This document shows, piece after piece, positions 1-36,723 of a stretch of DNA of 36,723 bases. Position numbers and translations under genes: made by a program. This DNA comes from a virus: IMG/VR virus record IMGVR_UViG_3300035698_018351, positions 1 through 36,723 of that record; one strand, 5' to 3'. The notes beneath the pieces were generated by a model. That model was not told where the DNA came from. It saw only the letters and a list, made by a program, of their open reading frames with translations, and ran no database searches. Position 1 is the first letter of the stretch. Every line of letters starts with the position of its first letter.

Positions 1-19
1 ACCACGACAAATTATTAAA

Positions 20-51
20 AAATGAGGACCTAAACATCTAGATCCTCATTT
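20..51 (-). terminator. Intrinsic terminator of the first minus-strand gene
   Basis: A perfect 9-bp inverted repeat (AAATGAGGA at 20-28, TCCTCATTT at 43-51) lies just past the stop codon of the minus-strand gene at 64-840. Read on the minus strand the stem runs into a T-rich stretch, as expected of a Rho-independent terminator. The A/T tracts on both sides could let it work in both directions. Confidence 0.65.
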
Positions 52-63
52 ATATTTAATTTA

Positions 64-840
64 TTATTTTTTCTTCTTTTTTCTGGTTCTGGTTTTGGTT
101 ATTTCATATTTTCCATAAATACCATTTCTTTGCGGTCTCCAGTCACCAATTCCTACTTCATCGCCTGCTGTTTCAAATAAATGTGCAGCTATATCAGCAC
201 TCATATTTGATTGATTAAATGATATTCTTAAAACAGCTTTCCAGTCAAGAATCAATGCTCTGATTCTCTGATCAGCTGTCGTTCCTTGTAACCGAACATA
301 ATCATTTTTCATAACAATTTTCTTCGGTGTGATAAGTACCAATTGATCATAATCAGGTTCAACGAAAATTAACTGATTAACAAGTTTCATTGGTAATCCC
401 TTTATTGTTCTTGCTACTTGAACAGCAGACAATTTAAAACCCATTGCCGGAAATCCAATAGGGACATTTTTGAAACATTTAGTTACATCTCCATCTTCCC
501 ATTCACCGGTACCAGCTTCACCTTTTTCAAGAACCTTTACCATTTTCTTCCACCAAGGAGTTGCTTCGACCCTCTTATACACTTTCTTTTTATCTTCAGG
601 ATTAATAAAATATATTGATCCTACAAATTCCTGGATCAAATCTTTTGGTGGTTTATCTTTTACTTTAAGTTTTGGAGCTAATCCGGTATGATCACCCAGC
701 ATATTACTCTTAGCTTTATTAGAGAAATTATGCATAAGTAATCCAGATAAAGATTGGACAGGGATACCAATCTTTAACTTTTGGTTTTTCTCGATTTCTA
801 TATTTAAAATATCCAATGTTGATTTTTCTTTTTTAGCCAT
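64..840 (-). CDS. Phage protein of unknown function with an MHxFSxKxK motif
   Basis: A 258-residue soluble protein with no membrane segment or signal peptide. It starts at an ATG preceded by AAGGAGATTAGAAAC and ends in a very basic tail (TKTRTRKKKKK). Near residues 24-48 it carries the segment IPVQSLSGLLMHNFSNKAK. A close variant of this occurs in the neighbouring 71-residue gene at 968-1183, so the two share an N-terminal element. I have an impression of similar conserved proteins in other phages but cannot name a family. Several Trp and Ile/Val-rich stretches suggest a folded mixed alpha/beta protein. It is transcribed leftwards, ending at the hairpin at 20-51. Function unknown. Confidence 0.8.
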   Translation of the reverse strand: MAKKEKSTLDILNIEIEKNQKLKIGIPVQSLSGLLMHNFSNKAKSNMLGDHTGLAPKLKVKDKPPKDLIQEFVGSIYFINPEDKKKVYKRVEATPWWKKMVKVLEKGEAGTGEWEDGDVTKCFKNVPIGFPAMGFKLSAVQVARTIKGLPMKLVNQLIFVEPDYDQLVLITPKKIVMKNDYVRLQGTTADQRIRALILDWKAVLRISFNQSNMSADIAAHLFETAGDEVGIGDWRPQRNGIYGKYEITKTRTRKKKKK

Positions 841-967
841 GTTTCTAATCTCCTTTTGCTTTCCTTTTGTTTCTTCGTTTTGTTAGCTGTACTTTAGTTA
901 AGTTAAATCTTGTTCGTTATTTTCGATAACACCTCCTATTTCTATTTTATTTCATTTAGGTTCAAAT

Positions 968-1183
968 TTAGTCGATATATAATGTCTCCATATTTCTTTT
1001 AGATTTCTGGCTGAATTTATGCATGATCATACCTTCTGAACCTGGTTTAGATTCAATAGGTATTTCCACAAATGCCCTTTTAACAGGTTTAATAATATCA
1101 GAAATATGAACCATAATTTTGTCTAATTTTTCTTGATCAGCTTTAGATTTCTTTTTTTTAAATATCTTTATTCCTATTCCCAT
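968..1183 (-). CDS. Small basic protein sharing a motif with the 64-840 gene
   Basis: The chosen start is the ATG at 1183, because AAGGAG lies six bases upstream on the minus strand. A longer in-frame reading to 1267 has no ribosome binding site. The product is 71 residues: a Lys-rich N-terminus (FKKKKSKADQ), then IPIESKPGSEGMIMHKFSQK near residues 41-60. That segment matches IPVQSLSGLLMHNFSNKAK in the gene at 64-840. The match covers only the start of the larger protein, so this is either a truncated duplicate or a stand-alone version of the motif. Function unknown. Confidence 0.65.
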   Translation of the reverse strand: MGIGIKIFKKKKSKADQEKLDKIMVHISDIIKPVKRAFVEIPIESKPGSEGMIMHKFSQKSKRNMETLYID

Positions 1184-1342
1184 TTCTTTCTCCTTAAAAA
1201 TTATATGTATTTTACCTGCTATCATCCCTAAATATATATAACCCAAAATGACCATAAATAATACCATTAATATGGCGTGATTATTATATATATTTATTTT
1301 TGGAATATAATTATAACTGTTAATTTTTTAAAGGAAAAAATA

Positions 1343-1760
1343 ATGGGGCATAAAATATTGATACCGACAATAGGATTACCTCGATCTGGAAAATCAACTT
1401 GGTCGAAAAAACAAGGGTTTCCCCATAGTGAATCCTGATTCAGTAAGATTAGCATTACATGGAGAAGCATTTATTGGATCTGCTGAAAGGATGATTTGGA
1501 CAATATCTTATTACATGGTGGGCTCATTATTTTTAGCTGGTCATGATCATGTGATACTTGATGCTACTAATTTAACTGTAGCGAGAAGAAAGGAATGGAT
1601 ATCTGAAAAGTGGCAGGTTAAATACAAAGTATTTAAAGCGAGTGAAAAGACTTGTATTGATAGGGCAAAGAAAGGAGGAAAGCACTATCTGATTAATGTG
1701 ATCAAGACAATGGCGGAGCATATTGATTATAATGTATCACCAATTTATAGGGGAAAATAA
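1343..1760 (+). CDS. Polynucleotide-kinase-like P-loop ATPase (AAA_33 type), split by a +1 frameshift
   Basis: The ATG at 1343 follows AAAGGAAAAAATA. It opens a reading frame with a P-loop, GLPRSGKST (residues 11-19), like the kinase domain of T4 polynucleotide kinase, but this frame stops at 1438. The rest of the domain continues in the +1 frame from about 1425: the NPDSVRLALHG segment, then VILDATNLTVARRKEW, both typical of AAA_33 kinases. Skipping one C in the TTTCCCC run at 1418-1424 restores a 138-residue protein. There is no phosphatase domain, so it would be kinase-only, phosphorylating 5' ends of nucleic acid if active. The shift may be a real inactivating mutation, a homopolymer sequence error or programmed slippage. 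Without the first part the product lacks its ATP-binding loop. Confidence 0.75.
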
Positions 1761-1979
1761 ATGTCAAGGAAGAAGATAGTAGTGGAAAGGACTTGTGTAT
1801 TTTGTGGGAAATCAAACGGGGGAGTTAAGAGGATTATTTATAAGAATGATTCTAAACTTGATTCGAGGAAATTAGTACTTGCTCATTCGTGTCATCATCA
1901 ATGCTTATATAACGTTTTGGAAAATCCAAGCGCTTATAATGATAAACAAATTAAAATGGCTAAAGAATTAACAGGATAA
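1761..1979 (+). CDS. Small zinc-finger-like protein
   Basis: A 72-residue protein that starts on the base after the stop codon of the kinase-like gene. AGGGG at the end of that gene serves as ribosome binding site, so the two are translationally coupled. It has a CVFCGKS knuckle near residue 12 and a second Cys/His group (HSCHHQC) near residue 43, a likely zinc site. The remainder is basic and helical. It is followed directly by a strong terminator. No family recognised; nucleic-acid binding is only a guess from the zinc motif and charge. Confidence 0.7.
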   Translation: MSRKKIVVERTCVFCGKSNGGVKRIIYKNDSKLDSRKLVLAHSCHHQCLYNVLENPSAYNDKQIKMAKELTG

Positions 1980-1986
1980 AAAAAAT

Positions 1987-2020
1987 AAAAAAAAGAGGTA
2001 CATTTATAACCTCTTTTTTT
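1987..2020. terminator. Bidirectional intrinsic terminator
   Basis: A 12-bp stem (A-tract plus AGAGGT at 1987-1999, ACCTCTTTTTTT at 2009-2020) lies between the converging genes 1761-1979 (plus) and 2023-2448 (minus). A and T runs on the outer flanks make it usable from either side. Confidence 0.8.
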
Positions 2021-2022
2021 GT

Positions 2023-2448
2023 TTAAATTTTTATTTCATCAATTCGAATACCTATAAGTCTTGTTACTCGTTTAAGATAAAATGTAATTATAAACGCTAT
2101 CCACATTGTAACATTATAAAAATTAAATATATCAACTGTTTGTCTTGATACTGCGATCAAAAGTGATAATCCTGCGTATACTGATAATATTGCTGAAAAT
2201 ATAATAACTGTTTTTTGTTGATTTAATAATTCAAGTCGATGTATATGAGCTTTTTGATTACATTTTAAAACTTTCATAAATTTTTTTGTGTCCTCTGTTA
2301 TATTATCGTCTTTATCTACTATTATTCGAATATGATCTGCAATCTTATCATCAATATCAAACATTTTTTTGAGTTCTACAATTTCATCTTTTGTTGCATC
2401 TCTCCAATGCATATCATCTACATTTTCTTTAGGATCTTTTTCATTCAT
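2023..2448 (-). CDS. Two-span membrane protein, unknown function
   Basis: A 141-residue protein with AAGGAG six bases before its ATG. The N-terminal ~85 residues are acidic and soluble (MNEKDPKENVDD, then IADHIRIIVDKDD). They are followed by two hydrophobic segments, TVIIFSAILSVYAGLSLLI and NVTMWIAFIITFYL, separated by a short polar loop, and a short basic-acidic tail. This predicts a cytoplasmic N-terminal domain anchored by a membrane hairpin. Its 5' side borders the structured non-coding stretch at 2476-2690. No family recognised. Membrane proteins of this size in phages can act in lysis, superinfection exclusion or host takeover, but nothing here selects among these. Confidence 0.75.
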   Translation of the reverse strand: MNEKDPKENVDDMHWRDATKDEIVELKKMFDIDDKIADHIRIIVDKDDNITEDTKKFMKVLKCNQKAHIHRLELLNQQKTVIIFSAILSVYAGLSLLIAVSRQTVDIFNFYNVTMWIAFIITFYLKRVTRLIGIRIDEIKI

Positions 2449-2475
2449 AAAAGTCTCCTTTTTTTATTTTTAAAC

Positions 2476-2690
2476 TAAAGGGATGCAGAATTTTAGATAG
2501 GTAATCCCTTGGTTACCCTTTTCACAAGTAGTATTGAAAAAAGCAGAAAGAAGTCGACTCGTGAAAAAATCATGAAAAATCAGGATGCAATTATAACAGC
2601 ATGGATTATGGCGAACACCCTGATACCCTACAGTTTACAAATTCTGCCTAATAATTTTTCTGTAGATAAAAACAAAACTCGCCATACCCC
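2476..2690. ncRNA. Candidate structured RNA or leader with kissing hairpins
   Basis: This gap between two minus-strand genes has no convincing reading frame but several perfect inverted repeats: AAGGGAT 2478-2484 with ATCCCTT 2504-2510, TTTTCAC 2519-2525 with GTGAAAA 2561-2567, TATGGCGA 2607-2614 with TCGCCATA 2679-2686, and inside the last, CTACAG 2628-2633 with CTGTAG 2660-2665. The loop of the first hairpin (GCAGAATTT, 2485-2493) is complementary over nine bases to the loop of the last (AAATTCTGC, 2639-2647), which would give a long-range kissing contact. Neighbouring genes suggest the minus strand is transcribed, placing it as the 5' leader of the membrane protein gene or the 3' trailer of the cold-shock gene. 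A plus-strand RNA is also possible. No known RNA family recognised. Confidence 0.35.
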
Positions 2691-2703
2691 GATTCAATTC
2701 AAA

Positions 2704-2910
2704 TTAGATTTTTGTTACAACCGTAGCCTGCATACCTTTCGGTCCTTTTTCAGGGATAAATGATACATCATCCCCTTCACTTAGAGATTTAAATCCATCT
2801 CCTGTTATTTGAGAAAAATGAACAAATACATCACCGTCAGGACTTTCGATGAATCCAAAACCTTTTTTGTCATTAAACCACTTTACCTTACCTTTTGATT
2901 CTGTTGCCAT
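2704..2910 (-). CDS. csp: Cold-shock domain protein (CspA family)
   Basis: A 68-residue single-domain OB-fold protein. Both RNA-binding motifs are intact: RNP1 KGFGFIE (near residues 16-22) and RNP2 VFVHFS (near 28-33), after the hallmark GKVKWFND. Family members bind single-stranded RNA or DNA without strong sequence preference and melt secondary structure, acting in the cytoplasm as RNA chaperones or antiterminators. Length is normal for bacterial CspA. Phage-borne copies are known. This one sits between two structured non-coding stretches, the leader hairpin at 2943-2962 and the candidate RNA at 2476-2690. Its role in the phage (mRNA stability, antitermination) is inference. Confidence 0.95.
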
Positions 2911-2942
2911 GTTTCTACTCCTCTTTTGTTGATTAATGATAA

Positions 2943-2962
2943 TAATAACCCCCCCGTTATTA
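2943..2962 (-). promoter_or_regulatory. Hairpin in the leader of the cold-shock gene
   Basis: A perfect 7-bp stem (TAATAAC 2943-2949, GTTATTA 2956-2962) encloses a loop of six identical bases, C on the plus strand and G in the minus-strand RNA. It lies about 33 bases before the cold-shock start codon. Cold-shock mRNAs commonly carry structured leaders, so a regulatory role is plausible but not shown. Confidence 0.3.
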
Positions 2963-3024
2963 GGAAGATCTCACATATAGATCCTATATTTCTAGGACCA
3001 TTTTAACAATGCATTTAGCATTGG

Positions 3025-3279
3025 TTAAAGTTTTTTGTTATCTTTATAATAATCTTTTTCAAATGATTTTCTGAAATCAATTGACTGTTTACTTTCTTTT
3101 CCACAATATTTACAATTCATTTTTACATAATCGAAGAACTTATTAAGGAATTCTTCATGTGACTGGTCACCTTTTACTTTTTGTTCTTGACTAAGTTGTT
3201 TACCTTCTAACGGAGCACTAGTCCATTCATGGTAATCAAATATATGACATGCTATCCAATAAAATATTTTTTTAATCAT
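3025..3279 (-). CDS. Small protein with a CxxC zinc knuckle
   Basis: An 84-residue protein; AGGAGG lies ten bases before the ATG. The N-terminus (MIKKIFYWIACHIFDYHEW) is aromatic and hydrophobic but rather short for a membrane span. The middle is polar, and a single knuckle MNCKYCGKES near residues 53-62 is followed by a very charged Lys/Asp-rich tail. With only two cysteines here plus Cys11 and nearby histidines, zinc binding would need the N-terminal Cys/His residues or a dimer. No family recognised. Confidence 0.7.
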   Translation of the reverse strand: MIKKIFYWIACHIFDYHEWTSAPLEGKQLSQEQKVKGDQSHEEFLNKFFDYVKMNCKYCGKESKQSIDFRKSFEKDYYKDNKKL

Positions 3280-3387
3280 TCAATATTTCCTCCTGAAAAA
3301 TTTTATATAGTTAATAATCAAGTATAAATATATATACTTTGATATTACCATTAAAGAAACAATGATAGATTGCCTTTTAATCAATAA

Positions 3388-3400
3388 GAACAAATATTAA
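3388..3400 (+). promoter_or_regulatory. GAACAAAT-type upstream element, site 1
   Basis: GAACAAATATTAA, ending 21 bases before the ATG at 3422. It is one of eight copies of the motif placed just upstream of plus-strand genes in this window. It could be a phage late-promoter element ending near the transcription start, or a translation or RNA-processing signal. Confidence 0.4.
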
Positions 3401-3421
3401 AGATAAAGTGAAAGGAAATTC

Positions 3422-3952
3422 ATGATTCAAATATCCGATCTTCTGAAAAATATATCGTCTGGTCAAAGTGGAATCCCTACACGATTGATATTTAATCAAC
3501 TTGATATGGTATATAAAGGTCTTAAGTCAGGTATTAAAATATTAAAAATAGAACCTGTCAAAGAAGGTTTTATTGTTTATATGATAGTTCCTTCACAAAA
3601 TGATAGGAATAGGCATTATGATGTAGATTTCCTTTTTTTTACAAAAAATAGAATCACACAAACAACTAAATTCAAAGTATTTTCAAATAGTCCTAATTTT
3701 GGTTTCTCATACTCATATTTGTTCAATAAACAAAAAAGTCTTCTTTTTCCAGAATTGTATCCTCGTATAATGCTTAGACTACCTCCTAAAGTAAAAAATC
3801 CATTTGAAGTTACTGGTTTTGATAAGCATGTATATTCTGCATTGAAATTCGTATATAAAGAAAATTTAGCATCACTTGCACCTATTCATAAACGAAATGA
3901 TAAAATTAATATTATGACATTCAATGATAAAATGAAATCAATAAAAAAATAA
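3422..3952 (+). CDS. Hypothetical protein, possibly late or structural
   Basis: A 176-residue soluble protein. It has GAAAGG before the ATG and a GAACAAAT element 21 bases upstream, the arrangement seen at the sheath, tube and baseplate genes, which suggests late expression. It has beta-type alternation (IKILKIEPVKEGFIVYMIV, then YDVDFLFFTK), aromatic-rich turns (SNSPNFGFSYSYLFNKQK) and a basic C-terminus. No membrane span, catalytic motif or family recognised. A virion role is inferred only from the upstream element. It is followed by the longest non-coding stretch in the window. Confidence 0.7.
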   Translation: MIQISDLLKNISSGQSGIPTRLIFNQLDMVYKGLKSGIKILKIEPVKEGFIVYMIVPSQNDRNRHYDVDFLFFTKNRITQTTKFKVFSNSPNFGFSYSYLFNKQKSLLFPELYPRIMLRLPPKVKNPFEVTGFDKHVYSALKFVYKENLASLAPIHKRNDKINIMTFNDKMKSIKK

Positions 3953-4369
3953 AGTAAGAAATGATCCGCATACCTATCCTGCCGGATAGACAGCAGACAG
4001 TAGAATTATAAAGCTGCATTTGAAACTTTTGTTTGGTGGTATTCCTTACGTATTTAATTCATTTGGTAATCACATAAAAACTAAAAGAAAGTGAGTAGAC
4101 GGTAGGATATATCATGTCTATGGTAAGATGTTACTACAAGTCAATTGGGAATTGACTCATTTTACAGATACAAATTGATTAATATGAGTGTTTACAATAA
4201 TTCAATTCATTAGTTAAAATTTACTTCCAGGCCAGAAACGTACGATTCAAATATTTGCCACCATAACAAATACTAAAAGATATATCATAAAGTTGACTGT
4301 ATCTCTTAGGTTTCGGGAATTTATATATATACTAATTTTATTCCAAACAAAGTAAAGGAAAAAACGGTT
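3953..4369. other. 417-bp non-coding region with hairpins, function unknown
   Basis: No reading frame here looks coding. Seen: a hairpin CTATCC-TGCC-GGATAG at 3974-3989; a weak stem TAGAC 4096-4100 with GTCTA 4116-4120; a perfect 8-bp stem with a three-base loop, AGTCAATT-GGG-AATTGACT at 4139-4157, followed by CATTTTA; a 10-base palindrome CAAATATTTG near 4248; and the decamer GATATATCAT twice, near 4106 and 4280. In a phage with gaps usually under 150 bp this is exceptional. It may hold a small RNA, regulatory sites or the remains of a lost gene. The last ~50 bases (TATATATATACTAA and an AAAGG ribosome site) probably serve the gene at 4370. Confidence 0.45.
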
Positions 4370-4960
4370 ATGAACTTCAAATTATCAGCTAAAGATATCA
4401 AACAAATTCAAAATTTTTTAATGCTTAGTAAGTTTAAATTGAAGAGTAATGTGATTCCTCCTTTGACATCATTACCTCGTACTATAACAAATGTCAAAAA
4501 AATAGATGCTAAGAAATATATGAAAGCATTTTCTACTACTGATCAAATGAAAATTAAAAAATTAATTCCTTTCTTTTCGGATTATACAAAAAATAAACGT
4601 TTTCAGGTAGTACTGGCATCAGCTATAACAATTGACTCTGATGGTTCACGAGAAGAGATGACAAAAAAGTTACAAAATTTCAAGAAAGTGATAAAAAAAT
4701 CCACATCGAGTACAAAACAACAATATGCAATTGCGTCTATAATAGTTGTGATATTATGGGGATTGTTAATGAAATTACGTAATAGTGATTCTATAGGATA
4801 TGTTGCTGTCATTTTATCATTATTTGTATCAGGACTTTATTTAATTACTAAAGAAGAAAAGGATGCATCTGGAGATGTCACATTAAATAAACCAAGACCA
4901 TCAGGATCATCACCTACAAAAAAGAAACCCACCGCAACAAGCGATGAGTTCCTTTTATAA
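4370..4960 (+). CDS. Membrane protein of unknown function
   Basis: A 196-residue protein starting after AAAGGAAAAAACGGTT. About 120 basic, helical residues come first, then two hydrophobic segments (AIASIIVVILWGLLM and IGYVAVILSLFVSGLYLI) separated by a short polar turn, then a Lys/Pro/Ser-rich tail (GSSPTKKKPTATSDEF). The layout, a basic cytosolic domain, a membrane hairpin and a low-complexity tail, resembles other small membrane proteins in this window (2023-2448, 23614-24072). No family recognised. It ends one base before the convergent minus-strand gene, leaving no room for a separate terminator. Confidence 0.75.
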   Translation: MNFKLSAKDIKQIQNFLMLSKFKLKSNVIPPLTSLPRTITNVKKIDAKKYMKAFSTTDQMKIKKLIPFFSDYTKNKRFQVVLASAITIDSDGSREEMTKKLQNFKKVIKKSTSSTKQQYAIASIIVVILWGLLMKLRNSDSIGYVAVILSLFVSGLYLITKEEKDASGDVTLNKPRPSGSSPTKKKPTATSDEFLL

Positions 4961-4961
4961 C

Positions 4962-5360
4962 TTATATCAAACCTAATACTTTGGCTTGTTCTTGGGTTAA
5001 AGTGATTGGTTCATCTGTAGGCATTGTTCCTTCATTTACACAATAAAGACTATAACCTTTCATTTCACAAACTTCATCCCATTTACCTTTTTCCATTAAT
5101 TCGTGTGGTGTAATGGTAATATTCATTATTCTCTCCTTATCATTAATTCTGGTCCAATTTATAACTTCATCTATCAAAATAATTATTGCTCTTTTTCCAA
5201 GTCTTTTTATGAAGTTCTTAATACGATTTACTTCAATTTGACAAGGCATACATGTATCATCTTTTCGATATGTAATTTCTCCACATACTTTACATTTAAT
5301 ATCTACAACATCATTACAAATTTTTTCATCATGTTTTGTCATCACGTTTTGGCTATTCAT
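4962..5360 (-). CDS. Zinc-ribbon protein with a possible internal in-frame start
   Basis: The full frame is 132 residues, starting at 5360 after AAGGGAT. The N-terminal part has paired knuckles CKVC and CMPC, a likely zinc ribbon, followed by a basic/hydrophobic helix. The C-terminal 54 residues begin at an internal ATG (5126) with a better ribosome binding site, AAGGAG seven bases upstream. They look like a complete small phage protein (MNITITPHELMEKGKWDEV to EQAKVLGLI). In another frame just before it, three stop codons in a row (TAATGATAA) end any other reading. Thus this may be one fused protein, or two gene products of which the shorter is made from the internal start. Confidence 0.65.
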   Translation of the reverse strand: MNSQNVMTKHDEKICNDVVDIKCKVCGEITYRKDDTCMPCQIEVNRIKNFIKRLGKRAIIILIDEVINWTRINDKERIMNITITPHELMEKGKWDEVCEMKGYSLYCVNEGTMPTDEPITLTQEQAKVLGLI

Positions 5361-5447
5361 TAATTATATCCCTTATAAAAATTTAGTTAAATATACCTAC
5401 CATCTTTTATTTATATATGTAACAAAAAAATGCTATTCAAGATTCAA

Positions 5448-5460
5448 GAACAAATTTTAA
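5448..5460 (+). promoter_or_regulatory. GAACAAAT-type upstream element, site 2
   Basis: GAACAAATTTTAA, only three bases before the GGAG that serves the start at 5474. The closeness argues that, if this is a promoter, transcription must begin at or next to its 3' end; otherwise it acts at the RNA level. Confidence 0.4.
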
Positions 5461-5473
5461 AATGGAGATTAAT

Positions 5474-5812
5474 ATGCCTCGTAACATTATTAAAAAAGTA
5501 TTACCTATTGCAAGATATAAGAAAATTAAGATTGGATTACAAAGTATTAAAAATGAACTGGATGCAATAAATGATATTTTAAAAACCAAGAAATCATTTT
5601 TTGAAAAATTGAAAAACCAAAGTCCTGAAGCATATAAAAAGATGCTCCAAACTTATAAAAAACGAATTGAAGTATTAACATCCAGAAAAGACAAATTGAC
5701 ACAAGCAAAATCTAAACTTGCAAAGACTATAGCTAGTACAACTGCAGTAGCAGGTGCTGGTACAGCAGTAGCAATCAAAAAAATAAAAGATAAAAAGAAA
5801 AACAAAAAATAA
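5474..5812 (+). CDS. Basic coiled-coil protein with hydrophobic C-terminal segment
   Basis: The ATG at 5474 is preferred over that at 5462 because GGAG lies six bases before it. The product is 112 residues. Residues ~10-85 are a highly charged helix with heptad-like spacing, rich in Lys and Ile/Leu, and probably a coiled coil. A short small-residue hydrophobic stretch (IASTTAVAGAGTAVAI) and a Lys-rich end (KKIKDKKKNKK) follow. The upstream GAACAAAT element links it to the late genes. Its composition is like that of 23614-24072 and 25362-25868 in the baseplate block, so a virion or membrane-associated role is possible. No family recognised. Confidence 0.7.
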   Translation: MPRNIIKKVLPIARYKKIKIGLQSIKNELDAINDILKTKKSFFEKLKNQSPEAYKKMLQTYKKRIEVLTSRKDKLTQAKSKLAKTIASTTAVAGAGTAVAIKKIKDKKKNKK

Positions 5813-5839
5813 ACTATCCCGCTGGTTACTCCCGACAAG

Positions 5840-5885
5840 AAGTTATAGGAGGGGAATTTCGCCCCTTACTCTCCTCCTATAACTT
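5840..5885. terminator. Long two-part hairpin, probable bidirectional terminator
   Basis: A perfect 13-bp stem (AAGTTATAGGAGG 5840-5852, CCTCCTATAACTT 5873-5885), with an alternative inner stem GGGG 5851-5854 / CCCC 5862-5865. It stands between the converging genes 5474-5812 and 5971-6240, so termination is the simplest role. A clean T-run directly after the stem is missing on both strands, which leaves the call open. The stem hides an AGGAGG sequence on each strand. Confidence 0.5.
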
Positions 5886-5970
5886 ACCCTTTCATATAAC
5901 ATGATCATTTTTTAACCTCCATATGATCGCTTCCACCTCCCATAATTCCCTATGTTCAAAATAATTATGT

Positions 5971-6240
5971 TTATCTTGTGTTCGGCAGATATAATACATT
6001 GTCTTTTGTATGTTCATACTTTATTGTATTCTTTAGCTCTTTCTTCTTTTTGCATGACGATTTCCACAATGATAGAAATAATAATAATAATAAGTATACA
6101 CAATAAAGTGAATATAAAATGATACATGCTAGAGTGATATCCCAAATTCCAAGTCCCCTATAATATATCATTACATTTGATGTTATAACTCCAATAAAGA
6201 ATGAAGTTATAAATATGAAAAATACTTTATTATCATTCAT
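5971..6240 (-). CDS. Two-span membrane protein, last gene of the paralogue operon
   Basis: The chosen start is the ATG at 6240, eight bases inside the end of the preceding gene (overlap ATGAATGA). A longer in-frame reading would need a TTG at 6264. The product is 89 residues: a first hydrophobic segment VFFIFITSFFIGVITSNVMI, a short loop, then a Leu-rich segment IILYSLYCVYLLLLLFLSLW, and a basic tail starting SSCKKKKELKN. The positive tail predicts a cytoplasmic C-terminus. No family recognised. A holin-like size and topology is noted, but nothing specific supports it and the endolysin is on the other strand. Confidence 0.65.
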   Translation of the reverse strand: MNDNKVFFIFITSFFIGVITSNVMIYYRGLGIWDITLACIILYSLYCVYLLLLLFLSLWKSSCKKKKELKNTIKYEHTKDNVLYLPNTR

Positions 6241-6757
6241 TAAGATTACTATCCTCCGTATCAAGTTTTTGTAAGATATAAAAAGTTTTTAAATTGTCAA
6301 TGTCTATTTTTTCCTTTTTATAAGATCCAAATTCAAGTAAAACACTTAGTATTTGAAAACAATGTTCATCAATTGTTCCTCTACATATTATATCTGAATA
6401 TGTTCCATTATATGGTTCAGTATTACTATTACTTTCTACTTTAAATACTTTTTCATTAAAAATATAATAATCTTTTAATTTAGTAGAAGTGAATAAAGTA
6501 TCAATTACTTGATTTTTTAAAAACCCTGCCATTTCATATAGTAATGCCCTGCCGGAATCACTATAACCTTCTTCTTCAAATACTGCAGTTATCGCATTTT
6601 TCATTCTCCAAAAATTTGCATCTTTAGAAGTAAATGAAAATTTAATAAATTCAGCTATTACTTCTTTCCAAGGACAATCTTTTACATTTTCAACATCAGC
6701 AGGAGATAATGTATCTATATAATCCCGTATAAATTTATTAATGTCAACCACACCCAT
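6233..6757 (-). CDS. Hypothetical protein in the paralogue operon
   Basis: 174 residues, acidic and soluble, with alternating helices and several aromatic pairs (FWRMKNAITAVFEEEGY, YYIFNEKVFKVE). It overlaps the end of the Trp-repeat gene by 14 bases. AGGGAGG sits directly against the ATG at 6757, so the GTG at 6751, six bases further on, is an equally good start. It also overlaps the next gene, so translation is coupled throughout. No motif or family recognised. Position suggests a job connected with the Trp-repeat protein and the paralogue array. Confidence 0.7.
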   Translation of the reverse strand: MGVVDINKFIRDYIDTLSPADVENVKDCPWKEVIAEFIKFSFTSKDANFWRMKNAITAVFEEEGYSDSGRALLYEMAGFLKNQVIDTLFTSTKLKDYYIFNEKVFKVESNSNTEPYNGTYSDIICRGTIDEHCFQILSVLLEFGSYKKEKIDIDNLKTFYILQKLDTEDSNLNE

Positions 6758-7838
6758 CCTCCCTATCTAATTTAGTAAGTATAGCGTCACTTACCCACAA
6801 ATCTTTAAATTCTGAATTATTCTTTTCAAACAGACATTGCAATCCTTCGGCATCATATCCTTCCCATATTCCTGATTTATACCAATCAGGAAAATATTTA
6901 GGACAATGATCAGATAGTAAATTAGTATATTTAAATCCAACTTTTTCAAATACAAAAGGCCACCAAGTTTTAAACTTATCTGAACATTTAGTTATAAGTA
7001 TATGAATATATTGACTATCAAATTTATTTGGATCCCACCATTTATCAAAATGCATAGGACAATACTGAGCCAACACTTCACAATAATCCCAATCATAATT
7101 CTCTGAATCCCACCACTTATCAAAATGAGATGAACAACAACGAGCTAACCTCCAAGTATGAAGTATTGTTACTTTTTCTTTATCATACCACTTATCAAAA
7201 TCTCCTGAACAACTGTTAATTAATTCACTAAGACAATCATCCCAATTAAATTTATCAGCATCCCACCATTCAGAAAATCTCTGAGGATGATGTTCAATAA
7301 GACAATCCCATTCATAATGATGTGGAGTTAATTCATCTTTTATAACAGGCCACCAATCATTGAAATGGTTTGGACATTGTGTCATGAGATTATCCATAAA
7401 CCAATCAAAATCTCTTAGTTTTTTAATTTTTTCAACATCCCACCAATCATGAAAATGTTCAGGACAATGTTCAGCTAATTCCATTATACCATTAGGATAA
7501 TTAAATTTTTTAGGAGTCCACCACTTATCAAATTTTTCAGGGTAAACTCTACACAATGTTCCGCTATTATTAGTCCAGTCAAATCTACTAGGAGTCCACC
7601 ACTTATCAAAATAATGTGAATAGTCTGAAATTAATAATCTGCTGATTTCTTTCCAATTTACTTTTGAAGCGATAAACCAATCATCAAACCTATAATGACA
7701 ATACTCAGCTAGAACTCTTGATTTGGTTTTATATGGGAATGTCTTAGGATTAAACCATTCGTCAAATCGTCCCCCAATGTGTCTTAGTACCCTTTTATCC
7801 CGACTGAGGGCTTTTTTCAATGACCATTTATCTTTCAT
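6744..7838 (-). CDS. Trp-rich tandem-repeat protein (about 13 FDxWW repeats)
   Basis: 364 residues made almost entirely of a 25-30-residue repeat. Each unit starts with an aromatic signature such as HFDKWWDPNKFDW and ends in a helix with a Cys-Pro pair (LAEYC, LAEHCPE, LAQYCPM). I count about 13 units from FDEWF near residue 25 to FKDLW near residue 346; the central ones are most regular. Units of this length with one conserved aromatic turn usually stack as helical hairpins into a solenoid that binds protein or nucleic acid, but that is inference. The ATG follows GGGAGAAATC, nine bases after the last paralogue gene, so it belongs to the same operon. I do not recognise a named family. Confidence 0.85.
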   Translation of the reverse strand: MKDKWSLKKALSRDKRVLRHIGGRFDEWFNPKTFPYKTKSRVLAEYCHYRFDDWFIASKVNWKEISRLLISDYSHYFDKWWTPSRFDWTNNSGTLCRVYPEKFDKWWTPKKFNYPNGIMELAEHCPEHFHDWWDVEKIKKLRDFDWFMDNLMTQCPNHFNDWWPVIKDELTPHHYEWDCLIEHHPQRFSEWWDADKFNWDDCLSELINSCSGDFDKWYDKEKVTILHTWRLARCCSSHFDKWWDSENYDWDYCEVLAQYCPMHFDKWWDPNKFDSQYIHILITKCSDKFKTWWPFVFEKVGFKYTNLLSDHCPKYFPDWYKSGIWEGYDAEGLQCLFEKNNSEFKDLWVSDAILTKLDREDGCG

Positions 7839-7847
7839 GATTTCTCC

Positions 7848-8150
7848 CTATCCAATGTCATGTTCAATTTTAAACATCATTCGAGCAATATTACCAAATG
7901 CTTTTATACCAAATAATTCATCATTTCTATATAATGTTATATTATGATGACGTTCAGAGGTATGTATTTCTAATTTTATAGATTCACAACCAAGTCTATC
8001 ATTAGGCCACCATTGTGTTATATCAGTAAGTATACCTTTATGTTTGTAAAGTGTATATGTACTCCCTCCTGAATAGCATTTTTTTGTTGTAATAATTACC
8101 AATTGATCTACATAAGGTTCCAAACTATTTATAAATAAGTTAGTAATCAT
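7848..8150 (-). CDS. LFKIEHDI-tail paralogue, copy 11 (last in array)
   Basis: 100 residues, start ATG at 8150 after AGAGGAT. Like its siblings it has an N-terminal helix (FINSLEPYVDQ), a first strand QLVIITTKK, a KGIL turn (KHKGILTDI near residue 37), several further strands and the terminal tag MMFKIEHDIG. This copy has a Trp pair (TQWWPND) that others lack, and ends in Gly rather than Ala. The spacing KL-I-x-I then KGIL recalls small SH3- or Sm-like barrels, but this is only a fold guess. The spacer to the Trp-repeat gene is nine bases, the same as within the array. Confidence 0.8.
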   Translation of the reverse strand: MITNLFINSLEPYVDQLVIITTKKCYSGGSTYTLYKHKGILTDITQWWPNDRLGCESIKLEIHTSERHHNITLYRNDELFGIKAFGNIARMMFKIEHDIG

Positions 8151-8159
8151 AATATCCTC

Positions 8160-8435
8160 TTAATCAATATCATGTTCGATTTTAAATAATATTTTTTCAG
8201 TTTCATCATGTTCGATTATTTTTTCTCTATATTTACCTAAGCTAGCCCTATAATGTAAATTAATAACTACACCATTACCTTGCCCACATTCAAGTTGACA
8301 TACAACTAACAATTTGCTAGTACGGGAAGATTGAATGAAATTGCGACTTTTCAAGATACCTTTTGTAGTCTTATGTCCTGGATCAATTATAGTTATCAAT
8401 TTATTCATATAATGATCAGTTGAAACATCATCCAT
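8160..8435 (-). CDS. LFKIEHDI-tail paralogue, copy 10
   Basis: 91 residues, the shortest copy, with GGGGAG upstream of the ATG at 8435. It contains YMNKLITIIDPGHKTTKGIL near residues 9-28 and ends with KIIEHDETEKILFKIEHDID. Both segments are close matches to copy 6 (9333-9617: YINKLITIIGPGYSTIKGIL and KIIEHDETEKLLFK), while the middle differs. So copies 6 and 10 form a recent pair, or have exchanged sequence. Function unknown. Confidence 0.8.
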   Translation of the reverse strand: MDDVSTDHYMNKLITIIDPGHKTTKGILKSRNFIQSSRTSKLLVVCQLECGQGNGVVINLHYRASLGKYREKIIEHDETEKILFKIEHDID

Positions 8436-8446
8436 ATCATCTCCCC

Positions 8447-8728
8447 TTATGCAATATCATGTTCAATTTTAAATAACATTTTTGCATTATCGCTTTTTAT
8501 AGTTATCATCTTCATCGCAAGGTTATTAGTAGGTCCTAATTTTATTCTAGTCACTTTATCTGAATGAGTCTGAACAACAACAAATGTCATATTCGTATCC
8601 TTATTAGTAAATACTTCTGTAATAATACCTGTAGCTTCTAAAGTATTATTATCATCATTATTTCTAATAAGAATTATATGTACTAATTCATTTACAAATG
8701 TATGTAAACAGCGATTAGTCAATCTCAT
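8447..8728 (-). CDS. LFKIEHDI-tail paralogue, copy 9
   Basis: The ATG at 8728 is chosen because AAAGGGATTATT precedes it and it falls ten bases after the previous gene, matching the spacing of the array. A reading from 8749 would overlap that gene. The product is 93 residues: N-terminal helix, ELVHIILIRNND strand, a TGIITEV turn where other copies have KGIL, a Thr/Val-rich middle (MTFVVVQTHSDK), and the tag KMLFKIEHDIA. It is among the more divergent copies. Function unknown. Confidence 0.75.
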   Translation of the reverse strand: MRLTNRCLHTFVNELVHIILIRNNDDNNTLEATGIITEVFTNKDTNMTFVVVQTHSDKVTRIKLGPTNNLAMKMITIKSDNAKMLFKIEHDIA

Positions 8729-8738
8729 AATAATCCCT

Positions 8739-9029
8739 TTAAATATCATATTTAAGTTTAAATAAAATTCTACTAGTATCAGAATATTGTTTTACGTCTA
8801 TAAGCTCAGATGGTCTCGTAATCAACATTCTAATAACTCCTTTAATACCTTGTAACATAATAATTACACCATCAATATATCTAACAGCATCATATAAAAT
8901 TCCTACTGATACTCGTATATTAGAATTTAATAATGGTAACGGGTCATCCCATCTAACACTAACACGTATTAACTGATCATCATAATGTTTAAGTGATAAA
9001 ATCATTTCTTCAATTTCCTGATCGTCCAT
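8739..9029 (-). CDS. LFKIEHDI-tail paralogue, copy 8 (divergent tag)
   Basis: 96 residues, ATG at 9029 after GGGAGATAAT. It has an acidic N-terminal helix (MDDQEIEEMILSLKHY), strand QLIRVSVRW, a VSVGILYDA turn in place of KGIL, and the most divergent end of the set, RILFKLKYDI, lacking the final Ala. Its middle is unusually Ile/Val/Leu-rich (DGVIIMLQGIKGVIRMLI), consistent with core beta strands. It keeps the nine-base spacing behind copy 7. Function unknown. Confidence 0.78.
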   Translation of the reverse strand: MDDQEIEEMILSLKHYDDQLIRVSVRWDDPLPLLNSNIRVSVGILYDAVRYIDGVIIMLQGIKGVIRMLITRPSELIDVKQYSDTSRILFKLKYDI

Positions 9030-9038
9030 ATTATCTCC

Positions 9039-9323
9039 CTATGCAATATCATGCTCAATTTTAAACATTGCCGCCTCTACATCACTTCCGATTGTCATAC
9101 TTACTAAATTTTGTTTAGTAACTAAAATTGTTTCATTTCCAATATCAGTAATTATAGTCAATGTTATTTTATCGGGATTTTTCATACTTCCAGCCATCAT
9201 CCAGAGTATACCTTTATATATGTGATTTACTGGCGATTCTTGTATATTATATGTACACCATATCATTATTGTTATATATTTACCGTAGCATTTACTAATT
9301 TTTTCATATACTGTCGGATACAT
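9039..9323 (-). CDS. LFKIEHDI-tail paralogue, copy 7
   Basis: 94 residues, ATG at 9323 after AAGGAG. It belongs to the same subgroup as copies 1 and 2: KCYGKYITI, then HIYKGILWMMAG, then VTKQNLVSMTIGSDVEAAMF and the tag FKIEHDIA. In all three the segment before the tag reads I-x-x-G-x-[DE]-[IV]-[DE]-x-A, so this subgroup is defined beyond the tag. Function unknown. Confidence 0.8.
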   Translation of the reverse strand: MYPTVYEKISKCYGKYITIMIWCTYNIQESPVNHIYKGILWMMAGSMKNPDKITLTIITDIGNETILVTKQNLVSMTIGSDVEAAMFKIEHDIA

Positions 9324-9332
9324 ATCAACTCC

Positions 9333-9617
9333 TTATATATCATTTTCAAGTTTGAATAATAATTTTTCAGTTTCATCATGCTCAATTATTTTTTCTTGAT
9401 ATTTATGTTCATCTATTTTATATATTATTCTAACATGTCTCATTTTATCTGGTTTAAATTCTAGTGAACATGATGTAGAAAATGTGTTAACAGTTTCATG
9501 ATAATATCTATAATCTTTCAAGATACCTTTTATTGTAGAATATCCAGGTCCTATTATAGTTATTAATTTATTTATATATAAAGTAATTGAAGTAATATCT
9601 TTCATTCTAGTTTCCAT
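9333..9617 (-). CDS. LFKIEHDI-tail paralogue, copy 6
   Basis: 94 residues, ATG at 9617 after AAAGGGTATT. It is closest to copy 10: YINKLITIIGPGYSTIKGIL near residues 14-33 and KIIEHDETEKLLFK near the end, with a shortened tag LFKLENDI lacking the last Ala. The central 35 residues are unrelated to copy 10, suggesting the ends are conserved or exchanged while the middle diversifies. Function unknown. Confidence 0.8.
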   Translation of the reverse strand: METRMKDITSITLYINKLITIIGPGYSTIKGILKDYRYYHETVNTFSTSCSLEFKPDKMRHVRIIYKIDEHKYQEKIIEHDETEKLLFKLENDI

Positions 9618-9626
9618 AATACCCTT

Positions 9627-9923
9627 TCATGCAATATCATGTTCGATTTTAAATAACATTAAATCAATCTCAGGCATAACTTTTATTCCCCAACCAACAA
9701 TTGCATATTCACTAAACCAGATAGTATTTGGTTTATATTTCGTAGATACATAACATCTTACACAAGGTATAATTCCTTCTTGAAGTATACATTCATTGAT
9801 AATACCATTAAACACAAGCTCATTTTTCCAATTGTAAATTTTTATTAATTTATGTAAATTAGCACTTAAAATTTTACATACCTCCCTCGCAGTAAGATTC
9901 TCTAAAGCATTCATTTTTTTCAT
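9627..9923 (-). CDS. LFKIEHDI-tail paralogue, copy 5
   Basis: 98 residues, ATG at 9923 after AAGAGGATATT. It has a longer N-terminal helix (ALENLTAREVCKILSANLH), strand KLIKIYNWKNEL, FNGIINEC at the KGIL position, a Cys/Val-rich middle (PCVRCYVSTKYK) and the tag LMLFKIEHDIA. Four cysteines in all, more than its siblings. Function unknown. Confidence 0.8.
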   Translation of the reverse strand: MKKMNALENLTAREVCKILSANLHKLIKIYNWKNELVFNGIINECILQEGIIPCVRCYVSTKYKPNTIWFSEYAIVGWGIKVMPEIDLMLFKIEHDIA

Positions 9924-9932
9924 AATATCCTC

Positions 9933-10259
9933 TTATGCAATATCATGTTCGATTTTAAATAGACTTTTACCAACATCATCATGTTTGTATATTTTAAGAT
10001 GTTTATTATCAATCTCATAATACCAAACTATCATCTGTCGAACTTCTTCATTTGACATTTGAATATATAATACAATTCTAAAATATTTCATTGTATCACT
10101 ATCTTTTTGTCTTTCAATTCTATTTAAAATACCTTTCGTCGTAATTGAAGTATTTTTTATACGACTTATGAAAGATATTAATTCTCCGATATGTAATTTT
10201 GCCATCTTAACAAACTCTTCGAATTGATCTTGAGCAGTAGTACTTATGTATATAGACAT
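9933..10259 (-). CDS. LFKIEHDI-tail paralogue, copy 4
   Basis: 108 residues, ATG at 10259 after TAGGAGAATAAT. The N-terminal helix is extended (TAQDQFEEFVKMAKLH), followed by ELISFISRIKN, TTKGILNRIER, long strands (MKYFRIVLYIQM, VRQMIVWYYEI) and the tag KSLFKIEHDIA. Before the tag, KHDDVGK occupies the position of EHDETEK in copies 6 and 10, pointing to common ancestry over the last ~20 residues. Function unknown. Confidence 0.8.
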   Translation of the reverse strand: MSIYISTTAQDQFEEFVKMAKLHIGELISFISRIKNTSITTKGILNRIERQKDSDTMKYFRIVLYIQMSNEEVRQMIVWYYEIDNKHLKIYKHDDVGKSLFKIEHDIA

Positions 10260-10268
10260 ATTATTCTC

Positions 10269-10643
10269 CTATGCGATATCATATTCGATTTTAAATAATG
10301 CTGAATCGACATCTGAGTAAGTTATTATTTTACATTTTTTTTGTAAAATTGAAGTATTTATATATTCATGTTTACATCGTAATGAATAAGAGATATAACT
10401 AACATAATCATTATAGTCAACATCATGGTCATGGTCATCACTATTTAGATAACTTTTCTTTGTAGTATATTTGACATAAGTTTCATAATCCCCACCTTCA
10501 GCAATTACCAAATCACATTTAATAAGAATTCCTGTTACAGTTGCAAATCCACCTTTATCAAGTGTTATCAATTTATTCATATTCTTTTCCAATATTTCAT
10601 AAATTGATTCAATATCAAACCCGATATATGTATTACTATTCAT
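10269..10643 (-). CDS. LFKIEHDI-tail paralogue, copy 3 (longest)
   Basis: 124 residues, the longest copy, ATG at 10643 after TAGGAGAAGAT. It shares IESIYEILEKNMNKLITL with the N-terminal pattern of copies 1, 2 and 7. TVTGIL follows, then an insertion very rich in Asp, Tyr and Ser (NSDDHDHDVDYNDY) that no other copy has, and the tag SALFKIEYDIA. The Asp/His cluster could bind metal, but there is no further support. Function unknown. Confidence 0.8.
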   Translation of the reverse strand: MNSNTYIGFDIESIYEILEKNMNKLITLDKGGFATVTGILIKCDLVIAEGGDYETYVKYTTKKSYLNSDDHDHDVDYNDYVSYISYSLRCKHEYINTSILQKKCKIITYSDVDSALFKIEYDIA

Positions 10644-10651
10644 ATCTTCTC

Positions 10652-10939
10652 CTATGCAATATCATATTCGATTTTAAATAATGCTGTTTCAATTTCATTT
10701 CCATAATGGATACTCATTAAATTTATTTCGTTTACTAAAAATAATCTTTCGCCTTCATCTGAATTCATTGTTACTACTACTGAAAAAACTTCATCATCAT
10801 CTAAAACTTTTTCATCATCTATAAATGTAATTATCCCTTTAAATACAAACATTATACCTTTACTTGGAGGAGACCATTTTAATTTTACTGTTGATACTTT
10901 ACCAATACATTTTTCTAATTGTTCATATATTGTTTCCAT
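10652..10939 (-). CDS. LFKIEHDI-tail paralogue, copy 2
   Basis: 95 residues, ATG at 10939 after AGGGGAATGTA. Subgroup of copies 1 and 7: IYEQLEKCIGKVSTVKL, then FVFKGIITFID, an Asp/Glu-rich loop (DDEKVLDDDEV), VNEINLMSIHYGNEIETALF and FKIEYDIA. The tag has Tyr in place of His, as in copy 3 next to it. Function unknown. Confidence 0.8.
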   Translation of the reverse strand: METIYEQLEKCIGKVSTVKLKWSPPSKGIMFVFKGIITFIDDEKVLDDDEVFSVVVTMNSDEGERLFLVNEINLMSIHYGNEIETALFKIEYDIA

Positions 10940-10948
10940 TACATTCCC

Positions 10949-11227
10949 CTATGCAATATCATGTTCAATTTTGAATAATGCTTCATCAACTTCAGTGCCA
11001 ATTTTTAAATCTATAAAATTATCTTTGGTTAACATAAACATTTCATCTCCCAACTCAGTTGTCATTGTTCCTACAATTTCCTCATCATAGTCAGAATCTC
11101 CAGCTATAGCTTGAAGTACGCCATTATATATACCTATGTAATCTTCTCTTTCTCCAACCAGTGATATAGTACTTAGTGTTATATATTTACCTACATATTT
11201 TTCGAGTTTTTGAATTATCGGATTCAT
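10949..11227 (-). CDS. LFKIEHDI-tail paralogue, copy 1 (first in array)
   Basis: The ATG at 11227 is preferred (AAAGGGTACATTA upstream) over a longer reading from 11248. The product is 92 residues: IIQKLEKYVGKYITL, IYNGVLQAIAGD at the KGIL position, an acidic loop (DSDYDEEIV), LTKDNFIDLKIGTEVDEALF and FKIEHDIA. It opens the minus-strand operon and is divergent from the endolysin gene, with only 41 bases between the two start codons. Its promoter must therefore overlap that gap or lie inside the endolysin gene. Function unknown. Confidence 0.78.
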   Translation of the reverse strand: MNPIIQKLEKYVGKYITLSTISLVGEREDYIGIYNGVLQAIAGDSDYDEEIVGTMTTELGDEMFMLTKDNFIDLKIGTEVDEALFKIEHDIA

Positions 11228-11242
11228 TAATGTACCCTTTCT

Positions 11243-11256
11243 GAACAAATTATAAA
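11243..11256 (+). promoter_or_regulatory. GAACAAAT-type upstream element, site 3
   Basis: GAACAAATTATAAA, 12 bases before the endolysin ATG and directly before its AAGGAG. It lies in the short gap between the divergent endolysin and paralogue operons. Confidence 0.45.
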
Positions 11257-11268
11257 AAGGAGATTATT

Positions 11269-12006
11269 ATGGCTAGTCGAGATTTAGAACTTGTATATCC
11301 GCCATTACGAGATGTTATCGAAAAAGCATTAGATATTGCTAAACAACGAGGATTATTAGTTTTTCTTACATGTACTAAAAGAGATGCTGCTGAACAAAAA
11401 GCTTTATATGCTCAAGGAAGAGAACCCCTTGAAAAAGTTAATGCGATGAGAAAAGAGTGTGGTCTTTGGTTAATTCGAGAAGCTGAAAATAAAAGGAAAG
11501 TTACTTGGACTCTTTCCTCATACCACACACTTGAGCCTTTATCAATGGCAATTGATTTCGCTATTAAATATGAAAATAATAAAACTTGCTGGGATATTAA
11601 AGCAGATGTAAATAATAATGATATTCCTGATTATAAGGAATTTGGTGAGATATGTAAAGAAGTTGATCCTATAAATATTGAATGGGGTGGCGATTGGAAA
11701 AAACCTGATAATCCTCATGTTCAATGGAAAAATGGTAAAGTATTAAGTCAAGTAATCCACGATGAAAAGAATAAAGAAACAGATGAGCAAGAGTTTAAAG
11801 AGGAAGAACATTCCGTTGATGATACCGCAAATCAGAAAGATAATAATGAAAATGATACTCAAAATGACACACAAGTTAAGACAGAATCTGATGATAGTCT
11901 TCATGTTAAACCTCCTTGCATAATTAAAGATGATATGCCTATTTTAAAATTTATAGATAAACTATTTTCACTGTTTAAAATTAAAAAAGGGGAGAAAAGT
12001 AATTAG
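11269..12006 (+). CDS. Endolysin, M15-type (LAS) peptidase with acidic C-terminal tail
   Basis: 245 residues. Residues ~1-155 look like an M15/VanY-type peptidase, the family of L-alanyl-D-glutamate and D-Ala-D-Ala peptidases that cut peptidoglycan stem peptides with one zinc ion. Likely zinc ligands are His86 (SSYH), Asp96 (SMAIDF) and His150 (DNPHVQW); EWGGDWKKPDNPH is the usual C-terminal signature. Many members have seven positions between the first His and the Asp; here there are ten. Residues ~165-220 are an Asp/Glu/Asn-rich low-complexity stretch, followed by a short hydrophobic-basic end (LKFIDKLFSLFKIKK). There is no signal peptide, so it needs a holin or similar for export. AAGGAG precedes the ATG. 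Lysis is the expected role; a virion-associated role is less likely. Confidence 0.85.
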   Translation: MASRDLELVYPPLRDVIEKALDIAKQRGLLVFLTCTKRDAAEQKALYAQGREPLEKVNAMRKECGLWLIREAENKRKVTWTLSSYHTLEPLSMAIDFAIKYENNKTCWDIKADVNNNDIPDYKEFGEICKEVDPINIEWGGDWKKPDNPHVQWKNGKVLSQVIHDEKNKETDEQEFKEEEHSVDDTANQKDNNENDTQNDTQVKTESDDSLHVKPPCIIKDDMPILKFIDKLFSLFKIKKGEKSN

Positions 12007-12025
12007 CTCTTCTCCCCTCTTTTGC
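11989..12025. terminator. Bidirectional intrinsic terminator
   Basis: GGGGAGAA at 11989-11996 pairs with TTCTCCCC at 12010-12017, between the convergent endolysin gene and the MoxR-like gene. On the minus strand the stem is followed by a run of six T; on the plus strand by TCTTTTG. It probably ends both transcripts. Confidence 0.75.
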
Positions 12026-12041
12026 CCCCCTCTTCCCCTCC

Positions 12042-13394
12042 TTATACTACTTCTGTAATTTGTTTAATAATATCAGATGAATCTACTAACTGTCTGGCTA
12101 GTTTGGCAGATCCATTTTTCTTGTCACCTTTCAATAAAACCTTTAAACCAAGTGGTACAATTGGTCTACAGTGTTGGGTGATTCCTTCAAGTACTTTCTT
12201 AGTACTTTCAATATGAACTTTGTCAATTGATTGACCTCTTCTCATTCTTTTCAGAATCTCATCAATAACAACTGTCATAAGGGAATACATTTTAATCTGG
12301 TCAATATTTCCAAAATTAGGAAGACCCCTTCCTTCAAGTATGTCATTGGCATTCCACTCAAGCATAAGAGTTTTATATTCAACAAATTTACCTGCATATT
12401 CAGATCCAATATGACCTTTCATAATTGTATAAATTTGAGCAATATCTACTCTGTCTACCCAGTCCTCAAAATGAGTTAATTTATCTGAAGCATATGTCCA
12501 CGATCTGGGAGATGCCCATGCTTCATTTTCTCTTGGATCACTGGATAAATACATCGGTTGATTTTGTAAGAACATTAATATATCTGTCCTTATACCATAA
12601 TCCACAGCGAAGTTTCTTGTCCAGTCATCAATGTCGCTTTTAACATCAATAAAATCAATCCTGTTAGTAATAGGTGCAAGCATCTGCTGGAATCCTGCTC
12701 TGTCGTTTGACCTATTACCTGCCATTATTAAAACAACATTCTTAGGAAGTTGATGTGAGTTGATAGACCGATATGTAAGTAACTGGAATAAGTAACTCTG
12801 CATTGTTTTATTTAACAAATGAATATCATCCAATGCGAGTACCATTGTATCTTTATCCCAATTAAATGCTACATTACCTTTATCATCAGTTGGAGTATAT
12901 CTTATATTCCGAAATGAAAATAATTCAGGTAATGACCATTGAGTATAAAGTGGTTCTTCCTGTACTTCATACTCAGGGATAGTTTTAATAATATCTGAAA
13001 TCGGTCCCATTTTTGAAAGTTCTTTCATTCCTTTAACATCTTTTAAACTTTGAGCAAACCAACGATGCCATTGTTTTTCAGATGCTGATCCTGCTTTAGG
13101 TAAACCAGTTAACTGCTCAAGTTGCATTGTTGCCATATAATAAACAGTCAATGCAGTAGGATGACCCTTTGCAGTAAGTTGTTTACAAATTGTTTCAAGT
13201 AAATCACTCTTACCTATTCCAGGAGGACCTGATATACAAAGTGCACTATATCGAAGTTCATTAGCATGTGAATGTTTACTTAATGCAGTCTTATGCATCA
13301 TGATATGATTTTCAACAAATGGTACTACTTTATTAAGATCAAGAACACCCCCAAATACTCCTTCGTCGTCAGCTACTTTCCTTTTTCCTGCCAT
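12042..13394 (-). CDS. MoxR-like AAA+ ATPase
   Basis: 450 residues from the ATG at 13394, which lies nine bases after AAGGGAG; an ATG at 13403 touches the ribosome site and is less likely. Walker A is GPPGIGKS (residues 56-63), Walker B MVLALDD (184-190), and sensor 1 follows as VVLIMAGNRSND (220-231), the pattern of the MoxR/RavA branch. These ATPases remodel or activate proteins, typically together with a VWA-domain partner, and that partner is the adjacent upstream gene at 13409-14854, in the same operon. The substrate is unknown. In a phage it could help assemble or mature a virion or replication complex. The C-terminal third, beyond residue ~300, has no motif I recognise. Confidence 0.88.
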   Translation of the reverse strand: MAGKRKVADDEGVFGGVLDLNKVVPFVENHIMMHKTALSKHSHANELRYSALCISGPPGIGKSDLLETICKQLTAKGHPTALTVYYMATMQLEQLTGLPKAGSASEKQWHRWFAQSLKDVKGMKELSKMGPISDIIKTIPEYEVQEEPLYTQWSLPELFSFRNIRYTPTDDKGNVAFNWDKDTMVLALDDIHLLNKTMQSYLFQLLTYRSINSHQLPKNVVLIMAGNRSNDRAGFQQMLAPITNRIDFIDVKSDIDDWTRNFAVDYGIRTDILMFLQNQPMYLSSDPRENEAWASPRSWTYASDKLTHFEDWVDRVDIAQIYTIMKGHIGSEYAGKFVEYKTLMLEWNANDILEGRGLPNFGNIDQIKMYSLMTVVIDEILKRMRRGQSIDKVHIESTKKVLEGITQHCRPIVPLGLKVLLKGDKKNGSAKLARQLVDSSDIIKQITEVV

Positions 13395-13408
13395 AATCCC
13401 CATCTCCC

Positions 13409-14854
13409 TTATATTTTAACTTTTATTATTTTCCCATTGATCCCGGGATGTTGTCTGTCGTTATTTGTAATATAAATCCTTGGTAACCAATATGGAAGTA
13501 AATGTTGAGTATCTTCCACATCTGAATCCAAATCTGAACAACTTATATATGCTGATACCATATTATCTGGATCTTTATTTATATACTCAGTAATCTTTTC
13601 AAATACATCTTTATGACTTGTACCGCCACTTTGTTTTCTTTCAAGAAGTTCATCAATATCAACTTCACCCATATCTTCATACATTTTAGTCCACCCAACA
13701 TTCCAGTCATGTTTAATAACCCAAAGAGCTTTATAATGTTCTCGGCTTTGTTGAACAATACCTACAGCATCTCGAACATCATTATCACTCATTGATCCTG
13801 ATTCATCAATACTAAATATAACAATCCCGAATTTTTCTTCTTCAATTCGAACTGGTCTATAAGCAATTGTTGTAGGATTAGCTAACCATAAAGGACTGGG
13901 TTTCGACCAAGCGACTTCCCAAGATTTTTCAAGTGCAGTCATGATTGAATCAGCTAATATCTTCTTCCAATCAACCTGTACTTTAAAAAGTCGTTTAATA
14001 AATTTCCCAAGTTTAGATGAACCTATTCCTCTTGTTAATTCACCTTCCATCATTTGACGACCAATCGCAGCAGATTCTTTCATCTTCTTATCCATTTCAT
14101 CTAACTGCTCAGAAGTCATATTTGCAGGAGTTGGGAATTCAACTTGTACATCTTTAAACTTTTTACCATTAACTTCAAATGTAGTTTCAATTACATTTAT
14201 TTCCTGAGATGAATCTTCTTCAGTACCTTTATCACCAGGTTTCTTATCTTTATCCTTGTCATTTTTATCTCCTTCTCCTTCTCCTGGATCTTTGCCACCC
14301 AATAAATCTGAAATAGACATCTTGGATATTTTTTGTTTGTATTTACATTTCTTACTCATAAGTACATCATAAACTTCTTCTTCGATCATGTTATCAAACA
14401 TGTTATCAATACAAAATTCTTTATTATATTGACTTGTATTACATGAAATAAGTTTAACCTTTTGATGTGGCTCAAGAGCTTGTAATAGCAAATTAATAAC
14501 AAAATCCCCAGCGATATTCCACATATAAGGATTTCGATTTTTAATTCTAAAATCATGAAAAAGAATTATATGCATCATTTCATGTAACAAAATAAATGCA
14601 GCAATATGTTTTTCTTCTTTTATCCTTTCAATTGGGTCGTCTGGTTTTGTCCCGATATATATCTGCTGTCTATAATGGTCGATAGCAGCTCCTGCATGTT
14701 TTGGTAATGTTTTAGTTGGAATTATTTCATATTCTAATAACTTTAACCCATGTGGTCGAAATATGGGATCCCTGATCATTTTAGATGCTAGTCGAAGACA
14801 TAACTTTTGAATTTGATATCCTCGACTTAAATCAACATTGTCCTTTTCTATCAT
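13409..14854 (-). CDS. VWA-like metallopeptidase (DUF2201 type), partner of the MoxR ATPase
   Basis: 481 residues. The N-terminal half has a zinc-peptidase helix LLHEMMHIILFH with H91-E92-x-x-H95, preceded by PIFRPHG. A Lys/Asp/Gly-rich linker follows (residues ~187-225). The C-terminal half has a VWA-type metal-binding motif, FSIDESGSM (D350, S352, S354). This order, a putative metallopeptidase followed by a VWA-like domain, is that of the DUF2201 family (COG3864). Such proteins pair with MoxR ATPases, whose gene follows here after 14 bases. The VWA part would dock on the ATPase or substrate through a bound metal ion; whether the peptidase cuts anything is unknown. The ATG at 14854 comes shortly after the small zinc protein gene. 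Confidence 0.85.
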   Translation of the reverse strand: MIEKDNVDLSRGYQIQKLCLRLASKMIRDPIFRPHGLKLLEYEIIPTKTLPKHAGAAIDHYRQQIYIGTKPDDPIERIKEEKHIAAFILLHEMMHIILFHDFRIKNRNPYMWNIAGDFVINLLLQALEPHQKVKLISCNTSQYNKEFCIDNMFDNMIEEEVYDVLMSKKCKYKQKISKMSISDLLGGKDPGEGEGDKNDKDKDKKPGDKGTEEDSSQEINVIETTFEVNGKKFKDVQVEFPTPANMTSEQLDEMDKKMKESAAIGRQMMEGELTRGIGSSKLGKFIKRLFKVQVDWKKILADSIMTALEKSWEVAWSKPSPLWLANPTTIAYRPVRIEEEKFGIVIFSIDESGSMSDNDVRDAVGIVQQSREHYKALWVIKHDWNVGWTKMYEDMGEVDIDELLERKQSGGTSHKDVFEKITEYINKDPDNMVSAYISCSDLDSDVEDTQHLLPYWLPRIYITNNDRQHPGINGKIIKVKI

Positions 14855-14874
14855 GATAATCCTTTCATTAAAAA

Positions 14875-15084
14875 TTAAACTATATAGCTGTTATTAAGAC
14901 AATTTATAATACAAGTTTTACATACTGCTTGTTTGTGTCTAGGGGGTGCTTTATTGCTCATTATATCTACATTACTTATTGTTAATCTGATATTATTCGT
15001 ACCTGATAAACGCTTTATATCTTTAAAATTTTCTTTTGGATCAATTGGTTTCCCGCATATATCACAAATCATTGATATAGCCAT
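14875..15084 (-). CDS. Small zinc-ribbon protein
   Basis: 69 residues with two knuckles, CDICGKP near residue 7 and CKTCIINC near residue 55, separated by ~45 polar and basic residues. This is a classical four-cysteine zinc-ribbon layout with a long insert. AAGG lies before the ATG. It is the first gene of the minus-strand set that continues with the VWA and MoxR genes, about 20 bases away. Possible roles are an adaptor or nucleic-acid binder; no family recognised. Confidence 0.75.
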   Translation of the reverse strand: MAISMICDICGKPIDPKENFKDIKRLSGTNNIRLTISNVDIMSNKAPPRHKQAVCKTCIINCLNNSYIV

Positions 15085-15231
15085 TTTTATTTCCTTTCAA
15101 TATTTAAAATTAATAATTACAACAATCTTGATATCATAAATTTATATATATAATCTAAGTTATCTATCCAAATTTCCTCGGCTCTTAGAAAATTATGAAT
15201 TCTCTAGTTGAAATTGCTTACATAAAGTTAT

Positions 15232-15245
15232 GAACAAATTATAAA
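15232..15245 (+). promoter_or_regulatory. GAACAAAT-type upstream element, site 4
   Basis: GAACAAATTATAAA, about 55 bases before the ATG at 15301. Site 3 has the same 14 bases. It could be the promoter of the whole 15301-18428 set. Confidence 0.4.
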
Positions 15246-15300
15246 TTATAGCATTTTCATTTGTCTATATAGTATGTAAAAAATAAGGGAAATTGACATT

Positions 15301-15468
15301 ATGAAATCTAAAAGTATATATGAGCAACTCCAAACTTTCTTGGAGCAAAATGCTGCAGCTGGAATGGCTGCATATGAGACTCCCGCTGGGAGCGGAGGTT
15401 TTAAAAAGATGCAATACAGAGGCATCATGAGTAAACAAAAACCTAAAAAAGAGAAAAAGGATTATTAA
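15301..15468 (+). CDS. 55-residue protein heading the tail block
   Basis: A short gene with AAGGGA upstream of the ATG at 15301. It ends in TAA at 15466-15468, whose last A is the first base of the next start codon (TAATG), a typical coupled arrangement that supports it being real. The product begins with a charged helix (SIYEQLQTFLEQNAAAGMAA), has a Gly/Pro turn (ETPAGSGGFKKM) and ends in a Lys-rich tail (KQKPKKEKKDY). Its codons are richer in G and C than those of its neighbours. No family recognised; position suggests a small virion or assembly protein. Confidence 0.65.
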   Translation: MKSKSIYEQLQTFLEQNAAAGMAAYETPAGSGGFKKMQYRGIMSKQKPKKEKKDY

Positions 15469-16394
15469 TGAATTTCATTCCTGAATTGAATTACTGGATT
15501 TATAATCGATATTTTGAATCTCCTGTGAATGAATACCATTTCAATTTTCCAGAAGAACTTAGTCAACAAAATTGGAGTGTTGATGACTCGATAATAAATC
15601 TTCTTTTTAATGAATCATTTACATGTGATTCATATAGATATATGTTTCAGAATATATCATTTCAACAAATCACATGTACATCATTAAGAATGAGACTTTC
15701 TGCTTATAGAGGAAATTTAAATATATATGTAATTCCAAATGAAAATATTACAAATAATTTAACAAATACTCTTGAATTAACAGGAGAAGAAATTGAATTA
15801 ACCAATATATTATTAGATTATAGGATTGTTACATCTAATGATTCATCTAGTATTGTTATTGTTACTGATAAATTAGATGAAATTGATTATAATAATCTAC
15901 AATCTACTTTCTCAAAATTAATATATATTTATTTACAAGTAATGATAAATGATGATATATCATTATATGATACTACTGAACCTATTGCTGACCCAAATAG
16001 ATTAATTGAATTAGTATATGAAAAATTTGTATTAGATTCATGCTTTAGAAAATTTCAGGGAGAATATATAGCTTTAGATTCTAGTAGTGAGAGTAAAGTT
16101 ATCAATCTTCAAAATGAAATTGAATATCTTACAGTTGATGCTACATCAATGACTTTGAATATAACTGAATTAAAGGAAATTCCTTTCTTTTTAGAAGATG
16201 TAATTGTAATTATTGATGGTACCAAAAAACAAGTAGCCGTAGATTATACTGTTATAATTATTGATAATATCCCTTTCCTTAGTTGGGAAGGTTTAGGATT
16301 ACAATCACAATTACAAGTAGGTGATAAACTGTTTGTTTCATATTCACATGAAACAGCTTGGACTTATAATCACACTCCAATCGAGGTAATTTAA
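15468..16394 (+). CDS. Probable tail or baseplate structural protein
   Basis: 308 residues, acidic, rich in Asn, Ile and Thr, with no membrane span or catalytic motif. The C-terminal ~80 residues look like beta strands (FFLEDVIVIIDGTKKQVAV, VGDKLFVSYSHE), as in many baseplate and fibre-attachment domains. The ATG overlaps the stop codon of the 55-residue gene, and the stop lies directly before the TTG of the gpI-like gene, so the three are co-translated. Structural role inferred from context. Confidence 0.7.
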   Translation: MNFIPELNYWIYNRYFESPVNEYHFNFPEELSQQNWSVDDSIINLLFNESFTCDSYRYMFQNISFQQITCTSLRMRLSAYRGNLNIYVIPNENITNNLTNTLELTGEEIELTNILLDYRIVTSNDSSSIVIVTDKLDEIDYNNLQSTFSKLIYIYLQVMINDDISLYDTTEPIADPNRLIELVYEKFVLDSCFRKFQGEYIALDSSSESKVINLQNEIEYLTVDATSMTLNITELKEIPFFLEDVIVIIDGTKKQVAVDYTVIIIDNIPFLSWEGLGLQSQLQVGDKLFVSYSHETAWTYNHTPIEVI

Positions 16395-18428
16395 TTGATT
16401 AATGAAAATGATTTTTTCGAAATCCTGCAGTTTTTAAAAGAGGGCGATAACGGCGATGTCCCAGAAGAAGTGCGGAATTTAGCGAATAATACAAAAATAC
16501 GAACTCAGAATTTTTTCAGTCGTGTTATTGATCAAGTCCCATTTAATTCTTCTGATTATAATAGACTCAGAAAAATGTTAATTGATTGGTATTCTTCATT
16601 AGCAACTTTCCAAGATTTGCAAAAAACAAGTTCTGATGCATCAAGTCTTCCTCATAATTTATTGAATAGAGCATGTAGAGGATTTGGATTTGCTTATGCT
16701 GACGGCATAGGAACAAGAATTGATAAAGCATTATTTCTTTATTCATTATGTGAATTATATAAAATCAAAGGTACTCCAAAATCAATGAAAAGTGCTTTAG
16801 AATTCTTTGGAGTATATGATGTTCAAATATATGAGTGGTGGTTAAAAAATGATCCAGTTCTTGATCAATTATTTATACATAGTAAACCTATCGACCTTGG
16901 TGGGATTGAGGTTGAAAAATTAGAAATTCAAAAAGTTCCTTATAATCAATTCAAGTTTGATAATCATTGGTGGTACACTGAACAAGAAATTAAAGATATT
17001 GATAACCAATCATGTATTGCATTACCATCAATCACTCCTTATTTCAGTATTCAAGCTTCAGCTAATATTTTAAAATTAAAACAATTATATGGAATAATAG
17101 CTAGAAAAATCAATGATGAATATGTTGACGTTCATGATAACTTAATTCCATTGGATAGAGTTATATTTGTAGAAACATATAATATAAATCTTTCAATACT
17201 TGAATTAATATTATCAATATCACATATATATAATACATGGTCAGGAAGAACATACGGAAGTAATTCTCCAAATTATGAATATTATCAAGGAGATGAAACA
17301 GATTTTGATGTTATAGTAGATGAATATAATCAAGTATTGAGACGACCACCTGATCGAGATAGAGCAAAAGAATTACAAGCAGAATACCTTCTTAAATTTA
17401 CAAAACTTCAGAGTGAAAATTTTATACAAAATCCTACTGATGTTTCTGATATTTTAAATGAAGTAAACCCTACAGTTTTAGAATGGCTTAATGAAATTCT
17501 AGCCTCGTCTGATGATATAATCATTTCTACTTTAGCCACATTGATGAAAGAATTTGATATATACATTCGGATGCAATATGGTATACAAGTATTAAGTTTT
17601 TCTAATATGTTATTGGGTCTTAGTGATGAATCAATTGATGATGTTATAAATTTTTTTAAACCTAAACGAGCGAGATTAATTTCCTTTAATTTAATATACG
17701 CCATAGATGATCCACTTCATCATGCAATTACAATGGCTGAAATATGGGATTATGATATTCGACAATATCATCCAGAAAGATATATTGAATTAGAAGATGA
17801 ATTAAACAGATTAAATATTACACATACTAATAGGGATTATTATAATTGTGAAGGAAGTAGTTTAGAAAATTTTGACATGGGTAATTATTTTGATAGTATA
17901 CCATGGGTATGTCTTCATGATTCTAGTGAAATAATTATTCGTCAACCAGCAGAAGATATTATTCCTCATGTTGACTATTTGAATGAAGTTATACCTACAG
18001 CATGGTATGCTGACAGTTATAATAATATAACAGATAAATTAAACATTACAAATATTTTAAAATTTGATGATATAGCTTTCAGAGTTAGAGAAAATGATTT
18101 TCATCCTTGTGGTATACCTGGATGGCCTTATCCTGATAGGACTAAAACATATGATATCGGGTATATATATGATGTGGATGAATACATTTGTAAAGATACT
18201 ACTGGAGAATTAATTGTCCTTCCTGATTGGTATAAATGTGTTGACCCTGAAAGAATATGTATAAATGAATGGTTTAGAGAACGAGTAGAAGTGCAATTTA
18301 CAGATGTGGCTGGTAGTGGTGAAATTGGTGTGGGATTTGAAACTCTTGAAGATTATTGGAGAGATGAAATTGTGATCACTGTTATTGATGATGGTGGAGT
18401 TGTTCCACCAAATCAATGGTATCCATAA
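16395..18428 (+). CDS. Baseplate protein with a P2 gpI-like segment
   Basis: 677 residues. The start is TTG at 16395, directly after the preceding stop codon and eight bases after GAGG; the next in-frame ATG comes much later. Residues ~110-150 (LYSLCELYKIKGTPKSMKSA, then FFGVYDVQIYEWWL) match the pattern Y-x-x-KGT-x-x-x-L-x-x-x-L-x-x-FG of tail protein I, a baseplate-periphery protein that links wedges to fibres. The remainder is acidic and rich in Asn, Tyr and Trp without a motif I know. It is much longer than P2 gpI, so it probably combines the gpI-like part with further wedge or fibre-attachment domains. Confidence 0.65.
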   Translation: MINENDFFEILQFLKEGDNGDVPEEVRNLANNTKIRTQNFFSRVIDQVPFNSSDYNRLRKMLIDWYSSLATFQDLQKTSSDASSLPHNLLNRACRGFGFAYADGIGTRIDKALFLYSLCELYKIKGTPKSMKSALEFFGVYDVQIYEWWLKNDPVLDQLFIHSKPIDLGGIEVEKLEIQKVPYNQFKFDNHWWYTEQEIKDIDNQSCIALPSITPYFSIQASANILKLKQLYGIIARKINDEYVDVHDNLIPLDRVIFVETYNINLSILELILSISHIYNTWSGRTYGSNSPNYEYYQGDETDFDVIVDEYNQVLRRPPDRDRAKELQAEYLLKFTKLQSENFIQNPTDVSDILNEVNPTVLEWLNEILASSDDIIISTLATLMKEFDIYIRMQYGIQVLSFSNMLLGLSDESIDDVINFFKPKRARLISFNLIYAIDDPLHHAITMAEIWDYDIRQYHPERYIELEDELNRLNITHTNRDYYNCEGSSLENFDMGNYFDSIPWVCLHDSSEIIIRQPAEDIIPHVDYLNEVIPTAWYADSYNNITDKLNITNILKFDDIAFRVRENDFHPCGIPGWPYPDRTKTYDIGYIYDVDEYICKDTTGELIVLPDWYKCVDPERICINEWFRERVEVQFTDVAGSGEIGVGFETLEDYWRDEIVITVIDDGGVVPPNQWYP

Positions 18429-18447
18429 TAATTACTACCACCGTAAT

Positions 18448-18463
18448 GAACAAATATTATAAA
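18448..18463 (+). promoter_or_regulatory. GAACAAAT-type upstream element, site 5
   Basis: GAACAAATATTATAAA, 26 bases before the ATG at 18490 and 13 bases before its AGGAGG. Confidence 0.45.
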
Positions 18464-18489
18464 ATTATTGTTCGATAGGAGGATTCAAA

Positions 18490-19176
18490 ATGAGTACAAA
18501 AAAGGTACGTATATTTGATAACCAGAAAAGATACATGAAAGATATGTTATCTTCAGACAGTAAGAGACCGAAAGGTCGAGTTCAAATATTTGATAAATCA
18601 TCAGGTGAATTACTAGGGGAATCTGATCAAGTAACATTTCCTGAAAATAAACTTCATGATGGACCAAATCTTATTGTTTATTCTGGAAGAACATGGTTAA
18701 TGCAAAGAGCATTTGATCAGGATCTTGTACCATCATCAGGAGATGCTTCATCATATATTTCTTGGTTTGGTTTAGGAACAGGCGGAGCAACTTCAGGTGA
18801 TCCTTTAGATCCTGTAGTTCCAGTCGCTACTGATACAGATTTAGATACTCCAGCTATTATTAATGCAACTGATCCACAATGTGCTAATAGCGGATATCTT
18901 CATCCATTTGACTCGATTGTATATGAACAAGATGTAGCAAATGACAATCAATATTTAATTTCAAAAGTAACAACAACAATTGGCAACAACGATGCTGATG
19001 GACCTACAGGAACTACTTTTTATGATTTAAGTGAAGCAGGTTTATGGGCATCAAATACAAATGTAGCTGCAAGTGTTGACCCAACAAGTTTAATTTTATT
19101 TGCTAGAGTTACCTTCAGCACCATCAGAAAACATGATGAAAGAGAGATAGTTTTTATTTGGTCGATTTACTTCTAA
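18490..19176 (+). CDS. Virion structural protein, probably tail or baseplate
   Basis: 228 residues with AGGAGG before the ATG. It shows a pattern I associate with phage structural proteins: a basic start, then GRVQIFDKSSGELL, NLIVYSGRTWLMQRAF, a Gly/Thr-rich centre (SWFGLGTGGATSGDP) and an ending ILFARVTFSTIRKHD followed by a short hydrophobic strand. It sits between the gpI-like gene and the sheath and has its own GAACAAAT element, so it may be made in quantity. Candidate roles are a baseplate, fibre or decoration protein. Confidence 0.7.
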   Translation: MSTKKVRIFDNQKRYMKDMLSSDSKRPKGRVQIFDKSSGELLGESDQVTFPENKLHDGPNLIVYSGRTWLMQRAFDQDLVPSSGDASSYISWFGLGTGGATSGDPLDPVVPVATDTDLDTPAIINATDPQCANSGYLHPFDSIVYEQDVANDNQYLISKVTTTIGNNDADGPTGTTFYDLSEAGLWASNTNVAASVDPTSLILFARVTFSTIRKHDEREIVFIWSIYF

Positions 19177-19217
19177 AAAAGATAGGTTAATGGTCAATTT
19201 TTCTCGATTCATTTTTA

Positions 19218-19231
19218 GAACAAAAATAAAA
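19218..19231 (+). promoter_or_regulatory. GAACAAAT-type upstream element, site 6 (variant)
   Basis: GAACAAAAATAAAA, 47 bases before the sheath ATG. The weakest match of the set, lacking the T after GAACAAA. Confidence 0.35.
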
Positions 19232-19278
19232 ATATATCCACGTTTTCTGTGAAATATACTTCATTAGGAGGATAAAGA

Positions 19279-20922
19279 ATGGCAATTCCAATTTCACCAG
19301 GTGTCTATACCAAAATAATTGACCTATCTACTTATGTACAAGCTGTACCTGGAACTATAGGTTTCGTCTGTGTAATTTCCAGAAAAGGTCCAGACAATAA
19401 ACTTACATTTGTTGGTAGTCAGGAAGAATTGTTTCAGCAATTCGGCAAACCTAATATCACCGATTATGGCAAACAATATGGTCAAGGTCTTTATATAGCC
19501 AATAACCATATGTCTGTTTCATATTCATTGTATGTTATAAGGCCACTTCCTGCGGATGCAACTTATGCAAACCTTTTCATGGTAGCAGATTCAACAAATA
19601 TGGCAGTTACAGTAGAATCACTTCCTTCTCAGAATACAATTTTAGAATTGAATACTCAATTGGAAACAGCAGTTGGTTTCCTTACTCCAATTTGTTATTT
19701 TATTCCTGTAGGTCGTGGTGATGTATATGAAGATTTAGGTGTAAGATTAACTGTACATGCAAATCCTACAGTTGAAGATGTTTATATACTTGACGTATAT
19801 GAAACTCAATTTGATGGGGATGATGTTATTATTGAAACTTTCGAAGTTTCATTTGATGATACACTGTTAGACGAATCAGGAGAATCAATTTTCATCGAAG
19901 ATGTTCTTAAAACCTATTCCAAAACTTTAATTTGTAAAGTTAATGAAAATGGAGTAGATGCAGTAGAAATAAATAGTCTTGATTATACTGAGCCTTTCTC
20001 TAGTCCAGTTGCGATTCATTTAGCTGAAGGAAGTGAAGGTTCACTCGTGATAGTTGATCCAGATACTGGAAAAGCTAGAATCGATTCTACAGTTGCAGAT
20101 CAAGTTCTTTCTCAAGCATATTCTGGAATTATTGATGATGATGTTGTAGATCTTGATAATATCTATTTTACACTTGTTTGGGATGCAGGATATCCTACAA
20201 ATGTTAAAATGGCAATTTATACACTTGTAAATGATTACAGACGCGATTGTGTTGCTATCATGGATAATGGTGACAATGCTACTTATGCAGATGCAATAAT
20301 AGCAAGAGAAGATGAACATACATTTGATTCTAGATATGTTGCTTTATATGAATCATATAATAAAGTTTACGATACATTTACAGGTCGTGATATTTGGGTT
20401 TCTCCAGTTTATCATATGGCGACATTAATTCCGCTTAATGATAAATTGTATGATATCTGGTATCCATCTGCAGGATTGAATCGTGCAACAATAGGTACAA
20501 TTAAAGAACTTAGATTCAATCCTAAATTGGGTCAAAGAGATAACATGTATCTTGCTCAATTGAATCCGATTGTGAAGTTTAATGTTGGTTACACTGTTTG
20601 GGGTCAATTGACTTCTCAAAAGAGACCTAGTAAACTTCAGGATCTTCATGCAATTCGTACTGTTCTTTATATTAAGAGAGCTCTTGAGCAATATCTTAAA
20701 TTCTTTATCTTTGAGTTTAATGATGAAGAAACTTGGTCACAGATTGCTAGTGATATTACTCCGTTTCTTGAGTATATACAGGCAGCAAGAGGCCTTAGAT
20801 CTTACAATGTTGAAGTTGGTGCAACTGAATACGAATTAAAATCTAAAATGTGTCATTGTAATGTTACACTGGAACCAACTCCAATAATTGAGAAAATTAT
20901 GCTTAACCTGTACGTTAAATAA
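19279..20922 (+). CDS. Tail sheath protein
   Basis: 547 residues, starting MAIPISPGVYTKIID, the classic sheath N-terminus (PGVY). Its C-terminal third has the conserved sheath features: WVSPVYHMATLIPLNDK, YDIWYPSAGLNRATI, LGQRDNMYLAQLNPIVKF, then LHAIRTVLYIKRALEQYLKF and a final beta strand (TPIIEKIMLNLYVK). Sheath subunits polymerise around the tube and contract at infection. A ~250-residue variable insertion domain (residues ~95-290), acidic and beta-rich, lies in the middle, as in other long sheaths. AGGAGG precedes the ATG. It is followed directly by the tube gene. Confidence 0.95.
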   Translation: MAIPISPGVYTKIIDLSTYVQAVPGTIGFVCVISRKGPDNKLTFVGSQEELFQQFGKPNITDYGKQYGQGLYIANNHMSVSYSLYVIRPLPADATYANLFMVADSTNMAVTVESLPSQNTILELNTQLETAVGFLTPICYFIPVGRGDVYEDLGVRLTVHANPTVEDVYILDVYETQFDGDDVIIETFEVSFDDTLLDESGESIFIEDVLKTYSKTLICKVNENGVDAVEINSLDYTEPFSSPVAIHLAEGSEGSLVIVDPDTGKARIDSTVADQVLSQAYSGIIDDDVVDLDNIYFTLVWDAGYPTNVKMAIYTLVNDYRRDCVAIMDNGDNATYADAIIAREDEHTFDSRYVALYESYNKVYDTFTGRDIWVSPVYHMATLIPLNDKLYDIWYPSAGLNRATIGTIKELRFNPKLGQRDNMYLAQLNPIVKFNVGYTVWGQLTSQKRPSKLQDLHAIRTVLYIKRALEQYLKFFIFEFNDEETWSQIASDITPFLEYIQAARGLRSYNVEVGATEYELKSKMCHCNVTLEPTPIIEKIMLNLYVK

Positions 20923-20925
20923 TAT

Positions 20926-20939
20926 GAACAAATAAAAAA
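20926..20939 (+). promoter_or_regulatory. GAACAAAT-type upstream element, site 7
   Basis: GAACAAATAAAAAA, four bases after the sheath stop codon and 20 bases before the tube ATG. This would allow the tube gene to be expressed separately at a high level. Confidence 0.4.
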
Positions 20940-20959
20940 GAAATTCTGGAGGATATACA

Positions 20960-21706
20960 ATGGAACAATCTTTCCAAAACATAATTAATAACAGGTTCGA
21001 TAGAAACTTCGGTGGTACCAATGTAGGGGTAGCTGATCCTTACATTACTGGTTATCAATTCGTCAAGTTCGTCGACTTGCCAACAACATTACCAGGTGCG
21101 CTTGGAGCTACTGCAAATCTACCTGGATTGACGGGAGCAAAAGATATTTCAGCAACTCTTGAAGCTTCATGTCAATCTGTTACTCCTCCGGGAGGAACAT
21201 TAAATAAGACAGAATTTGCTGGTCTTGGTGGAACTAAATGGGGAGCTCCTACAAGTGTAGATTATGGTAATACAATGACAGTTAAATTCTTAGAATATTC
21301 ATCTCTTCCTATCCTGGCTATTTTCCATGGTTGGACAAGAATGATTAGAGATTATCGCACAGGTGCTTCTTCATTGACCGGCGCTAATTATGCAAAACAA
21401 AATTATTCTTGCTCAATGTTTTTCTGGACAACTAAACCAGATGGCGTTACAGTTGAATATTATTCATTGATGGTTGGAATGTTTCCTACTAAAGATCCTC
21501 AAGATCTTTATGCAGGTGATATTGCAACAATTGATAAACTTGAAGTCGATGTTGAATTTCATGTTGATCGTGTTTGGCATGAAGACTGGGTTTATACTCA
21601 ATGTCAGATATTAGCTAGTCGTTACAGAGGCGAAGGTGCTAATTTCCACGGTCAGCTTAAAGATGGCGCTGATGCTGATGGAGCACATGATAGTCCAAAA
21701 GTATAA
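20960..21706 (+). CDS. Tail tube protein
   Basis: 248 residues directly after the sheath gene, the usual place for the tube gene. The sequence fits a gp19-like tube fold: N-terminal arm (QNIINNRFDRNF), ITGYQFVKFVDLP, a Gly/Ala-rich loop, a long strand-helix-strand core (TMTVKFLEYSSLPILAIFHG, RMIRDYRTG), then VEYYSLMVGMFPTKDP and LEVDVEFHVDRVWH strands. Tube subunits stack in rings inside the sheath and form the DNA channel. GGAGG precedes the ATG, and a strong terminator follows, consistent with high expression. Confidence 0.78.
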   Translation: MEQSFQNIINNRFDRNFGGTNVGVADPYITGYQFVKFVDLPTTLPGALGATANLPGLTGAKDISATLEASCQSVTPPGGTLNKTEFAGLGGTKWGAPTSVDYGNTMTVKFLEYSSLPILAIFHGWTRMIRDYRTGASSLTGANYAKQNYSCSMFFWTTKPDGVTVEYYSLMVGMFPTKDPQDLYAGDIATIDKLEVDVEFHVDRVWHEDWVYTQCQILASRYRGEGANFHGQLKDGADADGAHDSPKV

Positions 21707-21722
21707 TTAAATTTACATATGG

Positions 21723-21758
21723 TATTGGGGAATTAATTTTCCCCAATATCATTTTTTT
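21723..21758 (+). terminator. Intrinsic terminator after the tail tube gene
   Basis: A perfect 10-bp stem (TATTGGGGAA 21723-21732, TTCCCCAATA 21739-21748) with a six-base loop, followed by TCATTTTTTT. It ends the sheath-tube transcript and separates it from the baseplate genes. Confidence 0.88.
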
Positions 21759-21807
21759 CCATAAGGAAATTATAAAAAAGTTTTTAAAGGATTATTTTTA
21801 TTATAAA

Positions 21808-21828
21808 ATTGATTAACATATAATCAAT
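21808..21828. promoter_or_regulatory. Operator-like palindrome before the baseplate genes
   Basis: A perfect 8-bp inverted repeat with a five-base spacer (ATTGATTA-acata-TAATCAAT), followed 11 bases on by TATAAATA at 21840-21847. Placement after a terminator and ~40 bases before the next ribosome site suits a regulated promoter. The AT-rich sequence makes chance matches more likely. Confidence 0.35.
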
Positions 21829-21885
21829 ATGTCGGAAACTATAAATATTCGTTAATGGTTAAATTATTTCAGGAGGTCTCACAAA

Positions 21886-22947
21886 ATGGAAATACTTCCA
21901 AATGTACAAATTAAGTATCCAGAGTATTCAGTTATCACTCCTCAAACAATGAGAGAGTATACTGTTAGAACTCTAAATGTAGAGGAAGAGGAACATTTCA
22001 AATCAAGTATATTGATACCTAATCAATTTGCTGAACATTTGAATAAAATCATTTGGGCATGCATAGTAAAAAAATCAGGAGATATTACTGATTTTCCAAC
22101 CTTCCTGCAAAAAACAACAATTCGTGATCGTGATGCTCTTCTTTATGGTTTGTATCATATTAGTTATAAAGAAATAAGTGATTATGATGTGTATTGTTCT
22201 GCATGTGAAAAACAATTCCCAGTTAAAATCAATATAGCTAAATGTTTTTCAGCTGAACCTTATATCCCATATGACCAAGTTCAAAGGTATCTTGATTTTC
22301 AAAAGAAACAAAAAGGTATTCCAGTTGCTAATGCACAAGTTCCAGAAGTAGATAAGAATGATCCTTCATTGAGTGAAGAAAAAGCAGCTAGTTTATTATC
22401 AAAAGAAGATCCTACTTTGATTGCTCCTATTACTGATAAACCTATTATCAAAACTGAATTGAAACCTATTGTTGAAACAAGAGGACCTGAACCAATTGAA
22501 GATCCAATTCTTACTACTATCAATCATGATGAAATAATCGAGAAAAGAGTAAAAGTCGTTTTACCTACAGCTACTAATATCATTGCTTATATAAAACAAC
22601 CAACATTAGCTGATGAAGAATTGGTTACAAAAGATCCTTTATTTCAATCAGAAAAAGAGCAGAATATTGCAACTGAACTTCTTGTAATTGATAGGTTTGA
22701 AATAATTCCTACTGGTGAAGGTGAAGATTCTAGAAACAAAGCTATTATTAAAGAAAAAGATAATCTATATGTTTTATATCGTAAACTACCTGCAACTGAC
22801 AGGAAGTTAATTAATAAAGCATATATTGATAATTTTGGCAAATACGGAATTGCTCTAAAGGTACAAACTCGATGCAGCTTTTGTGGCGAAGTTGCGGAGT
22901 CTTCAATCGACCTCGTCAACCAATTTTTTCGCGCATTGTATCAATAA
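21886..22947 (+). CDS. gp26-like baseplate or tail-assembly zinc protein
   Basis: 353 residues, AGGAGG upstream. It resembles the T4 gp26 group (baseplate hub / assembly): a beta-rich start (YSVITPQTMREYTVRTLNVE), a helical region with RDRDALLYGLYHISY, then a CxxC knuckle (C104-C107). After a ~130-residue Pro/Glu-rich linker comes a second knuckle (C330-C333) leading into SSIDLVNQFFRALYQ. Two knuckles suggest one zinc site formed across the protein, or a duplicated ribbon. The last ~65 bases overlap another frame (22883-23134) that continues the protein, and TTTTTTC at 22924-22930 is a plausible +1 slip site. Codons in the overlap are clearly richer in G and C than elsewhere. Confidence 0.7.
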   Translation: MEILPNVQIKYPEYSVITPQTMREYTVRTLNVEEEEHFKSSILIPNQFAEHLNKIIWACIVKKSGDITDFPTFLQKTTIRDRDALLYGLYHISYKEISDYDVYCSACEKQFPVKINIAKCFSAEPYIPYDQVQRYLDFQKKQKGIPVANAQVPEVDKNDPSLSEEKAASLLSKEDPTLIAPITDKPIIKTELKPIVETRGPEPIEDPILTTINHDEIIEKRVKVVLPTATNIIAYIKQPTLADEELVTKDPLFQSEKEQNIATELLVIDRFEIIPTGEGEDSRNKAIIKEKDNLYVLYRKLPATDRKLINKAYIDNFGKYGIALKVQTRCSFCGEVAESSIDLVNQFFRALYQ

Positions 22948-23134
22948 GGAATCAATTGAACAGTTTATAAAATCGCTTGAGGAGAATATATTTTTGATGC
23001 AGGAACTACTTCATCAAAATTATTTAGATATATTGAAAATGCCCATAGATAGGTTTTATGGGCTACTCAAGCTCAAAGATAAATTCGACAAGGAGGTAGC
23101 AAAGATCCAACAAGAGGAGATTAATAAAAAATAA
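22883..23134 (+). CDS. Overlapping +1-frame extension, possible frameshift product of the gp26-like gene
   Basis: The frame overlaps the end of the gp26-like gene. Its only early start is a GTG without a ribosome site. A +1 slip at TTTTTTC (22924-22930) would join it after Phe348, giving a ~415-residue protein with a helical, acidic tail (IEQFIKSLEENIFLMQELLH, then NYLDILKMPIDRFYGLLKL). The pattern of a short downstream helical domain reached by frameshift recalls the G/GT pair of tail-assembly chaperones. Alternatively a short separate protein starts at the TTG/ATG near 22994-22997, which has GAGGAG upstream. The helical part looks like genuine protein; which start is used is unknown. Confidence 0.55.
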   Translation: MAKLRSLQSTSSTNFFAHCINKESIEQFIKSLEENIFLMQELLHQNYLDILKMPIDRFYGLLKLKDKFDKEVAKIQQEEINKK

Positions 23135-23154
23135 AAATACTAGTGGCGATAATA

Positions 23155-23169
23155 GAACAAATATTAAAA
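23155..23169 (+). promoter_or_regulatory. GAACAAAT-type upstream element, site 8
   Basis: GAACAAATATTAAAA, 13 bases before the gp25-like ATG. The first 13 bases are identical to site 1. Confidence 0.45.
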
Positions 23170-23182
23170 TTAGGATTGACAT

Positions 23183-23608
23183 ATGGCAAATGATTTAAAA
23201 ACGTTTGATACCGAAATTAAAGGAAAAGTTAATAGTCTTTCTGATTATAAAGACTCTATTGCATCAACTGGAGATTTTGCTAAAATAGCAGGAATTAATG
23301 TTATTGTCCAGTCATTACGAAACTTATTATTGACACCTTTAGGTACATACCCATTTAATCCTAATTATGGTAGTGAATTATATAAGAAGGTATTTGATCC
23401 TTTAGATTCTGAAACTAATGAAGATATTGAATTTGAAATTCGTGATCGTGTGATTGAATTTGATGATAGAATAAATGTACAAAGTGTAACTATTGTTCCG
23501 CTATCAGACAGAAAAGGAGTAACGGTAACAGTTAAAATTAAAAAGGATGAAGAAGAGGCTGATGTAAAAGTTGAATTAGATGAACTCGTAATTTTTGGAT
23601 TGGAGTAA
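23183..23608 (+). CDS. Baseplate wedge protein, gp25-like
   Basis: 141 residues, normal length for the gp25 / GpW family. It has the expected order: helix with AGINVIVQSLRNLLLTPLG, TYPFNPNYGSELYKKVFDPL (the conserved P-x-x-GS-x-L element), EIRDRVIEFDDRI and two C-terminal strands. gp25 forms the core bundle of the baseplate wedge with gp6 and gp7 homologues and primes sheath assembly. The gp6-like gene is five genes downstream (25872-28502). AGGA precedes the ATG. Confidence 0.92.
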   Translation: MANDLKTFDTEIKGKVNSLSDYKDSIASTGDFAKIAGINVIVQSLRNLLLTPLGTYPFNPNYGSELYKKVFDPLDSETNEDIEFEIRDRVIEFDDRINVQSVTIVPLSDRKGVTVTVKIKKDEEEADVKVELDELVIFGLE

Positions 23609-23613
23609 ACTTA

Positions 23614-24072
23614 ATGATTACTATGAGAAACCAATATAAGTCATTAAAAACTGTATATGAGTCTACTCAAGAACAAGAGGCGATAAATCGACTTGAGAAG
23701 AAAATAAACCAGTTATATGAAATGTTAAGAAAACAAACTTCTGTTAAAGGGTCAATTAAAAGTGCAGCTCTTGCTGCTGCAGGTGCTACTTTTGTAGGTT
23801 TAGTATTAAGTTTAAGTGTAGCAGTATACAATTGGTATATTAAAAAATATGCAATTGAATGCATGAAAACTAAAGGATTAGTAAAGAAAAAATGTTTAGT
23901 CAAATTACAAATGTCTGCAAAAAAACAACAAATATTAGTTCTTCAGAAAAAGATGACATTCTGTGTAGCTACTCCTAAACCGATAGAATGTAAATTTAAA
24001 ATGAAAAGAAAAATTTCATCTGTATCCGATGATATTAGAAATTTAAAAGAAAAATATAAAAATACAAAATGA
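23614..24072 (+). CDS. Single-span membrane protein with four-cysteine coiled-coil tail (paralogue A)
   Basis: 152 residues, five bases after the gp25-like gene. An N-terminal charged helix (EAINRLEKKINQLYEML) is followed by an Ala/Val-rich hydrophobic segment (AALAAAGATFVGLVLSLSVA, residues ~47-66), then a very basic helical tail with four cysteines: C-x(9)-KKKC, then C-x(8)-C after KKQQIL. The same tail pattern occurs in the next gene (24088-24705), so the two are paralogues. Position inside the baseplate operon suggests a virion or assembly role, perhaps acting at the host membrane. No named family recognised. Confidence 0.72.
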   Translation: MITMRNQYKSLKTVYESTQEQEAINRLEKKINQLYEMLRKQTSVKGSIKSAALAAAGATFVGLVLSLSVAVYNWYIKKYAIECMKTKGLVKKKCLVKLQMSAKKQQILVLQKKMTFCVATPKPIECKFKMKRKISSVSDDIRNLKEKYKNTK

Positions 24073-24087
24073 TCAGGAGAATTTATA

Positions 24088-24705
24088 ATGGCAACCTTTA
24101 ATGTTTTATTAGAATACCTACTTCTTGAAGGTACAGAAAAAGAAAAATATATGAAGTTACTTCAATTCATTGATCTTCAAAAAGATAGTACTGATCCAGG
24201 AATAAAAAATACAGTATCTAATGCTAAATTAAGACTTGTAGAAATGCAAAAAAAATATCCATATTTGAAAAAACTTAAATTGAAAGCAAATCATTATAAA
24301 AGATCTGCTCCCCCTCCTCCTGGTGGTGGTAGACGACGTTGGACTGGCGGAGCCGGAAGTAATTATAGGTATTCAGGAAGGAGCCAAGCAAAAGTTACTG
24401 CTATTATAGATTTGAGTTTCTTTGCAATTATACTTACTACAGTATTAGTTCGATTAAGAAATGAAGCACGAGCAGAAACTCAACGGGTATGCGGACACCT
24501 AAAAGGTGATAAGAAAAAAATATGTTTATTGTTAGTAATAATAAAAGGTAAACAGAAAGAATTAAAATATCTTAATAGTCGGAAAAAAGGATGTAAAAAT
24601 ACTAGTAAACCTGAAAAGTGTCTTAAATATATTAACAAATTGATAGTGAAAAAAGAACAATCAATAAACAAATATAAAGATAAATTATCTAAACTTAAAG
24701 GGTAA
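24088..24705 (+). CDS. Single-span membrane protein with four-cysteine coiled-coil tail (paralogue B)
   Basis: 205 residues, AGGAG before the ATG. Order: helical N-terminus (LLEYLLLEGTEKEKYMKLL), a basic Pro/Gly-rich linker (APPPPGGGRRRWTGGAGSNY), a hydrophobic segment (AIIDLSFFAIILTTVLV), then a basic helical tail with the spacing C-x(8)-KKKICLL, then KQKELKYL, GC-x-NTSKPEKC. This aligns with the tail of paralogue A: both have a Cys near each end of two antiparallel-looking helices, which would suit a disulfide-stapled hairpin. Disulfides would require an oxidising compartment or the virion. No named family recognised. Confidence 0.72.
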   Translation: MATFNVLLEYLLLEGTEKEKYMKLLQFIDLQKDSTDPGIKNTVSNAKLRLVEMQKKYPYLKKLKLKANHYKRSAPPPPGGGRRRWTGGAGSNYRYSGRSQAKVTAIIDLSFFAIILTTVLVRLRNEARAETQRVCGHLKGDKKKICLLLVIIKGKQKELKYLNSRKKGCKNTSKPEKCLKYINKLIVKKEQSINKYKDKLSKLKG

Positions 24706-24710
24706 TTAAT

Positions 24711-25361
24711 ATGCAAAAATGGTCTAGGATTCATGATTATGCCTATCAGTACCAACAGTGGGTATACAAGATGTATTCAGAAATGGGACCAGCTTATCCT
24801 TGTACATATTGGAATCAAGATCTTCCTAATTCAGTTTATGACGGAGAAGTATTAGATAATGCTTTTTATCAACAATTTGATAATTTATCAGGTATGAGAT
24901 GGAGAAAAATATTATTCCTTCCAGTATTCCATATCGAGCAAATTTCAGTACAACAAAATGCAGATGAGCAAGGTATGACTAAAAAAGAACAAACAGTTTC
25001 ATTTGTAATACCTAGTGAATATGGTTTTAATCCGATGCCTCATGATTTTATTAAATTCGAACAGCATGTTCTTCAACCAGATAGTCAGGGATATTATCCT
25101 ACATATGAAATTTCAAATTTTGAAAAAGCTACTAATACTCAAATTACTCATTGGAAAGCACAAGCTAAAGTTAGTCATGCTACTACTAAACAGTTAGATA
25201 GATCTTTATCCGCAGTTGATGTATTTCTTGATTATAATAAAAGGATATATAAATCAGAGAAAGCTGCTTTTATGTTTAGGTTATTAGAGAAAAACCAAAA
25301 TTTATCTACAATAAATGATTACTATAAATCAAATCCTAATTTATATTTTATGGACAAATAA
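24711..25361 (+). CDS. Probable baseplate structural protein
   Basis: 216 residues, rich in Tyr, Trp and Gln (DYAYQYQQWVYKMYSEMG), AAAGGG before the ATG. The central part (SGMRWRKILFLPVFHIEQIS, MTKKEQTVSFVIPSEYGF) has the strand-turn pattern of wedge or hub proteins, and the C-terminal third is helical. It is embedded between gp25-like and gp6-like genes without gaps. I cannot match it to a numbered T4 protein. Its stop codon directly abuts the next start codon. Confidence 0.7.
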   Translation: MQKWSRIHDYAYQYQQWVYKMYSEMGPAYPCTYWNQDLPNSVYDGEVLDNAFYQQFDNLSGMRWRKILFLPVFHIEQISVQQNADEQGMTKKEQTVSFVIPSEYGFNPMPHDFIKFEQHVLQPDSQGYYPTYEISNFEKATNTQITHWKAQAKVSHATTKQLDRSLSAVDVFLDYNKRIYKSEKAAFMFRLLEKNQNLSTINDYYKSNPNLYFMDK

Positions 25362-25868
25362 ATGCCAATCCCATATACTGCCAATCTAATAAATAGAGTA
25401 TTAGTAAATGAAGCTTCTAAAGTTCTAATGTCAAGAGATAAACAACTGTCATCTTTATTAAAACAAGAAAAAGATTTAAGAAAAAGTTTTAAAAAAGAAA
25501 AATCTAAATTAGAGAGATTGGCAGAAGAAAGTCTTAAAATGACAGAATTGTATAGTAATTATGGGTCAAAAGCTGTAGAGACATTAGAAGAATATAAAAA
25601 AATAAATGGCAAAAAACAACCTAAACGAAAAAAGAACAAAGGAATTAAAATAAATAAATATAAAAATGAACGAAAAAAAATTAAAAAGAAGATTGATAAA
25701 AATGAAGAAAAACGAATTGTAACTCGTATTATTAAAAAATATTATCGAGATACTTTAAATAAAATTAAAATGACTATTAAAAAGAGAAAAACTCAAATAA
25801 GAAAAATAAATAAAGTATCGGCATCGAAAAAAATTGCTAAAGCATTAAAAAAATCTAAAGGACGATAA
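25362..25868 (+). CDS. Highly basic coiled-coil protein in the baseplate operon
   Basis: 168 residues, starting on the base after the preceding stop codon with no clear ribosome site, so it is translated by coupling. After a short ordered start (PIPYTANLINRVLVNEASKV) almost the whole protein is Lys/Glu/Arg-rich helix (KQEKDLRKSFKKEKSKLERL), with a Lys-rich linker and a second helix. The charge suggests contact with nucleic acid or an acidic partner. It resembles 5474-5812 in composition only. No family recognised. Confidence 0.68.
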   Translation: MPIPYTANLINRVLVNEASKVLMSRDKQLSSLLKQEKDLRKSFKKEKSKLERLAEESLKMTELYSNYGSKAVETLEEYKKINGKKQPKRKKNKGIKINKYKNERKKIKKKIDKNEEKRIVTRIIKKYYRDTLNKIKMTIKKRKTQIRKINKVSASKKIAKALKKSKGR

Positions 25869-25871
25869 CCA

Positions 25872-28502
25872 ATGTTTGATTCTAATACAAAAGCAATTGA
25901 TATTTTAACTTCTAGGGATTCGATTAGAGGTAAATTAATTGATTATGCAAAAGATTATCTTGATTTGCAAAATGTAGATTTTACATATACTTCATTTTTA
26001 TCATATGTAATCAATGTACTTAGTCAATTAACTGCTAATCAATTATATTATACATCAAGTGTATATAGAGAATTCTTTATTACTGAAGCACAAATGGAAG
26101 AGTCTGTATACAATCTTGCTAAATGGATAGGATATATTCCAAGTACAGCATTACCAGCAATGTGTGATGTATTATTAACATTCCCGTTAAAATTCAAAGA
26201 AGATGATGTAACTTTTATTATACCTAATGGATATCAGATTAAAAGTGGAGATATTATTTACACTAGAGATCTTCCTATGACTATTCAAATAGAACAATCA
26301 TTAGTAGATATTGAATATCAAGATATGGAGAGTGATGGTATAAATGTTAGAGTAATTGATAATAAAGCTGTTACTGCTAGGAATCCTGAAGGTTATTTTT
26401 ATCCTGTTCTTTTAAATTCAGAAACAGAAGTTGCTCAGATACTTATTCCATTTACACAATATGAAACTCAAGAATTTACATATAGTGTCCCTCAAGATTT
26501 AGAATTTTATCAATTCTGGTCAGTGCAATTAGAATTCAAAGGAATGCCTTGGAGAGTAAATGTATATGAAGGTATTAAACAAGGTGATACAATTGTATAT
26601 GATCTTTTAGAACAAGCAGAAGGAAATTCACTTTATACAATGAGTTCATATGATAAAAAATATGTATTTGTTTCAACTTATAATAAAGCAGATATTTTCT
26701 TTGGAAATGGTGTTATTGGTAAACAACCAACACCGGGATCTACAATTAAAGTTGAATTATTTTTAACTAAAGGTGAAGGTGGTAGAGTAATTACAGGAAC
26801 ATTAACTAAACCTGACAAATTATATTATACCTATTATGATTCTCCTAGTGGAAAAAATAAAACTCTTCCTATTAAAGTAGTTAGTACTAATCCATCCCCA
26901 GCAGAAGGTGGAGAAGATTCTCCATCATTATCAGCAATTAAATCTAGAGCAATTGCTAATTTAACATCAAAGGGAAGATTTGTTTCTGAACTTGATTATG
27001 ATGATATGATTGATATCATACCTGATACCCCTTTAAGCGATGCTAAGCCAGTATTGAAAAGATCTGATATAAAAGTAAATGAAATTATGGTATTTACTAA
27101 ATTGAAATATCAAGATCAAATTTGTCCTACTCGTAATATCATAATGGAAATTGATTCTTCATCACATGATGTGATAATTGATCCTAGTACAATTATAGAT
27201 ATTGATGGTGAAGATTATGAAACAATGTTTGCAATGGAACCAGATATATATACTAAATCAGTTGATTATAGTTATCTTGTAAATGATGTAAATATTACAC
27301 CAGTAATTGAACAAATATCTAATTATGCTCAATATTCATATATCATTATCACAAATTGTAATTTTAAAAGGGTTGGAAATAAAATTGAATTGACTGCTGA
27401 AGTAACAAACATTACTGATAGAGTATATGATTTTGAATGTGAACTTACTACCATATGGGATGGCGATATATATAATATGATGTCTCAAATAGATGGAAGT
27501 GGTAATTTAGTTAGCTTCTTTTATGAATTCCCTTATTATGGTGATATTCCATTAAATCAGCAAAAATTCAAATTTAGAATTACAGGAATGGTCCCATTCG
27601 ATTTAATTCCTGGTGGTACTGTAGATGAAAGATTAACGATATCAGTATATTCATCTGATGCAATTATAAGAAAAGATTTAAGTGAATTTATGATATCTAG
27701 TATTACTGGAGATTCTACATCTAGTTATGAAATTCATAATGTACCTGTAATTAGAACACAATGGTTTATTGATGAAGAAGTTGATAGGAGTTTATTTGAA
27801 TTAGTAACTGTTCAGGCATTAATTGGAAATATTGATATTAATTCAAAAAGAATGTTAACTGATTTTATTAATGTAAAATTCTCAGATACTACTGGTACAT
27901 TAAATAATATGAAATACAATGTTCCTAGTCAAGGTGATGTTACTAGTAGAACTCAATCAGCAGTTCCAGCATCACCTGTAATTGGAGAACAATGGATAGT
28001 AAATGGTACAGAAGATGTTAGTTGGGTTCAACACAGATGGAAGATAGGTCGATGGACTGATATCGGTTGGATATTTATTGAAGTTTCAAGAAATAGTAGT
28101 GCTTATGTAGAAGATGAAGAAATCAATGTAGTATATAATAATACAGAATGGATTGAACCTATATTTGATATACCATTCGGTGTACAAGCTGTTGTAAGTA
28201 AAGATTTACTAAGTCCATTAAGTAGTTCAGCATTAATTGAAAATATACGTGATTCACTTCTTGAAACGTTTACTCCTAAATTTGCAATGGATGTAAATAT
28301 AGACAGAAGTGAAATAATCAAAGTAATAAGAAATGTTCCAGGTGTAACATATTGTGATTTAATTTATCCTAGTATTAATATCAAATTTAATTACAATATA
28401 GAAGAATTGCCTCAAACTCAATTGCTAGATTATACTCCTCAATTAGTTGCATTTACATATGATAATATTAGTATATCAATTCGTGAAATAGATAATAATT
28501 AA
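25872..28502 (+). CDS. Baseplate wedge protein, gp6 / baseplate-J-like
   Basis: 876 residues. The N-terminus (AIDILTSRDSIRGKLIDYAK, FTYTSFLSYVINVLSQLTAN, EAQMEESVYNLAKWIGY) has the helical pattern of T4 gp6 and of P2 gpJ-like wedge proteins. FFGNGVIGKQPTPGS and the region DSPSLSAIKSRAIANLTSKG followed by VSELDYDDMI are typical of the gpJ core. The C-terminal half has beta sandwich-like stretches and ends with a gpJ-type strand-helix (EIIKVIRNVPGVTYCDLIYP). gp6 dimers tie the wedges into the baseplate ring. AAAGGA precedes the ATG. Length exceeds T4 gp6 (about 660 residues). Confidence 0.82.
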   Translation: MFDSNTKAIDILTSRDSIRGKLIDYAKDYLDLQNVDFTYTSFLSYVINVLSQLTANQLYYTSSVYREFFITEAQMEESVYNLAKWIGYIPSTALPAMCDVLLTFPLKFKEDDVTFIIPNGYQIKSGDIIYTRDLPMTIQIEQSLVDIEYQDMESDGINVRVIDNKAVTARNPEGYFYPVLLNSETEVAQILIPFTQYETQEFTYSVPQDLEFYQFWSVQLEFKGMPWRVNVYEGIKQGDTIVYDLLEQAEGNSLYTMSSYDKKYVFVSTYNKADIFFGNGVIGKQPTPGSTIKVELFLTKGEGGRVITGTLTKPDKLYYTYYDSPSGKNKTLPIKVVSTNPSPAEGGEDSPSLSAIKSRAIANLTSKGRFVSELDYDDMIDIIPDTPLSDAKPVLKRSDIKVNEIMVFTKLKYQDQICPTRNIIMEIDSSSHDVIIDPSTIIDIDGEDYETMFAMEPDIYTKSVDYSYLVNDVNITPVIEQISNYAQYSYIIITNCNFKRVGNKIELTAEVTNITDRVYDFECELTTIWDGDIYNMMSQIDGSGNLVSFFYEFPYYGDIPLNQQKFKFRITGMVPFDLIPGGTVDERLTISVYSSDAIIRKDLSEFMISSITGDSTSSYEIHNVPVIRTQWFIDEEVDRSLFELVTVQALIGNIDINSKRMLTDFINVKFSDTTGTLNNMKYNVPSQGDVTSRTQSAVPASPVIGEQWIVNGTEDVSWVQHRWKIGRWTDIGWIFIEVSRNSSAYVEDEEINVVYNNTEWIEPIFDIPFGVQAVVSKDLLSPLSSSALIENIRDSLLETFTPKFAMDVNIDRSEIIKVIRNVPGVTYCDLIYPSINIKFNYNIEELPQTQLLDYTPQLVAFTYDNISISIREIDNN

Positions 28503-28516
28503 TATAAGGGCTCATA

Positions 28517-29632
28517 ATGATAAAACTTACTCTTTCAGGATTTGAGGTCGATGATCGTGATGGAAATCTTCTACGTAGATTCATTGAATCTAATGTGGGA
28601 AATGAACTTTCTAAAATGGCTAAAGATTGTTATTATCCTCGAGTAGCACCTTTATTTAAAGAATTAATGATGAGAACTAATACAAATGAAAAAATGTTAA
28701 AAGAATATTCTCGTCGTAGATACCCTCAATATAAATTTAAATTGTTACATGATAATTATACTACATTACTCATTTTAATTACTCAATATTTTATTAATGA
28801 TAAAAAAGATGAAACAGGAGCTAGATGGGCTTATAACTTATTTGCAATAAGATATTATTCAAATATCATGTATAAATATATTAAAATGGGATGTAACCCT
28901 GATTATTGGAGATATGCGATGGAGCATATTTCTCATTCACATTTATTCAGAACACAGAAAACAGTTGGTAATTCAGTTATGTATTTAAGTCAACAAGTAT
29001 ATAACAGACATCATAAAGATATGGTTGAAGATGACCCCGAAGGTATTATGAAAATGATCATGTATTTAAGATCAAGAATCAATCAATCAAGTAAAAGTTT
29101 TTACAGACATTATTATAGAGCAAGTGCTGAAAAGAAAGGTCTTTCTTCAACATCGGATGATAAAGAAGCATATGCACGTGAAACATTTGAGCAAAATATT
29201 AAGAAATTTGCAAGTGATAAATCAAAAGATATTTGTGTATATGGTAAAGTAAATAGGAAAGCAATTTTAGAAGCTCAACGATTAACTAGATTTAATAAAA
29301 CATTATCTGTTAAATATGCTGAGTCATTAAACAATTCTGAATATATTGATCAAATAGAAACATTACTTATACTTATGATGCGAGGATTGACTTCGATGGA
29401 TGAAGTATGTACTAATAAATTTATTGATCATATTAAAAAATTAATGGCAGTTAAAACATCATCCAAGCCAGTTTATTTCAAAAAGAATTTAATGCAACTA
29501 CATGATAATCATATCATTCCTGATCTTGAATTGACTATTTGGTTTAAAAAGCTATCAATTCAAACTAAAAAAGTATCTAGAGACTTTATTGCTTATTACT
29601 TAGCATTCTATATGAGGAGCTATATCTGCTAA
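28517..29632 (+). CDS. Hypothetical protein ending the baseplate operon
   Basis: 371 residues, mostly helical and basic, with many Tyr, Met and Arg (RRRYPQYKFKLLHDNY, YRHYYRASAEKKGL). AAGGG precedes the ATG, 14 bases after the gp6-like gene. No catalytic motif, zinc knuckle or membrane span seen. It could be a wedge component or a late regulatory protein; the helical, basic composition does not decide. No terminator of convincing strength follows. Confidence 0.68.
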   Translation: MIKLTLSGFEVDDRDGNLLRRFIESNVGNELSKMAKDCYYPRVAPLFKELMMRTNTNEKMLKEYSRRRYPQYKFKLLHDNYTTLLILITQYFINDKKDETGARWAYNLFAIRYYSNIMYKYIKMGCNPDYWRYAMEHISHSHLFRTQKTVGNSVMYLSQQVYNRHHKDMVEDDPEGIMKMIMYLRSRINQSSKSFYRHYYRASAEKKGLSSTSDDKEAYARETFEQNIKKFASDKSKDICVYGKVNRKAILEAQRLTRFNKTLSVKYAESLNNSEYIDQIETLLILMMRGLTSMDEVCTNKFIDHIKKLMAVKTSSKPVYFKKNLMQLHDNHIIPDLELTIWFKKLSIQTKKVSRDFIAYYLAFYMRSYIC

Positions 29633-29754
29633 CCATTTAAGGAAATTTGTGTTATATATATTAATTAGTAATAAGTGAGGATTCTACGGTAACATTTTTA
29701 AGTAGTAAATCAACAAAGAGGTCTATTAATTTAACCAGAAAAAGGAGATTTAAA

Positions 29755-30246
29755 ATGGCAAAAGCTAAAGGAGATTTAAAGAAGATCAATAAATTTCTTG
29801 AAAGTCTTAAAAGTGAGAAATTCATCAATTTACCACAGGAAGAAAAAGCTGCAAATTTGAAAGTTGGTGTATGGAAAATTTACAATTTCACCGACAAGTT
29901 AAAGATGGTAAACCGTATTGAAAAGGTTCAGGGAAGTAATGGGTATAAAGTACTTGACCCGACTCCACTGACAGAAGCTGATTATGAACTTGCTTTAAAG
30001 GGAATAAGAGAAGCTACTAAGCTACTCAAAAATGATCCGGCCAGAAAAGTTCATAAACGTAAACCTCCTGGTGTTGATATTGAAAAACATAATGGCACAG
30101 GACCCGTTGCAGAGTTGGAAGGTCCTCTTCACTTAGGAGGAAACGGAACTGATGTATCACCTCTTGTTGACAGAACCGTAAAAGTTACACTTGAAGGGGA
30201 TGCTGAAGCAATAAAGTTTATGCTCAATGGAAACGGAGGAAGATGA
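29755..30246 (+). CDS. Hypothetical protein coupled to the IS66 Orf2-like gene
   Basis: 163 residues, AAGGAG before the ATG. The N-terminal ~85 residues are helical and basic, then a Lys/Pro-rich linker (RKVHKRKPPGVDIEKHNG), a Gly-rich stretch and a short C-terminal strand-helix (RTVKVTLEGDAEAIKFML). Codons contain more G and C than in the preceding baseplate genes. The stop codon overlaps the next start (ATGA), so the pair is translationally coupled. No resemblance to an IS66 TnpA that I could see. Function unknown. Confidence 0.68.
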   Translation: MAKAKGDLKKINKFLESLKSEKFINLPQEEKAANLKVGVWKIYNFTDKLKMVNRIEKVQGSNGYKVLDPTPLTEADYELALKGIREATKLLKNDPARKVHKRKPPGVDIEKHNGTGPVAELEGPLHLGGNGTDVSPLVDRTVKVTLEGDAEAIKFMLNGNGGR

Positions 30247-30647
30247 TGGCTAGAAGCAATATAGGAATTATTATTGTACAGTGGTGGAGTAATGTGAACA
30301 TGAGGTATGGTAGTGATAGTTTAAAAGCTATCATTGCTGGGGAAAGGTGTCGTCGAGTAGAAAATCTCGATAACGGAGAAGTATATGCTTTCTTAAATCG
30401 AAAACGCAATATCCTTAAATTGATTGGTAACTCAGGAGCTGTAATTGTTCATAAGCTTGGAGAGAATCTGACATGGGATGTTACACTCAGGCAGGAACAG
30501 ATATTTAAAATGGCATTGAATTGCTTCAATATGGATTTGACCTTTTCTGATAGGGCATTTTCCAGAAGTAATGCAATAGCCAATGAATTCGAGGAAGATC
30601 ATCCTCGACTGGCTAAACAGTATAAAGAAAATCGATCCTCTGAATAG
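30243..30647 (+). CDS. Orphan IS66 Orf2 (TnpB)-like protein
   Basis: 134 residues. The central part, MRYGSDSLKAII, then NGEVYAFLNRKRNILKLI and GAVIVHKL, follows the IS66 accessory-protein pattern (M-x-x-G-x-D-x-L, then x-F-x-NR-x-R-x-x-x-KL). The usual Trp-Asp segment is lost. The C-terminal ~50 residues (LRQEQIFKMALNCFNMDLTF) are not part of that family. There is no IS66 transposase and no terminal inverted repeat nearby, so this is a stand-alone phage gene and not an insertion sequence. In IS66 the role of this protein is accessory to transposition; here it is unknown. A strong hairpin follows. Confidence 0.5.
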   Translation: MMARSNIGIIIVQWWSNVNMRYGSDSLKAIIAGERCRRVENLDNGEVYAFLNRKRNILKLIGNSGAVIVHKLGENLTWDVTLRQEQIFKMALNCFNMDLTFSDRAFSRSNAIANEFEEDHPRLAKQYKENRSSE

Positions 30648-30665
30648 ACCTCGGGGGATCCTCAC

Positions 30666-30708
30666 GACTCGAAGGGTACTGTAAGAGTAGTCCGGCGCCC
30701 TTCGAGTC
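30666..30708 (+). terminator. Strong hairpin after the IS66 Orf2-like gene
   Basis: A perfect 11-bp GC-rich stem (GACTCGAAGGG 30666-30676, CCCTTCGAGTC 30698-30708), with a smaller stem TACT/AGTA in its loop, followed by TATTTATTAAA. Probable terminator; the T-run is weak. Confidence 0.65.
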
Positions 30709-30798
30709 TATTTATTAAACCTCAACTTAAGGAGTGAGGTGAATCACAAAATCACGTTATGGGTAATATTAATGTAATACAGTAGAAGAGGTGTTATT

Positions 30799-31224
30799 AT
30801 GGTAAGTAAAAAAGTACAAAGTATAATCCATTCAATAATTATTATGGTAGGATGTTATATCATATATTTGTTTGGAGGAGTAGAGCAAAAGAGCTGGTTT
30901 GAAATGATTATTCCTAATATAGTAGCAACGGTATCTGGTATGAGTATAGGTGCATTATGTCTTTTTGTGTTAGGAAGTCCTATAATCATATCTTTTGGTT
31001 GGTTATGGGGTCCAGTAATAGTCTTAAGTGGAGGAACTTCAATTTTACTTTTCGGTCTTGTTGGAAATGGTTTTGGTGGGATTTATCATCTTATGACTAA
31101 TCCTTCACATTTCAATTTCAACTGGAGTATAATTATTACTGGTATAGCTATAACATCAGTTACATGTCGTATAGCGAATATTTATATGAATGAGCAAAGA
31201 GAAGCAATACCTGAGTCAGTATAA
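30799..31224 (+). CDS. Polytopic membrane protein
   Basis: 141 residues with about four hydrophobic segments: SIIIMVGCYIIYLFGG, IVATVSGMSIGALCLFVLG, IIISFGWLWGPVIVLSGG continuing into ILLFGLVGNGFGGIY, and SIIITGIAITSVTCRIA. Short polar ends and a basic N-terminus. GAAGAGG precedes the ATG. It begins a run of small membrane-associated genes (to 32163). No family recognised. Holin-like use is possible, but the endolysin is almost 19 kb away. Confidence 0.75.
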   Translation: MVSKKVQSIIHSIIIMVGCYIIYLFGGVEQKSWFEMIIPNIVATVSGMSIGALCLFVLGSPIIISFGWLWGPVIVLSGGTSILLFGLVGNGFGGIYHLMTNPSHFNFNWSIIITGIAITSVTCRIANIYMNEQREAIPESV

Positions 31225-31237
31225 AAATAATTAATAA

Positions 31238-31372
31238 AAGAGGTTATTGGTACAAACAAAACGGCTAGATAAATCGAATTGCTAATATTTCATGTAATTG
31301 TTGCATCGATGCCAGCGGGATATCTTTGTAAAACTACCTAGTACCGCTTACGAAATTGGGGAGTTTCCTCTT
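31238..31372 (+). promoter_or_regulatory. Nested stems in the leader of the 59-residue gene
   Basis: AAGAGG 31238-31243 pairs with CCTCTT 31367-31372, enclosing GGTAC 31249-31253 / GTACC 31341-31345 and a further ATCGA / TCGAT pair near 31273 and 31305. The outer stem closes ~15 bases before the ribosome site of the gene at 31398. No coding frame runs through it. A structured leader is possible; no known riboswitch class recognised. Confidence 0.3.
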
Positions 31373-31397
31373 GTTAAATTTTAAAGGAAGGAATGAT

Positions 31398-31577
31398 ATG
31401 GCGTTTAGTGAAGCAGAAGGTATTAAAGCTATAATCGCTTTACACAGAGATGGCAGAACATTGAAGAGCCAGAAGAAAGAGCTAAAAAAAAAATGGAATG
31501 AAATGTCAGACGTTGAAAAAAGAAGCATTGAAAATGCGTACAATTTGATTTTTAGGAATAAAGAAAAGAAGAAGTAG
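31398..31577 (+). CDS. Small basic helical protein
   Basis: 59 residues from the ATG at 31398, which follows AAGGAAGG; an upstream in-frame ATG at 31356 has no such site. The product is a single charged helix region (SEAEGIKAIIALHRDGRTLK, KKELKKKWNEMSDVEKRSIE) with Lys-rich end NKEKKK and no membrane span. Helix spacing suggests a coiled coil or a small nucleic-acid binder. It sits in the row of tiny genes. Function unknown. Confidence 0.68.
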   Translation: MAFSEAEGIKAIIALHRDGRTLKSQKKELKKKWNEMSDVEKRSIENAYNLIFRNKEKKK

Positions 31578-31606
31578 TAGAGGGATAATAAAAAGGAAGG
31601 ATATTT

Positions 31607-31777
31607 ATGATGGCTAAACCAAAGACTAAATCTAAACGTAAAACTAAATCTGAAGATATGGACACATTCGGATTGGTCGCATGTATTGCAAATGTATGTG
31701 TAGGAATAGCTTTGTCAACATTAGGACTATCCATGTCTATATCAGATTCTATCAAAAGAAAAAAGAGTAAAAATTAA
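31607..31777 (+). CDS. Tiny single-span membrane protein
   Basis: 56 residues; two ATG codons in a row (31607, 31610) follow GGAAGGA. A basic N-terminus (AKPKTKSKRKTKSED) precedes one hydrophobic segment (FGLVACIANVCVGIALSTLG), then a basic end (IKRKKSKN). The positive N-terminus predicts it faces the cytoplasm. Same plan as the next two genes. Function unknown. Confidence 0.65.
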   Translation: MMAKPKTKSKRKTKSEDMDTFGLVACIANVCVGIALSTLGLSMSISDSIKRKKSKN

Positions 31778-31817
31778 CGAGAGAATAAACTTAACATCAA
31801 CAAGAAGGAGATATATC

Positions 31818-31985
31818 ATGGCTAAAAATAAACCGGATGATAAATCCAAACCGGATGATAAATCCAAAACTGACGACAATGTTAAACCTAAATGGTTTAC
31901 CAGCAAAAAATTTAAATTCGCATTCGGATGTTTGATTGGTGCAGGGATAGGATGTTACTTTAACATGATGAACAAGAAAGCGTAG
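31818..31985 (+). CDS. Tiny membrane protein with a duplicated KPDDKS repeat
   Basis: 55 residues, AAGGAG eight bases before the ATG. The start carries two perfect 18-bp direct repeats (31830-31847, 31848-31865) encoding KPDDKS twice. A basic stretch (KPKWFTSKKFKFA) and one short hydrophobic segment (FGCLIGAGIGCYF) follow. The clean repeat at DNA level points to a recent duplication. Function unknown. Confidence 0.65.
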   Translation: MAKNKPDDKSKPDDKSKTDDNVKPKWFTSKKFKFAFGCLIGAGIGCYFNMMNKKA

Positions 31986-32028
31986 GTGATTTAAAAAAGA
32001 AGGGGGAAAGAAACGAGGAGGGTATTTT

Positions 32029-32163
32029 ATGAAAGACGGTAAAGGTAAAAAACCTAGAAACAAATCATTGTATATATTAGAAGTTACAGTTTGTCTTATA
32101 GCTTCATTGTATTCTGTATACAATAATATAAAGAAGGTGTCTAAAGTAGTAGATAACAAGTAG
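32029..32163 (+). CDS. 44-residue single-span membrane protein
   Basis: The ATG at 32029 follows GAGGAGGGTATTTT. A Lys-rich start (KDGKGKKPRNK) leads into one hydrophobic segment (LYILEVTVCLIASLYSVY) and a basic end (KKVSKVVDNK). It is the last of the row; a strong terminator follows. Very short, but the ribosome site, composition and placement match its neighbours. Function unknown. Confidence 0.6.
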   Translation: MKDGKGKKPRNKSLYILEVTVCLIASLYSVYNNIKKVSKVVDNK

Positions 32164-32216
32164 TTAAGTATTAATAACATTTTGACCTCCCTACTGTTTA
32201 AAGGGAAGTGTTGAGA

Positions 32217-32253
32217 GACCCGGTATGATTCATGACCCTACCGGGTCTTTTTT
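32217..32253. terminator. Bidirectional intrinsic terminator
   Basis: A perfect 9-bp stem GACCCGGTA (32217-32225) / TACCGGGTC (32239-32247), followed by six T at 32248-32253. It ends the plus-strand small-gene row and probably also the convergent minus-strand cluster that stops at 32256. Confidence 0.88.
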
Positions 32254-32255
32254 GT

Positions 32256-32657
32256 TTAACTTTCTTTAGCTGCTTCGCCTTCTTTTTCCATTTTAGCTAA
32301 TCTAGTGTAGTAGTCAGGTAATTCAGCTAAATGATCTTTAGAAATTTCTTTTGCAATTAAAGGGCAATCAGTATGTTCTTTCTCTACATCAATTCCCATT
32401 TTAAGTTCATTAGCATCAAATTTTTCATCAGGTACATTTTTATGTTTTCCAGGAGCAAATACTAACCATTTACGAAGCATAAGATATATTTGTTTTTCAA
32501 GATCATGATGCTCCATACCTATCTTATCAGCAAGAGCATGAATTTGATCATCATTAATATCAGGACGAGCTAAAAGGAATTTACTTATTATCTTGTCCAA
32601 TTTAGGATCTGGTTGAATCAATGTAGATTCATTGAGAAGTCTTTTTATAGCTTTCAT
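32256..32657 (-). CDS. DUF5661 family protein
   Basis: 133 residues. The C-terminal half, ANELKMGIDVEKEHTD followed by IAKEISKDHLAELPDYYTRL, is the DUF5661 signature, common in large phages and of unknown function. The N-terminal half is helical (KLDKIISKFLLARPDINDDQ). Its ATG overlaps the stop codon of the upstream DUF192 gene (TAATG), so the two are co-translated. It is the last gene of the minus cluster, followed by the bidirectional terminator. Confidence 0.82.
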   Translation of the reverse strand: MKAIKRLLNESTLIQPDPKLDKIISKFLLARPDINDDQIHALADKIGMEHHDLEKQIYLMLRKWLVFAPGKHKNVPDEKFDANELKMGIDVEKEHTDCPLIAKEISKDHLAELPDYYTRLAKMEKEGEAAKES

Positions 32658-33268
32658 TATTCAATCCTCTGTTTACGTTTATCTTCCGGCATTAATTTAT
32701 TTATTCTAAACCTAAAAAGAGAATACTCTCCTTTAGTTGTTTTAACCGTAGGTTGATTATTTTTATCTTTTCCGAATCCCTTTACAATGGCTCTTCTGTT
32801 TTTAAACTTACCTACTAATATCATATCACCAACTTTAAATTGAGGAACTTGTTCTGAAAGATAGGATTCAAGTATTTGATATTGACTCATTTTACCTTCT
32901 AATATGTCAACTCTAGAACCAGATGATATACCATGTTGATTACAATACCCGGCATTTACTTCCAAAGCATATTTACAAGATCCTTCAGTTGAATGTATTT
33001 TTTTACTCATCGGTTCCATATTTCTTACGATTTTAATTATATAACCATCTTCATCAATAAACATTACATCTAAAGGAAACTTGGTATTTTTCATCCATAC
33101 GCCTTGAGGTCTAACTTCAGGAAATTCAAAAAGCATCCCATGGTTAGCTAAAAGAGAATCACGATGCATTAATCCTTTGAGTAATTCATCTTTTTCACGA
33201 GCTACTTCCACTTTCAAGTCTTTCGGAATTACATAACCTGTGGGTGTTTCAATTCTCGCTATCTTCAT
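32657..33268 (-). CDS. DUF192 protein with a C-terminal KOW-like barrel
   Basis: 203 residues, GAGG before the ATG. Residues ~20-125 show the DUF192 (COG1430) pattern: VARKDELLKGLM-type start, HGMLFEFPE, GVWMKNTKFPLDVMFID, and GYCNQHGISSGSRVDIL at the end. The domain is a small beta barrel of unknown biochemical role. The remaining ~70 residues form a second unit (FKVGDMILVGKFKNRRAIVK, TTKGEYSLFRFRINKLM) that resembles small SH3/KOW-like domains. The next upstream gene (33344-33607) has a similar KVDDIVRTPWG segment. The two-domain arrangement is unusual. No signal peptide seen, although many bacterial DUF192 proteins are exported. Confidence 0.8.
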   Translation of the reverse strand: MKIARIETPTGYVIPKDLKVEVAREKDELLKGLMHRDSLLANHGMLFEFPEVRPQGVWMKNTKFPLDVMFIDEDGYIIKIVRNMEPMSKKIHSTEGSCKYALEVNAGYCNQHGISSGSRVDILEGKMSQYQILESYLSEQVPQFKVGDMILVGKFKNRRAIVKGFGKDKNNQPTVKTTKGEYSLFRFRINKLMPEDKRKQRIE

Positions 33269-33291
33269 ATTTTTCCTCTTCTATATTATAT

Positions 33292-33320
33292 AAAGAAGTC
33301 GATACAACCCTTCTTTTTTA
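33292..33320 (+). terminator. Weak hairpin between two minus-strand genes
   Basis: AAAGAAG 33292-33298 pairs with CTTCTTT 33310-33316, followed on the plus strand by TTTTATA. Genes here run on the minus strand, where the flanking sequence is less T-rich, so its role is doubtful. It might block antisense read-through. Confidence 0.35.
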
Positions 33321-33343
33321 TATATTTAATATTACTTATTTAA

Positions 33344-33607
33344 CTATTTTAATGGGACTAGCTTGATAATTTCGACTTGTTTTTGAACAAGACGTTTAGG
33401 GATATTAGGATCTTTTGGTTCATCTTTTGTCGATTCTATTTTTTCAACCTTTAAATTTTGACCCCACGGAGTTCGAACAATGTCATCTACTTTGTATTTA
33501 CCATATGGTAAATTTTTTCGCATAACAAGAATCGAACCCCTAGCCACAATGGTGTTTTGTAGTTTTCCCCATTTATTTTGAGGAAAATCAATTATTTTTA
33601 CAGACAT
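33344..33607 (-). CDS. Small beta-barrel protein, unknown function
   Basis: 87 residues, GGGGAATTATT before the ATG. Two strand-rich parts: NTIVARGSILVMRKN, then YKVDDIVRTPWGQNLKVEKI, which has the hydrophobic-Asp-Val-Val pattern of SH3/KOW-like barrels. The C-terminal part is basic. It precedes the DUF192 gene by 75 bases in the same cluster. Structural or adaptor role possible; no family recognised. Confidence 0.7.
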   Translation of the reverse strand: MSVKIIDFPQNKWGKLQNTIVARGSILVMRKNLPYGKYKVDDIVRTPWGQNLKVEKIESTKDEPKDPNIPKRLVQKQVEIIKLVPLK

Positions 33608-33627
33608 AATAATTCCCCATTTTTTAT

Positions 33628-34374
33628 TTATGACCCTGCAATTCTTTCAAACATATAAGTATCACAAAATTTCAATGATACTTTCTTTAATGTATTATTA
33701 TCTACTACCCAAGAAATTGTAGGAAACTTTAATTCTTTTGCTCTTGTATATATAGGAGATGGTAATGTCTTCATTATATCAAATCCTATAACCGATGGTC
33801 GACTCATTTTTATATATTTTTCAAATCTAACAATATCATGTGTTCCAACTCGTAATATTAATTTATGACCACCATTCGGAGATACTGATAACATTCTAGG
33901 TATTTTTGGAGCTGTTCTTGAAAACCATTGTAATATTAAAGGATCAAGTGATACAATTACAATAGGTCCATTATATCTTTTTAATATTTGCCAAGTTTCT
34001 TTACATGAATGTATAACCTCTCTTGGAGATGCATGTTCTTCACTCTTGATATCAATGAATAAAGGTTGTCTTTTATTTACTGTATCTAATACATCTTCAA
34101 ATAAAGGAATTTTATGTTTAGTATTGAATATATTTAATTTTTGAATATCTACCCAGGAGGTTTGTGATATTAATTGTTTTCTATTAGTTACCCTGGTTAA
34201 AAAATCGTCGTGGAATACTACAATTCTCCCGTCAATTGTCATATGAATATCTAATTCAGACGGAAATCCTTTTGTTGTCGCGCGATCAAATGCAGCTAGT
34301 GAATTTTCCGGTATACTATTTGACCATAATCCTCTATGAGCAATAGGTCTCTCTATAATCCAATTTGTTTTCAT
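33628..34374 (-). CDS. Glycerophosphodiester phosphodiesterase-like protein (GDPD family)
   Basis: 248 residues, a complete single-domain GDPD. The active-site pattern is intact: AHRG (H13, R14), PENSLAAF, SELDIHMTIDG (E40, D42) and VVFHDD (H55), then PLFEDVL and PLFIDIKSE (metal-binding Asp/Lys region). GDPD enzymes cleave glycerophosphodiesters to glycerol-3-phosphate and an alcohol using a divalent metal ion. There is no signal peptide. AGGAG precedes the ATG, which overlaps the stop of the small gene at 34371. Within a tail cluster it may act on host surface polymers or teichoic-acid-like material, or in lipid turnover; this is inference. Confidence 0.9.
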   Translation of the reverse strand: MKTNWIIERPIAHRGLWSNSIPENSLAAFDRATTKGFPSELDIHMTIDGRIVVFHDDFLTRVTNRKQLISQTSWVDIQKLNIFNTKHKIPLFEDVLDTVNKRQPLFIDIKSEEHASPREVIHSCKETWQILKRYNGPIVIVSLDPLILQWFSRTAPKIPRMLSVSPNGGHKLILRVGTHDIVRFEKYIKMSRPSVIGFDIMKTLPSPIYTRAKELKFPTISWVVDNNTLKKVSLKFCDTYMFERIAGS

Positions 34375-34532
34375 TTTACTCCTTTACCTATTATTTTTCT
34401 TTTCTTTTTCATTTTAGAAATATAACCTTGAGTAGCCACTTTACCTTTTTTAACAACTTCTTTAGGTACAGGATATGGACCGACCATTATAATTTTATCA
34501 TCCTCTGTCAAAAACTGATTAATTGTTTTCAT
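34371..34532 (-). CDS. Small basic protein in the tail cluster
   Basis: 53 residues, start at 34532 just after the upstream stop codon with GGGGAAAATTTTAAA before it. Its stop codon overlaps the GDPD start (ATGA). An ordered N-terminus (KTINQFLTEDDKIIMVGPYP) is followed by a strongly basic tail (KGKVATQGYISKMKKKRK). Short, but overlap on both sides and a good ribosome site support a real gene. Function unknown. Confidence 0.65.
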   Translation of the reverse strand: MKTINQFLTEDDKIIMVGPYPVPKEVVKKGKVATQGYISKMKKKRKIIGKGVK

Positions 34533-34533
34533 T

Positions 34534-34776
34534 TTAAAATTTTCCCCATCCTCGCATTTTCCAATAGTCTTTTCTTATTCGATTGAATTTTTCTTTATCT
34601 TGTTTATATAATTCGACGAGAGAATCCCATTTATTTCGCTGTATCATATCTCGTTTAAATATTGTGAGTTTTGATTTGGGGGTACGATACCTATTTCTAG
34701 ACCGAGATTTTATTTCTTTTCCTACATGGTGTCCGACAATTAAACTAGTAGTTAGGAACTCTTGGATGATTTTCAT
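34534..34776 (-). CDS. Small basic protein in the tail cluster
   Basis: 80 residues; the ATG overlaps the stop codon of the tube-initiation-like gene (TAATG). It has a short hydrophobic start (IIQEFLTTSLIVGHHVG), then mostly Arg/Lys helix with aromatic residues (KSRSRNRYRTPKSK, RKDYWKMRGWGKF). It may be a chaperone or a minor virion part by position only. No family recognised. Confidence 0.65.
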   Translation of the reverse strand: MKIIQEFLTTSLIVGHHVGKEIKSRSRNRYRTPKSKLTIFKRDMIQRNKWDSLVELYKQDKEKFNRIRKDYWKMRGWGKF

Positions 34777-36443
34777 TATGCTAATTCCTTCTGTAATTTT
34801 TTAGAAGTTCTTTCTGCTGCAGCTGCTAATATTGCACCTTCTTCTGCAAGTACTTGTGAGATATATGATGAATTTGCTGCTTCTGCTCCATTAGCTGCTG
34901 CCATATAAGTCGCTGCTTCTCCTGCAGCTGTTCCAGATAAAGTAATTTTTTCTTCTGCTGCTGACGATTGTGTTTCACATAATAATGCTAATGCTTGAGC
35001 AGTAGGTGATATTGATGTTGTTGCTGCTATATCTCCAGCAAAAGTCTTTGATGTTTTCATATAAGCTTCTGATTGAGCTAAAGTAGTTTGTCCTAGTAAG
35101 TATGCATTTGTTGCTCCAGTTGGATTTGGTCCTATAATCAAATCCCCTGCTTGTAATTCATCTATTGATTGATATGCTAATTCACCGCCATCTACAAGAC
35201 TTTGTTCAACTGCTTCAGCCATTCTTGTAGTATCACCTTGTAATTGCATATCAGATTCTTCTACATTCTCAACAACTCGAGTAGGAGGATTATCACGATC
35301 AACAACTTCTACATTTGCTCCTGTATTAGCTGCAATATTTGAAACATCTAAAGTATCATCAGATGTGTTATATAATCCCGCTGTCCAATCCCAAGGAGAT
35401 ATATCTTTATCTTTTCTCAATTCATCAATATAATCATTCAATCTAGGAATATCACGAGGACCAGATGATGGATCTGCTTGATCTAACATTGTTGAATATA
35501 AAATACCTAAATCTAATTTTACATCAACAATTACTGGTCGTTGTAAATAAGAAATTACATTATCATCCCCACCCTTAACAACCGAGATACTTTTTACATA
35601 TCCTGCAAATTCTTGAACAATTCCGGGCATTCTAAATTTACATAAATAAGGCCACTTATATGTTTCTCCATCTGCAGAATGAGGAACAACAAATAGAAGT
35701 AACATACTTAAAGGACCAACTATTCGATTATCATGCCACTCGACATTAGCAGGGTTTGGATTATATAATCTTATATTAACTGAATATGAAGGAGACATAT
35801 CTGAAGATTTCCATACATCAGGAAAGTCTATTTTTGATCCTAATGCTAATTCCTCCATTGTCTTACCCATACTTCTTTGTTTACTTTCAATTTGGCCTTG
35901 CTTCATATTTAGGCCCCTGCCTATTGCACCTGAAAGATTTGTTGCTCCTTTTTTTATTCCTGTACCTATTGCATCCATTGCTCCGCCTGCGCCAGGTATA
36001 TTCCCAATCATATCTTTTGCTGCACCTAATCCAGCTTTCATCCCTTCACTTCCACCAGCTGTAAATGATAAATCAGTTAATGTTTCACTGAATTGTTCAA
36101 ACCCAGAATGTAATTGAGATTTACCAAATGTATTACTAAATTGTTCAGTAGGTGGATTTACTGCTAGGTGTGCAAACTTTATCCAGTTTCTTCCTGTATA
36201 TGTGTAGTTTGGTCCAAGGGTTGCTAATCTTTTCATATATTTCTTCCATGCAGGTTTTAGCCTATAACCTTGTAAACTTAATGTGAATTCTGGAAGCATT
36301 GGTCTCATATATAAAATTGGCATTGTATCTATTACAAATTGTTGATGCTTAGAAGCAAAACCAGATATTTCTGTCGGAGTAGCTATCGGCGGAAGACCGA
36401 TGATTTCATCAATTTGATTTGATCCTACTGCAAATGTTGGCAT
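34776..36443 (-). CDS. Tail-tube initiation / hub protein, gp48-gp54-like
   Basis: 555 residues. Residues ~215-320 (PSYSVNIRLYNPNPANVEWH, LSMLLLFVVPHSADG, then PYLCKFRMPGIVQEFAGYVK and SVVKGGDD) have the strand and spacing pattern of T4 gp48/gp54, which cap the baseplate hub and start tube polymerisation. The N-terminal part includes a ~70-residue Gly/Ala-rich stretch (IGNIPGAGGAMDAIGTGIKK), possibly flexible. The C-terminal ~140 residues are Ala/Glu/Thr-rich and helical (GEAATYMAAANGAEAANSSY), unlike T4 proteins and perhaps a separate domain. GGAAGG precedes the ATG. It lies on the opposite strand from the main tail block, over 5 kb from it. Confidence 0.62.
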   Translation of the reverse strand: MPTFAVGSNQIDEIIGLPPIATPTEISGFASKHQQFVIDTMPILYMRPMLPEFTLSLQGYRLKPAWKKYMKRLATLGPNYTYTGRNWIKFAHLAVNPPTEQFSNTFGKSQLHSGFEQFSETLTDLSFTAGGSEGMKAGLGAAKDMIGNIPGAGGAMDAIGTGIKKGATNLSGAIGRGLNMKQGQIESKQRSMGKTMEELALGSKIDFPDVWKSSDMSPSYSVNIRLYNPNPANVEWHDNRIVGPLSMLLLFVVPHSADGETYKWPYLCKFRMPGIVQEFAGYVKSISVVKGGDDNVISYLQRPVIVDVKLDLGILYSTMLDQADPSSGPRDIPRLNDYIDELRKDKDISPWDWTAGLYNTSDDTLDVSNIAANTGANVEVVDRDNPPTRVVENVEESDMQLQGDTTRMAEAVEQSLVDGGELAYQSIDELQAGDLIIGPNPTGATNAYLLGQTTLAQSEAYMKTSKTFAGDIAATTSISPTAQALALLCETQSSAAEEKITLSGTAAGEAATYMAAANGAEAANSSYISQVLAEEGAILAAAAERTSKKLQKELA

Positions 36444-36446
36444 TTA

Positions 36447-36723
36447 TTATGTCATCCTTCCTGATGTGATTCCAGCGATTGTATCACCATTTTCAAGAGC
36501 ATTATATTCATTACCTCTACCACCACCACCTGAAACATTTGAACTTGAACTTGAATTTCGATTACTAGTATTTGCTACTGATGTGTTATTAACTGTTTGT
36601 GCTACAAATGATGCTCCATTAGCACTTGTATTTACTATCTTATCACCACTTTCTTCAGTTATTCTTCCAAGTTTTTCAAGACCTTCTTTAGTCATTCTTG
36701 TATCAAGCATTCCTTTTTCAGCT
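36447..36723 (-). CDS. C-terminal end of a tail protein (partial, cut by window edge)
   Basis: The frame is open to the window edge with no stop codon upstream of the ATG at 36710, and no ribosome site precedes that ATG, so the start most likely lies outside. The visible ~91 residues contain a Ser/Asn/Thr-rich low-complexity stretch (NTSVANTSNRNSSSSS) and a Gly-rich end (GGGGRGNEYN). Such ends are common on tape-measure and hub proteins of phages. It ends three bases before the hub-like gene at 34776-36443, so a tail role is likely. Exact identity cannot be told. Confidence 0.55.
   Translation of the reverse strand, partial: AEKGMLDTRMTKEGLEKLGRITEESGDKIVNTSANGASFVAQTVNNTSVANTSNRNSSSSSNVSGGGGRGNEYNALENGDTIAGITSGRMT

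Follow-up and report, generated by a model that had tools for sequence, protein, structure and literature searches.

In this DNA, from a jumbo phage with a distant relationship to AR9/PBS1, a 255-base gap between a cold-shock gene and the gene that follows it may harbor an intercistronic mRNA element that is structured and probably contains pseudoknots, a reading to which we assign a probability of about 0.45. The position of the element, its strand context, the lack of a coding signal, and an excess of self-complementarity once pseudoknots are allowed are established by the analyses below, and a structured phage RNA, for which the explanation would be an ordinary one, is plausible but unproven. 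Such an element, if real, would place a structured RNA between cistrons in a jumbo-phage lineage; no RNA of this type from a jumbo phage was among the papers listed in literature searches. It would also make it possible to test directly whether the cold-shock protein of a phage acts on phage RNA.

Phage fragment and flanking genes

The window, that is, the whole stretch of DNA analyzed, comprises the 36,723 bases of one whole IMG/VR record. A search with its tail sheath protein gave 38 relatives in viral contigs and none in genome (GTDB) contigs, and PBS1/AR9, BpSp, LPJP1, and phiR1-37 came first among the GenBank phage matches listed for this protein, with 26 to 30% identity. Judging from these tail sheath matches, the window is part of the genome of a jumbo myovirus that is distantly related to AR9/PBS1. 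The features in and around the gap are as follows.

2704-2910, minus strand: upstream gene, encoding a cold-shock domain protein (csp) of 68 aa (PF00313, E = 6.2e-26)
2449-2703, minus strand: candidate element, the 255-base gap from the csp stop codon to the start of the downstream gene
2455-2461, minus strand: AAAGGAG, the Shine-Dalgarno sequence for gene 2023-2448, about 16 nt beyond helix H6
2023-2448, minus strand: downstream gene, encoding a 141-aa protein with hydrophobic stretches (from the open reading frame list)

The preliminary description had placed the candidate next to a cold-shock gene, and the Pfam match bears this out. The 141-aa protein gave only weak Pfam matches below the cut-offs and no match in PHROGs. 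Both genes bordering the element are read on the minus strand. The G+C contents of csp (0.357) and the element (0.333) lie above the window mean of 0.305; within the element, G+C is 0.36 at 2477-2690 and 0.18 and 0.23 at the edges.

Coding, promoter, and terminator signals in the gap

Scored per codon, 2449-2703 gives negative values in every one of the six frames (−0.15 to −0.37), compared with +0.155 to +0.373 for nine neighboring genes, and the longest plus-strand frame in the gap has no protein family match in PHROGs or Pfam. A coding explanation was rejected on these results, and the original claim that the stretch lacks a gene is upheld.

A search for sigma-70-like or terminator-like sites within the element found none. 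The string TATATATW, which is similar to the A/T-rich early promoter that an excerpt of PMC5312081 describes for AR9, is overrepresented in the window (46 copies versus 21.1 expected; none of 100 shuffles reached 46) and has zero copies inside the element, so that a promoter of this kind was rejected there. The AR9-type late-promoter string AACA-N6-TA (same excerpt of PMC5312081) occurs at 2716-2705 on the minus strand with an implied start at 2705. Because this string occurs 79 times in the window and is unenriched before genes, lying within 200 bases of only 4 of 19 gene starts, the site at 2716-2705 is probably due to chance, and we rejected it as a sign that the element has a start of its own. 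Given the codirectional genes, the lack of a terminator-like or sigma-70-like site, and the lack of TATATATW inside the gap, cotranscription of the element with csp is the simplest reading.

The leader between the fold and the downstream gene (2449-2477; 29 nt) contains one UUAAA and one further UAAA, which would be expected anyway in A/T-rich DNA. The downstream start itself lies within a separate, modest hairpin, which ranks third among 43 starts at −6.2 kcal/mol and might be relevant.

Candidate fold and competing architectures

The four perfect stems of 6 to 8 bp initially reported are all present: two of 7 bp (2478-2484 with 2504-2510 and 2519-2525 with 2561-2567, in plus-strand coordinates) and two of 6 bp (2579-2584 with 2619-2624 and 2628-2633 with 2660-2665), and, in addition to these, one of 8 bp (2607-2614 with 2679-2686). 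The nine-base loop-loop complementarity could likewise be reproduced, as GCAGAATTT at 2485-2493 matches AAATTCTGC at 2639-2647 at 9 of 9 positions (inverted repeat I4). Since both flanking genes are on the minus strand and the minus strand folds better, we take the relevant RNA to be the minus strand, on which the following helices are predicted.

H1, 2678-2686 with 2607-2615, minus strand: 9 pairs, one of them G-U; crosses H3, with base 2615 common to both
H2, 2660-2666 with 2627-2633, minus strand: hairpin with one kissing strand in its loop
H3, 2615-2624 with 2579-2588, minus strand: hairpin of 10 pairs
H4, 2557-2569 with 2517-2529, minus strand: hairpin
H5, 2513-2518 with 2499-2504, minus strand: possible H-type pseudoknot together with H6
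H6, 2504-2510 with 2478-2484, minus strand: 7 pairs, with the other kissing strand in its loop
H7, 2639-2647 with 2485-2493, minus strand: kissing helix of 9 Watson-Crick pairs connecting the H2 and H6 loops
P1, 2693-2703, 2686-2690, and 2673-2680 with 2469-2479, 2480-2484, and 2488-2495, minus strand: alternative nested closing helix, which excludes H6 and H7

On paper, a nested junction and a multi-pseudoknot fold compete for the same bases. The nested architecture would retain H2, H3, H4, and H5, close the ends by pairing 2673-2703 with 2469-2495, and exclude H6, H7, and most of H1; it would also occupy the bases of the possible H5/H6 H-type pseudoknot at 2478-2518. Raw stack sums are about −95 kcal/mol for the pseudoknot set and −84 kcal/mol for the nested set, values that omit loop costs and cannot choose between the two. 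The exact stem-set search described below favors 2682-2688 with 2598-2604 over H1. As to the kissing loops of the preliminary description, the nine-base match is there, but the pair is not established, because the nested closing helix competes for the same bases and another partner for the GCAGAA segment lies at 2541-2548. Sequestration of the Shine-Dalgarno sequence by the H4 loop was considered and rejected, as 159 of 500 shuffles did equally well.

Pairing compared with chance

Perfect stems of at least 6 bp with loops of up to 60 bases number eight in the stretch versus 2.8 expected (15 of 2,000 shuffles reached eight), and five of its perfect stems are mutually compatible versus 2.1 expected (28 of 2,000 shuffles). 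The kissing arrangement, two hairpins with a 9-nt loop-loop match, appeared in 2 of 3,000 shuffles of the stretch. It is the sole instance in the window, and ten shuffled windows held 1, 2, 0, 0, 1, 0, 0, 0, 1, and 2 such arrangements (0.7 per window). The assertion that the nested and kissing arrangement exceeds expectation thus stands locally and is less striking window-wide. Nested folding with RNAfold was not significant, with a z of −1.46 for the minus strand (matched by 14 of 200 shuffles) and −0.43 for the plus strand (53 of 200); nor were a greedy pseudoknot sum (P = 0.20), the longest stem (P = 0.25), or the count of 7-bp stems (P = 0.07).

We then scored the gap, with gene-to-gene bounds, by an exact search for the best compatible stem set with pseudoknots allowed, at penalties of 3, 5, 6, and 7. 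The minus-strand score was equaled by 0, 0, 0, and 1 of 500 shuffles, respectively (z of −3.15 to −3.75 over the four penalties), and the plus-strand score by 15, 3, 2, and 1 of 500. In a comparison of the strands, the pseudoknot z was −3.5 for the minus strand versus −2.3 for the plus strand. Nested-only folding scores can therefore overlook a candidate that is picked up by a pseudoknot-allowed score.

In a scan of 1,218 overlapping window-strands, in which those with a first z (12 shuffles) above −2 were left unrefined, the element ranked fourth (z = −3.78; 0 of 150 shuffles), below two windows at a strong hairpin near 32.2 kb and a place in the tail sheath gene at 19381; a second tail sheath place, 20461, is level with it in pseudoknot z. 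The element had come first and second in a preceding scan that was coarser (344 window-strands, 24 shuffles). Among nine other intergenic stretches, one of them a gap taken as two halves, only the plain strong hairpin at 5813-5970 scored higher. That hairpin, which lies between convergent genes, is the best-pairing of the intergenic stretches tested (z = −4.4 on the plus strand) and is probably a terminator. As a yardstick, seven tRNA genes reached z values of merely −0.9 to −2.4, so the pseudoknot measure is blunt for short RNAs. Altogether, the evidence for excess pairing is moderate, at a level attained by a few percent of places. The proposal of an intergenic structured RNA receives moderate support from the noncoding character of the gap, its G+C content (0.36 at 2477-2690, as opposed to 0.18 and 0.23 at the edges), and its pseudoknot-allowed pairing, with the correction that the strand should be minus.

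Search for homologues

Curated RNA families (Rfam 15), including GOLLD and ROOL, gave no match anywhere in the window at the gathering cut-off, and at a loose threshold over 2380-4420 the matches overlapping the element had E values of 8 or worse. ARAGORN and RF00023 found no tmRNA or tRNA-like RNA, with positive controls in 14 of 14 genomes, and the window has no tRNA.

At the DNA level, the best match to the element in the 38 related records had an E value of 0.018 (18-mers), and that in GenBank phages had an E value of 0.07. DNA patterns searched in viral contigs gave 46 places for a 16-mer and 0 for an 18-mer, and no homologue was obtained. In 163 loci, nhmmer recovered the window's own copy only, and blastn found nothing else better than an E value of 0.03. 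In another GenBank phage search, all the matches among those listed (20 places of 75 records) fell in that portion of the query which corresponds to the cold-shock gene. A covariance model (R1), built from one sequence given twice and detecting close relatives only, gave best E values of 0.42 in the 38 related records and 0.14 in AR9, PALS_2, LPJP1, phiR1-37, and BpSp. A topological descriptor (H5/H6 plus a 7-nt kiss) was discarded as too lax, as it matched 129 places in 937 kb of relatives. With no homologue, no covariation test was possible.

The neighboring proteins were searched as well. No homologue of the 2023-2448 protein was recovered from viral contigs, genome (GTDB) contigs, or GenBank phages; the 64-840 protein gave no homologue in viral contigs or the 38 related records; and the cold-shock protein had one weak 22-residue match in those records. 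The family of the gene at 3422-3952 had two loci in viral contigs, L067 and L070, both already known. L067 is the closest relative with this gene (76% identity), and its contig begins 17 bases before the gene, short of the element region. L070 is the second (55%), with different genes upstream and without a cold-shock gene, and a cold-shock gene is also absent from five of five AR9-like phages. Together with the lack of a homologue by any route, these absences make the csp-plus-element cassette look lineage specific.

Other features in the window and its relatives

A 417-nt noncoding gap at 3953-4369 (plus strand) follows the phrog_20045-like gene, and its position is kept in L067 (549-903) and L070 (1799-2215). 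Each has a hairpin near the stop codon, with differing sequences, and the gap of the closer relative ends in a conserved stretch that is A/T-rich and promoter-like; the pieces tested gave no significant pairing statistic. In AR9 (L169:3845-6125), g227, the homologue of gene 3422-3952, lies directly before the nonvirion RNA polymerase subunit gene g226, whereas in the window the long noncoding gap comes next.

A polynucleotide-kinase-like gene at 1335-1760 (plus strand; phrog_505) is split over two frames that abut near 1430, with the P-loop part in one and the rest in the other. About ten small open reading frames of 66 to 124 aa occupy 7848-10852 (minus strand), mostly about 10 bases apart and many with similar leaders (ATTGCATA...), an arrangement that suggests a putative tandem gene family. 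Among 14 phage cold-shock loci, two (L004:5001-5548 and L011:5001-5376) have a tRNA gene following the cold-shock gene at a distance of no more than 300 bases. The L004 locus forms an island of 17 tRNA genes, in which about 270 unexplained bases separate csp from the next tRNA.

Alternative explanations and proposed role

The main rival, which we consider quite possible, is that the gap is a plain untranslated spacer in which the stems and the loop-loop match are accidental and caught attention because the whole window was read. Seven kissing arrangements in ten shuffled whole windows, the nested z and several simple tests falling short of significance, two coding places in the tail sheath gene that pair about equally well, and the failure to find conservation in 38 related contigs, GenBank phages, and five jumbo phages all fit such an accident. 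It accounts less readily for a pseudoknot-allowed score that none of 500 shuffles reached at three of the four penalties within gene-to-gene bounds, for a kissing arrangement so rare in shuffles of the stretch itself, and for an excess that sits in a gap of raised G+C and favors the strand of the flanking genes.

An independent phage small RNA of about 235 nt is unlikely; it would start close to the stop codon of csp and act either in trans or together with the cold-shock protein in an RNA-protein particle. The nested fold pairs both ends of the gap and a late-promoter-like string (excerpt of PMC5312081) would place a start at 2705, but that string is unenriched before genes, the 3' end lacks a terminator-like site, and the downstream Shine-Dalgarno sequence adjoins the fold. 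It is very unlikely that the gap is debris, either a decayed gene or flanking DNA that arrived together with csp by horizontal transfer: the lack of a cold-shock gene in the AR9-like phages, the other genes at the corresponding place in L070, and the raised G+C of csp and the element would agree with this origin, whereas the lack of a family match for the longest plus-strand frame, of a codon signal in any frame, and of similar DNA elsewhere (38 related contigs and GenBank phages) speaks against it.

We preferred a cis-acting intercistronic element because of its strand, its spacing, and its lack of signals of its own, and we infer its transcription, its folding in the cell, and its role. A minus-strand mRNA would run from csp through the element into gene 2023-2448, with the fold separating the two cistrons. 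The downstream ribosome site would follow the last helix after an A/U-rich leader of about 16 nt, and the fold may act there to control translation or stability; the cold-shock protein from the same message would be a natural candidate binder. A bolder version, which we regard as quite unlikely, is a compact phage RNA of about 210 nt representing a new family, in which the pseudoknots H1/H3 and H5/H6 would be tied by H7 and form part of the mRNA for a phage cold-shock chaperone, which would open or close the fold and so operate an RNA switch.

Comparison with known systems

As far as the available excerpts of the cited papers describe them, three systems offer parallels to the intercistronic element. 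GOLLD and ROOL RNAs (PMC12286853) are phage encoded and have multiple pseudoknots and kissing loops, as predicted here; many GOLLD RNAs exceed 800 nt, and both families often lie near tRNA islands, whereas the element has at most 255 nt, lies in a window without a tRNA, and has no Rfam match. The Escherichia coli cspA mRNA thermosensor (PMC4166951) adopts two mutually exclusive folds that involve untranslated and coding regions controlling cspA itself. The element would likewise have two mutually exclusive folds, here on paper only, in the message of a cold-shock protein; unlike in cspA, its fold comes after the stop codon of the cold-shock gene.

In the gene 32 operator of T4 and RB69 (PMC535899), a pseudoknot of about 28 nt lies 5' of the Shine-Dalgarno sequence, followed by a leader that is less structured, exceeds 40 nt, and contains UUAAA/UAAA repeats, and the T4 gene 32 protein, a single-strand nucleic-acid binder, represses its own gene. 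The element differs in its length of more than 200 nt and in that its candidate binder is encoded upstream of it. It would share with that operator a place in a phage mRNA and the layout of a fold, an A/U-rich leader, and a Shine-Dalgarno sequence, with a cold-shock protein as the candidate binder in the position held in T4 by a single-strand nucleic-acid protein.

Follow-up and report, generated by a model that had tools for sequence, protein, structure and literature searches.

Eleven tandem phage genes with a common C-terminal end and a predicted Sm-like barrel fold

The gene array and its phage context

We identified eleven consecutive open reading frames of 91–124 aa on the minus strand of the window (the whole stretch of DNA analysed here, an IMG/VR virus record of 36,723 bases with about 30% GC), which together span positions 7848–11227 and all have intact reading frames. 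Gene 1 (10949–11227, 92 aa), starting at ATG 11227 or possibly upstream at TTG 11248, is followed by gene 2 (10652–10939, 95 aa), gene 3 (10269–10643, 124 aa), which carries an insertion of ~30 residues after the second strand, gene 4 (9933–10259, 108 aa), gene 5 (9627–9923, 98 aa), gene 6 (9333–9617, 94 aa), gene 7 (9039–9323, 94 aa), gene 8 (8739–9029, 96 aa), gene 9 (8447–8728, 93 aa from ATG 8728), gene 10 (8160–8435, 91 aa), and gene 11 (7848–8150, 100 aa). The spacers measure 8–11 bases if gene 9 starts at the internal ATG 8728; a start at ATG 8749 would create an overlap with the upstream gene. At most junctions, the stop codon overlaps the Shine-Dalgarno-like sequence of the next gene.

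All 11 proteins end in FK[IL][EK][HYN]DI, followed in 9 of them by one further residue (A, G, or D), and the consensus of this C-terminal tag is [DE]-x-x-x-[AIM]-[LM]-F-K-[IL]-E-x-[DE]. Each array gene has its own copy at the 3′ end, exemplified with its stop codon by NIARMMFKIEHDIG of gene 11 (7848–7892, minus strand). The invariant columns of the alignment, in the numbering of gene 11, are G39, F93, K94, D98, and I99, and within the tag, the charged K, E, and D positions show the same constancy as the hydrophobic positions. At the amino acid level the tag is constant, but its synonymous codons are not (TTT/TTC, ATT/ATC/CTT, GAA/GAG); they differ by 0.23, versus 0.36 predicted from genome usage. 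Because these codons differ less than predicted, recent common descent or gene conversion may account for some of the tag similarity. The gene number, strand, lengths, and spacing and the common end thus agree with what a first-pass annotation of this DNA had described. The K/E-L-I-x-I strand that it placed near the N-terminus is present as a loose pattern (KLITI, QLVII, ELVHI, KYITI, KVSTV), and its KGIL-type turn is instead the second strand of the predicted barrel, with one invariant glycine.

The window is part of an uncultured tailed phage with a contractile tail. It contains tail sheath, baseplate, and tail-tube genes as well as a MoxR-like ATPase gene adjoining a DUF2201 metallopeptidase/VWA gene, and no tRNA was found in it; contig G002, 99.96% identical to the window, adds the genes for terminase and an NAD-dependent ligase. 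An M15 peptidase gene (11269–12006, plus strand) forms the divergent boundary of the array, and the 41-bp divergent gap holds the motif GAACAAATTATAAA (11243–11256, plus strand), directed at the M15 gene and away from the array. The motif GAACAAATWWTAAA lies 5′ of several plus-strand virion genes and of the M15 gene, with 7 plus-strand sites in the window when 11-base matches are counted; upstream of the array, on the array strand, there is no exact or one-mismatch site. Because this motif precedes virion genes and not the array, there is a weak hint that the array could belong to a different expression class from the virion genes.

A syntenic sister phage contig, L009 (IMGVR_UViG_3300035698_023842), matches the window in the genes around the array, namely, the M15 peptidase gene, an FDKWW-repeat gene, and the counterpart of a 174-aa gene, and carries 3 copies of the array gene versus 11 in the window. 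These are the orthologues of gene 8 (L009:10311–10592), gene 9 (L009:10607–10885), and gene 11 (L009:9998–10300, 54% identical). A third contig, L015 (IMGVR_UViG_3300035698_017884), contains two adjacent tagged genes, which end in DALMFKLEHDL and DRIMFKLEHDL, and a QueC gene. Its tetranucleotide profile correlates with those of the window (r = 0.83) and L009 (r = 0.80), with unrelated contigs at 0.63 or less; L015 and L009 come from one and the same metagenome, and GIY-YIG-like genes are common to both. These three features weaken the case for L015 as an independent phage, and it probably represents a further portion of the phage lineage to which the window and L009 belong, so that the barrel family is so far known from a single phage lineage only.

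Homology and divergence of the cores

Pairwise comparison of the cores (the array proteins minus the last 14–15 residues) recovered two subfamilies, one comprising genes 1, 2, and 7 and the other genes 6 and 10, which are 40% identical in the core, as well as the three orthologue pairs with L009; the remaining cores are too distant for pairwise detection. We therefore scored tag-less hidden Markov models built by leaving out one subfamily at a time against shuffled versions of each sequence. All 11 window cores were recognised, 10 of them with 0–4 of 1000 shuffles scoring as well and gene 7 with 29 of 1000. The cores are homologous independently of the tag, and by this profile comparison the array genes are real paralogues, as had been proposed; unrelated folds joined by the tag, the case that the first-pass annotation had named as contrary to its proposal, were not seen inside the array. 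The same barrel profile did not recognise the two L015 cores, for which 126 and 1917 of 2000 shuffles did equally well, and these proteins are therefore counted as tag carriers only. A 134-aa protein of contig L030 (10276–10677, minus strand), which by eye resembles a tagged barrel (VGKLIKDID ... TETEIIFWKLEKED), was likewise not recognised, 221 of 2000 shuffles scoring equally well.

The three orthologous cores are 25–53% identical between the window and L009, with dN/dS of about 0.8–1.1, values that derive from 77–86 codons that are hard to align and have high dS, compared with 40–81% identity and dN/dS of 0.14–0.55 for 10 other syntenic gene pairs. Two of the three are the fastest-evolving sequences of the shared stretch (dN 0.70–0.85), and the third (dN 0.39) is above most of it. 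The tags are slower than the cores in all three pairs by dN (0.20–0.41), the third pair's tag also having low dS. Thus, the cores diverge at an about neutral rate and the constant end is constrained. Selection for variety, which had been suggested for the array, does not follow in the strict sense, since a dN/dS of about 1 from small, noisy alignments is no proof of positive selection; the functions suggested alongside it, as inhibitors, receptor-binding variants, or hetero-oligomer subunits, are likewise candidate roles.

Scans of the members against Pfam, PHROGs, NCBIfam, and PADLOC yielded no credible match for the members scanned, and hence no PADLOC model or named PHROG family that would assign them to a known defence or anti-defence family. 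The NCBIfam model NF003230 matched one member only (E = 0.0004). No match was obtained with tblastn of the array proteins and 20-aa tag queries against 50,697 phage records, with scans of GTDB genomes using single members, or in a sequence search of the PDB, in which a weak similarity to eIF1 (E = 0.6) was judged to be due to chance. When IMG/VR was scanned for DNA patterns of the tag with a stop codon directly after it, the known contigs and chance matches alone came up, the latter (L022, L023, L024, L025, L027, and L035) lying in other frames or unrelated proteins. These results support the view, already taken in the first-pass annotation, that the array is undescribed, here with respect to Pfam, PHROGs, NCBIfam, PADLOC, PDB sequences, the 50,697 phage records, and GTDB; in the literature, we found no paper on the tag or the FDKWW motif.

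Beyond that annotation, the analysis yielded a recognisable predicted Sm-like fold, the three copies in the sister phage, and a tagged set that is wider than the array.

Predicted fold and tag-like ends outside the array

The AlphaFold2 model of the gene 1 protein, the only member modelled well, was obtained from an alignment of 14 sequences (pLDDT 87.7, pTM 0.75) and has the topology helix-β1-β2-β3-β4-β5-helix, in which the tag (residues 79–88) forms the last helix, directly after the fifth strand and with high confidence (block mean 92). Tag conservation may thus come partly from packing of the helix against its own barrel. In a VIA-align search with this model, GerQ ranked first (Z = 8.5), and the best 50 matches were mostly Hfq, archaeal SmAP, and eukaryotic LSm/Sm chains, with WYL and bL19 barrels interspersed; the Sm-type chains aligned at 1.5–3.0 Å over 58–65 residues with Z scores of 6.9–7.7, and values below 8 possibly reflect just a common arrangement. 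Foldseek gave weaker matches (best E-value 0.013). For the L015 protein at 9396, Pfam LSM produced a sub-threshold match (E = 0.016, 15.3 bits, cut-off 23.4), and its AlphaFold2 model (pLDDT 43.6) was set aside.

The Sm1 motif has a glycine in its second strand, and the invariant glycine of the array proteins sits in the second strand of the predicted barrel. Together, the predictions suggest that the array proteins probably share one Sm-like barrel fold. We consider them Sm-like in fold and do not place them in the Sm/LSm/Hfq family because the RNA-binding signatures D-x-x-[ML]-N (Sm1) and RG (Sm2) are absent from all 11 members and the net charge ranges from −12 to +2, a spread that also makes a common electrostatic ligand unlikely; at the curated cut-off, Pfam LSM matched none of the 11 window members.

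Additionally, we searched for the tag outside the family with a position-specific matrix of its last 12 residues, applied to all open reading frames in the window, in G001 and G003, and in a portion of G002. The best of about 35,000 internal 12-residue segments, taken from 7 contig pieces, scored 11.1 bits. Outside the training genes, the top score was that of the L009 FDKWW protein (17.9 bits at the C-terminus), the orthologue of the window FDKWW-repeat protein, with the strong tag ATDAIMFKLEFE, followed by a 117-aa protein of L015 (13336–13689; 13.1 bits at the C-terminus). In the window, a 41-aa reading frame (5892–6017, minus strand) has the tag-like end ELWEVEAIIWRLKNDHVI (12.4 bits) and is perhaps a remnant or the tail of a second FDKWW gene (compare L009:12504–13389). 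The window FDKWW-repeat protein itself (6744–7838, minus strand; 364 aa, 12 repeats of about 26 aa) has the weak tag-like end SDAILTKLDRED (3.2 bits), and the 174-aa protein (6233–6757, minus strand) has the weak end FYILQKLDTED, which is not significant by the matrix. Weaker tag-like ends occur on the second L009 FDKWW gene (7.4 bits), one G002 protein (8.7 bits), and the 172-aa L009 orthologue of the 174-aa protein (6.9 bits). Several of these tag-bearing non-array genes adjoin the array, and it is therefore possible that recombination between neighbours spread the tag-like ends. Neither the FDKWW proteins nor the 117-aa protein matched the barrel profile, and the tag-like ends of such proteins make it less probable that the tag is kept for structure alone. 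Among the docking, assembly, and localisation roles suggested earlier for the tag, a docking or address role is favoured by these ends beyond the family, together with the constraint on the tag next to diverging cores.

Possible function and comparison with known systems

Our preferred, though tentative, reading is that the array consists of variable Sm-fold barrels joined to a constant, portable C-terminal docking helix. The helix would dock every member on one common partner, either on the phage side (a structure or a protein complex) or a protein of the host, while the barrels, multiplied by tandem duplication and diverging fast, would have distinct surfaces for distinct targets, which are most likely host factors involved in the phage–host conflict. 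Duplication and drift of the barrels could thus deliver new activities to the same place. It is also possible, if open to greater doubt, that the helix is a previously undescribed portable address by which proteins of two or more unrelated kinds (the Sm-fold barrels, the FDKWW-repeat proteins, and perhaps the 117-aa protein) are recruited to one phage structure, and that the barrels are an exchangeable set that grows or contracts, with 11 in one phage and 3 in the other. If so, joining a constant address tag to small, fast-changing modules would offer a phage a general means of coupling new activities to a single machine, and both that machine and additional members could be traced through the tag. 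Sm-like barrels in eleven diverged copies within one phage would be unusual.

The strongest competing explanation, which we nevertheless consider unlikely, is an ordinary paralogue cluster that arose by duplication under weak selection, with the helix kept for stability as the last element of the fold. The confident placement of the helix directly behind the fifth strand and the near-neutral evolution of the cores are what such a cluster would show, but the tag-like ends of proteins with no match to the barrel family, the constancy of the charged tag residues, and the 11 of 11 intact frames argue against it.

Somewhat less probable still is the packaging of these proteins into the capsid, with the helix as a capsid-targeting sequence and the barrels injected with the DNA against host defences, as with T4 IPI. 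The T4 internal proteins combine a short constant N-terminal targeting peptide with divergent bodies that vary among related phages (PMC9026906), a logic that the array shares, and the phage, contractile-tailed and with sheath, terminase, and ligase genes, is compatible with such delivery. However, the array tag is C-terminal, many members are acidic whereas the T4 proteins are basic, and the absence of GAACAAATWWTAAA on the array strand hints at another expression class.

A hetero-oligomeric, RNA-binding Sm-like ring with the 11 barrels as different subunits, as in eukaryotic LSm complexes, would fit the predicted fold and the many paralogues side by side in an operon-like array; it is improbable given the missing Sm1/Sm2 signatures, the three copies in the sister phage, a divergence unusually fast for ring interfaces, and the widely differing charges. 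We give least credence to a DNA-level effect that keeps the 3′ ends alike for the stop codon and next ribosome-binding site or homogenises them by recombination between neighbours, which the stop codon overlaps and the somewhat reduced codon variation would suit, since amino acids rather than codons are constant and the tag is present also where downstream spacing differs (L015:9725–10075, L009:10891–12021).

Among known systems, the WYL, GerQ, and bL19 SH3-like barrels are among the top structural matches of the gene 1 model (GerQ, Z = 8.5; PafBC and BrxR WYL chains, Z = 7.2–7.5; ribosomal bL19 chains), but they have no sequence match to the array and occur in larger proteins or other assemblies. 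With Sm, LSm, Hfq, and SmAP proteins, the array shares the N-terminal helix and five strands (predicted for one member, with Z below 8), the second-strand glycine, and, in several members, a fourth-strand end resembling N-[ILF]-x-x-[IM]; it differs from them in lacking Pfam LSM membership in the window and the RNA-binding signatures and in carrying the extra constant C-terminal helix. The T4 internal head proteins IPI, IPII, and IPIII are likewise small and pair a short constant peptide at one end with bodies that diverge strongly and vary among phages (PMC9026906). Unlike in T4, the constant element of the array is C-terminal and the N-termini vary, the predicted fold is Sm-like, and the eleven genes stand in tandem; no sequence similarity was found. 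On the best reading by analogy, which implies no identity with them, the array proteins would work like the T4 internal proteins.

Tandem paralogues and repeat proteins

In addition to the array, a second set of tandem paralogues was observed on L030, a contig of the same phage (6235-6720, 6734-7111 and 7154-7633); all three members begin with a common N-terminus, FW[IV]GxPxxxxRxN[WY]LG, and share a YTYAWF or FTYIWY segment, and their C-termini are divergent. Distant from the array, the minus strand of L030 (10276-10857) encodes a protein in which the segment VGKLIKDID is barrel-like and the end, TETEIIFWKLEKED, resembles the C-terminal helix (tag) of the array proteins; the profile of barrel cores did not recognise this protein.

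Proteins built from an FDKWW repeat, a unit of about 26 residues in which F-D-x-W-W is followed by D-P-x-K-F-N-W, are encoded in the window (6744-7838), in the syntenic sister phage contig L009 (10891-12021 and 12504-13389) and in L017 (9983-13755). L017 is an IMG/VR contig whose genome signature differs, and it carries four such genes, three consecutive and the fourth shortly downstream. Searches of these proteins against Pfam, PHROG and PDB returned no match. The second L009 copy is broken into two frames, by either mutation or assembly error.

A likely promoter element and other window genes

The motif GAACAAATWWTAAA, or a close variant, occurs on the plus strand at window positions 3388, 5448, 11243, 15232, 18448, 20926 and 23155 and at L030 positions 7651 and 12660, upstream of plus-strand genes, mostly virion genes. 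With up to two mismatches, 22 matches were observed versus 9.6 expected, and the motif is likely a phage promoter element.

A MoxR-like ATPase gene (12042-13403) adjoins a gene (13409-14854) whose family is labelled HNH endonuclease in PHROG (1314) but DUF2201 metallopeptidase/VWA in Pfam; together, they look like a MoxR-VWA pair. Judging by sequence, the 68-aa product of 2704-2910 (minus strand) looks like a cold-shock (CspA-like) protein.

Possible 7-deazaguanine genes beside tagged genes

In L015, probably of the same phage lineage as the window, three 7-deazaguanine candidates (413-3236 and 10085-11482) were noted beside the two tagged genes: QueC, a second que gene and a gene for a 465-aa protein. 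Only QueC is confirmed; the second que gene is probably QueE-like, and the 465-aa protein presumably resembles DpdA. Possibly, this lineage modifies its DNA with 7-deazaguanine.
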